Assembly (NCBI RefSeq): GCF_025917315.1
Contig: NZ_CP080627.1
Location: 3,658,001-3,722,000, forward strand
Direction: 5' to 3'
Origin: Halomonas qaidamensis
GTDB lineage: Bacteria; Pseudomonadota; Gammaproteobacteria; Pseudomonadales; Halomonadaceae
Length of the DNA: 64,000 bases
In this document: piece after piece, positions 1 to 64,000 of the stretch
How positions within the stretch are numbered: the stretch's first letter is position 1
Layout of the letters: each line of letters opens with the position of its first letter
Made by a program: the position numbers and the translations under genes
The notes under the pieces: model-generated
Seen by the model: only the letters and a program-made list of their open reading frames with translations
Database searches by the model: none
Told to the model about the DNA's origin: nothing

Positions 1-52
1 CGGATAGCGCAGTTGTCATCGCAATAGCGACAGGTAGAGCTTTGGCTTTCAT
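1..52 (-). CDS. Start of an exported protein, probably a TRAP substrate-binding subunit (partial)
   Basis: An ATG at 50-52 on the minus strand opens a reading frame that runs off the window edge. Only 17 residues are visible: MKAKALPVAIAMTTALS, a basic N-terminus followed by a hydrophobic stretch, typical of a signal peptide. An AGAGGG ribosome-binding site lies about 5 bases upstream. The gene follows dctQ and dctM on the same strand, so a DctP-type periplasmic solute-binding protein is the natural guess. The residues seen show only that it is exported; the DctP assignment is inference from context. Confidence 0.55.
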   Translation of the reverse strand, partial: MKAKALPVAIAMTTALS

Positions 53-97
53 ACGAACCCTCTTATTTCTATTTTTACTGTTATGGGTAGAGAGATT

Positions 98-124
98 ACC
101 GCCTAGCACTATTGGCCAGGCGGT
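98..124 (-). other. Hairpin between dctM and the next gene
   Basis: Bases 98-107 and 115-124 can pair over ten positions (one G-U wobble in the minus-strand RNA) around a 7-base loop. No T-run follows, so this is not a classical terminator. In the 183-base gap between dctM and the downstream exported-protein gene it could stabilise RNA or cause partial termination. That role is inferred. Confidence 0.4.
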
Positions 125-235
125 CTGTTACAAGCCGTGACTATTTATAGCTTTGCGGCTTTACTTAAGATTGCCACTCTGTGCCGTTGATAGTAACGAT
201 ATTTTTCAACTCGGCACTCATCAAAACAGCGTATG

Positions 236-1639
236 TCAGAGTAGCCCTGGCAGCCATGTGGCGAGCTGCGGGAAAAACGTTAGCATCAGTAACATGGCAA
301 GCTGCATCAAGATAAACGGGATTACCCCACGGTAAATCGCCGAAGTAGGCACCGAGGGTGGTGCCACGCCACGTAAATAGAACAGCGCAAAACCAAATGG
401 CGGGGTTAAGAACGATGTTTGCAGATTAATAGCGATCATGATGCCCAACCAAATCGGGTCAAGCCCCATGGCCAGAAGAATCGGCCCAACGATAGGCACC
501 ACCACAAAGGTGATTTCGATAAAGTCGAGAATAAAGCCAAGTAGGAAGATGACTAGCATGACAATAATGGTCGCGCCCACTACCCCACCGGGCATACCTT
601 CAAACAGTTCAGTGACCATATGCTCGCCACCATAAGCCCGGAAGACCAACGAAAACAGGGCAGCACCGATCAAAATCATGAACACCATGGTCGTCACATG
701 GGTAGTTGAACGCAGCACGTCTTTCAGCGTTGCCCAATCCAACTGACGATAAGCAAGGGCTAACACCAAAGCACCAAAGGCGCCAACGGCCGATGCTTCA
801 GTAGGCGTTGCAAAACCACTTAAAATCGAGCCAAGTACCGCCACAATAAGCACTACGGGAGGTACTAAGCCTTTCAACAGTAGCATTCCCAGGCCTGAGG
901 TATGCCCAAGCTCTGCCATCAGCTCTTCACGATTAGCGGCTGGTGCCATGTGCGGCCGAAATAGCGCCACCAGGGCAACATAAATCATATACATCACCAC
1001 CAGGATCAGCCCTGGCACCAGGGCACCCATAAATAAGTCGCCTACAGAGACTGTTTTAGGACTAAAAATGCCCATAGAGAGCTGCGCCTGCTGATAAGCC
1101 GAGGACAGCACATCACCCAAAAGGACTAGCGCAATAGAAGGCGGAATAATCTGGCCTAACGTGCCAGTTGCACAAATAGTACCGGTTGCCAGTGAGGTGC
1201 TATAACCACGCTTTAACATAGTGGGTAGCGACATAAGCCCCATGGTAACCACCGTCGCACCTACAATACCGGTGGAGGCCGCCATCAGCATTCCTACCAA
1301 CGTCACCGAAATACCCAAGCCGCCACGCATAGCACCAAACAGCAGCGCCATGGCATCAAGTAGTGTTTCAGCTACTTTAGACTTTTCAAGCAAGACGCCC
1401 ATTAAAACAAACAGTGGCACTGCCAGCAGCGTTTGGTTGGTCATAATGCCGTAAAGCCGATTGGGCAACGCAGCGAGATAACCACTATCAAAGTTAGCGT
1501 CGATACCTATGGCTTCTAAACCTAATCCCATGCCTGCAAATAGCAGCGCGGTACCTGCTAACGAAAGCGCCACCGGAAAGCCAAACATCAACACAATGCA
1601 GATGGAGGCAAATAAAATAATTGGCATAAATTCCAGCAT
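236..1639 (-). CDS. dctM: TRAP transporter large permease subunit DctM
   Basis: The 467-residue polytopic protein is hydrophobic along its whole length, with about a dozen membrane segments. It has the normal length and character of the DctM/ion-transporter superfamily subunit that drives sodium-coupled solute uptake in TRAP transporters. Sequence such as GATVVTMGLMSLPTMLKRGY and GQIIPPSI is typical of the 2-oxoacid (TakM-like) branch. I chose the ATG at 1639, which has GAGGAG eight bases upstream; the frame extends one codon further only through a TTG. The start overlaps the dctQ stop as TGATG, indicating translational coupling. The substrate is unknown. Confidence 0.93.
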   Translation of the reverse strand: MLEFMPIILFASICIVLMFGFPVALSLAGTALLFAGMGLGLEAIGIDANFDSGYLAALPNRLYGIMTNQTLLAVPLFVLMGVLLEKSKVAETLLDAMALLFGAMRGGLGISVTLVGMLMAASTGIVGATVVTMGLMSLPTMLKRGYSTSLATGTICATGTLGQIIPPSIALVLLGDVLSSAYQQAQLSMGIFSPKTVSVGDLFMGALVPGLILVVMYMIYVALVALFRPHMAPAANREELMAELGHTSGLGMLLLKGLVPPVVLIVAVLGSILSGFATPTEASAVGAFGALVLALAYRQLDWATLKDVLRSTTHVTTMVFMILIGAALFSLVFRAYGGEHMVTELFEGMPGGVVGATIIVMLVIFLLGFILDFIEITFVVVPIVGPILLAMGLDPIWLGIMIAINLQTSFLTPPFGFALFYLRGVAPPSVPTSAIYRGVIPFILMQLAMLLMLTFFPQLATWLPGLL

Positions 1640-2199
1640 CAAACGCGCTCCTCAAGATGGTTGTCATCACCAATAGACGGGGATATCCGGCCAGTAAATA
1701 CGTAGCCATTGCGCACCACTTCAATGACACCTTGCAGGATCATCAGCGCAGCAAAGAGCGGTATTAACGTTTTCAGTGCAAAGACAGCTGGAATGCCACC
1801 GTAGTCTGAGGAGGTCTCCATAATACGCCAAGAGTTAGCAACGTAACCAAAGCTGGAAGCGATGATAAAAATCATCACGGGCATTAACAAAGTGATAATG
1901 CCCACAATATTAACCACCGCCTGGCGGCGGGGCGTCATTCCACGATAAAAAATATCAACCCGTACATGACCATCGTGGCGAAAGGTATAGGCCGCAGCGA
2001 GCATAAAGACACTGGCATGCATATACATCACCAGTTCTTGCATAAAAATGCTGTTAACGCTGAAAACATAACGAAGCAGTACAATCGCGAACTGAATCAA
2101 CATCATAATGATGATCAGCCACGCAAGGCTACGTCCAAACCACTCCGAAATGCGGTCCAGCGCAGCGATAAACGCAGGTAGTTGTGTTGTGTCCGACAT
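1639..2199 (-). CDS. dctQ: TRAP transporter small permease subunit DctQ
   Basis: The protein has 186 residues with four predicted membrane helices, the usual DctQ architecture. The helices include LAWLIIIMMLIQFAIVLLRY, a segment beginning ELVMYMHASVFMLAAAY that is followed by the conserved HDGHVRVDIFY, and two later ones. DctQ forms the membrane complex with DctM and its stop codon overlaps the dctM start. The frame is open upstream to 2265, but the ATG at 2199 (MSDTTQLPAF) gives a protein of normal length. The ribosome-binding site is only moderate, so the start is less certain than the gene. Confidence 0.88.
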   Translation of the reverse strand: MSDTTQLPAFIAALDRISEWFGRSLAWLIIIMMLIQFAIVLLRYVFSVNSIFMQELVMYMHASVFMLAAAYTFRHDGHVRVDIFYRGMTPRRQAVVNIVGIITLLMPVMIFIIASSFGYVANSWRIMETSSDYGGIPAVFALKTLIPLFAALMILQGVIEVVRNGYVFTGRISPSIGDDNHLEERV

Positions 2200-2298
2200 G
2201 GAAGTGTCTCGCGTAAAACGGCTAGTGGAGTCAGGGGGCAGACAATAGCGCATATACGCAGACAATGCAGCGCCTGTACACCACCAAGTAAACTAACG

Positions 2299-3129
2299 TT
2301 AAACGCTTTGACGAATTGCCGCCAGGCAAGCTGCAGGTAGCGGTAAATCCACAGCAATCGGCAGATGGTCTGAAAACAAATGATCCAATACGCGCACATC
2401 GGCGGCTTCGAGGGTTTGAGACAGCAGAATATGATCTAGAGCACGACGAGGTTGCCAGGAGGGGTAGCTAAGCAGTGGCTTAACCGGGTGAAGCGGCAAC
2501 GACGTACTAAAACGTTCATGGGCATGAAGCTGCTCAGGCGTACAATTAAGATCCCCCATCACCACCACATGACGCAACGGCTCGATAATGTTACTCAGAT
2601 AATTAAGCTGACGAACCCGTCCGCGGTGACTCAGCGCCAAATGAGCTACAAAGATATGCAGTGCATCTGGCCCTTCTCCATAGCGCGCATGAATAGCACC
2701 ACGACCTGGCAACATCCCAGGCAAGCGATGCTCTTCGATATGGCTAGGCACAATGCGCGACAATAGCCCATTACTATGCTGGGCAAACTGCCCCAAATTA
2801 CGATTTAATTGTTGAAAGTAGTGGGGAAATCGCGCCTGGGAAGCAAGGTATTCAACTTGGTTAACACGGCCAGAACGGAAGCTGCCACCATCGACCTCTT
2901 GTAACCCAACCACATCAAATGGCGCTAACACATTTCCCATTTGCGCTAAGCGCTTAAGACGTTGTGGGTGGGGCAGTACATGCTGCCAGCTACGGGTAAG
3001 ATAATGGTGATACGCTGACGTTTGAATACCCACCTGTAAATTAAACGTCAGCAGACGAAGGTGACCACGTTCAGCCAGAGATGACGCAGGCAAGCCTATT
3101 TGCCCCCCTGCGTGCCCCTGCTCTAACAC
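2299..3129 (-). CDS. Endonuclease/exonuclease/phosphatase (EEP) family protein
   Basis: The 276-residue protein carries the EEP (DNase I-like) landmarks in order: LTFNLQVG near residue 27, GLQEVDGG with the metal-binding Glu, a VAHLALSHRGRVRQ segment, MGDLNCTP with catalytic Asp/Asn, LDHILLS, and the C-terminal SDHLPIAVDL with the catalytic Asp-His pair. It is therefore probably an active metal-dependent phosphodiesterase or phosphatase, substrate unknown. It begins with GTG two bases after the dsbA stop, so the two are co-transcribed. A later TTG preceded by a G-rich stretch could be the true start. The cytochrome c4-dsbA-EEP order also occurs in Pseudomonas. Confidence 0.85.
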   Translation of the reverse strand: MLEQGHAGGQIGLPASSLAERGHLRLLTFNLQVGIQTSAYHHYLTRSWQHVLPHPQRLKRLAQMGNVLAPFDVVGLQEVDGGSFRSGRVNQVEYLASQARFPHYFQQLNRNLGQFAQHSNGLLSRIVPSHIEEHRLPGMLPGRGAIHARYGEGPDALHIFVAHLALSHRGRVRQLNYLSNIIEPLRHVVVMGDLNCTPEQLHAHERFSTSLPLHPVKPLLSYPSWQPRRALDHILLSQTLEAADVRVLDHLFSDHLPIAVDLPLPAACLAAIRQSV

Positions 3130-3131
3130 GG

Positions 3132-3764
3132 TTATTGTGTGCGCTCATTACGCACACGCTCAACGAGCGCATCCGCAATTTGCGGCATATTCTCCAAGCT
3201 ACCGGCGGTGCTGGGAGACACAAGGTAGCGGCCATCAATAACTAAGGCAGGCACGCCCATCAGGCGCATTTCACGCATGCGGCCATTTGCTTTATTGACC
3301 TCACTGCGAACGTCGAATGCCGTCAATGCTTGCTTGGCTTCTTTTTCACTTACACCGTAATTAGAGAAAAATTCAGCGATTTCATCTGGGTCAGTCAGCG
3401 AGCGACCATCTTCATGAATCGCTTCAAAGAAATCAGCGTGCAGTTGCTCTTCAATGCCCAGTGATTCCGCCGCATAAAACGCTGTCGCGTGGGTATTCCA
3501 ATCACCACCCATCGTTGCAGGCATATGAACAACGCTAACGTCATCTTCAAGGGTTGCGTACCACTCGCTTACTGGTTCTTGCAGCCGATAACAATGCGGG
3601 CAGCCAAACCAAAACGCTTCGGTCACTTCAATCTGTCCCTCATCTACCTGGGTTGCTACCGGCGACTCAAGCAGCGTGTAGTGCTGTCCTTCCACCAGCT
3701 CCTGGGCACTCACTGAGGCAGAAAGGCCTAAACCAGCTACCGCGACCATTAACGTTTTCAACAT
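3132..3764 (-). CDS. dsbA: Thiol:disulfide interchange protein DsbA
   Basis: This periplasmic thioredoxin-fold oxidase of 210 residues introduces disulfide bonds into exported proteins. Residues 1-20 (MLKTLMVAVAGLGLSASVSA) form a signal peptide. The active site is C55-P-H-C58 within FWFGCPHCYR, and the cis-proline loop is MGVPALVIDG. The start is the ATG with TTGGAGA upstream; an in-frame extension to 3809 lacks a signal-peptide-like N-terminus. It lies downstream of cytochrome c4 and directly upstream of the EEP gene. Confidence 0.95.
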   Translation of the reverse strand: MLKTLMVAVAGLGLSASVSAQELVEGQHYTLLESPVATQVDEGQIEVTEAFWFGCPHCYRLQEPVSEWYATLEDDVSVVHMPATMGGDWNTHATAFYAAESLGIEEQLHADFFEAIHEDGRSLTDPDEIAEFFSNYGVSEKEAKQALTAFDVRSEVNKANGRMREMRLMGVPALVIDGRYLVSPSTAGSLENMPQIADALVERVRNERTQ

Positions 3765-3869
3765 AGCAAAAATTCTCCAAGAATAAGCGAGACTATGACC
3801 GCTAAGCATATACAGAGGTTCCCCATCTCTTTAATTACCAGTGAGATAGGGCACCTTGATTAGCAGCGA

Positions 3870-4499
3870 CTAGTTCAAGCCTAATAGATAATTCGCTACA
3901 GCCTCCATGTCGTTATCGCTCATTTTGGAAGCGATATCGCCCATGATGTTATTCGGGCTGTTGGCACGCTCACCGGAAGCAAAGTCTTGCAACGTAGACA
4001 CCGTGTACTCTGCGTGCTGGCCTGAAAGTGCCGGATATACCGCACTACCGATGCCAGCCCCCGTGGGGGTATGACAAGCGCTGCACGCAGGAATACCTTT
4101 GGTCATATCACCTGCCCGGTACAACTCTTCACCTCGGGCTAAAAGCTCAGCATCTTCGTCGCTGGTCTGACCAAGGTTCGCATCTTGTCCTGCGAAATGA
4201 GCAGCAACGTCCCAAGCGTCTTGATCAGAGTAATCGTCAACCAGCCCCGCCATTTGCGCGACAACGCGGTTACCGTCGCGAATATCCATGATCTGCTTAG
4301 CTAGGTAGGACATTTGCTGTCCTGCTAGGTTGGGAAAAGCGCCCGATGGACTAATACCCTGCTGACCATGGCAGGCCGCGCAGGTTTGAGCCATTTCACG
4401 ACCAGCCGCCGCATCCGCGTCCGCTTGGTGGTCGGTTTGAGCATGTACGGTGCCAACGGCACCCATGGTAATTGCCAGGCTTGCCAGTAACTTTCTCAT
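3870..4499 (-). CDS. Di-heme cytochrome c4
   Basis: The mature product is a periplasmic electron carrier with two c-type domains. A signal peptide (residues 1-20, ending VHA) is followed by a first heme site CAACH at residues 40-44 and a second, CSACH, in the C-terminal half. KMSDNDMEAVANYLLGL supplies the second domain's methionine region. At 209 residues it fits the cytochrome c4 family, donors to terminal oxidases. The start is the ATG giving MRKLLASL; upstream in-frame sequence is not signal-like. It sits divergently from engB and upstream of dsbA. Confidence 0.94.
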   Translation of the reverse strand: MRKLLASLAITMGAVGTVHAQTDHQADADAAAGREMAQTCAACHGQQGISPSGAFPNLAGQQMSYLAKQIMDIRDGNRVVAQMAGLVDDYSDQDAWDVAAHFAGQDANLGQTSDEDAELLARGEELYRAGDMTKGIPACSACHTPTGAGIGSAVYPALSGQHAEYTVSTLQDFASGERANSPNNIMGDIASKMSDNDMEAVANYLLGLN

Positions 4500-4809
4500 T
4501 GCTATTCCACTATGCCGTTTGATTATTGACTGGTACGCACCCTGGGCGCTGCCCAGGTTCAGCACTTTACCAGGGTCAGCTCCGCCAAAACGAACAACAT
4601 GTCGTGTTGGTCGCTGCTGGCTAGAGCGCGATGGTACACTAGCGCCCCAGGTCGCAGTTATAAACCGCTTGCATTATAACGAATCACCCTAGCGGCGGGA
4701 ATGCAAGTCCAGGTCTGCTTTTGGGGTAATTCGTCGCGGTACCGTCATTTACTCACGTTAACGTGGTGAAACGGGCCGTCTTATACGTCTGTTTTTCAGG
4801 ATTAACACC
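4500..4809. promoter_or_regulatory. Divergent intergenic region between cytochrome c4 and engB
   Basis: About 310 bases must contain the promoters of both flanking genes. A perfect 12-base palindrome, CACGTTAACGTG, lies at 4754-4765, about 45 bases upstream of engB. A TATAAC hexamer around 4674-4679 is a possible -10. In other gammaproteobacteria the region upstream of engB hosts an sRNA (Spot 42, ErsA), but I see no hairpin plus T-run here to support one. Confidence 0.35.
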
Positions 4810-5445
4810 ATGTCTACTGCTAATGATAACCCAATCGCCCGGCTGAACTACCCCACTGCCCGCTTTATGATCAGTGCACCAACACTTGCCCTGTGCCCAG
4901 ATGATACTGGCGCAGAAGTAGCGTTTGCCGGGCGCTCCAATGCGGGTAAATCAAGTGCGATTAATGCACTTACCCAACAAAATGCCTTAGCCCGTACCTC
5001 ACGTACACCGGGCCGTACTCAGCTAATCAACTTTTTCAGCATCATGAACGACGAGTCACGCCGCTTAGTCGACTTACCCGGCTACGGCTACGCCAAAGTA
5101 CCGGAAGCCGTGAAGCTTGAGTGGCAGCAGCACCTGTCTGATTATCTACGCGGTCGCTTCAGCCTACGCGGTCTTGTACTGCTAATGGACGTGCGCCATC
5201 CGCTAACCGAATTTGATCAAATGATGCTCAACTATGCCGACAAGCGCGAAATGCCCGTGCATATTCTGCTCACCAAGTCCGATAAATTAAAAAAAGGTCC
5301 TGCTAGTGCCACGCTGCAAAAAGTCCGCTCTCGCCTTAAAGAGTGGGAAGACCTAGTCTCAGTTCAGCTTTTCTCGTCGCTCAAACGCGATGGTGTGGAT
5401 ACACTTTCACAAAAACTTGACCAGTGGCTGCATACCCCTGAGTAA
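4810..5445 (+). CDS. engB: Ribosome biogenesis GTPase EngB (YihA/YsxC)
   Basis: The protein is a 211-residue P-loop GTPase needed for large ribosomal subunit assembly and cell division. The G1 motif is GRSNAGKSS at about residue 41, G2 lies within the [13 protein letters not shown] segment, G3 is DLPGYGYAK, and G4 is TKSDKL. Length and motif order are canonical for EngB. It is transcribed alone, divergent from the cytochrome c4 gene. Confidence 0.96.
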
Positions 5446-5555
5446 ACCAAGGTTTGCCGAACAAGCCAAGTTTTCCCAAACAAGCTGAACCTTGCTAACG
5501 ATACATTATCTTGCCAACCAAGCCTGGCTACTTAAAATCCGCCGCAACCGCTATA

Positions 5556-6293
5556 TTAGGGGCGTCGTTCTAACCACTCGATTAGTTCGGGCAGCTCTTT
5601 CACGTGGGCAATGCGGTGAATACGTGCGGGCAAGGCTTGATCGCCTTGCGCGGCAATCCATGCGGCATGCATGCCCAGCTGCTGGGCAGGCACTACGTCT
5701 TCTTGCCAGGAGTCACCTACATGCATCGCGCGATGGGGCGCTACGTTAAGACGCTCCAGGGCAGTGAGAAACGGCTTAGGATCTGGTTTTGGTGCCAATA
5801 ACTCCCCGGCTGCAATAGCGACTGGGAAGTACGCTGCTAACGGCTGACGTTTAAGATGAATATTGCCATTGGTAATAGCCGCTAGTTGGTATCGCTCGCT
5901 CAACGCGGATAACAGCCCAGCGGCTTCAGCGTGCGGCGTTACTTGAACCCGCAGGCGATGAAACTCATTCATAGCAGCGGCAGCCCACAGCAATGCACTA
6001 CTGCGTGTTAAGCCTTGGGCTTCCAACTGTGCTTCTAACGCCCGCAATCGCAGCCAGGTAAAATCACCGCGCCGTTCTGGCACTCGCTTGGCCCACTCTT
6101 GGCGGCGCTCTAGGTAATCGGCCAGCCCCTGCTGGTAACTCAGCGCTAATGGCGCTTCATGGCGAGTTTTGCGCCACACCGCCAGCGCTTCAATTAGCCA
6201 ACGATAGTGGCCCTCTTCCGTTTTTAACATCACGCCTTGGTTGTCCCACAGCGTATCATCAAGATCAAACGTAATCGCTTGTAGCGAAGCCAT
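5556..6293 (-). CDS. yigB: HAD-superfamily phosphatase, YigB-like
   Basis: The 245-residue protein has the four HAD motifs: FDLDDTLWD (nucleophile Asp and acid/base Asp, residues 9-16), AITNGN (motif II), APKPDPKPF with the motif III Lys, and HVGDSWQEDVVPAQQLGM (motif IV). The helical insert between motifs I and II indicates subclass I. It follows xerC by two bases, as yigB does in E. coli, where the product acts as a flavin-biosynthesis and general sugar-phosphate phosphatase. The substrate here is inferred from synteny only. The start has GGAG seven bases upstream. Confidence 0.85.
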   Translation of the reverse strand: MASLQAITFDLDDTLWDNQGVMLKTEEGHYRWLIEALAVWRKTRHEAPLALSYQQGLADYLERRQEWAKRVPERRGDFTWLRLRALEAQLEAQGLTRSSALLWAAAAMNEFHRLRVQVTPHAEAAGLLSALSERYQLAAITNGNIHLKRQPLAAYFPVAIAAGELLAPKPDPKPFLTALERLNVAPHRAMHVGDSWQEDVVPAQQLGMHAAWIAAQGDQALPARIHRIAHVKELPELIEWLERRP

Positions 6294-6295
6294 GG

Positions 6296-7204
6296 TTAAC
6301 TCCGTGTAGGGCGGCGTTTAGCGCGGGGGTGAGCCGCATCATAACTTTCGGCTAAATGCTGCCAATCGAGGCGGGTGTAGACTTGAGTCGTCGATAAATT
6401 AGCATGCCCCAGCAACTCCTGAACCGCCCGCAGGTCTTGGCTGGACTCCAATAAATGACTTGCGAACGAGTGCCGCAATCGATGGGGATGAAGGTGTTCG
6501 GGCAAACCCCGCACAATAGAAAGTTGCGCCAACCGTTTTTGAATACCACGATGCCCTAAGCGCTGCCCACGCTGGCCGACAAATAGCGCCATTTCACCCG
6601 TTGCCGCCATTTCAGAGCGACACAGCAACCACGCCGTAATCGCTTGATCTGCTCGCTTACCAACGGGCACTTGCCGAGGCTTACTGCCCTTACCCACCAC
6701 TCTCACATGATGGGCATTTAAGTGACTCACATCCAGCGCAGCAAGTTCCGCTAACCGTAGGCCGCTAGAGTAAAACAACTCAAGCATTGCTTGGTCACGT
6801 ATTGCCAGCGGCGTGCCATCGTGTGGCGTATCTAAAAAACGTGATAGCGCATCAACATCAAGCGGCCTTGGTAAATGGCTTGGCTGCTTTGGCGTACGCA
6901 GTAATCCCACAGGGTTGTCGGCAAGTACGTGCTGCTGCACAAGATAGTCAGCAAAACGTGATAGCGCAGCGCGGCGGCGGGCCAAGCTTCTCGGCGCAAG
7001 ACCGCGGCTTCGCTCGGCCCCTAAAAAGGCGCGCAGAAATGCAGTGTCTAACGTCTCTGCATCGGTTACACCGCGTTGCTCAGAAAAACGCAGCAGAGCG
7101 TTTAAATCCTGACGATACGCCGCCACCGTGGCAGGGCTTGCATGGGCAGCAAGTTTACGTAAATACACGTCGACCTGCGTCGTTAAGGAGCCTGGGCTAC
7201 CCAT
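6296..7204 (-). CDS. xerC: Tyrosine recombinase XerC
   Basis: XerC, with XerD, resolves chromosome dimers at dif. The 302-residue protein has an N-terminal SAM-like core-binding domain (about 1-95) and a C-terminal catalytic domain. The catalytic set is visible: Arg in SSGLRLAELAAL, Lys in VVGKGSKPRQVPV, HPHRLRHSFASHLL (H..R), LLGHANLSTTQVYTRL (His and nucleophilic Tyr). Its ATG lies inside the 3' end of the DUF484 gene (8-base overlap), implying coupled translation. The position next to dapF and DUF484 distinguishes it from XerD. Confidence 0.94.
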   Translation of the reverse strand: MGSPGSLTTQVDVYLRKLAAHASPATVAAYRQDLNALLRFSEQRGVTDAETLDTAFLRAFLGAERSRGLAPRSLARRRAALSRFADYLVQQHVLADNPVGLLRTPKQPSHLPRPLDVDALSRFLDTPHDGTPLAIRDQAMLELFYSSGLRLAELAALDVSHLNAHHVRVVGKGSKPRQVPVGKRADQAITAWLLCRSEMAATGEMALFVGQRGQRLGHRGIQKRLAQLSIVRGLPEHLHPHRLRHSFASHLLESSQDLRAVQELLGHANLSTTQVYTRLDWQHLAESYDAAHPRAKRRPTRS

Positions 7205-7907
7205 GATGATCTAGGCGAAGCAGTAGCCGTGCCACGATATCGCTCAAGTACTCGGTAAATAACGTATCCATACTGGCGCGGTAACAGTCCGGGTCGGGGC
7301 TTGCGAGAAGTAAATAGCCCAGCTGCTCGCCTGCGGAAAGCCGCGAAATGGCGCAGGAACCCGCCCGCCGGGGTGTTTTGGTATGCGGCAACAGGCATTT
7401 CCAATCGCTAACGCTGAGCTTGACACAACGACTGGTGCGCCCATCAAGCAGCGCGGCGAGACGTGCGCTGGCATGCTGATCTAACACATGCCGCGGTGGT
7501 TGGGGCGGTGTGGGTTCATCGTCACTTAATGAAGATGGGCACCATAGCGCCATAGCGGGGGTTTGAAAGTGCTCGCTTAATTGGATGGCCAGCGCTTGGG
7601 CCAACGTATCGCGATCTTCAGCTTCAACCAAGCTGAGCAGCGTCTCACGCAGACGACGGTACTGTGCTTCATTATGCCGCGCGGTTTCCAGAAGATGCTC
7701 AAGCCGCCCCTCTGCTGTTTCAGCACGTTGACGTAAGTCAATCACCAGACGCTCTAGCAGCGATACCGCCCCATCGATGTGGGGATGCGGCACCTTGAGC
7801 TGCTGCAGCAAGCCTTCACGGCCAACAAAAAAATCGGGATGGCGAGCCAGCCAAAACGCCACTTGATCAGGGTCGAGCGTTTTGCGCGGCTCAAGAGCTT
7901 GAGACAT
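7197..7907 (-). CDS. DUF484 family protein (YigA-like)
   Basis: The 236-residue cytoplasmic protein has the DUF484 opening LDPDQVAFWLARHPDFFVGREGLLQQLKVPH in its first 50 residues. A coiled-coil-like segment around residues 60-100 (LLERLVIDLRQRAETAEGRLEHLLETA) follows, then a GAF-like C-terminal half. The family is conserved between dapF and xerC in gammaproteobacteria, but its biochemical role is not known to me. The start at 7907 has GAGGAG at good spacing; the frame is open further upstream but overlaps dapF. Confidence 0.85.
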   Translation of the reverse strand: MSQALEPRKTLDPDQVAFWLARHPDFFVGREGLLQQLKVPHPHIDGAVSLLERLVIDLRQRAETAEGRLEHLLETARHNEAQYRRLRETLLSLVEAEDRDTLAQALAIQLSEHFQTPAMALWCPSSLSDDEPTPPQPPRHVLDQHASARLAALLDGRTSRCVKLSVSDWKCLLPHTKTPRRAGSCAISRLSAGEQLGYLLLASPDPDCYRASMDTLFTEYLSDIVARLLLRLDHHG

Positions 7908-7923
7908 CGCCGTACTCCTCGAA

Positions 7924-8757
7924 TTAGTTGAGCGTGACACGCCCGTCAAAAACACGTGTGGCAGGGCCCACCATTACCAGCGATGATTCAGGGTCTGGCC
8001 ACTCAATACTGAGCTGCCCTCCTGGCAAATGAACATTCACCGGACTTTTCAACAGCCCCTGCCGAATACCGCTAGCCACCGCAGCACAGGCACCGGTACC
8101 GCAGGCAAGCGTCTCACCACTGCCGCGCTCATATACTCGCAAACGAATTTCGCTGGGTGACACCACCTGCATAAAGCCCACGTTAACCCGCTTAGGAAAG
8201 CGAGGGTGGGACTCAAGCAGCGGCCCAAGATGCTCAACGGGCGCACTATCAACACTTTCCACCTGTAACACGGCATGGGGATTGCCCATTGAGACAACCC
8301 CTAGTTCCAGCGTGTCACCATCGACATCGACAGCGTGTAGCGGCTGATCACCCGGTGCTTCAAACGGCAGTGTGGCGGGGTTAAAGCGCGGTCGGCCCAT
8401 GTCAACACGCACCATACCGTCGTGCTGAACATTAAGTACCAAGGGCCCACCGGCAGTTTCCACATGAATTTCATGCTTATGGGTCAGGCGCTGATCACGG
8501 ACAAAACGAGCAAAACAGCGTGCCCCATTGCCGCAATTTTCAACTTCACTGCCATCGGCATTAAAAATGCGGTAGCGAAAATCCATTTCCGGATCTCGGG
8601 GTGGCTCAACCACCAGTAATTGGTCAAAACCAATACCAAAGCGCCGATCTGCCAGCTGGCGAATCTGTTCATCACGCAGGCGAGCCCGCTGAGTAACTAG
8701 GTCCACCACCATAAAATCATTACCCAGACCATGCATTTTGGTGAAGTGCAACAGCAT
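7924..8757 (-). CDS. dapF: Diaminopimelate epimerase
   Basis: DapF converts LL- to meso-diaminopimelate for peptidoglycan and lysine. The 277-residue protein has two pseudo-symmetric halves, each supplying one catalytic Cys: [12 protein letters not shown] (near residue 73) and [15 protein letters not shown] (near 220). The N-terminus [19 protein letters not shown] is classical and fixes the start at 8757, where the ATG overlaps the lysA stop (TGATG). It acts directly before LysA in the pathway and is encoded directly after it. Confidence 0.97.
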
Positions 8758-10028
8758 CAGCGCCCCCCTTCCGGCAGAAGTGTTTCGCCGGCCCACAGGC
8801 TTTCCAGGCTTTCCCGTGCGCGCACCACATGGTAGCTGCTGCCATCGACCATCACTTCAGGAGGGCGCGGACGGCTATTGTAATTCGACGCCATCACAAA
8901 GCCGTAAGCGCCTGCTGATCGAACGGCCAGTAAATCGCCCTCAGCAATTGCTAGATCGCGCTCTTTACCGAGAAAATCACCAGTTTCACAGACAGGACCA
9001 ACAACATCATAGACCGCACGTTCGCGCTGCTGGCGGGTATCCACCGGCACAATAGCTTGCCATGCCTGATACAACGCGGGACGGATCAGGTCATTCATAG
9101 CGGCATCAACAATCGCGAAATTTTTGGTTTCACCGGGCTTTAAAAACTCTACACGGGTCAACATTAAGCCCGCGTTAGCCGCAATAGAGCGACCTGGCTC
9201 AAAAAGCAACGTAAGCGCTTCACCACCCTCCCAGCGAGACAGGCGCGCCAGCAGCTGGCTTGCATAATCAAACGGTTGGGGTGGCTTTTCATCACGATAG
9301 GGAACACCTAGCCCACCACCCAGATCCAAGTGATCAATTTCAATACCACGCTCACGCAGCCGCTCCATTAACATCAAGAGCCGCTCTAGCGCATCTAGAA
9401 ATGGTGCAGTTTCGGTAAGTTGAGAACCGATATGGCAGTCTAGCCCGGTGACGCGCAAATTAGGCAAACTGGCGGCGAGGCTGTAAACATCTAGCGCCTC
9501 ATCCACTGGAATACCAAACTTGTTATCTTTCAGCCCAGTAGAAATGTACGGGTGGGTGCCAGCGTCCACATCCGGGTTTACCCGCAGTGATACCGGCGCC
9601 ACCTTGCCAAGCTCTGCTGCGACAGCATTTAGCCGCTCAAGCTCGGGACGGGATTCAACGTTAAAGCATTTAATGCCAACCTCAAGCGCGCGGGCCATTT
9701 CATGCGGCTGCTTGGCCACGCCTGAAAACACCACTTTTGATGGGTTGCCGCCCGCTTTCAGTACGCGCTCAAGCTCGCCGATCGAAACAATATCAAACCC
9801 AGCCCCTAACCGTGCGAGCAAACCCAGCACCGCCAAGTTGGAATTGGCTTTCACTGCATAACAAATCAGATGAGGATGGCCACCCAGGGCTTCGGTATAG
9901 GCTCGAAAATGGCGCTCTAACGTTGCTTTTGAGTAGACATAACAGGGCGTACCAAGATCAGCAGCGACCTGAGTAAGCGGGACATCTTCGGCATAAAGCA
10001 CGCCATCACGATAGTTAAAGTGATCCAT
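8757..10028 (-). CDS. lysA: Diaminopimelate decarboxylase
   Basis: LysA is a PLP-dependent fold-III decarboxylase making L-lysine from meso-diaminopimelate. The 423-residue protein shows [12 protein letters not shown] with the PLP lysine (about residue 60), the HIGSQ loop, [17 protein letters not shown] for phosphate binding, and VCETGDFLG with the intersubunit catalytic Cys. Its start overlaps the lptM stop (TAATG) and its stop overlaps the dapF start, so lptM-lysA-dapF are translated as a coupled unit. Confidence 0.97.
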
Positions 10029-10159
10029 TACCCCTCCTGCTCGGCAGCCGAACCCTGAGTGTCTTCGTCAGGCATATAAAGCGGCCCTTTCTGGCCGCAG
10101 CCCACTAATAACAGCGTGACCAGCAGCACCGTACTAAAGATGGTAGTCACACGCTTCAT
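10028..10159 (-). CDS. lptM: LptM (YifL)-type small lipoprotein
   Basis: A 43-residue lipoprotein gene is squeezed between argH and lysA. The product starts [20 protein letters not shown] and continues with Cys21 and [14 protein letters not shown]. The hydrophobic signal, lipobox LLVGC, and the GCGQKGPLY motif after it are the signature of LptM/YifL. In E. coli this protein helps oxidative maturation of the LPS translocon LptD. Its ATG overlaps the argH stop (ATGA) and its TAA overlaps the lysA ATG. It is too short for many gene callers but its context (next to lysA/dapF) is conserved in proteobacteria. Confidence 0.93.
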
Positions 10160-11559
10160 GCATCACCTTTCAGCGCAGCTAACGCCTCGCTAGCACGGCT
10201 GGCAGCGGCGCGAACCTGGTCAGGCGCGGTGCCACCGATATGGTTACGGGCGGCAACAGAACCCTCTAATGTGAGCACCTCAAACACATCCTGCCCAATC
10301 GTGGCAGAGAACTGCTGCAACTCTTCAAGGGTCATTTCAGACAGATCTTTCTTAGTCTTCAAGCCGTAAGCCACCGATTGACCGACAATTTCATGGGCAT
10401 CGCGGAAGGCGACGCCTTTGCGAACCAAGTAATCAGCAAGGTCCGTGGCGGTAGAGAATCCGCGACGCGCTGCTTCATACATGCTGTCTTTTTTCGGTTC
10501 AATAGCAGGCACCATGTCGGCAAAGGCTTTTAAGCAGTCGCGCACGGTATCAACGGCGTCAAACAGCGGCTCTTTATCTTCCTGATTGTCTTTGTTGTAG
10601 GCCAGGGGCTGAGACTTCATTAGCGTAAGCAGCGCCATTAGGTGGCCATAGACTCGACCGGTTTTGCCACGCACCAGTTCGGGCACATCCGGGTTTTTCT
10701 TCTGCGGCATAATAGAAGAGCCAGTACAGAAGCGGTCAGGCAGGTCGATAAAGTCAAACTGGGCGCTGGTCCACAGCACCAGCTCTTCACTCATCCGCGA
10801 CAGGTGCATTAACAAAATGCTGGCGAAGCTGGTGAATTCGATCGCAAAGTCTCGGTCGGACACGGCGTCCAGCGAGTTTTCTGCGGGGCGATCAAAGCCT
10901 AGCAATTCGGCGGTGACATGGCGGTCAATGGGATACGTGGTGCCGGCCAGCGCCGCTGCGCCCAAGGGCATGACATTGACGCGCTTGCGGCAGTCCAACA
11001 GGCGCTCGTGGTCACGGGTTAACATCTCTTGCCATGCCAATAGGTGGTGGCCAAAGGTCACCGGCTGCGCCGTTTGTAAGTGGGTGAAACCGGGCATGAT
11101 GGTATCGGCTTCACGATCGGCAAGCTCAATCATGCCTTCGCGCAGGCGAACCAACTCCGCTTCGATCACATCGATCTCATCGCGCATAAACAGGCGAATA
11201 TCCGTCGCCACCTGGTCGTTACGTGAACGGCCTGTGTGTAGCTTTTTACCGGTAATACCAATTTTATCCGTCAACCGTGCTTCAATATTCATGTGCACGT
11301 CTTCAAGCGGGATTGACCAGTTAAACTCGCCACGCTCAATTTCGCCCTGAATCTCGGTGAGCCCATTGATAATGGTGTCGCGCTCATCATCGGTTAGTAC
11401 ACCGACTCGCGCTAGCATAGTGGCGTGGGCAATCGAGCCCTGAATATCCTGACGCGCTAGGCGCTGATCGAAAGTCACAGACGCAGTGAAGCGTGCAACA
11501 AAGGCATCGGTGGGCTCGCTAAAGCGACCGCCCCAAGACTGGTTCGTAGCTTGGCTCAT
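10156..11559 (-). CDS. argH: Argininosuccinate lyase
   Basis: ArgH catalyses the final step of arginine synthesis, splitting argininosuccinate into arginine and fumarate. The 467-residue protein opens [23 protein letters not shown], carries [13 protein letters not shown] for substrate binding, [10 protein letters not shown], and the superfamily signature [20 protein letters not shown] around residue 280. I prefer the ATG at 11559 (MSQATNQSW): an AGGA element lies ten bases upstream, whereas the ATG at 11568 sits almost on top of it. It heads the argH-lptM-lysA-dapF-DUF484-xerC-HAD series. Confidence 0.95.
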
Positions 11560-11654
11560 CGGAGGCATATCCTGCTGACAAAACTAAAGGAATCGTTATA
11601 AGAAAGTGTACCAGAGTCGCCGCACTCAGCGGCATGCCGTTTTTTAGTCGTTTT

Positions 11655-14105
11655 TCACATGGGGTGCGGCTCAGCATCATTGCGGGGGTGGTGAGATTCA
11701 TTTAAGTAGCTACTGATCGCTAACATGGGCATCGGGCGGGCAAAGTAGAAGCCTTGAAAATGCGCGCAATAACGGGCATTGAGATACGCATATTGTGCAG
11801 CTGTCTCCACACCTTCAATTAAAACTTCCAGGCCCAGCTTAACAGCCATGGTCACCACACCATCAACAATGGCAGCGTCCCGAGTGTCGTTAACGACATC
11901 ACGAATAAAGGAACGATCGATTTTAAGCTTGTTGATCGGTAAACGTTTTAGGTAGCTAAGGCTTGAAAAACCGGTTCCGAAATCATCCAGAGCAATATGC
12001 ACACCTAATGCGCGCAGATCCTGCAATGTTTGTATGGCGTGCTCAGTACTGTCCATTAGCACGCCTTCGGTAAGCTCTAACTCTAATAAATCAGGCGCTA
12101 GGCCTGTCTGCTCAAGCACACGCTGAATAGATAGCAAAAAGCCAGCACGCTGAAACTGCATCGGCGAAATATTAACCGCCATTGTAACGGGCATCGTTGT
12201 GCGCGCATTCAGCTCGACCGCATCACGGCATGCCCTCTCCAGCACCCACTCACTAATCGGCATGATCTGCCCAGTGTCTTCTGCCAGACTAATAAACTGG
12301 GCGGGGGAAATATAACCACGCTCGGGGTGATACCAGCGAATCAGTGCCTCTACCCCCGTCACCCGGCCAGTAGCACCCTGTATTTGCGGCTGATAATGCA
12401 GCTCAAACTGCGACTGTTCGATGGCCTGTTGTAACGCGTGTCGTAAATTAACCCGCTTAGTCACTTTTCGATTTAACTCATCGGTGTACCACTGATAAGT
12501 ATTGCGCCCTTGCCGTTTGGCTTTATACATCGCTAAATCAGCCTGCTGTATTAGCTGGCGCGGCTCGCTAATCGTTCCATCATCAGTGGCAATGCCCATA
12601 CTCGCCGTAATACGCAACTCGCTGTCACGATACCAGTAGGGCGCAGAAAGACGCGCAAGCAGTCGTTCCACTACCTGCAACACATCTTGTTCGTGAGCCA
12701 AATCAGGTAGCAAAACGATAAATTCATCACCACCAAAACGCGCCACGGTATCCCAGGGACGCAGCTCTTCTTCCAGGCGCTTGGCGACCTCAATTAAAAT
12801 GTGATCGCCTACATCGTGCCCTAGCGTATCGTTGATCGGCTTGAAATCATCCAGGTCGACAAATAGCACGGCAATGTATCGGCGATAACGCTTGGCTAAC
12901 AGGCAACCTTGCGACAGCCGCTGATCAAGCATTAATCGGTTAGGTAGGCCGGTTAATGCATCATGACTGGCGTTATGGCGAAGCTGAGCTTGATATTCAC
13001 GCTGCGCGGTAATGTCATTTTGTACGCCTACAAAGTGCGTCACAAGGCCAGCGGCATCTCGTACAGGAGACACATATAGGTCATTCCAAAACGGCACTCC
13101 ATTACATCGGTAGTTACGTATAACGACATGTACGTCTTGCTGGGCATAAATGCCTTTGCGCAGCTTAGCCAAGGTAGCTGGATCCGTTTCTTCACCCTGA
13201 AGAAACCGGCAATTTTGCCCTAACGCCTTAGTGCGGGAGTAGCCCGTAATCCGCTCGAAGGCTGCGTTCACATAAACCATCGGTAAATCTTGACGCTGGG
13301 CATCAACGATAATTACGCCGTTTGTGCTTGCTTCAACGCTACGCTCCAGCAGTGTGAGCTGTCGTTCAGTCGCCTTGCGCTCAGTAATGTTTTGGGTTGA
13401 TCCCTGAACCTGAATAATCTGCCCCAACTCATCACGTACGGCTTTGCCAATCACTCTCACCCACAGCCTTACCGCTTGCCGAGTAACGATTTCTAGTTCC
13501 TCATCAAAGCTGGTTCCGCTCTCGCAACAGGCACTAAACACTTCACGGATACGTGGCCGAGAGCTAGGCGCGTAAAAGGTCATCGCTTCTTCAATGGTCG
13601 GCTTAAAACCATCGGGGACGCCATGTAGACGGCACACTTCATTCGACCAAATGGGCAACCCTTCGGCCATATCCACGTACCAACCCCCTATCAGCGCCGT
13701 TTCGCCAGCAATTTGAAACAGCCGTTGATTACGAATGAGCTGTTTCTCAACGGCTTTTCGGCGGGAAATATCGCGGGCGATCACGTAGATAACACGATCA
13801 CCCGCTGCGGCGGTCACTTCTAACCACACCACTTTTCCTTCTGCCGTCAGTGCTCGAACGTCAAACGGAGCTACTTTCTTGTGGGACTGGAGACGCGACA
13901 ACGCCTCTTCAATAACCGGGATATCTCGATGGTCTACTAGCTTGCTACATGGCTTACCAACCCATTCGCTGGCGGAATAACCCAGCAAGTTTTCAAACAT
14001 CGGGTTGATGTTGAGTAAGATACCTGCGAAATCAATACAGATGAATAAGTCTTGTGACAACAGGAAGAATTGGTCTAGCTTGCCTTGAGGATTAACAAAG
14101 GGCAT
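11655..14105 (-). CDS. PAS-PAS-LOV-GGDEF-EAL cyclic-di-GMP enzyme, predicted blue-light sensor
   Basis: The 816-residue cytoplasmic protein has, in order, two PAS domains (about 10-120 and 130-250), a LOV-type PAS domain (about 255-367), GGDEF (about 380-540) and EAL (about 560-805). The LOV domain has the flavin-binding motif GQNCRFLQG with the photoactive Cys at residue 299 (bases 13209-13211), NYRCNGVPFWN, PVRD and FVGVQ, all positions typical of true LOV photoreceptors. The cyclase site RFGGDEF is intact and preceded by an RxxD inhibitory site (RPWD) at the correct five-residue distance. The phosphodiesterase site is also intact: EALIRW, ELTEG, DDFGTGFSS, K in NKLKID, EGVET. It should both make and degrade c-di-GMP. 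The ATG at 14105 has AGGTGG upstream; a TTG at 14132 is less likely. It is divergent from hemC. Confidence 0.93.
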   Translation of the reverse strand: MPFVNPQGKLDQFFLLSQDLFICIDFAGILLNINPMFENLLGYSASEWVGKPCSKLVDHRDIPVIEEALSRLQSHKKVAPFDVRALTAEGKVVWLEVTAAAGDRVIYVIARDISRRKAVEKQLIRNQRLFQIAGETALIGGWYVDMAEGLPIWSNEVCRLHGVPDGFKPTIEEAMTFYAPSSRPRIREVFSACCESGTSFDEELEIVTRQAVRLWVRVIGKAVRDELGQIIQVQGSTQNITERKATERQLTLLERSVEASTNGVIIVDAQRQDLPMVYVNAAFERITGYSRTKALGQNCRFLQGEETDPATLAKLRKGIYAQQDVHVVIRNYRCNGVPFWNDLYVSPVRDAAGLVTHFVGVQNDITAQREYQAQLRHNASHDALTGLPNRLMLDQRLSQGCLLAKRYRRYIAVLFVDLDDFKPINDTLGHDVGDHILIEVAKRLEEELRPWDTVARFGGDEFIVLLPDLAHEQDVLQVVERLLARLSAPYWYRDSELRITASMGIATDDGTISEPRQLIQQADLAMYKAKRQGRNTYQWYTDELNRKVTKRVNLRHALQQAIEQSQFELHYQPQIQGATGRVTGVEALIRWYHPERGYISPAQFISLAEDTGQIMPISEWVLERACRDAVELNARTTMPVTMAVNISPMQFQRAGFLLSIQRVLEQTGLAPDLLELELTEGVLMDSTEHAIQTLQDLRALGVHIALDDFGTGFSSLSYLKRLPINKLKIDRSFIRDVVNDTRDAAIVDGVVTMAVKLGLEVLIEGVETAAQYAYLNARYCAHFQGFYFARPMPMLAISSYLNESHHPRNDAEPHPM

Positions 14106-14240
14106 GGCGCCACCTAACGGGTGAATGGCCAAACAGTGCCGTCATAAATTTGACCGGTTATTTTTACTGTGTGGCTGGGTGCTTTATGATGAGACTTATC
14201 ATAGTTCGTCGCGCAGTGTCAGCGGCAAAGGGAGAATAAC

Positions 14241-15185
14241 GTGTCATCCATTACTAAATTGCGCATCGCTACGCGTAAAAGTCAGTTAGCCATGTGGCAG
14301 GCCGAACACGTCCGCGACCGTTTAATGGCGGCACACAGCGGCTTGGAAGTCGAACTCATCGCACTTTCCACAAAAGGCGATAAGATTCTCGATACACCGC
14401 TTTCAAAAATTGGCGGTAAAGGTCTTTTTGTCAAAGAGCTGGAAGATGCCATGCTCGATGGACGTGCCGATATTGCCGTACATTCAATGAAAGATGTGCC
14501 TATGCATTTTCCTGAAGGGCTAGGACTTTCCGTTATTTTGGAAGGTGCCGACCCAACCGATGCATTTGTATCCAATCATTATAACAGCATTGACGAGCTA
14601 CCTGAGGGAGCTCGAATCGGTACTGCTAGTTTGCGCCGTGGTTTGCAGATGCGAGAAGCACGCCCTGATCTGCAAATCCTCAACCTACGCGGTAACGTAC
14701 AGACCCGTTTGGCAAAATTAGATGCGGGCGACTTCGATGCCATTATTCTCGCCACCTCTGGCTTAAAGCGCCTGGGACTTGATGCGCGCATTGCTCAGGC
14801 ACTTCCACCTGAAATCTGCCTTCCCGCCTGTGGTCAAGGGGCGCTAGGCATCGAGTGCCGTCTGCATGACCCAGAGTTAATTGGCTTATTAGCCCCACTG
14901 GATGATCCCGATACAGCGACTCGTGTGCGTGCCGAACGTGCAATGAACACCCGCCTGGAAGGCGGCTGCCAAGTACCTATCGCAGGACATGCCATACTTG
15001 ATAAGACAAACGACACTATTTGGCTACGTGGCCTAGTCGGCAACCCTGAAGGCACCGAGGTACTACGCGCTGAGGGCAGTGGCTCTATCCATGAACCTGA
15101 AGCCTTGGGCATCCGTATCGCCGAAGAGCTGCTGGATCAAGGGGCCGGCGATATTTTAGCCGAGGTGTATGGCCGCAACGTATGA
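14241..15185 (+). CDS. hemC: Hydroxymethylbilane synthase (porphobilinogen deaminase)
   Basis: HemC polymerises four porphobilinogens into hydroxymethylbilane for heme/siroheme. The 314-residue protein has the N-terminal [16 protein letters not shown], the substrate/cofactor segment [14 protein letters not shown], and [12 protein letters not shown] with the Cys that binds the dipyrromethane cofactor. It starts with GTG, with GGGAG six bases upstream. It is the first gene of hemCDXY, and hemD starts within its end (ATGA overlap). Confidence 0.97.
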
Positions 15186-15961
15186 GTCTACCGGTACTGA
15201 TCTGTCGCCCTGGTGACCGCGGAGAGGCGTTAACAGCCACGCTGCATGCTCAAGGTGCTCTTGTGGAGCACCTTGATGTCATGCGTTTGGAAACACTGCC
15301 TGAAGATCCCGCCCTGCGAAGCACATGGTTAAACATTGATCAGTACCACAAAATAGTGGTGGTCAGTCCTTTCGCCGCTTACTGTTTAAGCGAAGCGTTT
15401 GATCGCTATTGGCCACAGCTTCCTGTGGGCATCGACTACTACAGCGTAGGCCGAGCTACGGCAAATGTATTATTTGAACAGCTAGGCGTACGTGTTCATA
15501 TGCCTTCGCCTAGCCATGGAGAAGACACGAGTGAGGCACTGCTGTCTCTTGCCTCACTCCAAACGCTCACGCATCAGCGTGTACTTCTGGTAGCTGGAGA
15601 AGGTGGCCGCACATTATTAGCCGAGACGCTGAGTGCGCGGGGGGCCAACGTTACCCGTGTTGCTGTGTACCGGCGCGTATATCAAGCGCCCCTACCAGCC
15701 ATGCAACAACGTCTATTAACCGGCGATTATCGAGCGTTAATCGTGACGAGCAGCGAACTGCTTGAACATCTGGCAAAATGGTGTGAACACGCAGCGTTGA
15801 ACCAACCGCTAATCGTTTCCAGTCACCGTTTAGCTAAACTGGCCGGTAAACTGGGTTTTCGTGACCTCAAGGTGGCGTCGGGAGCAACGCCCGCTGCATT
15901 GGCAGCGGCGTTAAGTCGGTTCTGCAACCCAAAGGGTGCCGATGTCGATCAAGGAACTTAA
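15182..15961 (+). CDS. hemD: Uroporphyrinogen-III synthase
   Basis: The 259-residue HemD closes and inverts ring D of hydroxymethylbilane. The family is poorly conserved; recognisable parts are the opening [32 protein letters not shown], the [22 protein letters not shown] hinge region, VAVYRRVY and the [10 protein letters not shown] segment. The ATG overlaps the hemC stop, so translation is coupled. hemX follows after 16 bases. Confidence 0.93.
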
Positions 15962-15977
15962 TAAGGGCTAGCGACAG

Positions 15978-17438
15978 ATGAGCAAACAACCAAACGATCA
16001 GGAAGGCGTACAGAACACGTCTGCCGAGGCATCTCAAAGCGACGCTAAACCGAGCGACACTTCCGCGTCAGCTTCGCCAAGCAATGAGACGTCAACGCCA
16101 GGCAATGCGGCAGCATCTTCTTACGCTGCTAAAAACAGCCGCTCGCGTCGCCGTAACAAGGGAGGCAACAGCACTCCCCACGCCAGCACAGTGTCAACGA
16201 ATGCCAGCCATGGTGAAGCTTCGACCCAATCAAGTGCTGATACCAAACAAGCGGCCGATACAAAGCCAGCAGCAGACGATAAACCGTCAGCAGGCGCCAA
16301 AACGGCAGGCGCTAAGCCAACAAACAGTGGCAGTCATGCGTCTGGAAATGCTGCGCACGTCCCACCTACTGCCAACAACGCTAGCAACAACAGTGGTGGT
16401 GGTAACAAAGGCAGTGGTATCGCCATTGTGCTGGTGATTATCCTGGCTCTGGCCATTGGTTTTGTCGCTTGGCAAGGATGGCAGCGCTTGGATAACCAGC
16501 AGCAGCGTATTGACGAGCTCGCCCAGCAAACGCAAAACAATGCCTCACAGCAGGAAGTGAACGATCTAACATCGCGTATTGAAAGCAGTGAAGCTGAACG
16601 CAGCCAGGCGCTAGAAAACACGATGAGCGAACTACGTAGCGAGCTGGATAGTTATCGTGGTGAGGTCAACAACACACTAGACAACGTGCTGGCGCAGCTT
16701 TCTCAAGAGCAGGAGACCGACGAGCGCGACTGGTTACACGCCGAAGCCGCTTATCTGCTGCGTCTAGCTAACCAGCGCTTGCAGCTGGAAGGTGATGTTG
16801 AAGGCGCTGCTGCATTGCTGCGCACTGCTGATGCGCGCTTAGTCGATGCCGACAATCCAGCGTTAACACCAGTACGCCGTGAAATTGCTAATGAACTGGC
16901 TGCTCTTGACGCCGTGCCGCAAGTTGACCGCACTGGCATCTATCTTGCGCTGAACGCTCAACAAGAGCGTATCGCTGGCCTACGCCTATCGCAAGAAATT
17001 GAGGAGCGTGCCGTTACCTCTGGTATTGAGCAGCCACCCACGGGCACCTTCCAACGTCAGTTGGCCCGCTTTGGTGAAGAGTTAAAAGATCTTGTAGTGA
17101 TCCGTCAGCATGACGAGGCATTAGAAACATTGATTACTCCAGAGCAAGAGTCCTACCTGCGTCAAAGCCTACGCTTGATCCTTGAACAGTCCCAGCTGGC
17201 GCTGCTCAAAGAAGAGCAAGAACTGTACGAAGCAAGTATTGATAAGGCGCTGGAACTGCTCAACGGCTACTACGACACCGAACGCGAAGAGACGCAAAGC
17301 GTTATTGCTCGCCTGCAAGAATTGAAGCAAACCCAGGTACAACCTGAGCTACCGGATATCAGCGCTTCTCAACAGGCGCTAGCAAGCTTCATTGAGAACC
17401 GTTTTGAGTCGCGTCGCCAAGGTGGAGGTGATGCATGA
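15978..17438 (+). CDS. hemX: HemX family membrane protein
   Basis: The 486-residue single-pass inner-membrane protein of the hemCDXY cluster is often annotated as uroporphyrinogen-III C-methyltransferase, but has no SAM-dependent methyltransferase motif that I can see. Residues 1-145 are low complexity (Ala, Ser, Asn, Thr, Lys, Gly) with an SRSRRR basic patch near 55 and imperfect repeats of the ADTKQAAD type. The membrane helix is about 147-166 (IAIVLVIILALAIGFVAW), followed by a predicted periplasmic coiled coil (about 170-245) and a conserved alpha-helical domain beginning WLHAEAAYLLRLANQRL. The role in heme metabolism is unproven. hemY overlaps its stop. Confidence 0.9.
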   Translation: MSKQPNDQEGVQNTSAEASQSDAKPSDTSASASPSNETSTPGNAAASSYAAKNSRSRRRNKGGNSTPHASTVSTNASHGEASTQSSADTKQAADTKPAADDKPSAGAKTAGAKPTNSGSHASGNAAHVPPTANNASNNSGGGNKGSGIAIVLVIILALAIGFVAWQGWQRLDNQQQRIDELAQQTQNNASQQEVNDLTSRIESSEAERSQALENTMSELRSELDSYRGEVNNTLDNVLAQLSQEQETDERDWLHAEAAYLLRLANQRLQLEGDVEGAAALLRTADARLVDADNPALTPVRREIANELAALDAVPQVDRTGIYLALNAQQERIAGLRLSQEIEERAVTSGIEQPPTGTFQRQLARFGEELKDLVVIRQHDEALETLITPEQESYLRQSLRLILEQSQLALLKEEQELYEASIDKALELLNGYYDTEREETQSVIARLQELKQTQVQPELPDISASQQALASFIENRFESRRQGGGDA

Positions 17439-18700
17439 GAAAATTAATTCTCTTAATTGTTGCCGGTCTCGCGGTCGGCGCACTGTTTGGGCACCTGATG
17501 ATGTCAGTGCCTGGTTATTGGCTAATACGCGTTGGTGACACCTCGCTACAAACGTCATTCTGGTTTGGCTTGGTGCTGCTGCTAGGCGCGTTTATTGTTT
17601 TGCATTTTGCGCTACGTTTGCTCTCCGGCATTATTCGCCCAGTCGGACGCTTTCGCACTTGGAACAGCCGAGCCCGCAACCGTCGCGCGATGAAACGCAC
17701 CGTGCGCGGTTTGGTTGCTTTAACTGAAGGCCGCTGGAAAAAAGCTGAGAAAACGTTGGTACGCGCGGCTGACGATTCCAGCACACCTCTTGTGAATTAT
17801 CTTTCTGCGGCACTGGCAGCGCATTACCAAGGCCATCATGAAAAATCCCAGGAGCATTTGAATCAAGCACAGCTCACCACTGACGGAGCCGACACGGCCA
17901 TCGGCCTAATGCAGGCTCAACTGATGATTGACCGTCAGCAGCCTGAAGAGGCACTGGCCATTCTGAGCCGGCTGGATAAGAAACTGCCCAACCACCCTCA
18001 AGTGCTCAAGCTTCTTAAGCAAGTCCACCTAAGCGTTAACGACTGGGAAGGCCTACGCCGTTTAATACCGCGTCTAGCTGCACAAAAACTGATCACCCAG
18101 CAAGAGCGTGAACAACTGGAGTTTAAAGCGTACCGCGAGCTGATTGTTTTTGAGGCTAAAAACCCCACTAACATTGAGCGCGTGCGAGGCCTCTGGGCCG
18201 ATATGCCGGACTATCTACGGGGCAATACCGAACTCATCGTGCTTTACACCGAAGCGCTTTTACAAGCCAACGAAGAGCCGATTGCCGAGCGCTTGCTCAA
18301 CCATTCGTTGGATAACCACTGGGATGCGCGCTTGGTTAAACGTTATGGCTTAATCAACGTTGATGCCGCCCGCCAATTAGCAAAAGCGGAAAAGTGGTTG
18401 CAAGAGCGTCCTAACGACCCCGAACTCCTGCTGGCCTGTGGTCGGCTGTCGCTGCGGACTGGCAAATGGGAGAAAGCGCTGGAGTACTTTGAAGCTAGCC
18501 AGCGCCAACGTCCTAGTGGTGAAGTTTGTGCAGAACTTGCACGCCTCTATGCAAGTCTTGGCGAGCACAACAAAAGTCAGCTCTATTACCGCCACAGCGT
18601 CGATATGCTCGCTAAGTCACTGCCTTCGCTCCCACAGCCAAGCGATGCTAATGACAGCAAGCAAAGCGAACCCCAAACGTCCGTTAAGAAAAGCGCGTAA
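17435..18700 (+). CDS. hemY: HemY family TPR membrane protein
   Basis: The 421-residue protein has two N-terminal membrane helices (about 4-24 and 42-62) with the HemY_N signature PGYWLIRVGDTSLQTSFWFGL, then tetratricopeptide-like helical repeats (about 85-400) exposed to one side of the membrane. It has no similarity to the protoporphyrinogen oxidase also called HemY. The family is proposed to act with HemX in heme supply; its mechanism is not established. The ATG overlaps the hemX stop and the gene ends the operon in front of a strong terminator. Confidence 0.92.
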   Translation: MRKLILLIVAGLAVGALFGHLMMSVPGYWLIRVGDTSLQTSFWFGLVLLLGAFIVLHFALRLLSGIIRPVGRFRTWNSRARNRRAMKRTVRGLVALTEGRWKKAEKTLVRAADDSSTPLVNYLSAALAAHYQGHHEKSQEHLNQAQLTTDGADTAIGLMQAQLMIDRQQPEEALAILSRLDKKLPNHPQVLKLLKQVHLSVNDWEGLRRLIPRLAAQKLITQQEREQLEFKAYRELIVFEAKNPTNIERVRGLWADMPDYLRGNTELIVLYTEALLQANEEPIAERLLNHSLDNHWDARLVKRYGLINVDAARQLAKAEKWLQERPNDPELLLACGRLSLRTGKWEKALEYFEASQRQRPSGEVCAELARLYASLGEHNKSQLYYRHSVDMLAKSLPSLPQPSDANDSKQSEPQTSVKKSA

Positions 18701-18721
18701 CAATCTAAACAGCAACAATCA

Positions 18722-18748
18722 AAAAGGGTGCTCATTGAGCACCCTTTT
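18722..18748. terminator. Bidirectional terminator between hemY and aroQ
   Basis: AAAAGGGTGCTC, loop ATT, GAGCACCCTTTT form a 12-bp stem with A- and T-runs on the two sides. It can therefore terminate both converging genes, hemY and aroQ. Confidence 0.9.
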
Positions 18749-18810
18749 GTATATTTACGCGTTGATACCTGTCCATTCATATGCATAGCATTGTACGCCA
18801 GCATTCCTGG

Positions 18811-19257
18811 CTATTTAGCCAACGATAACAGCACTGCCTCCAGTGCTGCGCAATACCCTTGAACCCCTAAGCCTGCAATCACACCATCAGCCCGTAAAGA
18901 GACATAGGAGTGATGCCGAAACGCTTCACGTTTATGTACATTGGATAAATGGACTTCAATTACTTTGCCATCAAACGCATTCAGCGCGTCAAGAATCGCG
19001 ACAGAGGTATGGGTATAAGCCGCCGGATTAATAATAATCGCCTGGGTACTATCAAGACGCGCGGCATGGATAGCATCGATCAGCTCGCCTTCGTGGTTGC
19101 TTTGCAGGCATGTAATATCACAACCTGCCATCACTGCTTTTTCACGCAGAAGATTATTTACGTCTTCTAAGGTGTCGTAGCCATAGATCTCTGGCTGGCG
19201 ACTCCCCAGCAAATTGAGATTCGGTCCATGAAGCACCAAGACTTTTCCCTGACGCAT
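18811..19257 (-). CDS. aroQ: 3-dehydroquinate dehydratase, type II
   Basis: AroQ dehydrates 3-dehydroquinate in the shikimate pathway. The 148-residue protein has the type II landmarks: [18 protein letters not shown] with the catalytic Tyr, [28 protein letters not shown], and [20 protein letters not shown] with the catalytic His and lid region. The ATG has AGGAG at ideal spacing. It stands alone here rather than next to accBC. Confidence 0.96.
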
Positions 19258-19325
19258 GACATTCTCCTGAACGGTGTATTGGGCCTAACATTCATCGGCA
19301 AAAATAACGCTAAAGCCCCGTTCTA

Positions 19326-20693
19326 TCACCTTCCTCGTAACACTGCCAGCGCCTGCTCAAGAGATGCCTGCTGGCGCTGAGCATAGAGCGCAATCTCATC
19401 AATTACCGCAGCCCCCAGGTGTTGCTCAAACTGAGCCTGATTCGCATGGCTTGAGTACTCATCACGCTGATGTTCGCCCAGGTTTGATTGGAAGATACCA
19501 GCAGCACTCACAGGCAAAAAATCTTCATAGATCATCGGCTGACAGACCAGTGCGCCCTGCTCAATTAACACCTCAACCCCAGCGGCATCCACGTTATCTG
19601 GCAAAGCCACCTGCTTACCTGGCACTGCGTAGTAATGAAAGAACGCTAATGCCTCCCGCCGCAGCGTGGTGGCGTCATCGGGAAATGCCTGAAACACCTC
19701 CGCCAGCTGCGCTTGATGAGTCGCGTTGTCCGGTGCCACGGGTAATGACCGTGATTCTGCCAGTAAATGGTCGTAAAGCTCGCGGCCTTTATGGGTCAAG
19801 GCAACGCCACGCTGTTCAATTTCACCAAAGCGGGCAGTGTGGTGGCCTTGGGCATTATCAGCAAAGGTGATGGTTTCTTCGAGCGCTTTAAAACTGGTTT
19901 GGCGTAGCAAAATAGGACACACCCGACGCGGTGGGCCTTCAATCACCGCTTTTGGATTAATTCCAACGTCCGGCATGCGACGTTGTACCTCATCAATATC
20001 CAGAGTCCGTGGCGTTAAATGATTGATATGCGGCCCATGAAAGCACACCACATCAGCGATCAGGCGGTGTTCTTTGTGCAATCGGTGGTAGGTCTCGACA
20101 TCCACCGTTGCATCGTGATGCCAGCGAAACGTCGTAAGGGCGGCCTCTACAAAGGCGTCAGCATCATTCGTGCTTAAACCGCCCTGCTGTTCACAGCGCT
20201 CTATTAGCGCGACTGCTTGGGGCGTAACGATCTCACGGCGCTGCAAAATTTCCCGTGCCTGCTCTCGCAGCGCCGCGTTTTCAATTAATTCAAGGCGCAG
20301 TAACGATGTAAATACCCGAAATGGGTTACGCTTCAGTGCTTCATCATCGACGGGCCGAAAGGCCGTAGAGTGAACCGGCACCCCCGCAGCGGCTAAATCG
20401 TAGTAGCCTACTGGCACCATGCCCATAACCGCAAACATCCGTCGCAACAACGAAAGTTCTTCCGGTAGCCCCACACGAATCGCCCCATGACGTTCAACGT
20501 TAATACGTGAAAGCTCCCCTGTGGCCGCTAACGCATCCGCTAGCGCAGGATCCTGACTGAGCGCGTCATCATTCACCACTTCAACCAGCGAAAGCAGCGT
20601 GCCGTATTGGGGTACTTCCTGTTGATACATCGCTGACATCGCTTTCGAAAACTGGTCACGAATATCATCAGAGCTAACGTAATCGGAACACAT
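19326..20693 (-). CDS. ydcJ: 2-oxoadipate dioxygenase/decarboxylase family protein (HglS/YdcJ, DUF1338)
   Basis: The 455-residue protein closely resembles E. coli YdcJ. Examples are AMSAMYQQEVPQYGTLL, NVERHGAIRVG, AGVPVHSTAFRP, GPHINHLTPRTLDID, EGPPRR and ARFGEIEQRGVALT. The Pseudomonas homologue HglS converts 2-oxoadipate to 2-hydroxyglutarate in lysine catabolism, using an iron centre. His69 and Arg73 here fall in the motif carrying the corresponding active-site residues, and the later His and Glu motifs are present. I prefer the ATG at 20693, with AGGAC upstream, over one ten codons earlier. The enzymatic role is inferred from family. Confidence 0.88.
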   Translation of the reverse strand: MCSDYVSSDDIRDQFSKAMSAMYQQEVPQYGTLLSLVEVVNDDALSQDPALADALAATGELSRINVERHGAIRVGLPEELSLLRRMFAVMGMVPVGYYDLAAAGVPVHSTAFRPVDDEALKRNPFRVFTSLLRLELIENAALREQAREILQRREIVTPQAVALIERCEQQGGLSTNDADAFVEAALTTFRWHHDATVDVETYHRLHKEHRLIADVVCFHGPHINHLTPRTLDIDEVQRRMPDVGINPKAVIEGPPRRVCPILLRQTSFKALEETITFADNAQGHHTARFGEIEQRGVALTHKGRELYDHLLAESRSLPVAPDNATHQAQLAEVFQAFPDDATTLRREALAFFHYYAVPGKQVALPDNVDAAGVEVLIEQGALVCQPMIYEDFLPVSAAGIFQSNLGEHQRDEYSSHANQAQFEQHLGAAVIDEIALYAQRQQASLEQALAVLRGR

Positions 20694-20920
20694 GGGCAGT
20701 CCTATTGATTGGCAACACATTTAGACATGGCGAACATGACTGTCGAGGAGCTAGTTGGCATAGTAGCGCTGCCAGCATCAGAAAAATTTCATAATTTTCG
20801 CGTTTACCTTCATTTAAACGCCTTTCATGACGCGCTATGCCACCCTCGTTCCGTCAGGTAGTTGCCAAATAGAGTTACACTAACGATCAAAATGAAGATA
20901 AAAAAGAAGCTTAAACGCCC

Positions 20921-21790
20921 ATGAAAAACCCCGTCATGACGCCACCGCTATACCTTGGTCTCCCCATGTGGGCCAATCAAGACTGGTTGGGCAGCCTGTA
21001 CCCACGCCACGCTAAAACGGATCTGCTGAGTGACTATGCGGCGGTTTTTTCAAGCGTTGAGGGCAACACAACGTTTTATAGCGGCGCACCAAAGCCAGAA
21101 ACAGTGGCCGCGTGGGCGCGGCAAACTCCACCCCATTTTCGTTTCTGCTTTAAACTGCCTGCCACGATCACCCATGACCAGCGTTTAACCCAACCCGAAA
21201 ATGCCTGGGCGTTTATAGAGGCACTCGCGCCACTGCATGATCGTCTTGGCCCCACCATGATTCAGCTACCGCGCGATTTCAGCCCTTCGGAGCTGCCCCA
21301 GCTAGAAACACTCCTTGCACAATGGCCGACCCACTTACCGTGTGCAGTGGAGGTACGCCACCCCGCTTTTTTCCTCAAAGGCGATGCTGAAAAAGCCCTT
21401 AACCGCTTGTTAATAACTTATTCAGCTAACCGCGTGATGCTTGATGTTCGTCCGGTGTTTTCAACCCCTGCTAATGGCCATCCTGGCTTAGCGCATGCTC
21501 AGCAAGAAAAGCCGAAACTCCCGCTACACGTGCTTTCCACAGCAAATTATCCAGTCATTCGCTTCATTGGGCATATTGACAAAACAATTAATACAGACTA
21601 TTTCACGCCGTGGATTGATCGGCTTGCCCTGTGGATAAGTCAGGGGAAAACCCCTTTCTTATTTGTGCATACTGCCGATAACCACGCGTCACCAGAACTA
21701 GCACGCTGTTTGTACCATGAAGTGCAACACCGCGTTACTTTGCCCGCCCTTTCGTCATTCGCTGGTGAGAAGCAGAGCCAACTGTTTTGA
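20921..21790 (+). CDS. DUF72 (YecE-like) protein
   Basis: The 289-residue protein has the DUF72 TIM-barrel motifs YLGLPMWANQDWLGSLYP, FSSVEGNTTFY, FRFCFKLPATITHDQRL, GPTMIQLPRDFSP, AVEVRHPAFF and VIRFIGH. The family is widespread and its activity is unknown to me. The gene is divergent from the 2-oxoadipate dioxygenase homologue with about 227 bases between them. The ribosome-binding site is weak; a start five codons later is possible. Confidence 0.85.
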   Translation: MKNPVMTPPLYLGLPMWANQDWLGSLYPRHAKTDLLSDYAAVFSSVEGNTTFYSGAPKPETVAAWARQTPPHFRFCFKLPATITHDQRLTQPENAWAFIEALAPLHDRLGPTMIQLPRDFSPSELPQLETLLAQWPTHLPCAVEVRHPAFFLKGDAEKALNRLLITYSANRVMLDVRPVFSTPANGHPGLAHAQQEKPKLPLHVLSTANYPVIRFIGHIDKTINTDYFTPWIDRLALWISQGKTPFLFVHTADNHASPELARCLYHEVQHRVTLPALSSFAGEKQSQLF

Positions 21791-21850
21791 TCAGTCTTTT
21801 TAGGCTAACTGACTGGCAACCCCCACCATGATCGGATAAATTGCGCGTAC

Positions 21851-21889
21851 TTTCGGAAAATAACGCTGGAACCTTTCTATTTTCCGAAA
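21851..21889. promoter_or_regulatory. 11-bp inverted repeat upstream of the NSS transporter
   Basis: TTTCGGAAAAT at 21851-21861 is repeated exactly in inverse as ATTTTCCGAAA at 21879-21889, with 17 bases between. It lies 55-93 bases before the transporter start and no T-run follows. Spacing and symmetry fit an operator bound on both sides of a promoter, or a hairpin in the leader. The binding protein is unknown. Confidence 0.5.
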
Positions 21890-21943
21890 ATCGGCACATT
21901 AGGCTAATAACGCCTTATTACAATTAACTAAACAGGTGATTTC

Positions 21944-23287
21944 ATGGCAAAACTTGCACATGCACAGTGGTCATCGCGCATGGGGTTTGTGCTGGCGGCC
22001 GCTGGTTCGGCCGTTGGCCTTGGCAACATTTGGCGCTTTTCTTATATGGTGGGCGACAGCGGTGGTGCAGCTTTCGTGCTTGTCTACCTTGCGTGCGTGG
22101 CGTTAGTAGGCCTGCCCATTTTGGTCGCTGAGTGGATGATTGGCCGTCGTGGCCAGAAAAACCCAATTAATACCATGGCTGACCTAGCTGCTGATCACGG
22201 TAAATCAAAAGCATGGGCATTAGTTGGCGTGAGCGGCGTGTTGGCAGCCTTTTTGATTTTGTCTTTTTACAGTGTCATTGGGGGCTGGTCACTGAACTAC
22301 ACCCTAGGTTCAGTCATTGGTACGTTTAACGGCCAAGATGCTGACGCAATTAGCGGTCTTTTTGGCGGCATGCTGGCTAGTCCGGTTACCCTACTTCTTT
22401 GGCATACCGCCTTTATGGTGCTTGTCATCGGGATTGTGGCGCGAGGCGTTACTAAAGGCCTGGAAAGCGCAGCACGGCTGCTAATGCCTGCCCTGGTGGT
22501 ATTAATGTTGATACTAGTGGGCTATGGCGTAGCCAGCGGCTATTTTGGTGAAGCGCTAGCGTTTATGTTCCGCCCTGACTGGAGTGCGCTGAATGGTGGT
22601 GTCGTACTTGCTGCCATGGGCCAAGCCTTCTTCACCCTATCGCTGGGTATGGGCATCATGATGGCTTACGGCTCTTACCTTGGCGAAGACGTTAACCTTA
22701 TTAGCACGGCACGCACGGTGATCATTCTTGACACGGTGATTGCACTGCTGGCGGGGCTAGCAATCTTCCCCATTGTGTTTGCGAATGGCCTTAGTGCTGG
22801 AGAAGGTCCAGGCTTGATTTTTGTCACGTTGCCATTGGCGTTCGGTAATATGGCAGGTGGTACAATTTTGGGCTTGATGTTCTTCTTGCTGCTGACCTTT
22901 GCGGCCTTAACATCAGCGATTTCATTGCTGGAGCCAACGGTAGAAATGCTCGAAGAACGTACGCCAATGTCTCGTGTCACCGCCACATTAGCGAGCGGGA
23001 TTGGCGTATGGCTGCTTGGCGTTGCCGCATTGTTGTCGTTTAACGTATGGTCAGAGGTACTGTTCTTCGGCCTCAATATTTTCGATCTACTCGATACGTT
23101 TACTAGCAAGATCCTACTACCACTAACCGGCTTAGGGGCCATTGTGTTTGTTGCGTGGTGTTTGAAGCGCGACAGCGTAGAAGCCGAGCTTGGGCTTTCA
23201 TCCACTGGCGTTAGCGTATGGAATGTCATCGCACGCTTCGTAGCGCCCGCGGGGGTTATTGTTGTGTTTGTCACCGGGCTACTTTAA
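21944..23287 (+). CDS. Neurotransmitter:sodium symporter (NSS/SNF) family transporter
   Basis: The 447-residue inner-membrane protein has about eleven helices. The first, FVLAAAGSAVGLGNIWRFSY, is the NSS signature that forms sodium and substrate sites in LeuT-like transporters. Bacterial members of this 11-helix length import amino acids with sodium, fitting a salt-adapted host. The exact substrate cannot be read from sequence. The start has AGGTGAT upstream. Confidence 0.93.
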   Translation: MAKLAHAQWSSRMGFVLAAAGSAVGLGNIWRFSYMVGDSGGAAFVLVYLACVALVGLPILVAEWMIGRRGQKNPINTMADLAADHGKSKAWALVGVSGVLAAFLILSFYSVIGGWSLNYTLGSVIGTFNGQDADAISGLFGGMLASPVTLLLWHTAFMVLVIGIVARGVTKGLESAARLLMPALVVLMLILVGYGVASGYFGEALAFMFRPDWSALNGGVVLAAMGQAFFTLSLGMGIMMAYGSYLGEDVNLISTARTVIILDTVIALLAGLAIFPIVFANGLSAGEGPGLIFVTLPLAFGNMAGGTILGLMFFLLLTFAALTSAISLLEPTVEMLEERTPMSRVTATLASGIGVWLLGVAALLSFNVWSEVLFFGLNIFDLLDTFTSKILLPLTGLGAIVFVAWCLKRDSVEAELGLSSTGVSVWNVIARFVAPAGVIVVFVTGLL

Positions 23288-23381
23288 GCCTTCGCTGACG
23301 ACCGTAACGCAGGATACCGCCCTAAGCGTGAACGGGGCGGATCTGATGCACCGCCCGCTTATCCCTAAGTGCGCTTTTTAA

Positions 23382-23600
23382 TTAATGCAATTCGCTCTCT
23401 TGCTGTTCTTCATCATCTGGCAAGGGAGCGATATCCCGCGATAACTTCTGAAACTCCCGATGCAGTTCAATTCCCCGACGCGCCCGCAGGCTGCGCTGGG
23501 CTGCACTACGCCGACGTTGAACATGTTCATCGACTTCTATACTCATAAAGATGTCGAGCAGTTCGCTTTTTACCGAGGTAATTCGTTCGATATTTCTCAT
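23382..23600 (-). CDS. Small conserved-looking cytoplasmic protein, unknown function
   Basis: The 72-residue protein is charged and predicted helical, with two halves: SVKSELLDIFMSIEVDEHVQ and an Arg-rich RRRSAAQRSLRARRGIELHREFQKL, ending in an acidic tail. It has no signal or membrane segment. A strong GGAGGA lies at proper spacing before the ATG, which supports a real gene. It is convergent with the NSS transporter and divergent from hexR. I do not recognise the family with confidence. Confidence 0.65.
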   Translation of the reverse strand: MRNIERITSVKSELLDIFMSIEVDEHVQRRRSAAQRSLRARRGIELHREFQKLSRDIAPLPDDEEQQESELH

Positions 23601-23879
23601 AATCGACGTTCCTCCAGGTGAATATGCCTACGTCCACCTGCATCCGTGACGACTGTTTTTCAAATGATGCAGTGCGGCACTTCACTTCTTACTATAACCT
23701 ACTTGACAAAATGATGACGAATCCTGCTGAAATGTCTTAACGACGTTTAAACGCATGAGTAAATCGCATTTATACTGTTTCTGCATCGTGCCCTCTGCAA
23801 CGTACGCTGCAGAGAACACTCAGGCATACTGTTATCAGTATGCCTGCATAAGCACTAAAGAGAATTTAAGGAGCTGAAC

Positions 23880-24734
23880 GTGAGCCGCGCCCTGTTCGAT
23901 GAAATGAGACGCCGCATGGAGCATTTTCGTCGCTCCGAACAAAAGGTTGCGCGGTTTGTACTGCGCAACCCAGACGAGGTCATCCACATGCGGATTGTCG
24001 ACCTCGCAACAGAGGCTAAAGTCAGCGAGCCCACCGTCGTGCGCTTCTGTCGCGCGCTTGGCTGCAACGGGTTCCAAGACTTTAAGCTCCAGCTTGCCCA
24101 AATGCTGGCCAGTGGCAGTCAGTTTGCCCAGTTCTCGATGAACGATAGCGATTCGGTTGCTGAGTTTTCCCACAGTATTTTTGACTCCACGGTGGGCACG
24201 CTTTTATCGGTACGCGACCGTCTTGATAATGATGCCCTTGGACGGGCCGTCAATGCGCTTGCCATGGCAAACCGCGTCGAGTTCTATGGCTTTGGGGCGT
24301 CCGGTGCCGTGGCTTTCGATGCCCAACACAAGTTCTTCCGCCTGCAAATATCGACCTCAGCTTATGCCGACCCTCATATGCAGAACATGTCGGCGGTCAC
24401 GCTCAAAGAGGGTGATGTGGTGGTCGCCATCTCACAAACAGGCCGAACCAAAGCGCTGGTCGCTAGCGTTCGCTTAGCGCGTGAGGCAGGAGCCACCGTT
24501 ATTGGCCTGTGCCCGAGTGACTCGCCGCTGGCCAGCGAAGTGAGCCTGCCGCTGTACATCGACGTGCATGAAGATACCGAAATCTACACACCGCTTAGCT
24601 CACGAATCGCCCATTTGGTACTGATTGACGTCCTTGCCGTTGGCGTTGCCAAAACGCGTGGCCCAAAGCTTGCTGAACAACTGAAAGCCGTCAAGAAGAG
24701 CCTGAATACGCTGCGTTACCCCGAAGAGTCGTAG
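23880..24734 (+). CDS. hexR: RpiR/HexR-type transcriptional regulator
   Basis: The 284-residue protein has an N-terminal HTH_6 DNA-binding domain (about 1-77, VARFVLRNPDEVIHMRIVDLATEAKVSEPTVVRFCRALG) and a C-terminal SIS sugar-phosphate-binding domain (about 120-250, EFYGFGASGAVAFDAQHKFFR and VVAISQTGRTKALV). The length and sequence match HexR, the KDPG-responsive repressor of central carbon genes in Pseudomonas and Halomonas relatives. It starts with GTG after AAGGAG. No zwf/edd neighbours are present, so its targets lie outside the window. Confidence 0.9.
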   Translation: MSRALFDEMRRRMEHFRRSEQKVARFVLRNPDEVIHMRIVDLATEAKVSEPTVVRFCRALGCNGFQDFKLQLAQMLASGSQFAQFSMNDSDSVAEFSHSIFDSTVGTLLSVRDRLDNDALGRAVNALAMANRVEFYGFGASGAVAFDAQHKFFRLQISTSAYADPHMQNMSAVTLKEGDVVVAISQTGRTKALVASVRLAREAGATVIGLCPSDSPLASEVSLPLYIDVHEDTEIYTPLSSRIAHLVLIDVLAVGVAKTRGPKLAEQLKAVKKSLNTLRYPEES

Positions 24735-24744
24735 TGCCTATCGA

Positions 24745-24774
24745 CTGTATGCACAGCCAGTTCGCTGGCTGTGC
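24745..24774. promoter_or_regulatory. Hairpin between hexR and uvrD with an imperfect LexA-like box
   Basis: Bases 24751-24760 and 24765-24774 form a perfect 10-bp stem around a TTCG tetraloop, without a T-run. Overlapping its left arm, CTGT-N8-CCAG at 24745-24760 differs by one base from the LexA half-site pattern CTGT-N8-ACAG, which would fit SOS control of uvrD. The hairpin could equally be a hexR 3' end. Confidence 0.35.
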
Positions 24775-24813
24775 TAAACTGGCCGCCCATTTTTCGAACC
24801 GGCAGCGGCTTAT

Positions 24814-27012
24814 ATGGACGACGTCACGGCGATACTTGATCAGCTTAACCCTGCCCAGCGCGAAGCGGTAAGCGCGCCCCAAGGCAACTTACTGGTACTG
24901 GCGGGAGCCGGGTCCGGTAAAACCCGCGTGCTGGTTCATCGCATTGCTTGGCTAATGCAGGCTGAAGGGCTTTCACCGTATGCCTTGTTGGCGGTTACGT
25001 TTACCAACAAAGCCGCGCGGGAAATGCGCACTCGTCTGGAAGCGCTGCTGAGCATCTCCATGCGCCATGTATGGGTCGGCACCTTTCACTCTATCGCTCA
25101 CCGCTTGCTGCGCACTCACTGGCAGGATGCTCGGCTACCACAGCACTTTCAAATCATCGACTCCGATGACCAGTTACGGCTGGTAAAGCGAATGCTCAAA
25201 GATTACTCCATCGATGATGAGCGCTTCCCGCCCCGTCAGGTGCAGGGCTTCATTTCTGGCTGCAAAGAGGAAGGGCTCCGCCCACATCAAGTAAACGTGG
25301 ACGGCGATGGTTATCTTGGCCAGATGGTCGAGCTATATGAGCGCTATCAATTTACCTGCGAACGCGGCGGCCTAGTGGACTTCGGCGAACTACTACTGCG
25401 CAGTCTTGAGCTGTTGCGCGACAACCCGCCACTTCTCAACCATTACCGCGAACGCTTTGGTCATGTATTGGTAGACGAGTTTCAGGACACTAATACGCTG
25501 CAATATGCGTGGTTAAAGCTTCTCACCGGGCAGCAAACACCGATGACCGCTGTCGGTGACGATGACCAGTCAATTTACGGTTGGCGCGGTGCTAAAGTGG
25601 AAAATATTCGCCGCTTTGAGGAGGAGTTTCCTGATACGCACACTGTACGCCTAGAGCAGAACTACCGCTCCACTAGCGCGATTCTGGAGGCCGCTAACAC
25701 GCTGATTAGTCATAACAGTGAGCGGCTAGGCAAAAACCTGTGGACTGACGGTGTCGAAGGCGACCCTATTTCTATCTACGCCGGGTTTAACGACTTAGAA
25801 GAAGCCCGCTATATCGTCGATACCATCAAAGAAAAGGTCGATGAAGGGTTTAATCGCCGCGATATTGCCATTCTTTACCGCTCTAATGCTCAGTCGCGTT
25901 TACTGGAAGAGACGCTGATCCGCCAAGGGATGCCCTACCGTATTTACGGAGGACATCGCTTCTATGAACGTTTAGAGATCAAAAATGCCCTCGCCTACCT
26001 GCGGCTACTGCTTAATCGTGATGACGATGCCTCTCTGGAGCGCGTGATTAACGTGCCCACCCGCGGGATTGGCACCCGCACGGTTGAAATTGTGCGCCAT
26101 CGCGCCCGAGAGCAAAGCGTTTCACTGTGGCAGGCGCTGCACGATGCCATCCAAGACGGCACGCTAAAAGGCCGTGCAGCCAACGCCGTGCAGACATTTG
26201 CCAACCTCATTGAGCAATTAGACAACGATGCATCTGGCTTGCCACTGCATGAAATTATCGACCATGTCACCGCTCATACTGGCCTTATCGAGCATCACAA
26301 GAGCGAGCGCGGCGAAAAAGGGCAAGCGCGCGTGGAAAACTTGGAAGAACTGGTGACCGCTGCTCGCGCCTTTACCCATGGCGATGCCTTCGAAACCCCT
26401 GAAGCGGGGGAAGGAATGGCGGCGCTGGAAGCATTTCTTTCTGAAGCGGCGCTTAATGCAGGCGACCATGAAGCCGATGAGTTTGAGGACAGTGTGCAAT
26501 TGATGACACTGCACTCTGCCAAAGGCTTGGAGTTCCCCGTGGTGTTTATTGCCGGCGTTGAAGAGGGCCTGTTTCCTCATAAAATGTCGATCGAAGAGCC
26601 AGGGCGACTCGAAGAGGAAAGGCGACTTTGCTATGTCGGCGTTACCCGCGCAATGCAGAAGCTCTACCTGACCCATGCCGAAACCCGCCGTCTGCACGGC
26701 AAAGAAGTGTTTCCCAGGCCATCGCGTTTTCTACGTGAACTTCCCCCCCATCTATTGGAAGAAGTCCGCCTACGTGGTCATATTTCGCGTCCCGTTACCG
26801 CTTCACGCTCAAGTTTTACGCAGCAGCGTGTTGAAAGCGACGGCGATCTGCCTGCTCTGCATGTTGGCCAGCGGGTAATGCACCCAGTGTTTGGCGAAGG
26901 CATTATTCTTAATGCAGAAGGCGAAGGAGCCCGCGCTCGGGTTCAAGTCAGCTTTGAAGGGGAAGGGGTGAAATGGCTCGTACTAGGGTTTGCCAAACTC
27001 GCCCCACTTTGA
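24814..27012 (+). CDS. uvrD: DNA helicase II UvrD
   Basis: UvrD is the superfamily 1A 3'-5' helicase of nucleotide-excision and mismatch repair. The 732-residue protein has motif I AGAGSGKTRVLVHR (about residue 30), Ia TFTNKAAREMR, II VDEFQDTN, III GDDDQSIYGWRGA, IV NYRST, V LMTLHSAKGLEFP, and VI CYVGVTRAM. Its C-terminus (from about residue 680, HVGQRVMHPVFGEGII) is the Tudor-like domain that marks UvrD rather than Rep. The initiation region has no strong ribosome-binding site. Confidence 0.95.
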   Translation: MDDVTAILDQLNPAQREAVSAPQGNLLVLAGAGSGKTRVLVHRIAWLMQAEGLSPYALLAVTFTNKAAREMRTRLEALLSISMRHVWVGTFHSIAHRLLRTHWQDARLPQHFQIIDSDDQLRLVKRMLKDYSIDDERFPPRQVQGFISGCKEEGLRPHQVNVDGDGYLGQMVELYERYQFTCERGGLVDFGELLLRSLELLRDNPPLLNHYRERFGHVLVDEFQDTNTLQYAWLKLLTGQQTPMTAVGDDDQSIYGWRGAKVENIRRFEEEFPDTHTVRLEQNYRSTSAILEAANTLISHNSERLGKNLWTDGVEGDPISIYAGFNDLEEARYIVDTIKEKVDEGFNRRDIAILYRSNAQSRLLEETLIRQGMPYRIYGGHRFYERLEIKNALAYLRLLLNRDDDASLERVINVPTRGIGTRTVEIVRHRAREQSVSLWQALHDAIQDGTLKGRAANAVQTFANLIEQLDNDASGLPLHEIIDHVTAHTGLIEHHKSERGEKGQARVENLEELVTAARAFTHGDAFETPEAGEGMAALEAFLSEAALNAGDHEADEFEDSVQLMTLHSAKGLEFPVVFIAGVEEGLFPHKMSIEEPGRLEEERRLCYVGVTRAMQKLYLTHAETRRLHGKEVFPRPSRFLRELPPHLLEEVRLRGHISRPVTASRSSFTQQRVESDGDLPALHVGQRVMHPVFGEGIILNAEGEGARARVQVSFEGEGVKWLVLGFAKLAPL

Positions 27013-27148
27013 TCGGTGTTAACGTAAGCGTAAAGCTGTAGGCGAGCACTTGCCCATTAAAACCTGCTTAGCGCATACTGGCTAGTGGACACTGCGCTCA
27101 CTGCGCGTTAATAAAAAAACATCAGATAATTTCGGAGTTATGCCCGCC

Positions 27149-28237
27149 ATGCAACGCCGTCAATTTCTCAAAACCGCCGGCCTCGGTGCCGCCGGTGTCG
27201 CTGCTGCGCCTTTTGTTTCCACCGCTAGCGCCAACGAAACCTACACTTGGGACATGGTCACCTCCTGGCCGAAAAACTTCCCCGCGCTTGGTACAGGTGC
27301 CAATGACTTCGCACGTCGAGTTGAGCAACTCTCCAATGGCCGCATGCGCATACGCGTACACGGCGCTGGTGAACTTGTTCCTGCACTTGAAGTGTTTGAT
27401 GCAGTCGCTGCTGGTACTGCCGAGATGGGACATTCCGCGTCCTACTACTGGCGCGGCAAGGTCGCAGCCTCACAGTTTTTCACCGCGGTACCGTTCGGTA
27501 TGAACACCACTGAAATGAACGCATGGCTGTATCACGGTGGCGGTCAGGAACTGTGGGATGAAATTTACGCCAACCATAACCTAAAGCCTTTTGCTGTCGG
27601 CAACACCGGCACACAAATGGGCGGCTGGTTTAAAAAAGAGATCAACTCCCTAGATGACATGCAGGGCCTGAAACTGCGTCTTCCGGGCCTTGCTGGCGAA
27701 GCCATGAACGGCATTGGCGTTAGTACTGTCAACATGCCTGGTTCAGAAATTTTTACCTCGTTGCAAACCGGCGCTCTCGATGCCGCTGACTGGGTTGGGC
27801 CTTACAATGACATGGCATTTGGTCTTCACCAAGTGGCGGATTACTACTACACCTCTGCTTGGAATGAACCAACAGCCGTACTAGAAGGCACTGTTAATCT
27901 AGACGCCTGGAATGCGCTACCTGAAGACCTTCAAGATGTTATTCGTGAAGCCGCGCGGGCCTCTAACCTCGCCATGATTAGCGAATTTGCCTATCGTAAT
28001 GCCCAGGCATTGGAAACTCTGGTCGATGAGCATGGCGTTCAACTACGCACCTTCCCGGAAGATGTAATGGCGGCACTGTATGAATCTTCAAAAGAGGCCA
28101 TTCAACGCCAAGTAGACAATGACGAAGAGTCACGCCGTGTTTATGAATCCTACTCAGCCTTTCAGAAAGTAGTGCGTCCGTTCAGCGATGTAGGTGAATA
28201 CGCTTACCTGAAAAACCGCGATAATGTCGGTGCCTAG
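27149..28237 (+). CDS. TakP-like TRAP transporter substrate-binding protein
   Basis: The 362-residue periplasmic protein has a twin-arginine signal (MQRRQFLKTAGLGAAGVAAAPF, cut near ASA). The mature part resembles the 2-oxoacid-binding TakP of Rhodobacter: TSWPKNFPALGTGAN, GAGELVPALEVFDAV, WLYHGGGQELWDE, GNTGTQMGGWFKKEI, ADWVGPYNDM. No permease genes are adjacent, so it works with a membrane complex encoded elsewhere, possibly the dctQM at the left end of the window. An alternative ATG lies three codons upstream; neither start has ideal GGAG spacing. Confidence 0.92.
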   Translation: MQRRQFLKTAGLGAAGVAAAPFVSTASANETYTWDMVTSWPKNFPALGTGANDFARRVEQLSNGRMRIRVHGAGELVPALEVFDAVAAGTAEMGHSASYYWRGKVAASQFFTAVPFGMNTTEMNAWLYHGGGQELWDEIYANHNLKPFAVGNTGTQMGGWFKKEINSLDDMQGLKLRLPGLAGEAMNGIGVSTVNMPGSEIFTSLQTGALDAADWVGPYNDMAFGLHQVADYYYTSAWNEPTAVLEGTVNLDAWNALPEDLQDVIREAARASNLAMISEFAYRNAQALETLVDEHGVQLRTFPEDVMAALYESSKEAIQRQVDNDEESRRVYESYSAFQKVVRPFSDVGEYAYLKNRDNVGA

Positions 28238-28265
28238 AGACACCACGGTCTGTTAGTAGCACTAA

Positions 28266-28289
28266 AAAAGGGCGCCAAGGCGCCCTTTT
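28266..28289. terminator. Bidirectional terminator after the TRAP binding-protein gene
   Basis: AAAAGGGCGCC, a two-base centre AA, then GGCGCCCTTTT form an 11-bp inverted repeat with A- and T-runs. It lies between the converging TRAP binding-protein and thioesterase genes and can serve both. Confidence 0.88.
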
Positions 28290-28313
28290 CATTTCTAATG
28301 ATTGTCAACGTTT

Positions 28314-28727
28314 TCAGCCATGTACTGCACGAATACGTCCATTATCGTCTAACGCCACCATGACAAAACGTGCTTCGGTCACTTTCTGTCGCTCTTCCAA
28401 ATAGCGACCATGGGGAGGACGCACCCACACCTCAACATTAATCTTAATCGAGCTACGGCCTATTTCCCGCACGCTGGTGTAAACACTTACCATTGAACCT
28501 ACACGCACTGGGCTTAAAAAATCCATCGCTTCAATTGCTACGGTTGCTGTGCGGCCGCCTGCCTCTCTGCCTGCGGCCAGCTCGGCGGCTTGGTCCATTT
28601 GATTAACTAGCCAGCCACCCGGAATATCACCATAGAGATTGGTATCTTGCCGAGAAGCCAGTAACTTTAAGGTGAGCTGCCCCTGCGGAGCAGGTACATC
28701 GTCTAAATCAGTATCCAGCGGTGTCAT
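28314..28727 (-). CDS. Acyl-CoA thioesterase, YciA-like hotdog protein
   Basis: The 137-residue protein is a single hotdog domain. The YciA pattern is visible in DTNLYGDIPGGWLVNQMDQAAELAAGREAGGRTATVAIEAMDFLSPVRVGSMV, with the catalytic Asp/Asn region near residue 30, and in SSIKINVEVWVR later. It should hydrolyse acyl-CoAs, with broad specificity as in the family. It is divergent from pstS with only about 84 bases between the start codons. Confidence 0.88.
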   Translation of the reverse strand: MTPLDTDLDDVPAPQGQLTLKLLASRQDTNLYGDIPGGWLVNQMDQAAELAAGREAGGRTATVAIEAMDFLSPVRVGSMVSVYTSVREIGRSSIKINVEVWVRPPHGRYLEERQKVTEARFVMVALDDNGRIRAVHG

Positions 28728-28811
28728 AAGGTAGTCGCTTCAAAAGGTTATTGTTGTGATGTTGCTGCATCGCAATAGGCTGGTAATAGTTAATCACAAG
28801 AGGGGTGTCGT

Positions 28812-29765
28812 TTGAAGCGTTACAATTTACGACGAACGAGGAAATATCGGTTGCTGCTGATTGTCATTGGTTGGCTTCTAATGACAAGTAACTTTGCCTG
28901 GAGCCAGCCAGCCTCGGTGAGCGGCACATTAGGTGCTGTCGGTTCTGACACCATGGCAGGGTTGGTGCTGCGCTGGGGCGAAGCCTTAAACGCTCGCTAT
29001 CCAGATATTAACCTGCAGTTTCAAGCTGGCGGCTCAGCTAGTGCACCGACTGCCCTGGTGGCTGGTACAACTCGACTAGGTCCTATGTCGCGCCCAATGA
29101 GCGAAGCAGAACGCCAGCAATTTATTGACCGCTACGGCTATCCACCGCTTGAACTTCGCGTTGCCCAGGATGCATTAGTCGTGGTGGTGCATCGCCATAA
29201 CCCGCTGGACACCCTGACACTCCAACAAGTCGATGCCATTTTTTCAACTAGCCTCGCTTGCGGTGCTCCCCAGCCCATCCGGCGTTGGAGCACACTGATA
29301 ACAGCAACAGACTGGCCCTATGGCCAAATAGCTCCGCATGGTCGAAATCTAGCATCAGGAACCTATGGACTCTTCCAAGAAAAAGCTCTTTGCAACGGCG
29401 AGTTCAGGCGCGATATCAGCGAACACCTAGGCTCGTCAGCGGTCATCGCTGCTGTCGGTGAATCCTTCAACGCCATAGGCTATGCAGGCTATAACCATCT
29501 GAATTCCATGGTACGTGCACTTCGCCTAGTAGATGAGCACGGCACCGCTATTGCGCCTGACGAACGCTCCATACAACAGGGAAACTATCCATTGTCACGC
29601 GACCTCTATCTTTACGTTAATCTGCCTCCCAGCGAATCACTACCGCCCGTGGAACAAGCCTTTCTATCGCTTATTTTTTCCGACGCAGGTCAGCAGATTG
29701 TTAAAGCAGCAGGCTTTGTGCCGCTCCCTAAACGCCTACGCGATGCTCAGCGCCAACGCCTGTGA
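28812..29765 (+). CDS. pstS: PstS-type phosphate ABC transporter substrate-binding protein
   Basis: The 317-residue exported protein has a basic N-terminus and hydrophobic signal (about 12-32, ending FAWSQ). The mature PBP-like domain shows GAVGSDTMAGLVLRWGEAL, GGSASAPTALVAG, GPMSRPMSEAE, LVVVVHRHNPLDTLTLQQVDAIF and GRNLASGTYGLFQEKAL, the phosphate-binding pattern of PstS. It starts with TTG after an AGAGGGG site. It is the first gene of pstSCAB-phoU, but the clear Pho box lies after it, not before it. Confidence 0.9.
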   Translation: MKRYNLRRTRKYRLLLIVIGWLLMTSNFAWSQPASVSGTLGAVGSDTMAGLVLRWGEALNARYPDINLQFQAGGSASAPTALVAGTTRLGPMSRPMSEAERQQFIDRYGYPPLELRVAQDALVVVVHRHNPLDTLTLQQVDAIFSTSLACGAPQPIRRWSTLITATDWPYGQIAPHGRNLASGTYGLFQEKALCNGEFRRDISEHLGSSAVIAAVGESFNAIGYAGYNHLNSMVRALRLVDEHGTAIAPDERSIQQGNYPLSRDLYLYVNLPPSESLPPVEQAFLSLIFSDAGQQIVKAAGFVPLPKRLRDAQRQRL

Positions 29766-29766
29766 G

Positions 29767-29784
29767 CTGTCATTTAATTGTCAC
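29767..29784 (+). promoter_or_regulatory. Pho box between pstS and pstC
   Basis: CTGTCATTTAATTGTCAC matches the PhoB consensus of two 7-base repeats (CTGTCAT and TTGTCAC) separated by four A/T bases, giving the standard 11-base period. It begins two bases after the pstS stop and would activate pstCAB-phoU under phosphate starvation. Confidence 0.8.
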
Positions 29785-29814
29785 AAACAAACGATAGGGT
29801 AAGGAGACTCGACC

Positions 29815-29865
29815 ATGCATGCTTATTTTTGTGACGGCTTTCGCTTTTCTATGATGTCGACATGA
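29815..29865 (+). CDS. 16-codon leader ORF coupled to pstC
   Basis: An ATG with a strong TAAGGAG site eight bases upstream opens a 16-codon frame, MHAYFCDGFRFSMMST. Its TGA overlaps the pstC ATG as ATGA. The pstC start itself has no recognisable ribosome-binding site, so ribosomes reading this mini-ORF would re-initiate on pstC. It may be a coupling device or a true leader peptide. Translation is not proven. Confidence 0.6.
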   Translation: MHAYFCDGFRFSMMST

Positions 29866-30980
29866 CTCCTCCTCGGCTACCCTTTTCGCGTCAGCCGCTG
29901 CGCCACATGCAAGACAGACTTGCCACTGGGCTTATTACCGCCGGTGGTATTGGTGTCTTATTGGCCATTTTAGCGATTGGCATTTTCCTAATATGGGAAA
30001 CGCTACCGCTGCTCGCTTTTGGCGACACAGTCTCTCTCAATAAACTTTCGCCCCTGGCCTGGGGCACGTTAAAAGCCGCACTGGCTGCCATGCTATTCGC
30101 AACACCCATTGCCCTGGGTGCAGCGATGTACTCAGCGCTATTTATGTCAGCACGTCTTCGTAGCCGTTTAAAGCCAACGCTTGAACTGATGGAAGCGGTA
30201 CCTGGTGTTGTCATTGGCTTTATTGCCGGTTTACTACTCGCCCCTTGGGTAGAGCGACACCTGGCCAGCACCCTACTAATCATCATTTGGTTACCACTTA
30301 GCGCCGTCTTTGCGGGGTACCTGTGGCACCGGATTGCTGCCCGCTTTCGCCAGCGGCTGCCGCTTTCCTGGGCTGGTTTATGGCTTCTTCCCTGGCTGGC
30401 CGGCATGACGGTTCTGGCTATGTGGATGGCTCCCCTTATCGAGCAGCATTGGCTTGGCGGCGATCTGCGTCGTTTGTTGGATCAACGTTACGGTCTTGAT
30501 TACGCCACGCGAAATGCATTAATTGTAGGCATTGCCATGGGGTTTGCGGTGATACCCAGCATTTATTCGCTTGCAGAAGATGCGCTCGCGGATGTGCCCC
30601 CTACTTTAATGGAAGGCGCCCAAGCACTAGGGGCTAGTCGCTGGCAAGCGCTTTGGAAAGTTGCCCTACCCACTGCAGCGCCCGGCGTTTTTTCAGCCGT
30701 GATGATTGGTGCTGGCCGCGCCGTTGGCGAAACCATGATTGTCTTAATGGCCAGCGGCAACACCGCACTCTTTAGCGCCAGTCCGTTTGAAGGTCTACGT
30801 TCACTATCAGCCTCTATCGCCATTGAACTTCCCGAGGCATCACCGGGTGGGTTGACCTACCACTTGCTGATAATGGCAGCACTGGCCTTATTCATTTTTA
30901 CTTTTGTGGTGAACACGTTAGCTGAAATAGTCAGGCAACGCCTGCGCCGACGCTATCAACGCTTAGGAGGCACACGCTAA
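29862..30980 (+). CDS. pstC: Phosphate ABC transporter permease PstC (compact form)
   Basis: The 372-residue inner-membrane protein has one N-terminal helix (about 20-45, LITAGGIGVLLAILAIGIFLIW), then the MetI-like transmembrane domain from about 65, with TLELMEAVPGVVIGFIAGLL and the ABC-contact EGAQALGASRWQALWKVALPTAAPG (EAA loop). Sequence resembles the Pseudomonas-type PstC, but those proteins are 650-750 residues with a large periplasmic domain after helix 1, absent here. The start overlaps the leader ORF, and pstA starts on its last base. Confidence 0.92.
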   Translation: MTPPRLPFSRQPLRHMQDRLATGLITAGGIGVLLAILAIGIFLIWETLPLLAFGDTVSLNKLSPLAWGTLKAALAAMLFATPIALGAAMYSALFMSARLRSRLKPTLELMEAVPGVVIGFIAGLLLAPWVERHLASTLLIIIWLPLSAVFAGYLWHRIAARFRQRLPLSWAGLWLLPWLAGMTVLAMWMAPLIEQHWLGGDLRRLLDQRYGLDYATRNALIVGIAMGFAVIPSIYSLAEDALADVPPTLMEGAQALGASRWQALWKVALPTAAPGVFSAVMIGAGRAVGETMIVLMASGNTALFSASPFEGLRSLSASIAIELPEASPGGLTYHLLIMAALALFIFTFVVNTLAEIVRQRLRRRYQRLGGTR

Positions 30981-32404
30981 TGCATTGGCAGCGTGTTGGC
31001 TTGTCAAAAAGCAGTTTTTCAAACATAAACGGTAGCGGGCTCTGGCCGTGGCTTTGTGCTGCCTGTGTGTCGCTTTCGTTATTAATGTTGGCATCATTAA
31101 TAACGCTATTGGCGGTTCGCGGGCTAGGCCATTTTTGGCCAGCATCTCTTGAGGAAGTCACCCTAAATTCAGGTGAGGTTGTGATTGGACAGCCGGTACG
31201 TGAAATGGCGCTGCCTAAAGGAGCAGGGACTGAGCGGCTCTATTTCACTGGTAATCAAGAGGTGACGGGAAGCAACTGGCACTGGATTGCCATTGATGAC
31301 ATTAGCCAGCAGACCAAGCCAGCAGATCTTATCCGCTTAACGCGTACCCCATGGGGCGATTTTATCGGCCGTTTAACCGCTATGGAGAGTGGCGATCAAC
31401 GACTAACAGACCAGGCAGCCTGGGCCTTCATCCAAGATGCGCTTGCCTTACCCGTCAACCAACGGCCCCCTGGAACGTTAGTGCTAGCTACCGCAGACGG
31501 CCAAACCCTTCGTCAACCGCTGGCGAATGTTAGCCACTTTCAATCGCCGAACGCTATGTCTTGGGGGGAAAAAACCATCGCCTGGGGGCAGCGCATCTGG
31601 CAATTTCTAAGTGAAGGCCCACGTGCTGCGAATACAGGCGGAGGTGTGTGGCCAGCCATTTTTGGCACCGTATTAATGGTCATTTTGATGTCAGTGATCG
31701 TTACCCCATTTGGAGTTCTCGCTGCTATTTACCTTAACGAAATTGCCCATCAAAACCGCTTAACACGTTTGGTACGCATTGGCGTACGAAACCTTGCAGG
31801 CGTGCCCTCGATTGTTTATGGCGTGTTTGGTCTTGGGGTATTTGTATACGGAATAGGCGGCTCTATCGATAGCTGGTTTTTTAGTGATGAGTTGCCTTCA
31901 CCCACTTTTGGCACCGGTGGCCTATTGTGGGCATCGCTAACACTGGCTTTGCTCACATTACCCGTGGTGATTGTTGCTACCGAAGAAGGGCTTGCTCGCA
32001 TACCCGATGCACAACGGGAAGGCGCGGTTGCACTGGGCGCTACGCGTTTTGAAATGTTGACGCGGGTTGTGCTGCCCATGGCAACACCCGCCATGCTAAC
32101 CGGGGTAATTTTGGCGATTGCTAGAGCGGCTGGAGAAGTAGCGCCACTAATGTTAGTTGGCGTTGCTAAGTTAGCGCCTCAAATGCCTGTAGATGGCGAC
32201 TTTCCCTACCTTCATCTAGAGCGCAAATTTATGCACCTCGGCTATCATTTATTTGATACTGCCTTTCACGGTGAAGATGTACAGGCTGCCATTCCCTTGG
32301 TTTTCGCTACCGCGCTACTACTGGTGTTAATTGTGCTAGTGCTTAACCTAACTGCCATATTTCTGCGTCATTATCTAAGGCGTCAGCGAGGAAACGAATG
32401 TTAG
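30980..32404 (+). CDS. pstA: Phosphate ABC transporter permease PstA
   Basis: The 474-residue permease has an N-terminal helix (about 15-45), a periplasmic domain (about 50-205) that short E. coli-type PstA lacks, and the MetI-like membrane domain (about 215-470) with [17 protein letters not shown] and the EAA loop [25 protein letters not shown]. The long N-terminal region is normal for Pseudomonas-type PstA. A strong AGGAGG lies inside the end of pstC. It forms the phosphate channel with PstC. Confidence 0.94.
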
Positions 32405-33213
32405 CGTCCTTATCGTCCGACAAGGTGGCTCCAACACCCGTGACGCATTTTTCAGCTGAACAACGCTGTTTGAGCATTCACCACTTTCACCTCGCTTATG
32501 CGGGGAAAATGGCGTTAAACGACCTAACGTTAGACCTACCGCGCCACAGCGTAACGGCCTTTATTGGCCCCTCTGGCTGCGGTAAATCAACGCTGTTGCG
32601 CGCAATCAATCGGCTACACGACCTTAATGAATCGGTAACACATAGCGGCCATATTCAGCTTGAAGGACAAGATATTCATGCACCAGACATGAATGTCACC
32701 GAGTTGCGGCGGCGCGTTGGGATGGTGTTTCAGACGCCAAACCCTTTCCCTATGTCGATTTATGAAAACGTTGCCTTTGGCCTACGTTTACAACAGCGTT
32801 TACCCAAGCGAAAAAGAGACGACATCATCGAATGGGCTCTAACATCGGCAGCGCTATGGGATGAGGTAAAAGATCGGTTACATCGCTCGGCGTGGCAGCT
32901 ATCCGGAGGCCAACAACAGCGCCTAGTCATTGCTCGTACGCTGGCCGTGCAGCCAGATGTGTTGCTACTCGACGAACCAGCGTCAGCGCTAGACCCTATC
33001 TCAACCTTAAAAATCGAAGAGCTAATCCGTAACCTAAAGTCACAGCTAACACTGGTGCTGGTTACCCACAATATGCAGCAAGCCGCGCGGGTTTCTGACT
33101 ACACGGCTTTTTTGCAGCACGGTGAACTCATTGAGTACGGGCCAACGGATCAAGTGTTCACCAACCCGCGTTTACAACGCACCGAAAACTACATCACCGG
33201 CCGCATTACCTAG
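32398..33213 (+). CDS. pstB: Phosphate ABC transporter ATP-binding protein PstB
   Basis: The 271-residue ATPase has Walker [12 protein letters not shown] (about residue 59), Q-loop [19 protein letters not shown], signature [17 protein letters not shown] and Walker [13 protein letters not shown], all intact and PstB-specific in detail. It powers phosphate import by PstC/PstA and contributes to the PhoR inhibition complex. The ATG overlaps the pstA 3' end by seven bases and has GAGGAA upstream. Confidence 0.97.
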
Positions 33214-33243
33214 GCCCTAAAGACATTACGTCAGGAGTGCTCA

Positions 33244-33969
33244 ATGGATATTACGAGCGATACCCACAGCCAGCATATCTCTCGCCAATTCAACCAAGAA
33301 TTGGAAGAGCTAAAAACCCACCTGATGGCCATGGGCGGCCTGGTGGAAAAACAAGTGCAAGATGCAGTTTTTGCGCTACTTGAAGGCGATAGCCGTCTTG
33401 CTGAAAAAGTGCGCGATAATGATCGCCAAGTAAACGACCTGCAACTGCAGATTGACGATGAATGCACCCGCGTACTGGCTCGTCGTCAGCCAGCGGCTTC
33501 CGATTTGCGCTTGGTGCTAGCGGTGATTCGCGCAACATCTGACCTTGAGCGCATCGGCGACGAAGCCAGCAAAATTGCTCGAAATGCATTACTTTTAAGC
33601 GAAAATAGCGGCAATATTCGCGGTCTAGTAGAAGTGCGCCATATTAGCGAGCATGTGCGTAAAATGTTACGCGATGCGCTTACCGCTTTCGCGCGTTTTG
33701 ATACCGAACTTGCGATGCAAGTTGTCCGCGAAGATGAGTTCGTTGACGACGAGTACGGTAGCGCCATGCGCTCACTAATGACCTTTATGATGGAAGACTC
33801 GCGTTCGATTAGCTCCGTACTTAGCATCATGTGGGTGCTACGCGCCTTGGAACGCGTGGGTGATCATGCCAATAACCTAGCTGAGTACGTCGTCTACCTA
33901 GTAAAAGGGTTAGATATACGCCACAGCGACCCCGATTCTATCGACCCGCAAGTGCTTAAAAAATCTTGA
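33244..33969 (+). CDS. phoU: Phosphate regulon negative regulator PhoU
   Basis: The 241-residue cytoplasmic helical protein has two tandem PhoU domains, each with the acidic metal-binding pattern (RATSDLERIGDEASKIARNA near residue 100; LRALERVGDHANNLAEYVVYL near 200). PhoU relays Pst transporter state to PhoR and moderates phosphate uptake. It has an AGGAG site and ends the pst operon in front of a terminator. Confidence 0.97.
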   Translation: MDITSDTHSQHISRQFNQELEELKTHLMAMGGLVEKQVQDAVFALLEGDSRLAEKVRDNDRQVNDLQLQIDDECTRVLARRQPAASDLRLVLAVIRATSDLERIGDEASKIARNALLLSENSGNIRGLVEVRHISEHVRKMLRDALTAFARFDTELAMQVVREDEFVDDEYGSAMRSLMTFMMEDSRSISSVLSIMWVLRALERVGDHANNLAEYVVYLVKGLDIRHSDPDSIDPQVLKKS

Positions 33970-33994
33970 CCTAGCACTCAATTCCTCCTGCAAT

Positions 33995-34024
33995 ACGCCC
34001 AGATAATTTATCTGGGCGTTTTTA
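33995..34024 (+). terminator. Rho-independent terminator after phoU
   Basis: ACGCCCAGAT at 33995-34004 pairs with ATCTGGGCGT at 34010-34019, followed by a run of Ts. It closes the pst-phoU transcript; cysZ starts only 12 bases later. Confidence 0.9.
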
Positions 34025-34036
34025 TAAGGAGCAGGC

Positions 34037-34771
34037 ATGTTGGATGCGATAACAGCGCTAAGTCGTGGTACACGTCTGGTGTACACAAAGGGCTTGCGGC
34101 GCTATATTTTCCTACCCATTCTGGTCAATATCTTCGTTTATGCTGGCATGCTGAGTTTTGTAGTCAACCGCTTTTCTGGCTGGCTAGACAGCGCAATGAT
34201 GATGGTACCAAGCTGGTTAGAGTGGTTGTCATGGCTCATCTGGCCTCTGTTCTTTATCAGTCTGCTGCTGGTAATCTTTTTTACCTTTACCCTGGTTACC
34301 CACTTAATTGCCGCACCTTTCTATGGATTTTTAGCAGCCAAGGTAGAACGCCAAGCGACAGGGCGTGAACCACTGGACGACCGCGGGCTAGCCAAAACCG
34401 CCGTCGACGCCTTAGGCCGCGAGCTAGTCAAACTCGGCTATATTCTGCCTCGTATGCTGATACTGTTTGTCATTAGCTGGATACCCGGCCTAAACCTGAT
34501 AGCCCCTATTTTATGGATACTCTTTTCTGCCTGGATCATGGCGATTACTTATTTAGATTATCCCATGGATAACAATAAGATAACTTTTAGAGATATGCGC
34601 ACACGACTATCGCAACAGTGGTGGCCCAGTCTCACCTACGGCGGATTAATTATGCTAGTGACCTGGATCCCCCTTGCCAACCTGTTCTTGATTCCCGGCG
34701 CGGTGGCAGGTGCCGTATTAATGTGGGATGACCATTACCGTGGTACGCGCGACATTACGTCTCATCGCTAA
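34037..34771 (+). CDS. cysZ: CysZ-type sulfate permease (EI24 family)
   Basis: The 244-residue membrane protein has four to six hydrophobic segments and the CysZ opening ITALSRGTRLVYTKGLRRYIFLPILVNIFVY, plus LVTHLIAAPFYGFLAAKVE and SAWIMAITYLDYPMDNN. CysZ imports sulfate for cysteine synthesis in proteobacteria. TAAGGAG lies eight bases before the ATG, directly after the phoU terminator, so the promoter must overlap that terminator or expression relies on read-through. Confidence 0.92.
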   Translation: MLDAITALSRGTRLVYTKGLRRYIFLPILVNIFVYAGMLSFVVNRFSGWLDSAMMMVPSWLEWLSWLIWPLFFISLLLVIFFTFTLVTHLIAAPFYGFLAAKVERQATGREPLDDRGLAKTAVDALGRELVKLGYILPRMLILFVISWIPGLNLIAPILWILFSAWIMAITYLDYPMDNNKITFRDMRTRLSQQWWPSLTYGGLIMLVTWIPLANLFLIPGAVAGAVLMWDDHYRGTRDITSHR

Positions 34772-34855
34772 TGGCCTATCTGCTATAACGCTAGCCCAAC
34801 CTATTTGTTACCTTAAGGTTGTTTGGCTTACCTAGTGTTATCAAGATTAAGCATA

Positions 34856-34877
34856 AGCCTTGTTAAGAAACAAGGCT
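34856..34877 (+). other. Hairpin in the leader of the copper chaperone gene
   Basis: AGCCTTGTT and AACAAGGCT form a perfect 9-bp stem around the loop AAGA, 19 bases before the start codon and just upstream of the AAGGA site. No T-run follows. It may be a 5' UTR structure of the downstream gene. Confidence 0.4.
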
Positions 34878-34895
34878 CCTACAAGGAATACGACC

Positions 34896-35375
34896 ATGCT
34901 GACCCGCGCACTCTGGCTGACGGCTCTCCTCTCTAGCAGCGTCTCTTTTGCATCGGCTCACGACGTTCAAACCGACCAGTTAAGGATTGTTCACCCTTTT
35001 GCCACACCAACTCCTCCTGGCGTAGTAAACGGTGCCGCTTATCTGGATATTACAGCTCGTACAGAACCCGTCACACTAGTTGGTGCGCAGTCACCTGTGA
35101 GTGACAGTGTTGAGCTGCATGACATGCAAATGGATGGCGATATGATGACAATGCGCCATGTCAGCGCCATTGAAATCGCTAAAGATGAAACACTGACGAT
35201 GCGCCCAGGTGGCGGCTATCACCTGATGTTAATGGGCTTACACCAGCCACTGGTAGAGGGTGAGCGTTTTCCCATTACGTTAGAGTTTGCTCAACAAGAC
35301 GACATTGAAATAGAGGTTTGGGTACAAGATGCCCAGCAAGGAAGCACAGATGCTGATCACCATCATCAGCATTAA
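34896..35375 (+). CDS. Periplasmic copper chaperone PCu(A)C
   Basis: The 159-residue protein has a signal peptide (about 1-22, ending ASA) and the PCuAC copper site: VELHDMQMDGDMMTMRHV supplies His and Met ligands and GGYHLMLMGLHQPL the second His/Met pair. Such proteins deliver Cu(I) to the CuA centre of cytochrome oxidase. The tail DHHHQH adds further metal ligands. The start is the ATG with AAGGA upstream; the frame extends 12 codons earlier through the hairpin. Confidence 0.92.
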   Translation: MLTRALWLTALLSSSVSFASAHDVQTDQLRIVHPFATPTPPGVVNGAAYLDITARTEPVTLVGAQSPVSDSVELHDMQMDGDMMTMRHVSAIEIAKDETLTMRPGGGYHLMLMGLHQPLVEGERFPITLEFAQQDDIEIEVWVQDAQQGSTDADHHHQH

Positions 35376-35416
35376 TAACCACAGCGTGCCATTGCCCTGA
35401 GCGGTGCCACCATATA

Positions 35417-35440
35417 AAAGCCCCATAGAAGTGGGGCTTT
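35417..35440 (+). terminator. Terminator after the copper chaperone gene
   Basis: AAAGCCCCA and TGGGGCTTT form a 9-bp stem with a six-base loop, flanked by A-rich and T/A-rich sequence. It lies between convergent genes and may serve both. Confidence 0.8.
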
Positions 35441-35488
35441 ATTAATAAAAACGCGTGCTTTACCTCATAAATTTAGCCGTCACACTGG

Positions 35489-35809
35489 TTACCAGCGTGT
35501 ACTGCTCCCCTCTTCACGATTTAGCTCTTCAGCACGATAACCTGATTTAGCTTTAGACTCTTCATCATCTTTGCTATTACGGCTAGAAGGAGAGTAGGTC
35601 AGCGTATTTTCGTTATCGTTGATTAAATCCTTAGCTGAATAGCTCGCAGGACCCGAGGTATTGCGCGATTCAGGCTGAATAATTTCTTGATTATCAGCGC
35701 GTTCCTGATTCAGCTCTATAGAAGATTGCGCAAATGCCATTGGGCTAGTGATTAGACCAAACAACAAACCTACAACAGCTGCTTTTTTAATGAATGATGT
35801 CAACAACAT
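35489..35809 (-). CDS. Small exported acidic protein A, unknown function
   Basis: The 106-residue protein has a clear signal peptide (IKKAAVVGLLFGLITSPMAFA, cut before QSS). The mature part is about 80 residues, hydrophilic, Ser/Asn/Glu rich and probably disordered. It shares its layout and short motifs with the protein at 36277-36606: YSAKDLINDNE here against YDKQDLTHDEG there, and SGYRAEELNREEGS against AGYDSTEELPEENS. I recognise no family. An AAGGAG precedes the start at 35809. Confidence 0.7.
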   Translation of the reverse strand: MLLTSFIKKAAVVGLLFGLITSPMAFAQSSIELNQERADNQEIIQPESRNTSGPASYSAKDLINDNENTLTYSPSSRNSKDDEESKAKSGYRAEELNREEGSSTRW

Positions 35810-36013
35810 ACCTAAAACTCCTTGACCACCTACTACATGGAGTAACCGACAGGCTAATAATACGAGATACCTTTTTGTCAGTCACCAAGCACTATATTTG
35901 AATATATTAGCTCTAAGCACTCACTATAACTCAGGCATTAACAAGGCAATAGGGTATAAACCCCCTTTCAACTACCAATAAAATGTGAGCTACACACAAA
36001 AATTAATCTACGC

Positions 36014-36043
36014 AAAAAATTAGACCCCACCTAGGTGGGGTCT
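36014..36043 (-). terminator. Terminator for the 36277-36606 gene
   Basis: AGACCCCAC at 36022-36030 and GTGGGGTCT at 36035-36043 form a perfect 9-bp stem around CTAG. On the minus strand it is followed by AATTTTTT, so it is a rho-independent terminator for transcription coming from the right, about 230 bases past the stop codon of the exported-protein gene. Confidence 0.88.
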
Positions 36044-36276
36044 TGAGCACTCTTACTGATCGCGATGTGCACTGCTGGCTTCCTATCCATTTGAGGGACT
36101 CCAACCTTGGAATTAACCCTAACCAGCGTGATAATCGTCGAATAATTCAATCCTTGAATTTAAGAGCATCCGTGCAATGAAACATCCGTGTTGCTAAATG
36201 GCTCATCCATAAGAGTAAGAGCTATACTGACTTTAGAAAATATCAGTTACTAAAGTTAATACTAGACGGGTAAGTC
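36044..36276 (-). other. Long 3' untranslated region with several inverted repeats
   Basis: This stretch separates the stop of the exported-protein gene from its terminator. I see no credible ORF. It contains short inverted repeats: ACTTTAG/CTAAAGT around 36232-36257, ATTCAA/TTGAAT around 36146-36160, and TCCAA/TTGGA around 36110-36121. With the strong terminator at its end it could be the source of a 3'-derived small RNA, which is inference only. Confidence 0.35.
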
Positions 36277-36606
36277 TTACATGCCACTATTTTCTTCTGG
36301 CAATTCTTCCGTGCTGTCATAGCCAGCATCTGATTCGCCATGTTCCATTGAGTTAGGTTCCATGTCGCTAGCGTTATCGCCTTCGTCATGGGTCAAATCT
36401 TGTTTGTCATACTCACCAGTTCCTGTAGATCCAGCAGTTCCGGTAGTGCCTGACGCGTCATCAGACTGGCTACCAACCGGCTGTTCATCTGGAGAAATAT
36501 TATTCGCTGGGTCTGCTGGCTCTTGAGCGAATGCCGCAGGACTAGCAACTAGACCGAACGCTACACTTAAAATACCAGCTTTCTTGAGTAGTTCCTTGGA
36601 CATCAT
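36277..36606 (-). CDS. Small exported acidic protein B, unknown function
   Basis: The 109-residue protein has a signal peptide (KELLKKAGILSVAFGLVASPAAFA, cut before QEP). The mature region is about 83 residues, very acidic, rich in Gly, Ser, Thr, Asp and Glu with a GTTGTAGSTGTGE linker, and likely unstructured. It appears paralogous to the protein at 35489-35809 in signal peptide, size, orientation and two short motifs (see that entry). A GGAG precedes two adjacent ATG codons at 36606 and 36603; either may start. It lies downstream of phoR on the same strand. No family recognised. Confidence 0.72.
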   Translation of the reverse strand: MMSKELLKKAGILSVAFGLVASPAAFAQEPADPANNISPDEQPVGSQSDDASGTTGTAGSTGTGEYDKQDLTHDEGDNASDMEPNSMEHGESDAGYDSTEELPEENSGM

Positions 36607-36904
36607 ATTCCATCTCCTCGATCGCTGTTCAATACTGCTTAAATGGTAAGAAAGATTGCCTTTCGGCTTACCAATTCCTGTGGTGTTCTCTCTTACTCAC
36701 ATACTTGCATTCGTTATGCCAAAAGCCAAAAAAAAACAATAATTTTTTAATAAACAAAAACTTAAGGAAAAAACAGAGGCGCAAGCACAACATAAGTCTT
36801 TCGAAATAAGGGAGGCAAACTGGTTAGAAATGGCACATGAGCATTATGTATCCATACTTATATGACAGCATGGCACACTTATACAATATTTGTATTTACA
36901 AGCC
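36607..36904 (-). promoter_or_regulatory. AT-rich gap between phoR and exported protein B
   Basis: About 300 bases without a gene. The part nearest the exported-protein gene is strongly A/T rich with long A- and T-runs (36728-36765). Near the phoR end, on the minus strand, CTGTCATATAA at about 36858-36868 matches one half of a Pho box, but the second repeat is not recognisable. It probably carries the promoter of the exported-protein gene. Confidence 0.35.
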
Positions 36905-38212
36905 CTATGTCAGGCTATGCTCGTTTTCAACAATCCGGGAGGAGGGAAAAACACAGCGAAAGAGGGCTCCTTCGCCAGGATGGGATTCAATGTGTAGCAG
37001 TGCATCATGTCTTAGTAGTACATGCTTCACAATCGCAAGGCCAAGGCCCGTGCCACCCGTCGCTGTACTACGCCCTTTATCAACACGGTAAAAGCGCTCT
37101 GTTAGGCGTGGAATATGAACCGGGTCTATCCCTTCACCGTCATCATCAACGTCAATGCAGGCGCCACCATTTGGTAGCGTTTTCCAGCGAAGCGTTATCT
37201 GACTTCCTGTTGGGGTATACCGCACAGCGTTAAAGGCAAGGTTAGAAACAGCACTATGCAGCTCTTGTTCGCTACCAATGAGCCGCGCATCACTCTCAAG
37301 CACAACATGAACACTGTGTTGTTGATTAGAAAGTGCAAGCGCATCGCGGCGGATACTATCGAGTAACGGTCCTACCGCTAGCGGTTGGTGATCCTCTCCC
37401 CCTTGATCAATTTCTAACCGCGAAAGTAGCAGCAAATCATTGACCAAATTTTGCATGCGTTTAGTCTGCTCTTCCATCTGGCCAATCCCGCGACCTAACC
37501 GCGGCGGCAACTGATCTTTCAGCTCGCCGTAGGTTTCTAAATACCCCGTTAACACTGTAAGCGGGGTACGTAGCTCATGGGAAACGTTCGCCACAAAGTC
37601 ACGACGCATCTGCTCTAAACGATGGAGGCGAGTAATATCTCGCGCCATTACTAAGCGTTCATCATCGCCATAAAGGGTAATTTGATATTGAAGGATGCGC
37701 CGTTCATCGATGGGCGACGTCAAGGTTAGCGGCTCACCGTACTTACACGCGTTAAAATAGCTGATAAATCTTGGGTCACGAAGCAGGTTGGTAATGTGCT
37801 GGCCACGGTCATGAGCCGTTTGTAGGCCCAGCATTTCTGTCGCTGCGCTGTTCCACCACTCTAGGTCACCATGCCGGTCCAACATAACTACGCTATCACG
37901 CATTGCTTCAGATGATTCCTGAATACGTGCCAACGTCGCGCGTAAGCGGTTCTGGGTAATCCGTTGGCTTTTTTGATAGCGATACAAGCGATCAAATAGC
38001 TCACCCCATATCCCGTTCGCTGCGGGGGGTTCATCATGGGGATGAAGCGTTAACCATTTAAATAGCGCACGTAGTTGACGTAAATGGTAGCCAAGACAAA
38101 CGGTAAGGCCCGCCGCTAGACCGATGCCTGGAACTGCCACCAGCCACCCTAGGAAAAGGCCTAGCATTGCCCACAAAACAAAGCGCCACAGTTCTCGGCT
38201 CCACAAACGCAC
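36905..38212 (-). CDS. phoR: Phosphate regulon sensor histidine kinase PhoR
   Basis: The 435-residue membrane kinase has two N-terminal helices (about 8-45), a DUF3329/charged linker, a PAS domain (about 100-190), the HisKA box with phospho-acceptor His212 in FVANVSHELRTPLTVLTGYLE, and a HATPase domain with N-box NLAFNAVRYTP, DDGEGID and GGTGLGLAIVKHVL. It phosphorylates PhoB when phosphate is scarce and is inhibited via PstB/PhoU. It starts with GTG two bases after the phoB stop, so the two are one operon. Confidence 0.96.
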   Translation of the reverse strand: MRLWSRELWRFVLWAMLGLFLGWLVAVPGIGLAAGLTVCLGYHLRQLRALFKWLTLHPHDEPPAANGIWGELFDRLYRYQKSQRITQNRLRATLARIQESSEAMRDSVVMLDRHGDLEWWNSAATEMLGLQTAHDRGQHITNLLRDPRFISYFNACKYGEPLTLTSPIDERRILQYQITLYGDDERLVMARDITRLHRLEQMRRDFVANVSHELRTPLTVLTGYLETYGELKDQLPPRLGRGIGQMEEQTKRMQNLVNDLLLLSRLEIDQGGEDHQPLAVGPLLDSIRRDALALSNQQHSVHVVLESDARLIGSEQELHSAVSNLAFNAVRYTPTGSQITLRWKTLPNGGACIDVDDDGEGIDPVHIPRLTERFYRVDKGRSTATGGTGLGLAIVKHVLLRHDALLHIESHPGEGALFRCVFPSSRIVENEHSLT

Positions 38213-38214
38213 GG

Positions 38215-38904
38215 TTACACCCGGGCAGAGAAGCGGTATCCAGTGCCACGCACCGTTTGAATAAGGTTTTGGTGGGCTTCCCCGAGGGCCTTGCGTAAAC
38301 GACGAATGTGGACGTCTACGGTACGCTCTTCAACATACACGTTACCGCCCCACACTTGATCAAGTAACTGGCTACGTGTGTAAGCGCGTTCTTGGTGGGT
38401 CATAAAGAACTGCAGCAAACGATACTCTGTCGGCCCCATTTCCAATGCTTTGCCATAAGCGCTCACCCGATGGCTGACAGGATCTAAAAGCAAGCCATTG
38501 ATTTCGATAGGATCTTCGACGCCACGAGGCGTAGTACGGCGTAACACTGCTTTTAAGCGCGCTACCAGCTCACGGGGCGAAAAAGGTTTGGTGATATAGT
38601 CATCAGCGCCAGCTTCAAGCCCCTGAATCTTATTATCCTCTTCGCCTTTGGCGGTTAGCATGATTATAGGCACTTCTGCTGTCGCTTCTTCACGCTTCAA
38701 ACGCCTTGCCAGTTCAATACCACTGGTACCGGGCATCATCCAATCCAGCAAAAGTAGATCTGGCTGATGGTCAACCATCATGGCGTGGGCATCCTGGGCG
38801 TTATCCGCTTCAAGTACGCGATAGTCAGCCATTTCAAGCGCCACGGCGATCATTTCGCGGATAGGCGCTTCATCATCGACAATCAAAACGGTCTTGGCGG
38901 TCAT
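38215..38904 (-). CDS. phoB: Phosphate regulon response regulator PhoB
   Basis: The 229-residue OmpR-family regulator has a receiver domain (1-120: acidic pocket DDE at 10-12, phospho-acceptor Asp54 in [10 protein letters not shown], Lys in [20 protein letters not shown]) and a winged-helix DNA-binding domain (about 130-227, [20 protein letters not shown]). It activates phosphate-starvation genes at Pho boxes. The start [12 protein letters not shown] is the family-typical one; the frame extends 18 codons upstream. A Pho box lies about 100 bases upstream, so it is autoregulated. Confidence 0.97.
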
Positions 38905-39000
38905 TCCAGGGGCCTCACGGTGTTCAATGAAAACTGGTTCGAAAGAACAGTTCAACAAAACAGTTCAGTGACATGTCAATGACGATAACACCATGACTTG

Positions 39001-39018
39001 ATGACAATTCTATGACAA
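39001..39018 (-). promoter_or_regulatory. Pho box upstream of phoB
   Basis: On the minus strand, TTGTCATAGAATTGTCAT gives two perfect TTGTCAT repeats with a four-base spacer and 11-base period, the PhoB recognition pattern. It lies between the ubiA stop and phoB, about 100 bases before the phoB start, consistent with positive autoregulation of phoBR. Confidence 0.85.
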
Positions 39019-39027
39019 AGACGATAT

Positions 39028-39918
39028 TTAGCCAGTGATTGGCCACCAACTCAGTACTATTCCTGCAAAAATCAATAAGCCAGACCAGTGATTGTTTAGA
39101 AATGCTTGGAAACAGCGGTCACGCTCACGGCCAGCAATTAGCCGCTGTTGGTGGGCAAACGTAGCGGCCATCCCCGTTAACCCAAGCCAGAAAAACCCTC
39201 CCAAACCAACACGTATTCCCACCCATGCAAGTAGCAACAATGTCGCTGCTTGCAGCACACCAATGATAAAGCGGTCAGCACTACCAAACAGCACCGCGGT
39301 AGATTTAATGCCAATTTTAAGGTCATCGTCGCGGTCGACCATGGCGTATTGGGTATCGTAAGCCACTGTCCATAAAACGTTCGCACTAAACAACAGCCAC
39401 GCTTCAAACGGAACGTACCCCAATACTGCACCGAATGCCATGGGGATCGCCCAAGAAAACGCCGCTCCTAAAAACACTTGTGGGAAGTGGGTATACCGCT
39501 TCATAAAGGGGTAAATAAACGCTAAAACAACACCGCCGATTGAAAGCAGCACCGTAAACCAGTTGGTCAGCAACACTAAAACGAAAGCGGCGGCAACCAG
39601 CGCGATAAACAGTAGCTGCGCTTCGGTTTCACTGATACGCCCAGTGGCTAATGGGCGATGCTTAGTGCGCTTTACATGGCCATCAAAGTGACGGTCAGCG
39701 TAATCATTGACCACGCAGCCCGCGGCACGCATCACATACACACCAGCAATAAAAATTAGCAGCACATTACGCTCAGGCACACCGTCAGCCGCTATCCAAA
39801 GCGCCCATAACGTTGGCCACATCAGTAGCCAGGTGCCAATCGGGCGATCTAAGCGCATTAAATGTAAAAAATCTGCCACTCGGGCCCATCCCGTTGGCCG
39901 CAACAGAGAACGATCCAT
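39028..39918 (-). CDS. ubiA: 4-hydroxybenzoate polyprenyltransferase
   Basis: UbiA attaches the polyprenyl tail to 4-hydroxybenzoate in ubiquinone synthesis. The 296-residue protein has about eight membrane helices and both Asp-rich prenyl-diphosphate motifs: [20 protein letters not shown] (about residue 70) and [17 protein letters not shown] (about 195). It follows ubiC by about 34 bases on the same strand and precedes phoB. Confidence 0.96.
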
Positions 39919-39952
39919 GCTTACCTCTCAAAAAGAATACGCTGGCACTAGC

Positions 39953-40549
39953 CTAGCGCGAAGGCAGGTCAAGATCATCTGCCATGCTTGATAAAAAGTA
40001 TTCCTGTACCAATAGCGACAGTCCGCTGTGCTGAAACACTGAGCGCCGCCCCCATACACTGTCTGCCAATAGCGCAGACTGTTCGACGACAAAACGTGGC
40101 TGATGGCGGGTAGCGTAAAGCGGTCCACGCACTAGATCGGGCTGTCGAAACAACCAACTGCCTAACGAGCGCTCGCCCAGCCCTTCCAAGCCTTTGCCTT
40201 GTAACTGGCTAAGTGGCGCTACCGAGCGCGCAACCACCCAAGGTTTATTTCCCACACACAGTGCCACTTCCCTTAGCCAGGCATAGCGTCGCGGGGCAAT
40301 GCCAAGCGCCAGCGCTTCATCACGCAGGGGAAAACCAACCGTTTGGCGCAGCAGTTGCACCCGAAACGCCTTGATGTCGCCTGCGACGGTTAGCCGTGTT
40401 GTCAAGGAATCCTTCGAGGCTACCCACTGCCACCACGGGGCGCTCATCCCAGGACGAGCCGCCGCAACGGGTAGCCAATGAGTAAATAGTCGATGAGTAA
40501 CGAGTTGGTGAGGGACTAGAGAGGCTTGCCGAAAAGTAGGGGCGTTCAC
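39953..40549 (-). CDS. ubiC: Chorismate lyase
   Basis: UbiC cleaves chorismate to 4-hydroxybenzoate, the step before UbiA. The family is divergent. The 198-residue product shows WLVA-type features such as SLTTRLTVAGDIKAFRVQLLRQ, YAWLREVALCVGNKPWVVARSVAP and the conserved Glu region LVQEYFL near the C-terminus. I chose GTG at 40549 because GGAG lies six bases upstream; the open frame to 40657 overlaps the divergent flavoprotein gene. Adjacency to ubiA strongly supports the call. Confidence 0.86.
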   Translation of the reverse strand: MNAPTFRQASLVPHQLVTHRLFTHWLPVAAARPGMSAPWWQWVASKDSLTTRLTVAGDIKAFRVQLLRQTVGFPLRDEALALGIAPRRYAWLREVALCVGNKPWVVARSVAPLSQLQGKGLEGLGERSLGSWLFRQPDLVRGPLYATRHQPRFVVEQSALLADSVWGRRSVFQHSGLSLLVQEYFLSSMADDLDLPSR

Positions 40550-40636
40550 CAGGGTCTCCGAGGCGGTCAATACATATAGAGCTAGTGTAACATGGTGACC
40601 ATACTGGCTTTTGTTCCACCGACTTTTGGTGACTGC

Positions 40637-41830
40637 ATGCCCGCAATCGATACACAACTACTGTCCAACTCACATTCAGCGCTGATTATTATTGGCACTG
40701 GCATGGCGGGGATTGGCCTTGCACGAGCCTTGCGCCGGCAAGGCGATACACGCACCATTACCCTCATCAGCGCGGATAGCGGCGATGATTACAGTAAACC
40801 GCTGCTCTCCACCGGCTTTGCGAAGCGCTTAACGCCCGACCAGCTGGCACAGCGCAGCGCCCGCGACGTTGCCGAAGAGCTTAATGCCGAGCTAATTACC
40901 CACACCCAGGTCGTACACCTGCATGTGGATAACCAGCGCATAGTACTCAGTAACGGTCATCAGCTTCACTACGATGACCTTGTACTAGCGACTGGCGCGG
41001 CGCCACGTACACCCTTTAGCGTGCCGGAAAACGTCGCCAAACGGTGCTTTACGGTGAACGATTTAGACGAGTATCGCCGCTTTTATGATGCCTTGGCGGC
41101 AGCGCCTGCACGGGTAGCAATTGTGGGGGCTGGCTTGGTGGGCTGTGAATTCGCTAATGACTTATATGCTGGCGGCCATCAAGTCACCCTTATTGCGCCA
41201 GAGCGCGCGCCACTGCCACGTCTACTGCCCGAACCGTTAGGCCAAGCACTGGGTAACGCTTTTCAAGCAGCAGGTATTCAGCTTGCTTTAGGGCGCACCC
41301 TACAAACACTGACGCTTAACCCCGACAATGCCCTATCGCTGCACCTTGATAATGGCGACCACTATGTTGCCGACATAGCGTTACTGGCCACCGGCTTAAC
41401 GCCGCGCAGCGAGCTTGCAGAAACTGCCGGGCTGGCGGTGTCCCGCAGCGGCATCATGGTTGACCGCCAATTACGCACCTCGCAACCCCACATATTTGCG
41501 TTAGGCGATGTGGCTTGCGTTGAGGACGTAAATGCAATGTACGTGCAGCCCTTGCAAGCGTGCATAAAAGCGCTGACATCGACACTTACCGGAAAGCCAA
41601 CCAGCGTCAGCTTTGGCGCATGGCCTGTGATAGTAAAAACGCCCTTACTACCCGTTGTTGCCTACCCACCTGCAACCACGCCAGCACGGTGGCAAATTGA
41701 GGGAGAAGGAAACGAAATGACAGCCATTGCTGAAAATAAAGACGGACGTTTGATTGGATTTGCGTTGACAGGTGGCTGCGTGAGAAGGAAAGTGGAGCTT
41801 TCCAGAACGGCCCCTGCGCTGCTAGGCTGA
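40637..41830 (+). CDS. Rubredoxin-NAD(+) reductase-like FAD flavoprotein
   Basis: The 397-residue pyridine-nucleotide-disulfide oxidoreductase-fold protein has an N-terminal FAD motif IIIGTGMAGIGLARALR, LVLATGAAPRTPF, a second Rossmann motif VAIVGAGLVGCEFANDL for NAD(P)H, and IFALGDVACVEDVNAMYVQPL, where FAD is bound. It resembles AlkT-type rubredoxin reductases, which lie at this position (near ubiC, upstream of an HU gene) in Pseudomonas. The rubredoxin genes found beside it there are absent here. The ATG at 40637 is preferred; one at 40592 is possible. Confidence 0.85.
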   Translation: MPAIDTQLLSNSHSALIIIGTGMAGIGLARALRRQGDTRTITLISADSGDDYSKPLLSTGFAKRLTPDQLAQRSARDVAEELNAELITHTQVVHLHVDNQRIVLSNGHQLHYDDLVLATGAAPRTPFSVPENVAKRCFTVNDLDEYRRFYDALAAAPARVAIVGAGLVGCEFANDLYAGGHQVTLIAPERAPLPRLLPEPLGQALGNAFQAAGIQLALGRTLQTLTLNPDNALSLHLDNGDHYVADIALLATGLTPRSELAETAGLAVSRSGIMVDRQLRTSQPHIFALGDVACVEDVNAMYVQPLQACIKALTSTLTGKPTSVSFGAWPVIVKTPLLPVVAYPPATTPARWQIEGEGNEMTAIAENKDGRLIGFALTGGCVRRKVELSRTAPALLG

Positions 41831-41934
41831 TTCTCGCCGCATTTACGGCTAAGCTGAAAAAGCTAACCAGCTGAGCAATGCTGCTAATAACATCGATGAA
41901 CTTACGCTTGATTTTCACATAGGGAGATACCTTT

Positions 41935-42207
41935 ATGCGCAAACCTGAACTCGCCGCCGCCATTGCTGAAAGCGCTGATCTATCCAAAGACAAAGCAGGT
42001 CAAGTGCTCAACGTTATCTTGGACGAAATCACCAATAGCGTGGCCAAAGGTGAAGATGTCGCTCTCATTGGTTTTGGAACGTTTACCGTGCGCGAACGTG
42101 CTGCACGTACTGGCAAAAATCCACAAACTGGCGCGCCACTGCAGATTCCTGCCAGCAAAAACGTTGCGTTTAAGCCAGGCAAAGCGCTTAAGGACGCCGT
42201 TTCCTAA
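41935..42207 (+). CDS. hup: HU-family DNA-binding protein
   Basis: The 90-residue nucleoid protein has the DNABII pattern: helical body (1-45), GFGTFTVRERAARTGKNPQTGAPLQIPA beta-arm with the signature region and intercalating Pro, then KNVAFKPGKALKDAV. It binds and bends DNA non-specifically as a dimer. AGGGAG lies upstream. Its TAA overlaps the next ATG (TAATG), so the two genes form a coupled pair. Confidence 0.96.
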   Translation: MRKPELAAAIAESADLSKDKAGQVLNVILDEITNSVAKGEDVALIGFGTFTVRERAARTGKNPQTGAPLQIPASKNVAFKPGKALKDAVS

Positions 42208-42563
42208 TGAAACTCAAGCTGACGCTGTGGCTACTGAGCTTACTGCTTAAAAGAGCCCTGCGACGCAAACCGCGCTTTCGGGAACAGCTTGAGCGAATGC
42301 GCGGTCTGGACTGGGGTGTTGCCACGGAAGACCTAAGCATTGCACGGTATTATCGAATGTCACCAAAAGGCATCACTACCGGCAAAGGCTTGCCCGTTGA
42401 CCTAGACCTTGAGCTACGTTTCCGCGATCAAGATACCGCGTTAAAAATACTCAAGAAACCTACACAACAGGCCTTTCTCGACGGTATGCTAGCCGGTGAA
42501 GTTCGCCTAGTGGGCGACTCTGCTGATATGAACAAGCTACAGAAGCTACTGAAAAATATGTAA
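42207..42563 (+). CDS. Conserved small protein translated with HU, possible SCP2-like fold
   Basis: The 118-residue protein has an N-terminal hydrophobic/basic stretch (LKLTLWLLSLLLKRALRRKPRF) that could be a membrane anchor. A region ending DLDLELRFRDQDTALKILKKPTQQAFLDGMLAGEVRLVGDSADMNKLQKLL follows, which recalls sterol-carrier-protein-2 domains. It is coupled to HU by a TAATG overlap, an arrangement also seen in Pseudomonas. Function unknown; the SCP2 suggestion is tentative. Confidence 0.75.
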   Translation: MKLKLTLWLLSLLLKRALRRKPRFREQLERMRGLDWGVATEDLSIARYYRMSPKGITTGKGLPVDLDLELRFRDQDTALKILKKPTQQAFLDGMLAGEVRLVGDSADMNKLQKLLKNM

Positions 42564-42568
42564 TAAAC

Positions 42569-42599
42569 AGCCCGCCACCTTAAAGTGGCGGGCTTTTTT
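42569..42599 (+). terminator. Terminator of the HU operon
   Basis: AGCCCGCCAC and GTGGCGGGCT form a 10-bp GC-rich stem around CTTAAA, followed by six Ts; a strong rho-independent terminator six bases after the stop codon. Confidence 0.93.
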
Positions 42600-42865
42600 C
42601 TTCCTTTCTTTTTGTTTACCACTCAGCGTGTAAAGCATTGCCCAACCGGGCGGTGATATAAGCGTGTACCGCCAAGGTGCTGTATTGATGCGGGTTGGGG
42701 CGAGTTTGTCCGCCCACTCACCTATAAAGCCGGCTGGGCGGGGAGTGTCAGTAAACGTGAGGGAGAACACTGTCATTGATAACGGCAGGTAAAGACAAGC
42801 ACAGGCCATTCCCTCTATACTAATTATTAAACTAAAGTCTAAAAAAGAGAACGCTAAGAGCCTCT
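42600..42865. other. Gap between the HU operon and yccS
   Basis: About 265 bases. The left part is G/C rich and codes in one minus-strand frame for about 87 residues, but that frame runs through the HU terminator and has no ribosome-binding site, so I do not call it. The right 60 bases are A/T rich and should contain the promoter of the YccS-type gene. Confidence 0.3.
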
Positions 42866-45112
42866 ATGCCGATATCCTTGCCTTTGCGGCGTCTTTGGAC
42901 CCTAGATAAGTTCGCCTATAGCCTGCGCGTGTTTATCGCGTTCAGTGGGGCGTTGCTATTTAGTGGTTTTGCGGGTGACATCGCGCTGGTGATTCCGCTA
43001 TTTTTGGGCATTATTGCGAGCGCTCTTTCTGAAACCGATGACAGCTGGCAGGGACGCTTACAAGCACTACTAGTCACCCTTGCTTGCTTTGCTTCAGCCT
43101 CGTTTATCGTTCAGTGGCTTTTCCCATGGCCGTGGTTGTTTGCAGTAGGGCTAGCAGTTTCTACCTTCACTTTGATTATGCTGGGTGCCATTGGCCAACG
43201 ATACGCCACCATTGCCTCGGGCACATTAATCCTATCGATCTATTCGATGATCAACATTGAACAGCACGGTGGCGTTGACGAAGACGTGGCTGCCCGACAA
43301 TGGCTGTTGCTTGCCGGGGCAGCGTGGTACGGATTTATTTCGATCTTATGGTGCGCCTTTTTTTCGCGTCAACCGGTTAAGCAAAGCATGGCCAGGGTAT
43401 ATAAAGCGCTAGGTGAATTTTTAATATTGAAGTCGGCGCTGTTTGAACCTGTTCGTGGGGTAGACCTGGAAGCCCGTCGTGTGGCACTAGCTAGACAAAA
43501 CGGCAAGGTGGTCGATGCCCTCAACCAAGCAAAAGAGATGATTTTCCGCCGCTTAGAAGGCCAGCGCGGCAGCCGCAAACTGAACCGCTATCTACAGGTC
43601 TATTTTATCGCCCAGGATATTCACGAACGGGCAAGTTCTACTCACTACCCTTATAGCGCACTCACTGAAGCTTTTTTCCACCACGATGTCCTCTTTCGTT
43701 GCCAACGACTTTTAGACCAGCAAGGACGAGCCTGCCGACAGCTAGCCAAGTCGCTGCTACTTAACCGCCCCTTTGGTCATGAACAGAGCGAGCAGGCACT
43801 CGCCGATCTACGTGCCTCTATCGCCAACCTAAACGAACAGGGAAAAGCAGAATGGCGTCCGCTGATGCATCCACTCAATGCGCTTGCCGACAATCTCACT
43901 ACCCTGGAAGCGCAGATTGCCAGCGCCCATAACCCAGACACCAATGATAGCCACCGTGATAGCTCTCTTTATGATCGCTCTCCGTCTAGCGTGCTAGAAG
44001 CATGGAAACGTATTCAGCTAAATTTGACGCTGAACTCTCCAACATTTCGCCATGCATTACGCCTATCGATTGCACTATTAGTGGGTTATGGACTGCTCCA
44101 GTGGCTCGACCCAGAACAGGGGTTTTGGATTTTGCTAACCACACTATTTGTCTGCCGTCCTAACTTTGCCACCACGCGGCGCTTTCTCTCCCAGCGTATT
44201 CTGGGCACCGTGCTTGGCTTAATTGCCGGCTGGGCGTCGATTAGCCTATTCCCCCAGGCCAGCATTCAAAGCATGATTGCAGTGGCAGCGGGAGTCTCAT
44301 TTTTTGCCAACCGTGAAAAGCATTATGTGATCGCCACCGCCTCTATCACCCTCCTAGTGTTATGTAGCTTCAACCAAGTAGGTGATGGCTTTAATCTGAT
44401 TTGGCCGCGCCTTTTTGATACCTTGATCGGTTCACTAATTGCAGGGCTGGCAGTATTTTTTATTCTCCCCGACTGGCAAGGCCGCAAACTGTATCGAGAA
44501 GCGGCCAATGTGCTCGTCAACCATCGCCGCTATTTGGATGAAATAGTGCATCAGTACGAGGATGGGAAACAAGACGATTTGGCTTACCGGTTAGCCCGCC
44601 GCAATGCCCATAATGCCGATGCCGCGCTGTCAACGCTGCTTACCAATATGCTCCACGAGCCAGGCCACTACCGTAAACAAGATGCAGACAACGGCCTACG
44701 CTTTCTGGTGCTCTCTAATACGCTGCTGAGCCATTTATCTGCCCTCGGTGCCCATCGTCACCAGTTAGCAGACGATGAAGATGATGCCGCCCTCATGCCA
44801 CTTGCTAAACGTATCAGCAAGCTGATGGGGCAACTCGCAGAACAGCTTGATAAGCGCCAGCCTGTTACTCCGCTGGCCGATCACGTCAACGACCTCCTGG
44901 CACAGCTAGAGCAGAATGCCGTTGACGCATTAGATAAGAAAACTCAGGATGAACAAGGCCTAAAGGAAAATGAAAAAGCCGTGGCGCTTTACCGCCCCAT
45001 ACAAAGTCAGCTCCGCCTGATTGCAGCACAGCTAGGCCCACTTGGTGAAGCCGCCAACCGGTTAACTGACGACCCAGTAGAGAATCACTCTAACGCGAGC
45101 ACCGCTGCTTAG
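42866..45112 (+). CDS. yccS: YccS/FUSC-family inner-membrane protein
   Basis: The 748-residue protein has two clusters of about five to six membrane helices (about 20-175 and 400-520) separated by a soluble domain, with a helical C-terminal domain (about 540-740). This FUSC-like double-cluster layout, and sequence such as HALRLSIALLVGYGLLQWLDPEQGFWILLTTLFVCRPNFATTRRFLSQRILGTVLGL, match YccS/YhfK. Relatives include aromatic-acid exporters, but YccS function is not established. Confidence 0.92.
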   Translation: MPISLPLRRLWTLDKFAYSLRVFIAFSGALLFSGFAGDIALVIPLFLGIIASALSETDDSWQGRLQALLVTLACFASASFIVQWLFPWPWLFAVGLAVSTFTLIMLGAIGQRYATIASGTLILSIYSMINIEQHGGVDEDVAARQWLLLAGAAWYGFISILWCAFFSRQPVKQSMARVYKALGEFLILKSALFEPVRGVDLEARRVALARQNGKVVDALNQAKEMIFRRLEGQRGSRKLNRYLQVYFIAQDIHERASSTHYPYSALTEAFFHHDVLFRCQRLLDQQGRACRQLAKSLLLNRPFGHEQSEQALADLRASIANLNEQGKAEWRPLMHPLNALADNLTTLEAQIASAHNPDTNDSHRDSSLYDRSPSSVLEAWKRIQLNLTLNSPTFRHALRLSIALLVGYGLLQWLDPEQGFWILLTTLFVCRPNFATTRRFLSQRILGTVLGLIAGWASISLFPQASIQSMIAVAAGVSFFANREKHYVIATASITLLVLCSFNQVGDGFNLIWPRLFDTLIGSLIAGLAVFFILPDWQGRKLYREAANVLVNHRRYLDEIVHQYEDGKQDDLAYRLARRNAHNADAALSTLLTNMLHEPGHYRKQDADNGLRFLVLSNTLLSHLSALGAHRHQLADDEDDAALMPLAKRISKLMGQLAEQLDKRQPVTPLADHVNDLLAQLEQNAVDALDKKTQDEQGLKENEKAVALYRPIQSQLRLIAAQLGPLGEAANRLTDDPVENHSNASTAA

Positions 45113-45126
45113 CGTTGCATCACGCC

Positions 45127-47205
45127 CTACACTTGCCCATAGCGGCCGGCGGCTTCGCCGAGCCAGCGCCGTACTAAGACAGCAGTGACTTCAGCATTGC
45201 CTTGAAGCGCCTGAGCAAGGGCGGTGACACGCTCTAGCTGGTCGGCATCACGCTCAAGATCAGCAATTTTCATCTGGGCCAGGCCGGTTTGACGTGTGCC
45301 GAGCACTTCCCCAGGGCCACGAATTTCTAAGTCTTTTTCGGCAATACGGAAACCGTCGGTGGTTTCACGCATGACGCCCAGGCGCTCCCGAGAACTTTTT
45401 GATAGCGGCGGATGATAAAGCAATACGCAGAAGCTTTCCGTGCTGCCGCGCCCTACTCGGCCGCGCAGCTGGTGCAGTTGAGAAAGCCCCAGGCGTTCCG
45501 GGTTTTCGATAATCATCAGGCTGGCATTGGGTACGTCCACACCCACTTCAATCACCGTGGTGGCTACCAACAGGTCGAGCTCGCCCGTTTTAAAGGCCTC
45601 CATCACCTCAACTTTTTCACTGGCCTTCATACGACCGTGAATCAGACCAATAGCGAGTTCAGGCAGCGCCTGGGTTAGTTCATCACGGGTGACTTCGGCG
45701 GCCTGACACTGCAGCACCTCAGACTCTTCAATCAGCGTACACACCCAATAGGCTTGACGGCCATCGCTACAGGCATTACGGATGCGCTCAACCACTTCAG
45801 GCCGCCGCTCGTCAGACACCACCACCGTTTTAACCGGCGTACGCCCTGGCGGCAGCTCATCAATCACCGACACGTCTAAATCAGCATAAGCGCTCATAGC
45901 CAGCGTACGGGGAATCGGCGTCGCGGTCATGATCAGTTGGTGTGGTGTTAGCCCGCCCGCTTCACCTTTCTCACGCAGTGCTAGGCGCTGATGGACGCCA
46001 AAACGGTGCTGCTCATCAATAATCGCCAGCCCCAAACACTGAAAGTGTACGTCGCTTTGGAACAGCGCGTGGGTACCCACCACCATGCGGGCGCGACCAT
46101 CGGCTATGGCGGCTTTGGCATCTAATCGCGCTTTACCTTTTAGTTTACCTGCCAACCAGGCTACTTCGATGCCCAGAGGTTCAAACCAGGCTTTAAACGC
46201 CCGGTAGTGCTGTTCAGCAAGAATTTCCGTTGGTGCCATCATCGCTGCCTGGCAGTTACCCGCCAGGGCTGAAAGCGCTGCCATTGCCGCCACCACGGTC
46301 TTCCCTGAACCGACGTCTCCTTGTACTAACCGCAGCATTGGGGCAGGGCGTGAAAGGTCTAGGGTAATTTCTTCCAGCACGCGGCGCTGCGCCCCCGTTA
46401 GGGCAAACGGCAGCTGGGCTAAAAAGCGGGCTTGTAGACTGCGGCCTGACGGCAGCGATGGCGCACCATCAGCTTGAATGCGCAGACGCACTTCACGTAG
46501 GCTAAGCTGGTGGGCCAATAACTCTTCCAGCGCCAACCGACGTGTGGCGGGGTGAAAGCCATGGGCAAGCTGCTCTAAATCTACATCTGGAGGTGGCTGA
46601 TGCAGCAGCTGCAGGCTGGCATGCAGCCCAGGCAGGTTAAACCGCTGGCGCAGGTCATCGGGAATCACCTCCGGCAGCGACTCAGGCGAGCGTTGCAGTA
46701 GCGCAAGTGCTTGCTGGGTAAGTGCGCGAAGGCGCGTTTGATGCAGCCCTTCCGTAGTAGGATAAATCGGCGTGTAATACTCCTCTACCGGCGTTTCGCT
46801 ACCGCCGCTTAGCCGATATTCCGGATGATAGATTTCCAGCCCGGTTGCCCCTGCCCGCGCCTCTCCAAACGCGCGCACCGTGACACCAGGACGCATTTGC
46901 TGCTGCTGGGCAGGGGAAAAATGAAAAAAACGCAGACTTAAAATACCACTGCCATCACGCAACCTGACTAACAAACTTCTCCGACGCCCTTTCACCACAT
47001 CGCAGGCAGTAACTTCCCCTTCTACTACCGCCTCACTGCCCGCCCGCAATAAGCCAATAGGCGTTAGCCGTGTGCGATCTTGATAGCGCAGCGGCAAGTG
47101 AAACAAGAGGTCGCTAACGCGCTCTACTCCCACTCGCGCTAATTTCAGCGCGAGCGCCTCACCCACGCCTTTTAGCGACGAAACCGGTGCAGAAAGCTCA
47201 CTCAT
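45127..47205 (-). CDS. recG: ATP-dependent DNA helicase RecG
   Basis: RecG remodels stalled forks and branch-migrates Holliday junctions. The 692-residue protein has an N-terminal wedge/OB domain (about 1-170), then SF2 motifs: LVQGDVGSGKTVVAAMAALSA (I), MAPTEILAEQHY (Ia), IIDEQHRFGVHQR (II), MTATPIPRTLAMSAY (III), and C-terminal VGRGSTESFCVLLYH with the TRG region. The ATG overlaps the oxyR stop by four bases; oxyR-recG is one transcription unit, as in Pseudomonas. Confidence 0.97.
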   Translation of the reverse strand: MSELSAPVSSLKGVGEALALKLARVGVERVSDLLFHLPLRYQDRTRLTPIGLLRAGSEAVVEGEVTACDVVKGRRRSLLVRLRDGSGILSLRFFHFSPAQQQQMRPGVTVRAFGEARAGATGLEIYHPEYRLSGGSETPVEEYYTPIYPTTEGLHQTRLRALTQQALALLQRSPESLPEVIPDDLRQRFNLPGLHASLQLLHQPPPDVDLEQLAHGFHPATRRLALEELLAHQLSLREVRLRIQADGAPSLPSGRSLQARFLAQLPFALTGAQRRVLEEITLDLSRPAPMLRLVQGDVGSGKTVVAAMAALSALAGNCQAAMMAPTEILAEQHYRAFKAWFEPLGIEVAWLAGKLKGKARLDAKAAIADGRARMVVGTHALFQSDVHFQCLGLAIIDEQHRFGVHQRLALREKGEAGGLTPHQLIMTATPIPRTLAMSAYADLDVSVIDELPPGRTPVKTVVVSDERRPEVVERIRNACSDGRQAYWVCTLIEESEVLQCQAAEVTRDELTQALPELAIGLIHGRMKASEKVEVMEAFKTGELDLLVATTVIEVGVDVPNASLMIIENPERLGLSQLHQLRGRVGRGSTESFCVLLYHPPLSKSSRERLGVMRETTDGFRIAEKDLEIRGPGEVLGTRQTGLAQMKIADLERDADQLERVTALAQALQGNAEVTAVLVRRWLGEAAGRYGQV

Positions 47206-48131
47206 GAGGATATGCTGGCCTTATGGTCGGGTTGCTGGCATTGGCTGATCGCCTTGGCTAGCGCATCTATCGCTTTTGGCCGAGGGAAGCTTGCCCGCCA
47301 AGCAATAGCAACGGTGCGCGATGGAGCGGGTTCAACAAAGGGACGGCTGACCAGCATGGCATTTTCATACTGGTCGGTCCCCAATGCCGACTGAGGAAGC
47401 ACCGTAATTCCCAGCTTCGAGGCGACCATATGACGAATCGTTTCCAACGAGCCGCCCTCGGCAATCAGCGTATTGTTCGGGCTGTTGAGCTTTTGGGTAA
47501 TCGCTGGGCACGCTTCTAGAATTTGGTCACGGAAACAGTGCCCTTCGCCTAGCAACAACAATCGCTCTTCCAATAAGTCTTCTTTGTAGATCGCCTCACG
47601 GCTTACCCAGCGGTGACTAGCGGGCATCAATACTTCAAAGTGTTCATCGTAAATCGGTTTAGTAACCACATCAGTCTCTGTAAAAGGCAGTGCCACGATG
47701 ATGACGTCTAGCTCGCCACTGCGCAGCTTCGCCCGTAGTGTGCTGGTCATGCCCTCCTCAATATACAGCGGCATTTGCGGTGCGGCGTTCGCCAGCGCTG
47801 GCACTAAATGCGGGAATAAATAAGGGCCTATCGTATAAATAGCACCAATACGCAGCGGGTTAGCCAGCTGATCTTTGCCGGCATTGGCCATTTCATAAAT
47901 AAGCCGGCTCTGCTCCAGCACGCGCTGTGCTTGAGCCACAATTTTTTCTCCCAGCGGGGTGACTTGCACGGTCGATTTCGAACGCTCGAACAGCGGCGTA
48001 TCGAGCTCGTCCTCCAGCTTTTTCACTGCCACCGAGAGCGTTGGCTGAGAAACATGGCAGCGTTCAGCAGCGCGACCAAAGTGACGCTCTTGGGCAAGGG
48101 TTACGATATAGCGTAGTTCTGTTAAAGTCAT
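47202..48131 (-). CDS. oxyR: Hydrogen peroxide sensor OxyR
   Basis: The 309-residue LysR-type regulator has an N-terminal winged HTH (MTLTELRYIVTLAQERHFGRAAERCHVSQPTLS) and a C-terminal sensing domain. Cys199 and Cys208 in LGEGHCFRDQILEAC are at exactly the positions of the peroxide-sensing disulfide of E. coli OxyR. It should activate catalase and alkyl hydroperoxide reductase genes on oxidation. The start at 48131 matches the family; upstream frame extension is not conserved-looking. It is co-transcribed with recG. Confidence 0.96.
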   Translation of the reverse strand: MTLTELRYIVTLAQERHFGRAAERCHVSQPTLSVAVKKLEDELDTPLFERSKSTVQVTPLGEKIVAQAQRVLEQSRLIYEMANAGKDQLANPLRIGAIYTIGPYLFPHLVPALANAAPQMPLYIEEGMTSTLRAKLRSGELDVIIVALPFTETDVVTKPIYDEHFEVLMPASHRWVSREAIYKEDLLEERLLLLGEGHCFRDQILEACPAITQKLNSPNNTLIAEGGSLETIRHMVASKLGITVLPQSALGTDQYENAMLVSRPFVEPAPSRTVAIAWRASFPRPKAIDALAKAISQCQQPDHKASISS

Positions 48132-48207
48132 AGCGGTGCCAGAGGCATCCTCTCGTTGCAGCTCGTTACAGGTAATCGTGATAGCGAGATGGAAAAGGAC
48201 AAACAAA

Positions 48208-48236
48208 CCCTATTGAAGATGGCACATCTCATAGGG
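48208..48236. promoter_or_regulatory. Nested dyad in the oxyR/epimerase divergent region
   Basis: CCCTAT at 48208-48213 is mirrored by ATAGGG at 48231-48236, and inside it AGATG/CATCT at 48217-48229 form a second dyad around GCA. A further copy of ATAGGG follows at about 48250. It lies between two divergent genes, 77-105 bases from the oxyR start, a normal place for LysR-type autoregulation. It does not match the E. coli OxyR spacing exactly. Confidence 0.45.
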
Positions 48237-48280
48237 ACTTTGTATCTGATAGGGAATATTAATCAACAGGAGTGCGCAAG

Positions 48281-49162
48281 ATGAAGCTAACGGTATTGAT
48301 TATTGGCTGCGGGGATATTGGCATAACGTTAGGACGCGAGCTACTCAGTGAAGGGCATCGTGTCATCGGCGTGCGCCGCCAAGTCGAAACGTTAAAGGAC
48401 ACCGGCATTGAGCCGTTAGCACTGGATCTCAACGATCTTGAGAGTGCTGATGCTAATGCATTGCCCCATGCTGATTATGTTGTTTACACCGTTAGCGCTG
48501 ACCGTTTCGAAGAAAGCGCATACCAAAGCGCCTACCCAGACGGTTTAAAGCGTGTGCTTGGCGTACTCGAACAGCACAAAACACCGCCAAGACGTATCTT
48601 CTTTGTCTCCTCAACCAGTGTCTACGGACAGCAGGAAGGCGAAGTCGTTAGCGAAGATAGTCCAACAGAATCAACCAGTTTTTCTGGTAAATTGATGTGT
48701 GATGCTGAACAGGCACTCATTACGCATCCGTTACCCGGTACAGTGGTGCGTTTTTCCGGCATCTATGGCCCTGGACGAGACCGCCTCATTCACCAAGTTG
48801 CGGAAGGTCGCATTGCCGCAGTTACGCCGGTTAGCTACTCTAACCGTATTCACCGTGATGACTGCACCGGTATTTTGGCGCACTTAATCCGCTGTCAGGA
48901 AAAAGGTATGCCGCTAGCAGAGCTTTATTTAGGCAGTGACTGCGAGCCCGTCACCCTGCATAACGTGATGGCCTGGCTAGCCAAGCAGCTAAATGTCGAA
49001 TCTACCGATACCATGCAATCACCACTGCGCCGCCGAACCAGCAAGCGCTGCGACAACAGCCGTATTCGTGAAATGGGCTACCAGTTCCGCTACCCGACTT
49101 ACAAAGAAGGCTACGCACAGGTGTTAAAAGAAGGTGGTTTCTTGGCGCCACAAAAAGCCTAA
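48281..49162 (+). CDS. NAD(P)-dependent epimerase/SDR family protein (YeeZ-like)
   Basis: The 293-residue extended-SDR protein has the Rossmann motif LIIGCGDIGITLGREL, FVSSTSVYGQQEGEVVSEDSP with the Ser/Tyr catalytic region, VRFSGIYGPGRDRLI and NRIHRDDCTGIL. It resembles E. coli YeeZ; its substrate is unknown. AGGAG eight bases before the ATG at 48281 decides the start over a GTG three codons earlier. It is divergent from oxyR. Confidence 0.87.
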   Translation: MKLTVLIIGCGDIGITLGRELLSEGHRVIGVRRQVETLKDTGIEPLALDLNDLESADANALPHADYVVYTVSADRFEESAYQSAYPDGLKRVLGVLEQHKTPPRRIFFVSSTSVYGQQEGEVVSEDSPTESTSFSGKLMCDAEQALITHPLPGTVVRFSGIYGPGRDRLIHQVAEGRIAAVTPVSYSNRIHRDDCTGILAHLIRCQEKGMPLAELYLGSDCEPVTLHNVMAWLAKQLNVESTDTMQSPLRRRTSKRCDNSRIREMGYQFRYPTYKEGYAQVLKEGGFLAPQKA

Positions 49163-49169
49163 CTGCTCT

Positions 49170-49243
49170 TTCACTAACTTATTTTTCGCTAACTTACTTT
49201 TCACTAACGTAAATTTTCTAACTTACTTGGCGCTAACTTATTC
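49170..49243. repeat. Five tandem copies of a 15-bp unit
   Basis: The consensus TTCRCTAACTTAYTT recurs with its core CTAACTTA at 49174, 49189, 49204 (one base changed), 49218 and 49233, so the period is 15, 15, 14 and 15 bases. It sits immediately after the epimerase-like gene and before the ridA terminator. It is outside any gene I can support. Confidence 0.75.
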
Positions 49244-49284
49244 AACCTTATTTAGCGCCTCACTATTCTCATTCATACCCACCT

Positions 49285-49322
49285 CAAAAAAGAGCGAGCA
49301 CGTAATTAAACAGTGCTCGCTC
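49285..49322 (-). terminator. Terminator after ridA
   Basis: GAGCGAGCAC at 49292-49301 and GTGCTCGCTC at 49313-49322 form a perfect 10-bp stem; on the minus strand it is followed by TTTTTT. It ends the transcript containing ridA, 30 bases past the ridA stop. Confidence 0.9.
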
Positions 49323-49351
49323 GTATGGATGGCAACGTTAAGCCCGATGAC

Positions 49352-49741
49352 TTAGTCGCCGATTACCATTACCGCTTCTGCTTCCACTTGGCTGCCTTTA
49401 GGCAGCGCTTTCACGCCAACGGCTGCGCGAGCAGGGAAAGGCGGTGAGAAAAACTCTTCCATTACCTTATTAACGATCGCAAAATTATCCAGATCAACAA
49501 GGTATAAGTTGAGCTTAACAATATCACCAAGCGAGCCAGCTGCTTCTTCACAAACCGCCTGCAAGTTAGTAAATACTTGACGCGCTTGCGCCTCAAAGTC
49601 GTCAGAGATAATGTCCATTGTCTCTGGATTCAGTGGGATCTGGCCCGAAAGATACACCGTATTGCCAGCCTTAATCGCCTGTGAATAAGGGCCGATTGCA
49701 GCGGGGGCTTTTTCAGTGTTAATAACCGCTTTATTGCTCAT
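49352..49741 (-). CDS. ridA: RidA family enamine/imine deaminase
   Basis: RidA hydrolyses reactive 2-aminoacrylate and related imines. The 129-residue protein is typical: APAAIGPYSQAIKAGNTVYLSGQIPLNPET, QARQVFTNLQAVCEEAAGS, VKLNLYLVDLDNFAIVN and the PARAAVGVKALPKGSQVEAEAVM segment with the substrate-binding Arg and Glu. It lies after spoT on the same strand, an arrangement also seen in Pseudomonas. Confidence 0.96.
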   Translation of the reverse strand: MSNKAVINTEKAPAAIGPYSQAIKAGNTVYLSGQIPLNPETMDIISDDFEAQARQVFTNLQAVCEEAAGSLGDIVKLNLYLVDLDNFAIVNKVMEEFFSPPFPARAAVGVKALPKGSQVEAEAVMVIGD

Positions 49742-49878
49742 GAGATAGCACTCTCCTGTCGTGTTTAACGTATTTTTAGATGTATGTTATAGATATAGTG
49801 GTAGTTTTAAATATTAATTCTTATGGCCCGCCATAGCAGTCGCTGCCAGCCCAACGCCAGCAGCCTACTCACGGGTGT

Positions 49879-52011
49879 TTAATTGCTCATTCTGGTTATT
49901 TTGCCAACATTAGGAAGGTTGCGAATACGCTTAATAATGCGCGCAAGATGCACGCGGCCTTTGACGGATAAGGTTAAATTAACAATTGAAAGCCGAGCAT
50001 CTCGCTCTTCAATACCTATACGTTCGATATTTGCGTCGGCATCGGTCACCACGCCAGCCAGCTCGGCCACCAGCCCACGACGGCTCTCAATTTCAATGCG
50101 TAGTGCGACCGGAAAGTCTTCATCTATCGTGTCCGACCATTCAAGCGCAAATAGCTTCTCGGGGTCGTTCTTACGTTCACCAAGATTTTTACACTCGCTG
50201 CGATGGACGACTAGCCCTTTACCTACTGACAAATGGCCAACCACGGGGTCACCCGGTAAGGGATGACAGCATCGGGCAAAGGTAATTACCATACCTTCAC
50301 TGCCACTGATCACTACCGCTTTGTCACTATCCGTGCTGAGGATATAGTCAAAATTACTACCATGAGCAGCATCGACTAAACGACGCGCTGCCACATGAGC
50401 CATCCGGTTTCCCAATCCAACTGATTCAAGCAACGCGTCTAATGAGGCAGCATCAAGTTCTTTAAGAGCTTTAGCAAATACGCTTTCATCGAGTTCTTCC
50501 AGGCTGGTCTCAAAGGGGGCGAGTGCTTTGTTCAATAAACGCCGCCCTAACGTAATCGCTTCAGCCTGCTGCTGGTGTTTTAAAGCATGGCGTATCGCAG
50601 AACGCGCTTTAGCCGTGGTAACAAAATTAAGCCACGCTACGTTAGGCCGCGCTCCAGGAGCGGTGATAATTTCCAGCGTTTGACCACTTTCAAGACGCGT
50701 AGACAGCGGTGCCAAGTGGCGATCAATACGGCAAGCAATACAGTTGTTACCAATATCAGTGTGTACGCTGTAGGCGAAGTCAATCACCGTTGCGCCCTGA
50801 GGAAGCTCCATAATGTCGCCTTTGGGGGTAAACACGTAGATATCATCTGGAAACAAGTCGTTTTTGACGTGTTCGATAAACTCTAGCGAGTCCCCTGCAT
50901 GGCGCTGCATTTCCAGCAGCCCTTTTACCCAAGCCCGAGCGCGGGCATGGCTGCCTTCAGCAATAGGATGGGTAGTTTGCCCGGCTTTATAGAGCCAGTG
51001 GGCAGCGATGCCATTATTAGCCATCGCCTCCATTTCTCGGGTGCGAATTTGCACTTCAATGGGCATTCCACCCTGACCAAACAGCGTGGTGTGAAGACTT
51101 TGGTAGCCATTGGCTTTTGGGATGGCAATGTAATCTTTAAAGCGCCCTGGCACAGGCTTATAGAGATTATGCACTACCCCCAGGATGCGATAGCAGCTAG
51201 CGACATCTTCGGTAATAATGCGAAAACCAAAGACATCCATGATTTCCGCAAACGGCTTACGCTGATCACGCATCTTCTTATAAATCGACAGCAGATGCTT
51301 CTGCCGACCGATCACAGTACCTTTCAGCCCTTCGTCGTCCAAACTTTGCTGCAGCGATGACTGAATTTCTCGCATCGCACTACGCCGATTACCCCGGGCG
51401 CTAGCCACCGCGCGTTTAATGCGCTCAGCGCGCATAGGATGAATCGCCTGGAAAGAGAGATCTTCCAGCTCAACACGAATCGTATTGATGCCTAAACGCC
51501 CCGCAATACGGGCATAAATTTCCAGCGTTTCCCGAGCTATACGGCGCTTTTTATCTGGCCGTAAGGCACCCAGCGTGCGCATGTTATGTAGACGGTCGGC
51601 TAATTTTACAATAATGACGCGGATATCCCGCGACATTGCCAACACCATCTTCTGGAAATTTTCCGCCTGAGCGACAGCTTTGTCTTCAAAGGTGATCTGG
51701 GTCAGTTTGGAAACACCATCGACTAGTTCGGCAACAGGCTTACTAAATTGCGCAGATAACGCCTTTTTGGAGACACCCGTATCTTCAATGACATCATGCA
51801 GCATGGCAGCCATCAAACTTTGATGATCCATGTGCATGTTGGCCAAGATATTGGCGACCGCTAGCGGATGGGTAACATAAGGTTCGCCCGAGCGGCGGCG
51901 CTGGCCGTCATGGGCTTGCTCGGCATAATAAAAGGCGCGTTTGACCTGTTGAATCTCATCCGGAGGTAAATAGCCGCCGAGTCGATCGGCCAGGTCATCA
52001 ATGGTGAACAT
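49879..52011 (-). CDS. spoT: Bifunctional (p)ppGpp synthase/hydrolase SpoT
   Basis: The 710-residue stringent-response enzyme has an HD hydrolase domain (HDGQRRRSGEPYVTHPLAVANIL; LMAAMLHDVIEDTGV), a synthetase domain (IMDVFGFRIITEDVASCYRILGVVH; DYIAIPKANGYQSLHTTLFG), a TGS domain (VFTPKGDIMELPQGATVIDFAYSVHTDIG), a helical/CC region with the ARCCHPLPGDPVVG motif, and a C-terminal ACT domain. The intact HD motif makes it SpoT rather than RelA. It is downstream of gmk and rpoZ. Confidence 0.97.
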   Translation of the reverse strand: MFTIDDLADRLGGYLPPDEIQQVKRAFYYAEQAHDGQRRRSGEPYVTHPLAVANILANMHMDHQSLMAAMLHDVIEDTGVSKKALSAQFSKPVAELVDGVSKLTQITFEDKAVAQAENFQKMVLAMSRDIRVIIVKLADRLHNMRTLGALRPDKKRRIARETLEIYARIAGRLGINTIRVELEDLSFQAIHPMRAERIKRAVASARGNRRSAMREIQSSLQQSLDDEGLKGTVIGRQKHLLSIYKKMRDQRKPFAEIMDVFGFRIITEDVASCYRILGVVHNLYKPVPGRFKDYIAIPKANGYQSLHTTLFGQGGMPIEVQIRTREMEAMANNGIAAHWLYKAGQTTHPIAEGSHARARAWVKGLLEMQRHAGDSLEFIEHVKNDLFPDDIYVFTPKGDIMELPQGATVIDFAYSVHTDIGNNCIACRIDRHLAPLSTRLESGQTLEIITAPGARPNVAWLNFVTTAKARSAIRHALKHQQQAEAITLGRRLLNKALAPFETSLEELDESVFAKALKELDAASLDALLESVGLGNRMAHVAARRLVDAAHGSNFDYILSTDSDKAVVISGSEGMVITFARCCHPLPGDPVVGHLSVGKGLVVHRSECKNLGERKNDPEKLFALEWSDTIDEDFPVALRIEIESRRGLVAELAGVVTDADANIERIGIEERDARLSIVNLTLSVKGRVHLARIIKRIRNLPNVGKITRMSN

Positions 52012-52055
52012 TTACCGCGCCCCTAGTCGCTTCTAAGTCCAGTCTCTAGTAAACC

Positions 52056-52316
52056 TTAGTCGTCGATATGTGTGGTAGGTGTCATCGCGGGACGAACACG
52101 TACCGGGGCTTCCACTGGCTCATCCAGCACAGTGTGATTTACAAGGCCAGCAGCAATCTCGCGCAGCGCCATAACAGTAGGCTTGTCGTTTTCCCAGGGC
52201 AGTTGTGCTTCACGGGAGCCACGCGCAAGCTGACGCGCGCGCTGGGTGGAAATCATCACCAGCTTGAAGCGGTTCTCAACATTTTCCAGACAATCTTCAA
52301 CGGTTACGCGAGCCAT
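52056..52316 (-). CDS. rpoZ: RNA polymerase omega subunit
   Basis: The 86-residue protein [33 protein letters not shown]...[19 protein letters not shown] is canonical omega, which stabilises beta' and forms part of a ppGpp site on RNA polymerase. The start at 52316 has AGGAAG upstream; the frame is open further but through structured leader sequence. gmk-rpoZ-spoT is the conserved gammaproteobacterial order. Confidence 0.96.
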
Positions 52317-52334
52317 GGGGGTCTTCCTGTAATG

Positions 52335-52377
52335 ACAACGCTGGGCCAGCGTTGTGGGGAAACGCCACTGGCCCAGC
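52335..52377 (-). promoter_or_regulatory. Two mutually exclusive hairpins in the gmk-rpoZ gap
   Basis: Bases 52335-52355 form a 21-base near-perfect palindrome (ACAACGCTGG, G, CCAGCGTTGT). Its centre GCTGGGCCAG (52340-52349) is also perfectly complementary to CTGGCCCAGC at 52368-52377. In the minus-strand RNA the two pairings compete, 20-60 bases before the rpoZ start. No T-run follows either, so a translational or RNA-processing switch is more likely than termination. Confidence 0.5.
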
Positions 52378-52404
52378 AAAAAAGTGGTAATGGAACCTGC
52401 TAGA

Positions 52405-53052
<648 letters not shown>

Positions 53053-53244
53053 TTAGCAAAAGATAGATAGCGAAATGATAGTCAGCGGAAAATCGTTAGC
53101 GAAGATAAACAGGGCAACGGTAAGGCGTTGTCTTGTTTATCAAGTACTGCTCATCAAGTACTGTGCGTGCATAAAGTATGCGCGCAGTATCGCACACCTA
53201 TGCTATGGACTGTAGCGTTTCAGCGCAGTCACAAGGAGGTCATC

Positions 53245-53940
53245 ATGCGCAGTACCCTCGTTATTTTATGCTTTATTGCCTTGGGGGTAGCGCTCCAAAA
53301 AGGACTGATTGAGATACCCCGCCATTGGGCGCCCTGGGCGCCGCTCTATATTGATGATCCTATAACGCCCATCACCCAGCTAAAGCTCAAACGTCTAAAC
53401 GATGACCCAAAAGCCTGCTTAGCGGCCCTAGACACCGCACCAACAAACGAGCTTCGATACACACCATTAGCCGATTACTCCCCAACCGCTAGTTGTCCAC
53501 TCACAAATGTCGTACGTGTGCAGTCAAGCACCGTTCGCTTCAACCAAAGCTTTGTCGCCACCTGCCCGCTGGCACTGGCCTGGGTAATGTACGAGCGCCA
53601 CGCGCTGCAACCCGCCGCCCAGGAGATCATGGGCAGCCAAGTGGCCCAGGTTAATCACGTCGGCAGCTTTGCCTGCCGTAATGTTTACGGCCGCGAAACT
53701 GGCAGACGCAGTGAACACGCCACCGCGGAAGCGTTGGATGTGGTCGGATTTCAGTTTGAAAACGGCCAGCGCATTACGCTAATTAATCACTGGGATGATG
53801 ACGGTGAAGCGGGGGAGTTCTTAAGAGCAGCAAGGGACGGTGCCTGCGACACCTTTGGCAATGTGCTAGGGCCAGACTACAACGCCGCACATGCTGACCA
53901 TTTTCACTTAGGCATGCGCGGCTTCAGGCTATGTCGCTAA
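53245..53940 (+). CDS. Extensin-like family protein, putative LAS-type peptidase
   Basis: The 231-residue protein has an N-terminal hydrophobic segment (MRSTLVILCFIALGVALQKG) that directs it to or through the membrane. The C-terminal extensin-like domain (PF06904 type) shows TASCPLTNVVRVQSS, FACRNVYGRETGRRSEHATAEALDVVGF and HADHFHLGMRGF. The SxHxxxxAxD and HxDHFH motifs are those of zinc LAS/M15 peptidoglycan peptidases. A perfect AAGGAGGT site decides the start. It is convergent with the glycine-rich lipoprotein gene 23 bases away. Confidence 0.85.
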   Translation: MRSTLVILCFIALGVALQKGLIEIPRHWAPWAPLYIDDPITPITQLKLKRLNDDPKACLAALDTAPTNELRYTPLADYSPTASCPLTNVVRVQSSTVRFNQSFVATCPLALAWVMYERHALQPAAQEIMGSQVAQVNHVGSFACRNVYGRETGRRSEHATAEALDVVGFQFENGQRITLINHWDDDGEAGEFLRAARDGACDTFGNVLGPDYNAAHADHFHLGMRGFRLCR

Positions 53941-53963
53941 CTCGCGGGGTTGGTTAAGGCCAA

Positions 53964-54215
53964 TCAGTCTAGGCTAATATCGTCTTCGTCCGTCGCGGCC
54001 CCTGTCGCAGCACCTGCACCTGCGCCAACCGCCGCGCCTTGCGTAACGTCGCCACCCGTAGCAGCGGCAGCACCAGCCCCAACAGCAGCGCCTACCCCTG
54101 CGCCACTGGCTGTCCGCTCGCCCGTAGTGGAACCACAGCCTGCTAAGACCAAGGTTACTGCGGTAATAGCACTCAACGTTAACAAACGCGGCATCTTGAT
54201 TAATCGGGTATGCAT
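53964..54215 (-). CDS. Glycine-zipper lipoprotein
   Basis: The 83-residue product has a signal peptide with lipobox LAGC (Cys27 as lipid anchor) and a mature part dominated by GAGVGAAVGAGAAAATGG and GAAVGAGAGAATGAA repeats, a glycine-zipper pattern that favours membrane-inserting helix packing, ending in acidic DEDDISLD. A strong GGAGGTG precedes the ATG. Related small outer-membrane lipoproteins are common, but no role can be assigned. Confidence 0.82.
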   Translation of the reverse strand: MHTRLIKMPRLLTLSAITAVTLVLAGCGSTTGERTASGAGVGAAVGAGAAAATGGDVTQGAAVGAGAGAATGAATDEDDISLD

Positions 54216-54307
54216 AGGTCACCTCCATATGGATTGCACCTAGTCACCCTAGATAAAAGTTACAGTTTTTGTCAATTTAGCGGCAGCCGCCCACGCTTAC
54301 TCACCGC

Positions 54308-55507
54308 TTATTGGTAATGCTTAGCCGCTCTAAAAGTACGCTTTTCAAGCCAGCTCCCCCAAGCAAAAATCACTAGCCCACAGAGTGCTAACCCGGTACC
54401 GACTAACCCCGTGCTTGACCAGCTGAAACCTGCGCTAATCACTAAACCCGCTAACCACGCTCCTAACGCATTTGCCCCATTAAAAGCAGCATGGTTAAGT
54501 GAAGCCGCCATCGTTTGGGCATCTTCTGCTACATCCATTAAACGGGTTTGCAGCGCAGGTGCTAACGCCATGCTAGTGCCTACCAACCCCACAAATAACA
54601 GACCTGTCCAAACATTATTGGCAGCGAAATAAAACAACCCCTGAATCACTGCGCACCACACCAAGGTAGCGGGAATCGCGCGCATTAGGTTTTTATCCGC
54701 TGCGCGGCCACCAATTAAATTGCCAGCAATAGAGCCAAGGCCAAAAATCACTAACACCATCGGCCCTAGCGCTTCACTCATACCCGCTTGCTGAGTAAGT
54801 GTGGGCATCACATAACTAAAAATCGAGAACATGCCGCCACAGCCAATACAGGCAATGGCCACCGTTACCAGCACCCGCTGTTTTATCAATGCCGACAACT
54901 CGCGTAACGGGCTTGCTAACGCATCGAATGGCTGTACAGGCACCCACAGGCGAATCAACAGCGCCGTCAGCAATGCAATAACACCTACCGCTGCGAAGGC
55001 AATTTGCCAGCCAAATAGATTGCCTGTCCATGTGCCTAACGGCGCGCCAATCAAAATCGCCAATGTTAAGCCCATCATTACCCGTGAAATAGCCCGCGCC
55101 CGCTGATCAACCGGCACTGCGCCAGCCGCTACTAAAGCGGCTACACCAAAGTAAGCACCATGGGGCAACCCAGCGATAAAGCGCAGCCCAACAAATGACC
55201 AAAACCCTGGAGCCATTGCACTGGCGATATTACCAACCGCAAATACCAACATCAGCACAATGAGCAATGCACGCTTAGGTACACGCGCTGCAAAGGCAGA
55301 TATCAGTGGCGCGCCTACCACCACTCCAAGGGCATAACTGCTGATGGCGTAGCCCACCTGGGGCACCGTGACGGCGAGATCTTCCGCGACACGGTTCATT
55401 AATCCCATAATGACGAATTCGCTGGTGCCAATTCCAAACCCGCCTAACGCCAACACAACTTCTGCCAATCGCGGGTTACGTGCCAATCCCGATGACGACG
55501 CCTGCAT
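54308..55507 (-). CDS. MFS transporter, DHA1 (AraJ/NepI-like) family
   Basis: The 399-residue protein has twelve membrane helices and DHA1 features: LALGGFGIGTSEFVIMGLM in helix 1, the loop AAFAARVPKRALLI-type motif A between helices 2 and 3, and RFIAGLPHGAYFGVAALVAA in helix 4. Relatives export sugars, nucleosides or drugs; the substrate is unknown. GGGGAG at proper spacing selects the ATG at 55507 over a GTG eight codons earlier. Confidence 0.9.
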   Translation of the reverse strand: MQASSSGLARNPRLAEVVLALGGFGIGTSEFVIMGLMNRVAEDLAVTVPQVGYAISSYALGVVVGAPLISAFAARVPKRALLIVLMLVFAVGNIASAMAPGFWSFVGLRFIAGLPHGAYFGVAALVAAGAVPVDQRARAISRVMMGLTLAILIGAPLGTWTGNLFGWQIAFAAVGVIALLTALLIRLWVPVQPFDALASPLRELSALIKQRVLVTVAIACIGCGGMFSIFSYVMPTLTQQAGMSEALGPMVLVIFGLGSIAGNLIGGRAADKNLMRAIPATLVWCAVIQGLFYFAANNVWTGLLFVGLVGTSMALAPALQTRLMDVAEDAQTMAASLNHAAFNGANALGAWLAGLVISAGFSWSSTGLVGTGLALCGLVIFAWGSWLEKRTFRAAKHYQ

Positions 55508-55704
55508 ACTTTTCTCCCCAGGCGCACTCACACCTGCTTAACAAAACGGTCTTGTATAGCGACAAATGATCGCAGGATTAGACAAAAGTAGAAATATGCG
55601 ACACTAAAAAAGTTAGCGGGCGAATAAGGTAATTCCTGTAGGTTAAAACACTAATGACCTAGTTTTGTTAGTGTGTTTTAACTTTATAGACAGGCAGGTT
55701 ATTC

Positions 55705-56316
55705 ATGACACTAGAAACTATCGAGCTCGCCATGGAGGCACTGGCTAAGGCCGACCCCGATATTGCCCGAGCTTACCCGCTCGTTGGCGCACCCGCACCG
55801 CGCCAGCGCGACCAAGGCTTCGCAACGTTTTTTAGCACGATTGTTAGCCAGCAGATTTCAACGGGAGCAGCCCGCGCCATTATGGGCCGTGTGACTTCAT
55901 TGCTACCTGAATTGCACGCGAAAGCAGTCATGGACGTTGAAGACCAAGCGCTACGTGATGCAGGGCTTTCCTGGCGCAAAGTTGAGTATGCCAAAGGGCT
56001 GGCGGAGGCAGAACTTGCAGGCACGTTCAGTGCCGACGGACTGGCCATGTTGAGCGATGACGAGGCGATTGCCGCCATCACTCAACTGCGTGGTTTTGGA
56101 CGCTGGAGCGCCGAAATTTACCTGATGTTTTCGCTCCAACGCACGGATATATTTCCCGCCGACGACCTTGCTTTACGTGTAGCGCTTGGCCGTCTAAAAA
56201 AGCTGGAAGACAAACCCACGCCTAAACAGGCTCGCCAGTTAGTTGAACATTGGGCCCCCTGGCGTAGCGTGGGTTCGCTATTTTTATGGCACTACTATCG
56301 TGGAGAACCGCTTTAA
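55705..56316 (+). CDS. DNA-3-methyladenine glycosylase, AlkA-like (HhH-GPD)
   Basis: The 203-residue base-excision repair enzyme has [25 protein letters not shown] near residue 35 and the helix-hairpin-helix and catalytic loop [35 protein letters not shown] with the catalytic Asp. It lacks the N-terminal domain of E. coli AlkA, as do many bacterial members. It removes alkylated purines. Its stop overlaps that of aqpZ on the opposite strand (the four bases TTAA). Confidence 0.9.
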
Positions 56317-57062
56317 GGAACAATCTTACCCGTCAGATCATCGTCGTGATCAGAAGAAGATGGCGGGGCTATAAGTGACACAGGCTGAGCAATAAAGCGA
56401 TACGCTAATGCCCCTAACGCCGCGCCGAGCATTGGCGCTACCCAGAACAGCCACAGCTGAGCTGTCGCCCAGTCTCCTACATACAGAGCAACGCCCGTAC
56501 TACGCGCTGGATTCACCGAGGTATTGGTAACCGGAATGCTAATTAGGTGAATAAGCGTTAAGCCCAAGCCAATCGCCAACGGCGCAAACCCAGCCGGAGC
56601 GCGACCGTCGGTTGCCCCCATAATGATGAAGATAAACATCATGGTCATTACGACTTCCGTTAGTAACGCCGCCGTCATGCTATAACCGCCGGGTGAATGC
56701 TCTCCATACCCATTGGAGGCAAACCCAGCAGTCACATCAAACCCTGCTTGGCCACTCGCAATGAGATACAGCACGCCACCGGCAACAATAGCACCTATTA
56801 CTTGCGCACCAATGTAGTAAGGCAACTCTTTAGCAGGGAAGCGCCCTCCCACCCAAAGTCCTACCGATACCGCAGGATTTAAATGGCATCCTGAAATATG
56901 CCCAATCGCATACGCCATCGTAACAACCGTCAAACCAAATGCCAGCGACACCCCTAATAGGCCAATACCTACGTCTGGAAAAGCCGCTGCTAACACCGCA
57001 CTGCCACAACCACCCAATACTAACCAAAACGTACCGATTAACTCCGCTGCGTACTTTTTCAT
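56313..57062 (-). CDS. aqpZ: Aquaporin Z
   Basis: The 249-residue water channel has six helices and two NPA half-helices, [20 protein letters not shown] and [18 protein letters not shown]. It also has the narrow water-selective filter context and the [26 protein letters not shown] loop, close to E. coli AqpZ. It allows rapid water flow, relevant to osmotic shifts in a salt-adapted organism. The C-terminal tail is about 15 residues longer and acidic. Confidence 0.96.
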
Positions 57063-57467
57063 ATCACTACTCCTCTAATGACCAAGTACCATTGGGAATA
57101 CCACGCCACCTAATTAAGCACCCATAAGGTCACCCATTAGTATGTACGCAGTAATGCGCGCACTCAGTGCACGACACTTTTTAATTAGTGAAAAGTAAGA
57201 AATTAGCTTTTAACACTAACCGCATTGTTAAAATTTATTATAGCGAATTAGCGAAGAAACTCATTTAACTAATCACCCACAATAAAAGCGAGATTTATAT
57301 AACAGCCTTTAAAACCAGGCAACAAAATATTACCAATGCATTTAAAATAAACAATAAGAAACAATATATCAGCAATAAAAATTATGAAACACATTGAAAT
57401 GCTAAAAAGTGTTTCTTTAGCATCGTTTTTTAATTAACTAATATGAGCCATCAAAGAAGCGTTATCA
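57063..57467. promoter_or_regulatory. AT-rich region upstream of aqpZ
   Basis: About 400 bases between the aqpZ start and the end of the histidine-phosphatase gene. From about 57180 to 57440 it is strongly A/T rich compared with its surroundings and contains no credible ORF or terminator. It should carry the aqpZ promoter; the composition suggests a UP-element or a binding region for a nucleoid-type silencer, or simply relaxed spacer. Confidence 0.35.
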
Positions 57468-58037
57468 CTACTTATCGTTTAATCGGCCCACCACCTGAAA
57501 CGAATCGCCCGTTGGGCGCACAACGATCATTTCGCCTGAGCTCACTCCGCCGCCTGTGAGCGCCGTAATATTGACCTGATGAGTCACCAACAACAAATTG
57601 CCTGGACCCTGCCAAGCAGCAATGTGCTCACGCGCCGCCTGCGTGCGATCATCTCGCTCACTGCGCTGGCGAAAAAACGAATCAAGCCAGGGGGTTGATT
57701 CCACGCGGCCCAACGCCATTAGCTCAGCGGTTTCCAGTGCCCGACACCAACGAGACGAATACACCAAGGCAATAGGCACATCCCGGTCACGAAATGAACG
57801 ACCAATTGCCTCAGCCTGAGCGCGCCCCTGGGCTGAAAGGTTACGCTGGGTGTCGCACTGAGAAAGCTCAAACCCAGCCGGGTCACCAATGCCAGGGGCC
57901 AGTGCGTGACGCATCAAAATCACCAGCCCTCCCTCTTGCAGCGCCTGCCAGGTGGTTTCGTTTGCGTAAGCATTGCTAGGCGGTATGCCGAGAATGCCGA
58001 CGAGAAGCGTGCAAAAGAGAGTTCTTAAAATAGGCAT
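57468..58037 (-). CDS. Periplasmic histidine phosphatase
   Basis: The 189-residue protein has a signal peptide (about 1-26, ending AYA) and a phosphoglycerate-mutase-like domain. The catalytic RH pair is in LVILMRHALAPG, followed by RNLSAQGRAQAEAIG, VYSSRWCRALETAEL and the second catalytic His in LLLVTHQVNITALTG. It is predicted to be a periplasmic phosphomonoesterase; the substrate is unknown. It lies just downstream of ppk2 on the same strand, with 118 bases between. Confidence 0.87.
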   Translation of the reverse strand: MPILRTLFCTLLVGILGIPPSNAYANETTWQALQEGGLVILMRHALAPGIGDPAGFELSQCDTQRNLSAQGRAQAEAIGRSFRDRDVPIALVYSSRWCRALETAELMALGRVESTPWLDSFFRQRSERDDRTQAAREHIAAWQGPGNLLLVTHQVNITALTGGGVSSGEMIVVRPTGDSFQVVGRLNDK

Positions 58038-58155
58038 AGTGAGGCATCCTCAGTCGATGGTGACCAGCAGGCAGCGATGCCTTACGTTTCAGTCTCAATT
58101 AATACGGCCAACGTTTAACCGTTATTGTTAGCGGCAGAGCTAGGTGGCTTAATCG

Positions 58156-59238
58156 CTAACCATTAGCAAACTCTGCACGGCCTACCACCAACGGATCAGT
58201 AGCCCCAATATTATTAATATCTTTACCTTCGTAGTTGAACGCGTTCAACACATAGCGCATAGCATTTAGGCGTGCCCGCTTTTTACAGTTCGACTTAATC
58301 ACCACCCAAGGACATTCTGAATGATCCGTATGGAAAAACATGGTTTCTTTGGCCTCAGTATACTCATCCCACTTTTCCAACGATGCCAAGTCAATCGGGC
58401 TAAGCTTCCAACGTTTAAGCGGATGCAGCTCACGTTCTTTAAAGCGCCGCTGCTGTTCTTCGCGACTAACCGAAAACCAGAACTTAATTAAGTGGAGGCC
58501 ACTGCCTACTAAATTGCGTTCTAGTTCAGGTGCTTGACGTAAAAAGTCTTGATACTGCTTCTCAGTACAAAACCCCATCACTCGCTCTACGCCTGCTCGG
58601 TTGTACCAGGAACGATCAAACAGCACCAGTTCGCCGTGAGTTGGCAAATGTGTGATGTAACGCTGAAAATACCATTGGCCTTGCTCAGTTTCAGTGGGTT
58701 TTTCAAGCGCGACCACTCGTGATCCTCGGGGGTTTAAATGCTCCATAAAACGCTTAATGGTGCCCCCTTTACCTGCTGCATCCCTCCCTTCAAACACAAT
58801 CACGACACGCTGACCAGTTTTCTTAATCCACGACTGCAGCTTCAATAACTCTACTTGCAGGTAGTACTTTTGTTTTTCATAAGATTTGCGAGATAGACGA
58901 TTTTTGTACGGATAAGCTGCTGTTCTCCAATTTTCGACCAACGCTTCGTCTTTAGACACTGCGCGGCCTTTATCAAACTGCTTCCAATGCGTCAGCGCTT
59001 TTTTCAGTTCGGCTACATCATCAAGTGACGCCCCATCAATAATGTCTGCCACGGCTTTTAGCGTTTCTTCATGAGACTCAGGCAGCGGGCCTTTGAGACC
59101 CAAAATATCGGCAATAGCAGCAGCTTGGGCTTCCTGTGCACCATGGGTCTTTTTCATCACGCTAAATTCATCCACCCATGGTACTGGTGCCTTCGCCTGG
59201 GGTGACGTGTCGCTATTGGTTGTGTTTGTTTTTACCAT
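58156..59238 (-). CDS. ppk2: Polyphosphate kinase 2
   Basis: PPK2 uses polyphosphate to phosphorylate nucleoside diphosphates (or the reverse). The 360-residue protein has an N-terminal extension of about 90 residues, then the P-loop kinase core: VIVFEGRDAAGKGGTIKRFMEHLNPRG (Walker A), a lid region beginning TETEQGQWYFQRYITHLPT, and LVLFDRSWYNRAGVERVMGF (Walker B). Its length and single core indicate class I. It has no phosphate-regulon neighbours immediately beside it. Confidence 0.94.
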   Translation of the reverse strand: MVKTNTTNSDTSPQAKAPVPWVDEFSVMKKTHGAQEAQAAAIADILGLKGPLPESHEETLKAVADIIDGASLDDVAELKKALTHWKQFDKGRAVSKDEALVENWRTAAYPYKNRLSRKSYEKQKYYLQVELLKLQSWIKKTGQRVVIVFEGRDAAGKGGTIKRFMEHLNPRGSRVVALEKPTETEQGQWYFQRYITHLPTHGELVLFDRSWYNRAGVERVMGFCTEKQYQDFLRQAPELERNLVGSGLHLIKFWFSVSREEQQRRFKERELHPLKRWKLSPIDLASLEKWDEYTEAKETMFFHTDHSECPWVVIKSNCKKRARLNAMRYVLNAFNYEGKDINNIGATDPLVVGRAEFANG

Positions 59239-59516
59239 GACAGCCTCTTCCTCTTTTGCAACACGGTATTAATCGCCTTTTAAAGAGCATCGTACCGTAA
59301 TACTCATTAAACAAAGCTGATACGCATCAATCACTGTTCTAATAGAACTAGAACGGAGATATCGTTTACGTTTAAACCAAAAGACTCATCGGTCTTACTG
59401 CTAACCATCGTTAGCGCTGCCACTCTGGAGAACTCACTCTACTCTTAGCCACTGGGCATGCTTTTACATTAGAGCCCTCTTACTAAATAATGACGCCAGC
59501 CGAGCAGCTTTAAAGG

Positions 59517-60395
59517 TTATTCAATATTCTGAATCTGCTCTCGCATCTGCTCAATCAATACTTTTAGCTCCACCGCGCAGCGGGTGGTTTCGGCGACTAC
59601 CGATTTTGACGATAGCGTGTTGGCTTCGCGGTTGAGTTCCTGCATTAGGAAATCCAGACGGCGGCCTTTGGGGCCTTTTTGGGCTAACTGGCGGCTGACT
59701 TCTTGTACGTGCGCCGTTAGGCGATCCAACTCTTCATCTACATCGGCTTTTTGTGCCACCAGTACCAATTCGGCTTCCAGGCGTTGCGGGTCGAGTTCGG
59801 TTTTGGCGACGTCTAAGCGTTCCAATAGTTGGGCGCGCTGGCGCTCTAAAATTTGCGGCAGCAGGCTGCGCACGGTGGCTACCTGCTCGCTTACAGCCGT
59901 TAGGCGGGTGGTGATCATCTCAGCGAGTTTTTCGCCCTCCCGGGCGCGGGCGTCGATCAACTCGTCTAGCGCTTGGTCAAACAGCGTTTTGGCAGCGGCT
60001 TTAATGGCGTCTTGATCAAGGTGCTGGGTTTCCATAACGCCGGGCTGGTTGAGTATCGCCAGCGTGGTGGGCGGCACGGCACTGGGCACCTGTTGCTGAA
60101 TAGCGGCCAGGGCATCGGCAATCTCTTTCAACCGTTGCACATTTACCGCAGGAGCTTGGTTGGTTTCCGCGGCTTCAAAACGCAGGCTACATTCGACTTT
60201 GCCTCGCGCTAGGCGTGTGCGTAGGGCATCGCGCAGCACCGGCTCTAGCTCGCGCAGGGCGTCGGGTAGGCGAAAGTGCGGCTCCAGATAGCGCTGGTTC
60301 ACCGAGCGGATTTCCACCTGCAGGGTGCCAAACGGGGCGGCCTGCTCGGTGCGGGCAAAGGCGGTCATGCTGTGTACGTGGCGTGGGTTAGCCAT
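59517..60395 (-). CDS. yicC: YicC family endoribonuclease
   Basis: The 292-residue protein has the YicC N-terminal domain (SMTAFARTEQAAPFGTLQVEIRSVNQRYLEPHFRLPDALRELEP), a helical middle and the DUF1732 C-terminus ending KGRRLDFLMQELNREANTLSSKS...LKVLIEQMREQIQNIE. E. coli YicC is an RNase affecting sRNA turnover. The ATG at 60395 has AGGA eight bases upstream. It is divergent from rph, a conserved pairing. Confidence 0.93.
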   Translation of the reverse strand: MANPRHVHSMTAFARTEQAAPFGTLQVEIRSVNQRYLEPHFRLPDALRELEPVLRDALRTRLARGKVECSLRFEAAETNQAPAVNVQRLKEIADALAAIQQQVPSAVPPTTLAILNQPGVMETQHLDQDAIKAAAKTLFDQALDELIDARAREGEKLAEMITTRLTAVSEQVATVRSLLPQILERQRAQLLERLDVAKTELDPQRLEAELVLVAQKADVDEELDRLTAHVQEVSRQLAQKGPKGRRLDFLMQELNREANTLSSKSVVAETTRCAVELKVLIEQMREQIQNIE

Positions 60396-60538
60396 TAAAG
60401 ATTCCTGTTCATCGCGCATTTAGGTCAGTCTACCCGATCTTGTGCTGGTAGATACGTCTGCCTTGAATAGGCCCATCAACGGCGTCGCTGACGTGTACAA
60501 TGGTGGGCTTTTCCACTGATAAATTGATGTGAGGTGTT

Positions 60539-61276
60539 ATGCGTCCTGATGTTGTTCGCCCTAGCGGTCGTGAAGCCGACCAGCTCCGTGAAATTCGCAT
60601 AACCCGCGATTACACCCGCCATGCAGAAGGGTCGGTACTGGTGGAGTTTGGTGATACCAAAGTGCTGTGTAATGCGAGTGTGGAAGCGGGCGTACCGCGC
60701 TGGCTGCGTGGCAAAAATCAGGGTTGGATCACCGCTGAGTACGGCATGCTGCCCCGTGCCACTCACACCCGCAGTGGCCGTGAAGCGACGCGTGGTAAAC
60801 AGGGTGGCCGTACGCTGGAAATTCAGCGCTTGATTGGCCGTAGCCTGCGCGCAGCGGTTAACTTGAAGAAGTTGGGCGAGTTCACCATTACCGTGGATTG
60901 CGATGTGATTCAGGCCGATGGTGGCACTCGCACCGCTGCGATTACCGGCGGCTGTGTGGCGCTGGTAGATGCCATTCGTTATCTGCAGCGTGAGAAGAAG
61001 ATCAAAGGTGATCCCTTTAAGCAGCTGGTTAGCGCGATTTCGGTGGGTATTTATAAAGGCGTACCGGTACTGGACTTGGATTATCCGGAAGATAGTAAAG
61101 CTGACACCGATCTGAACGTGGTGATGACTGAAAACGGCGAGCTAATTGAAGTCCAGGGTACCGCAGAGGCGGGGGCGTTTAACCGTACCGAGCTGAACGC
61201 GATGCTTGATCTCGCTGAGAAAGCTGGCTCCGAGCTGCGCGAAAAACAGCGCGAAGCACTGGGTATTCGCGGCTAA
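60539..61276 (+). CDS. rph: Ribonuclease PH
   Basis: RNase PH is a phosphorolytic 3'-5' exoribonuclease trimming tRNA precursors. The 245-residue protein is canonical: [66 protein letters not shown] (phosphate-binding Arg), DADGGTR-type [16 protein letters not shown], and [19 protein letters not shown] with catalytic Asp residues. Confidence 0.97.
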
Positions 61277-61311
61277 ACCGTTAGTTAGCAAGCACTCAAC
61301 GCGCCTACGCA

Positions 61312-61339
61312 AACAGGCCAGCTTATAAGCTGGCCTGTT
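61312..61339. terminator. Perfect 28-base palindrome between rph and crc
   Basis: AACAGGCCAGCTT, AT, AAGCTGGCCTGTT forms a 13-bp stem between the converging rph and crc genes. T-runs are short, but position and stability suggest a shared transcription end. Confidence 0.6.
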
Positions 61340-61375
61340 GCTGAGACGGGTAATGCGACGCGGGAAAGTGAGCGC

Positions 61376-62143
61376 TTACAGCGCTAAGTCATACTCAACG
61401 ATCAGCGGTGCGAACTCGGAGAAGGTCGCATCGTAATCAATCCACGCGTCGACCACATGGCGACGGAAGTTGGGGCCAACCAGCTGGTAGTCGATCCGCC
61501 AGCCTTCTTGGCGCTCACGGGGCACGTCTTGGTCGAGCTTTGGCCACCAGGTATATTCACCCGCATCGCGATTAATTTCGCGGAAGGTGTCGATAAAGCC
61601 GGTTGGGCCAAGCACCTGATCCATCCAGGCACGCTCTTCCGGGCGGAAACCAGAGGTTAGCTGATTGTCCGACCAGTTGGCCAAATCGATGGTTTTATGG
61701 GCAACGTGCCAAGTACCACAGATGATGTATTCGCGACGTTTGCGCGACATCTTCGTTAGATACTCTTGGTACTGCTCCATAAACGCCTGTTTGGCTTTTT
61801 GATCACTTCCATCAGGCATCAAGAAGGTGGCAATGCTGAAGCGGTCATAATCCGCCTGCAGAAAGCGCCCTTCGTGATCACACTGAGGGAACCCAAGACC
61901 ATACATAATCGCCTTGGGAATTTTGCGGCAGTAGAGTGCCACGCCGGAGAAACCATCTTCTTCTGCATCCAGGAAGTAGCCTTCGTAGCCTTCCGGATAG
62001 AGAATATGGTCGTCCAGTTCAAAACTTTTTGCCTTGATGTTCTGCACGCAGATCACGTCGGCATCCTGCTGAGCCAGCCAGTCCAGGAAGCCACGGTCGA
62101 CGGCATCACGTATACCATTGACATTGATGCTGGCAATTTTCAT
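61376..62143 (-). CDS. crc: Catabolite repression control protein Crc (inactive ExoIII fold)
   Basis: The 255-residue EEP-fold protein resembles exonuclease III (MKIASINVNGIRDAVDRGFLDWL) but lacks its catalytic residues. The metal Glu is replaced by Asn35 (VQNIKA), the GDxN motif reads G-T144-W-H146, and the terminal SDH reads S-E243-F244. Retained sequence such as FELDD, RKRREYIICG, FRPEERAWMD and FAPLIVEYD matches Pseudomonas Crc, which acts with Hfq in catabolite repression rather than as a nuclease. Location between rph and pyrE is also that of crc in Pseudomonas. Confidence 0.88.
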   Translation of the reverse strand: MKIASINVNGIRDAVDRGFLDWLAQQDADVICVQNIKAKSFELDDHILYPEGYEGYFLDAEEDGFSGVALYCRKIPKAIMYGLGFPQCDHEGRFLQADYDRFSIATFLMPDGSDQKAKQAFMEQYQEYLTKMSRKRREYIICGTWHVAHKTIDLANWSDNQLTSGFRPEERAWMDQVLGPTGFIDTFREINRDAGEYTWWPKLDQDVPRERQEGWRIDYQLVGPNFRRHVVDAWIDYDATFSEFAPLIVEYDLAL

Positions 62144-62295
62144 AAATCGTCCCTTTTGCGTCGCTGCTGTATGATACCCGACGTTTAGACGTTTGGGTAA
62201 ATAGACAAACCCAATCTTGCTGTTTAACTCTGATTTATTACTGCGTTTACTTAGATTTCTATTACTTACATTCCTATCGACAAGAGAAGACCATC

Positions 62296-62961
62296 GTGGC
62301 TACCACTCTACAACCCTATCAGCGCGATTTCATTGCCTTCGCTATTGAGCAGGGCGTGCTCAAGTTTGGCGAGTTCACGCTTAAGTCGGGGCGAGTAAGC
62401 CCTTACTTCTTTAACGCGGGCCTGTTTCAAACCGGTCGTGCCCTGGCTAAGCTGGGCCGTTTTTACGCTCAAGCCATTGTCGATAGTGGCCTGCAAGCGG
62501 ATGTGCTGTTCGGCCCAGCCTATAAAGGCATTCCCCTGGCGGCGGTCACTGCCGCGGCCCTAGCCGACCACCACGATCGCGATATGCCCTACGCGTTTAA
62601 CCGTAAAGAGGCCAAAACCCACGGCGAAGGCGGCAATATTGTCGGTGCACCACTGGCCGGCGATATTTTGATCATTGACGACGTGATTACAGCCGGTACG
62701 GCTATCCGTGAAGTGATGAGCCTAATTGAGCAAAGCGGTGCCCGCGCAGGTGGCGTGATTATTGCGCTTGATCGTCAAGAGCGCGGCCAGGGCGAACAAA
62801 GCGCTATCCAGGAAGTCCAGGCTCAGTACGGCATGCCGGTTGTCAGTATTGTCACCTTAGAGCAAGTGCTTACTTACCTTGAAGAGCATGCTGGCGGCGA
62901 AATGCTGGCTTACGCCGAAGCGGTACGCGCTTATCGCGACCGCTACGGCATCGCGGGTTAG
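62296..62961 (+). CDS. pyrE: Orotate phosphoribosyltransferase
   Basis: PyrE makes orotidine monophosphate from orotate and PRPP. The 221-residue protein shows [38 protein letters not shown], the flexible loop [17 protein letters not shown] and the PRPP motif [17 protein letters not shown]. It starts with GTG. It is divergent from crc and convergent with trmL. Confidence 0.97.
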
Positions 62962-62964
62962 TCG

Positions 62965-63438
62965 CTACTCACCGCTTAATGCGCCAGCGTAATCTTGCTG
63001 GCGCCACGCCTCATAGCTGACGATGGCAACGGCGTTAGAAAGGTTCAAGCTGCGGTTATTGGGCTGCATGGGGATGCGCAGCTTCTGTTCTGCGGGTAGC
63101 GCAGCATGGACCTGGGGCGACAGCCCTGCAGTTTCCGAACCGAATAGCAGTACATCGCCCGGCGCGAAAGCCGCGTCGCTGTGGGCTCGGGTGCCTTTGG
63201 TGGTAATCGCCCATATCGTGCGCCCCTGCATTGCCGCTTGAAACGCCGTAAAATTAGCATGGCGGGTAACATTGGCTAGGTCACGGTAATCTAGTCCGGC
63301 GCGGCGCAGCTTTTTCTCTTCGAGATCAAAGCCCAGCGGTTCAATTAAATGTAATCGGCAGCCATTGTTAGCCACCAGGCGCATAATATTACCCGTATTG
63401 GGTGCCATACGCGGTTCAAATAGCGCTACTTCAAACAT
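62965..63438 (-). CDS. trmL: tRNA (cytidine(34)-2'-O)-methyltransferase TrmL
   Basis: The 157-residue SPOUT-fold methyltransferase modifies the wobble base of tRNA-Leu. The motifs are [33 protein letters not shown], the knot segment [19 protein letters not shown] and [27 protein letters not shown] prefer the ATG at 63438 (MFEVALFEP), preceded by AGGTGG; a GTG two codons upstream is the alternative. Confidence 0.95.
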
Positions 63439-63534
63439 TACCACCTGCCTATTATTAACTCATTGTGCGTTCGCCCAGCGCCGCTGATTGTAATGGAATT
63501 TGCCTAGAAACACTTGTAGAGGTCACCCTTCACC

Positions 63535-64000
63535 ATGACGCCCCAACCGCCAAAGAGCATTCTTAGCCGTATTAAAGGGCTAAACCCGCGCCAGCAGGAA
63601 GCGGTGCGCTATATCGATGGCCCCTGTTTGGTCTTGGCGGGCGCGGGGTCTGGTAAAACCAGCGTTATTACCACCAAAATCGCCTATCTGGTGCAAGAGT
63701 GCGGCATGAGCGCGCGCAAAATAGCGGCGGTTACCTTCACCAATAAAGCCGCCAGGGAGATGAAAGAGCGCGTTGGGCAAATGCTGAAGGGTAAAGAGGG
63801 CCACGGGCTAACGGTGTCGACGTTCCACAATTTAGGCCTGACTATTATTCGCGGTGAGTTGAAAACACTAGGCTACAAACCAGGCTTTTCATTGTTTGAC
63901 CCAGAAGATGCCAAAGCACTGCTGCGCGATCTAATGAACAAAGACGCTCAGGTAGACGCCGAGCAGATCAACGCAGTGCAGAGCAAAATCTCCACGTGGA
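63535..64000 (+). CDS. rep: ATP-dependent DNA helicase Rep (partial)
   Basis: The frame opens with ATG at 63535 and is still open at the window end (155 complete codons). It shows ILSRIKGLNPRQQEAVRYID, motif I LAGAGSGKTSVITTKIAYLV, motif Ia TFTNKAAREMKERV, and TVSTFHNLGLTIIRGE, typical of the Rep branch of superfamily 1A helicases (compare the separate uvrD at 24814). A GAGGT element lies upstream of the start. Rep assists replication through protein roadblocks. Confidence 0.9.
   Translation, partial: MTPQPPKSILSRIKGLNPRQQEAVRYIDGPCLVLAGAGSGKTSVITTKIAYLVQECGMSARKIAAVTFTNKAAREMKERVGQMLKGKEGHGLTVSTFHNLGLTIIRGELKTLGYKPGFSLFDPEDAKALLRDLMNKDAQVDAEQINAVQSKISTW

Follow-up and report, generated by a model that had tools for sequence, protein, structure and literature searches.

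A predicted blue-light receptor of the LOV-GGDEF-EAL kind, encoded by an optional gene at the argH-hemC locus in Halomonas

The gene at 11655..14105 on the minus strand of the window (the whole 64,000-nucleotide stretch of Halomonas qaidamensis DNA that was analysed) encodes a PAS-PAS-LOV-GGDEF-EAL protein that is, on balance, probably a blue-light receptor with light-raised hydrolysis of c-di-GMP as its main output. Its domains, diagnostic residues, conservation among orthologs, linker length and locus were established directly in this analysis. The predicted output is favoured because the linker between LOV and GGDEF belongs to the 21-residue class and because of the precedent of SL2, a LOV-GGDEF-EAL protein of Synechococcus elongatus described as a blue-light-activated c-di-GMP phosphodiesterase (PMC8846402, PMC5812497). 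The protein type is already known and frequent, with a 2014 survey giving about 18% as the share of 1390 bacterial LOV proteins that carry GGDEF or GGDEF plus EAL (PMC4844311); the Halomonas protein is a well-preserved new example. Within the literature on Halomonas with LOV/blue light or with c-di-GMP/blue light, titles and the opening parts of abstracts revealed no prior report on it. For Halomonas, the gene is a candidate, and a well-supported one, for a blue-light input to c-di-GMP, a signal for swimming versus sticking.

Results

Gene, start codon and domain layout

The reading frame extends over 11655-14132 and would give 825 amino acids from a TTG at 14132 or 816 from an ATG at 14105. 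The ATG appears the likelier start, because among nine orthologs with printed starts (G/D/N)AMP stands at the ATG in seven and PMTP in two. An earlier note on this DNA had ended the gene at 14105 and placed the photoactive cysteine at residue 299, and both agree with this choice: 14105 is the ATG start, and counting from that ATG gives Cys299 (308 from the TTG). All other residue numbers given here count from the TTG.

11655..14105, minus strand: PAS-PAS-LOV-GGDEF-EAL protein, 816 aa from the ATG (825 aa from the TTG at 14132)
13755..14057, minus strand: first PAS domain, PAS_4, residues 26-126 (Pfam)
13401..13649, minus strand: second PAS domain, PAS_3, residues 162-244 (Pfam)
12981..13367, minus strand: LOV segment, residues 256-384, with GQNCRFLQG, RNY, FWN and GVQN (Pfam, motifs, PDB matches, orthologs)
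13209..13211, minus strand: codon of the predicted adduct-forming Cys299 (Cys308 from the TTG); Cys in 52/52 distinct syntenic orthologs (motif)
12954..13016, minus strand: LOV-to-GGDEF linker, 21 residues, from the Asp of DIT to the Leu of DxLT (definition from PMC10396304)
12501..12971, minus strand: GGDEF domain, residues 388-544 (Pfam)
12750..12761, minus strand: RPWD, the RxxD inhibitory-site motif (motif, orthologs)
12720..12734, minus strand: GGDEF signature (motif)
11733..12440, minus strand: EAL domain, residues 565-800, full catalytic set (Pfam, motifs, orthologs)
10156..11568, minus strand: argH, next downstream gene on the same strand after an 86-base gap; outside the cassette
14241..15185, plus strand: hemC, divergent neighbour; outside the cassette

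The proposed PAS-PAS-LOV-GGDEF-EAL order is borne out by Pfam matches far beyond chance and by the order of the motifs. Besides the two PAS domains, Pfam places PAS_9 at 272-376, GGDEF at 388-544 (6.2e-48) and EAL at 565-800 (1.8e-75), PAS_9 being the family described as taking in LOV (PMC8846402). The motifs run GQNCRFLQG, RNY, FWN, GVQN, RPWD (RxxD), GGDEF, EALIRW, NISP, ELTEG, DDFGTG, KLKID, IEGVE and QGFYF. Around the gene, Rfam returned no RNA element at the gathering score (8000-18000), and scans of 11500-14400 for promoters (one promoter-like hit against a shuffle mean of 2.9) and terminators (four terminator-like against 3.3) did no better than shuffles.

The third sensory domain contains everything that had been claimed for it, namely GQNCRFLQG, FWN and GVQ, in that order. 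The canonical GxNCRFLQ with its adduct cysteine reads GQNCRFLQ here; N340, N350 and Q371, which we take to be the flavin-ring residues, are in place, as are the two phosphate-binding arginines R309 and R325, the latter presumably contacting the FMN phosphate. Against the Protein Data Bank, 133 distinct solved sequences match the LOV segment at E <= 1e-10. The best are 'histidine kinase' 9vf7 (7.9e-38) and 6rhg (1.5e-33), in whose displayed alignments the LOV motif appears, followed by 'Blue-light photoreceptor' 2pr5 (1.2e-29), and among the 60 matches listed the names include LOV domain, blue-light photoreceptor, aureochrome and phototropin. Each of the three printed alignments matches the N-C-R...Q motif, both Asn and the Gln to solved LOV-type sequences. 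Assignment as a photoactive-type LOV domain is supported at the level of sequence.

Both enzymatic domains are residue-complete in the window protein, as the earlier note had stated. The GG(D/E)EF signature, the metal Asp and RxxD are present, and all 16 GGDEF-domain positions tested are intact, their catalytic and metal roles being our assumption. The EAL domain retains the EAL, Asn, Glu, DD, Lys, Glu and Gln set at 13 positions, which we presume to be the catalytic ones. A pseudogene or a degenerate GGDEF is ruled out for the window protein by these intact motifs. Among solved structures, the GGDEF-EAL tandems nearest to this one are 5m3c, deposited under the name 'Diguanylate cyclase', the 'Motility regulator' entries 4rnh/4rnf, and DosP; we take 4rnh to be MorA, and all of these proteins to act chiefly as phosphodiesterases. 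The best-scoring NCBIfam model is that of the phosphodiesterase DibA (NF045675), with 530.1 bits over residues 211-805; membership of this equivalog was rejected, the curated cut-off being 980.

The linker and characterised relatives

Measured from the Asp of D(I/V)(T/S) to the Leu of DxLT, as defined in PMC10396304, the LOV-GGDEF linker has 21 residues in 52/52 orthologs (51 by pattern, L162 by eye). According to that source, two LOV-GGDEF constructs with 21-residue linkers, cut from LOV-GGDEF-EAL proteins, had no light-regulated synthesis; one was without the GGDEF residues, the other kept them but had been truncated, and the authors consider that truncation may matter. The same authors deem light action on the EAL domain plausible in LOV-GGDEF-EAL proteins (PMC10396304).

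The arrangement found here, with LOV directly before GGDEF-EAL and a 21-residue linker, is that of SL2 (Cao et al. 2010), a LOV-GGDEF-EAL protein with a canonical LOV; the LOV-GGDEF linker in the constructs of the 2010 SL2 study is given as 21 residues long (PMC10396304). The Halomonas protein differs in having two extra N-terminal PAS domains, the likeness being one of description rather than of compared SL2 sequence, and light-raised phosphodiesterase activity was measured for SL2 whereas it is predicted here. The LadC group of LOV-activated diguanylate cyclases likewise places LOV directly before GGDEF, with 21 residues in its short-linker subfamily, but its members were picked for one LOV and one GGDEF, whereas the Halomonas protein adds an EAL and two PAS domains (PMC10396304). 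Short-linker cyclases without an EAL are described as moderately light-activated, on the order of 15-fold, and the long-linker class (35 residues, no EAL) as switch-like (PMC10396304); with 21 residues and an EAL, the Halomonas protein falls outside the latter. RmcA of Pseudomonas aeruginosa resembles it in having several PAS domains, one of them LOV-like, and it is a c-di-GMP phosphodiesterase that has been linked to a light response; the LOV-like PAS of RmcA is, however, described as lacking the cysteine that the Halomonas LOV has (PMC8846402).

Conserved and variable residues in the ortholog set

Syntenic copies were collected from an even draw of 61 genus genomes, the own genome included, and from the best 80 of 592 confirmed loci of a named genome collection; among those 80, the best named match over the whole protein was Halomonas alkaliantarctica FS-N4 (L060), at 99%. 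This gave 63 intact copies, of which 52 are distinct over the last 600 amino acids. Interrupted frames (L082, L127, L168, L169, L170) were dropped; within each of the pairs L127/L168 and L082/L170, the two rows seem to come from one record. In L168 and L170 (contigs of 4,998,083 and 4,207,221 bases) both the gene and argH are broken and, since argH is broken too, sequencing or frameshift error is likely, rather than real pseudogenes.

Invariant in all 52 are the LOV Gly, Asn, Cys, Arg, Gln, Asn, Asn and Gln, the RxxD motif and the 13 EAL positions. The FMN-phosphate Arg position (R325) varies, with 40 R, 5 K, 4 H and 3 Q (12/52 not Arg), and so do the two signature glycines: the first is G in 51 and D in one (DGDEF), the second G in 30 and S in 22 (GSDEF). 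The other 14 of the 16 tested GGDEF-domain positions are invariant in 52/52. On a quick core tree of 60 rows, eight of them outgroup, the glycine state (glycines masked) changes at least four times. The side-module state, which combines the number of PAS domains (one to three) with the presence or absence of a C-terminal extension and was estimated from lengths, changes at least 12 times within the set of 52. Pfam on four orthologs agrees with the length-based layouts, and in L048 and L067 it finds a C-terminal receiver after the EAL (PAS-PAS-LOV-GGDEF-EAL-REC); L166 and L167 also have a C-terminal extension, judged by length only.

Relatives at other loci (55 distinct LOV-GGDEF-EAL or GGDEF-EAL proteins, mutually non-independent) carry RxxD in 24/55 and the LOV Cys in 46/55. 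Two of the nine without the Cys (L090, L099) are LOV-like with Gly at that position, and the other seven have no LOV alignment at that place or are cut. Cysteine loss within LOV-like relatives is rare, and the contrast of 52/52 with 46/55 is weaker than the counts suggest, as only two LOV-like relatives have lost the residue.

Constraint on the domains

Among 23 two-PAS orthologs, mean dN/dS falls from PAS1 (0.173) and PAS2 (0.149) to LOV (0.091), EAL (0.078) and GGDEF (0.056), the pairs used differing by domain (47-63). Where the same pairs served for all core domains, those outside a core dS of 0.2-2 having been dropped, the means for LOV, GGDEF and EAL were 0.079, 0.053 and 0.065 in the GSDEF group and 0.103, 0.075 and 0.112 in the GGDEF group. 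The GGDEF domain is thus lowest in both groups, with overlapping spreads (SDs for this domain 0.028 in the GSDEF group, 0.045 in the GGDEF group and 0.013 in the main GSDEF clade). Relaxed constraint on the GGDEF domain of GSDEF orthologs was looked for and is absent: 0.053 (22 rows, 169 pairs) compares with 0.075 (29 GGDEF rows, 157 pairs), and the main GSDEF clade gives 0.040 (18 rows, 127 pairs). These low values counter a history in which the cyclase is decaying in GSDEF orthologs. With the lowest mean in both groups, the domain is in use in each, whether for catalysis or as a site of regulation by GTP. A GSDEF site need not be dead, since in PMC4395868 a mutation close to an imperfect GSDEF site is interpreted by the authors as raising its activity.

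An optional cassette between argH and hemC

argH and hemC form a fixed backbone into which the gene fits as an optional cassette. Presence or absence was assigned by comparing gene and hemC positions and confirmed on extracted loci. hemC is found in 61/61 sampled genus genomes and is adjoined by the gene in 44 (interrupted in three, G046, G047 and G054); in the remaining 17, argH adjoins hemC across a gap of 151-286 bases. A quick argH + hemC tree of 58/61 loci, the three interrupted ones left out, requires at least five presence/absence changes. Empty L141 and filled L041 are close sister loci whose flanks have 96.2% and 95.6% DNA identity, and what L141 is missing corresponds almost exactly to the coding stretch. 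The pattern looks like a recent precise loss or allele replacement.

This distribution bears on the suggestion, made from its position beside hemC, that the gene may be connected with porphyrin synthesis. The connection is not supported: argH and hemC are neighbours without the gene in 17/61 genomes, transcription runs toward argH and away from hemC, and nothing was found that links the gene to hemC or haem synthesis. In one genome of the draw (G004:C55:202929-203867) hemC lies within a 594-codon frame, against 326-330 codons in most others.

Predicted light inputs in the same genome

Searches of the own genome gave 37 matches to the protein at E <= 0.001, two PilZ matches and no BLUF match at E <= 0.001. 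The LOV segment has two matches at E <= 1e-15, the gene and a 157-codon short-LOV frame at C1 ~2,592,800 (L018:1456-1926), which has YRDCRFLQ, NYRKDG, FWN and GVQ and retains the cysteine. Judged by these similarities, the cell is rich in GGDEF/EAL proteins, and this gene accounts for one of the two LOV-type light inputs found in it.

Discussion

We are able to propose a mechanism for this protein. FMN bound in the third sensory domain would, together with Cys299, form a light-driven adduct, after which the LOV dimer (its dimerisation is presumed) would rearrange. The EAL domain would receive this movement by way of the 21-residue linker and GGDEF, and its phosphodiesterase activity would rise, such that blue light would lower c-di-GMP; the direction and both enzyme activities are predictions. 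The GGDEF domain would be kept functional as a GTP-binding regulator, perhaps also as a feedback-inhibited cyclase; further inputs may come from the two PAS domains at the N-terminus. In favour of this account are the full LOV signature with its matches to solved LOV photoreceptors, the identity of the closest solved tandems (5m3c, 4rnh/4rnf, DosP), and the fixation of the LOV and 13 EAL positions in 52/52 orthologs while a GGDEF glycine and the side modules change. Our confidence that light acts on the EAL is limited because the GGDEF domain is the most constrained of all. That constraint, together with RxxD in 52/52 orthologs (24/55 elsewhere), would be expected if synthesis with product inhibition matters, and argues against hydrolysis as the main output. 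So does the nature of the two constructs from which the linker argument is drawn, the first without GGDEF residues and the second truncated, as do the reported light activation of short-linker LOV cyclases without an EAL, on the order of 15-fold (PMC10396304), and the indication that GSDEF may be active (PMC4395868).

The earlier note had proposed that, both sites being intact, light may switch the net direction of the enzyme. In this form, both sites would work and light would shift the balance between synthesis and hydrolysis, the PAS inputs possibly determining whether the net direction is reversed. The completeness of both sites and the tight constraint on the GGDEF domain fit such a switch: RxxD and the 16 GGDEF-domain positions are intact and, save the two signature glycines, invariant in 52/52, and the GGDEF domain has the lowest mean dN/dS. 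Yet the second glycine is Ser in 22/52 and the first Asp in 1/52, while the LOV adduct residues and the EAL set are complete, and the linker is of the short class. A switch of net direction is less likely because all 52 orthologs have the 21-residue linker and SL2 is described as a light-activated phosphodiesterase (PMC8846402); we regard the bifunctional reading as unlikely, if deserving of attention. A light-activated diguanylate cyclase with a minor EAL activity seems quite improbable: the intact GGDEF and RxxD would suit it, as would the light activation of stand-alone short-linker LOV-GGDEF cyclases, but it is the EAL positions that are invariant in 52/52 and the GGDEF glycines that vary, and the two LOV-GGDEF pieces described without light-regulated synthesis, one of them without the motif, point the other way (PMC10396304). 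It is also improbable that the role of the LOV in the cell is to sense redox state or to act as a structural PAS, and not to receive light. The LOV-like PAS of RmcA, without its Cys, is implicated in regulating the RmcA phosphodiesterase (PMC8846402), and one FMN-phosphate Arg position is not Arg in 12/52 orthologs; against this, the adduct Cys is kept in 52/52 at the locus and in 46/55 relatives elsewhere, and its loss within LOV-like relatives is confined to two cases (L090, L099).

Light-raised hydrolysis of c-di-GMP remains our preferred account, and what the present work modestly adds is a series of orthologs from a single locus. Their side modules differ around a constant light-to-EAL core, and the 52 proteins would form a panel for the effects of PAS, receiver and GSDEF on a LOV-controlled enzyme. 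A wider and highly speculative view, to which we attach little probability, sees the argH-hemC cassette as a natural series built on a single light-gated core, which has been re-wired under one, two or three PAS domains, in some cases with a receiver, and carries either GGDEF or GSDEF. The gain would then be set by light, and the other modules would decide whether c-di-GMP is made or destroyed, such that related species might read the same blue light with opposite sign.

Some relatives at other loci depart from the canonical LOV residues. L090 and L099, both from Billgrantia, have Gly in place of the LOV cysteine, and L095, L115, L117, L118, L120 and L124 have Leu, Val or Ala in place of the active-site glutamine. 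These eight proteins are possible natural variants of LOV photochemistry.
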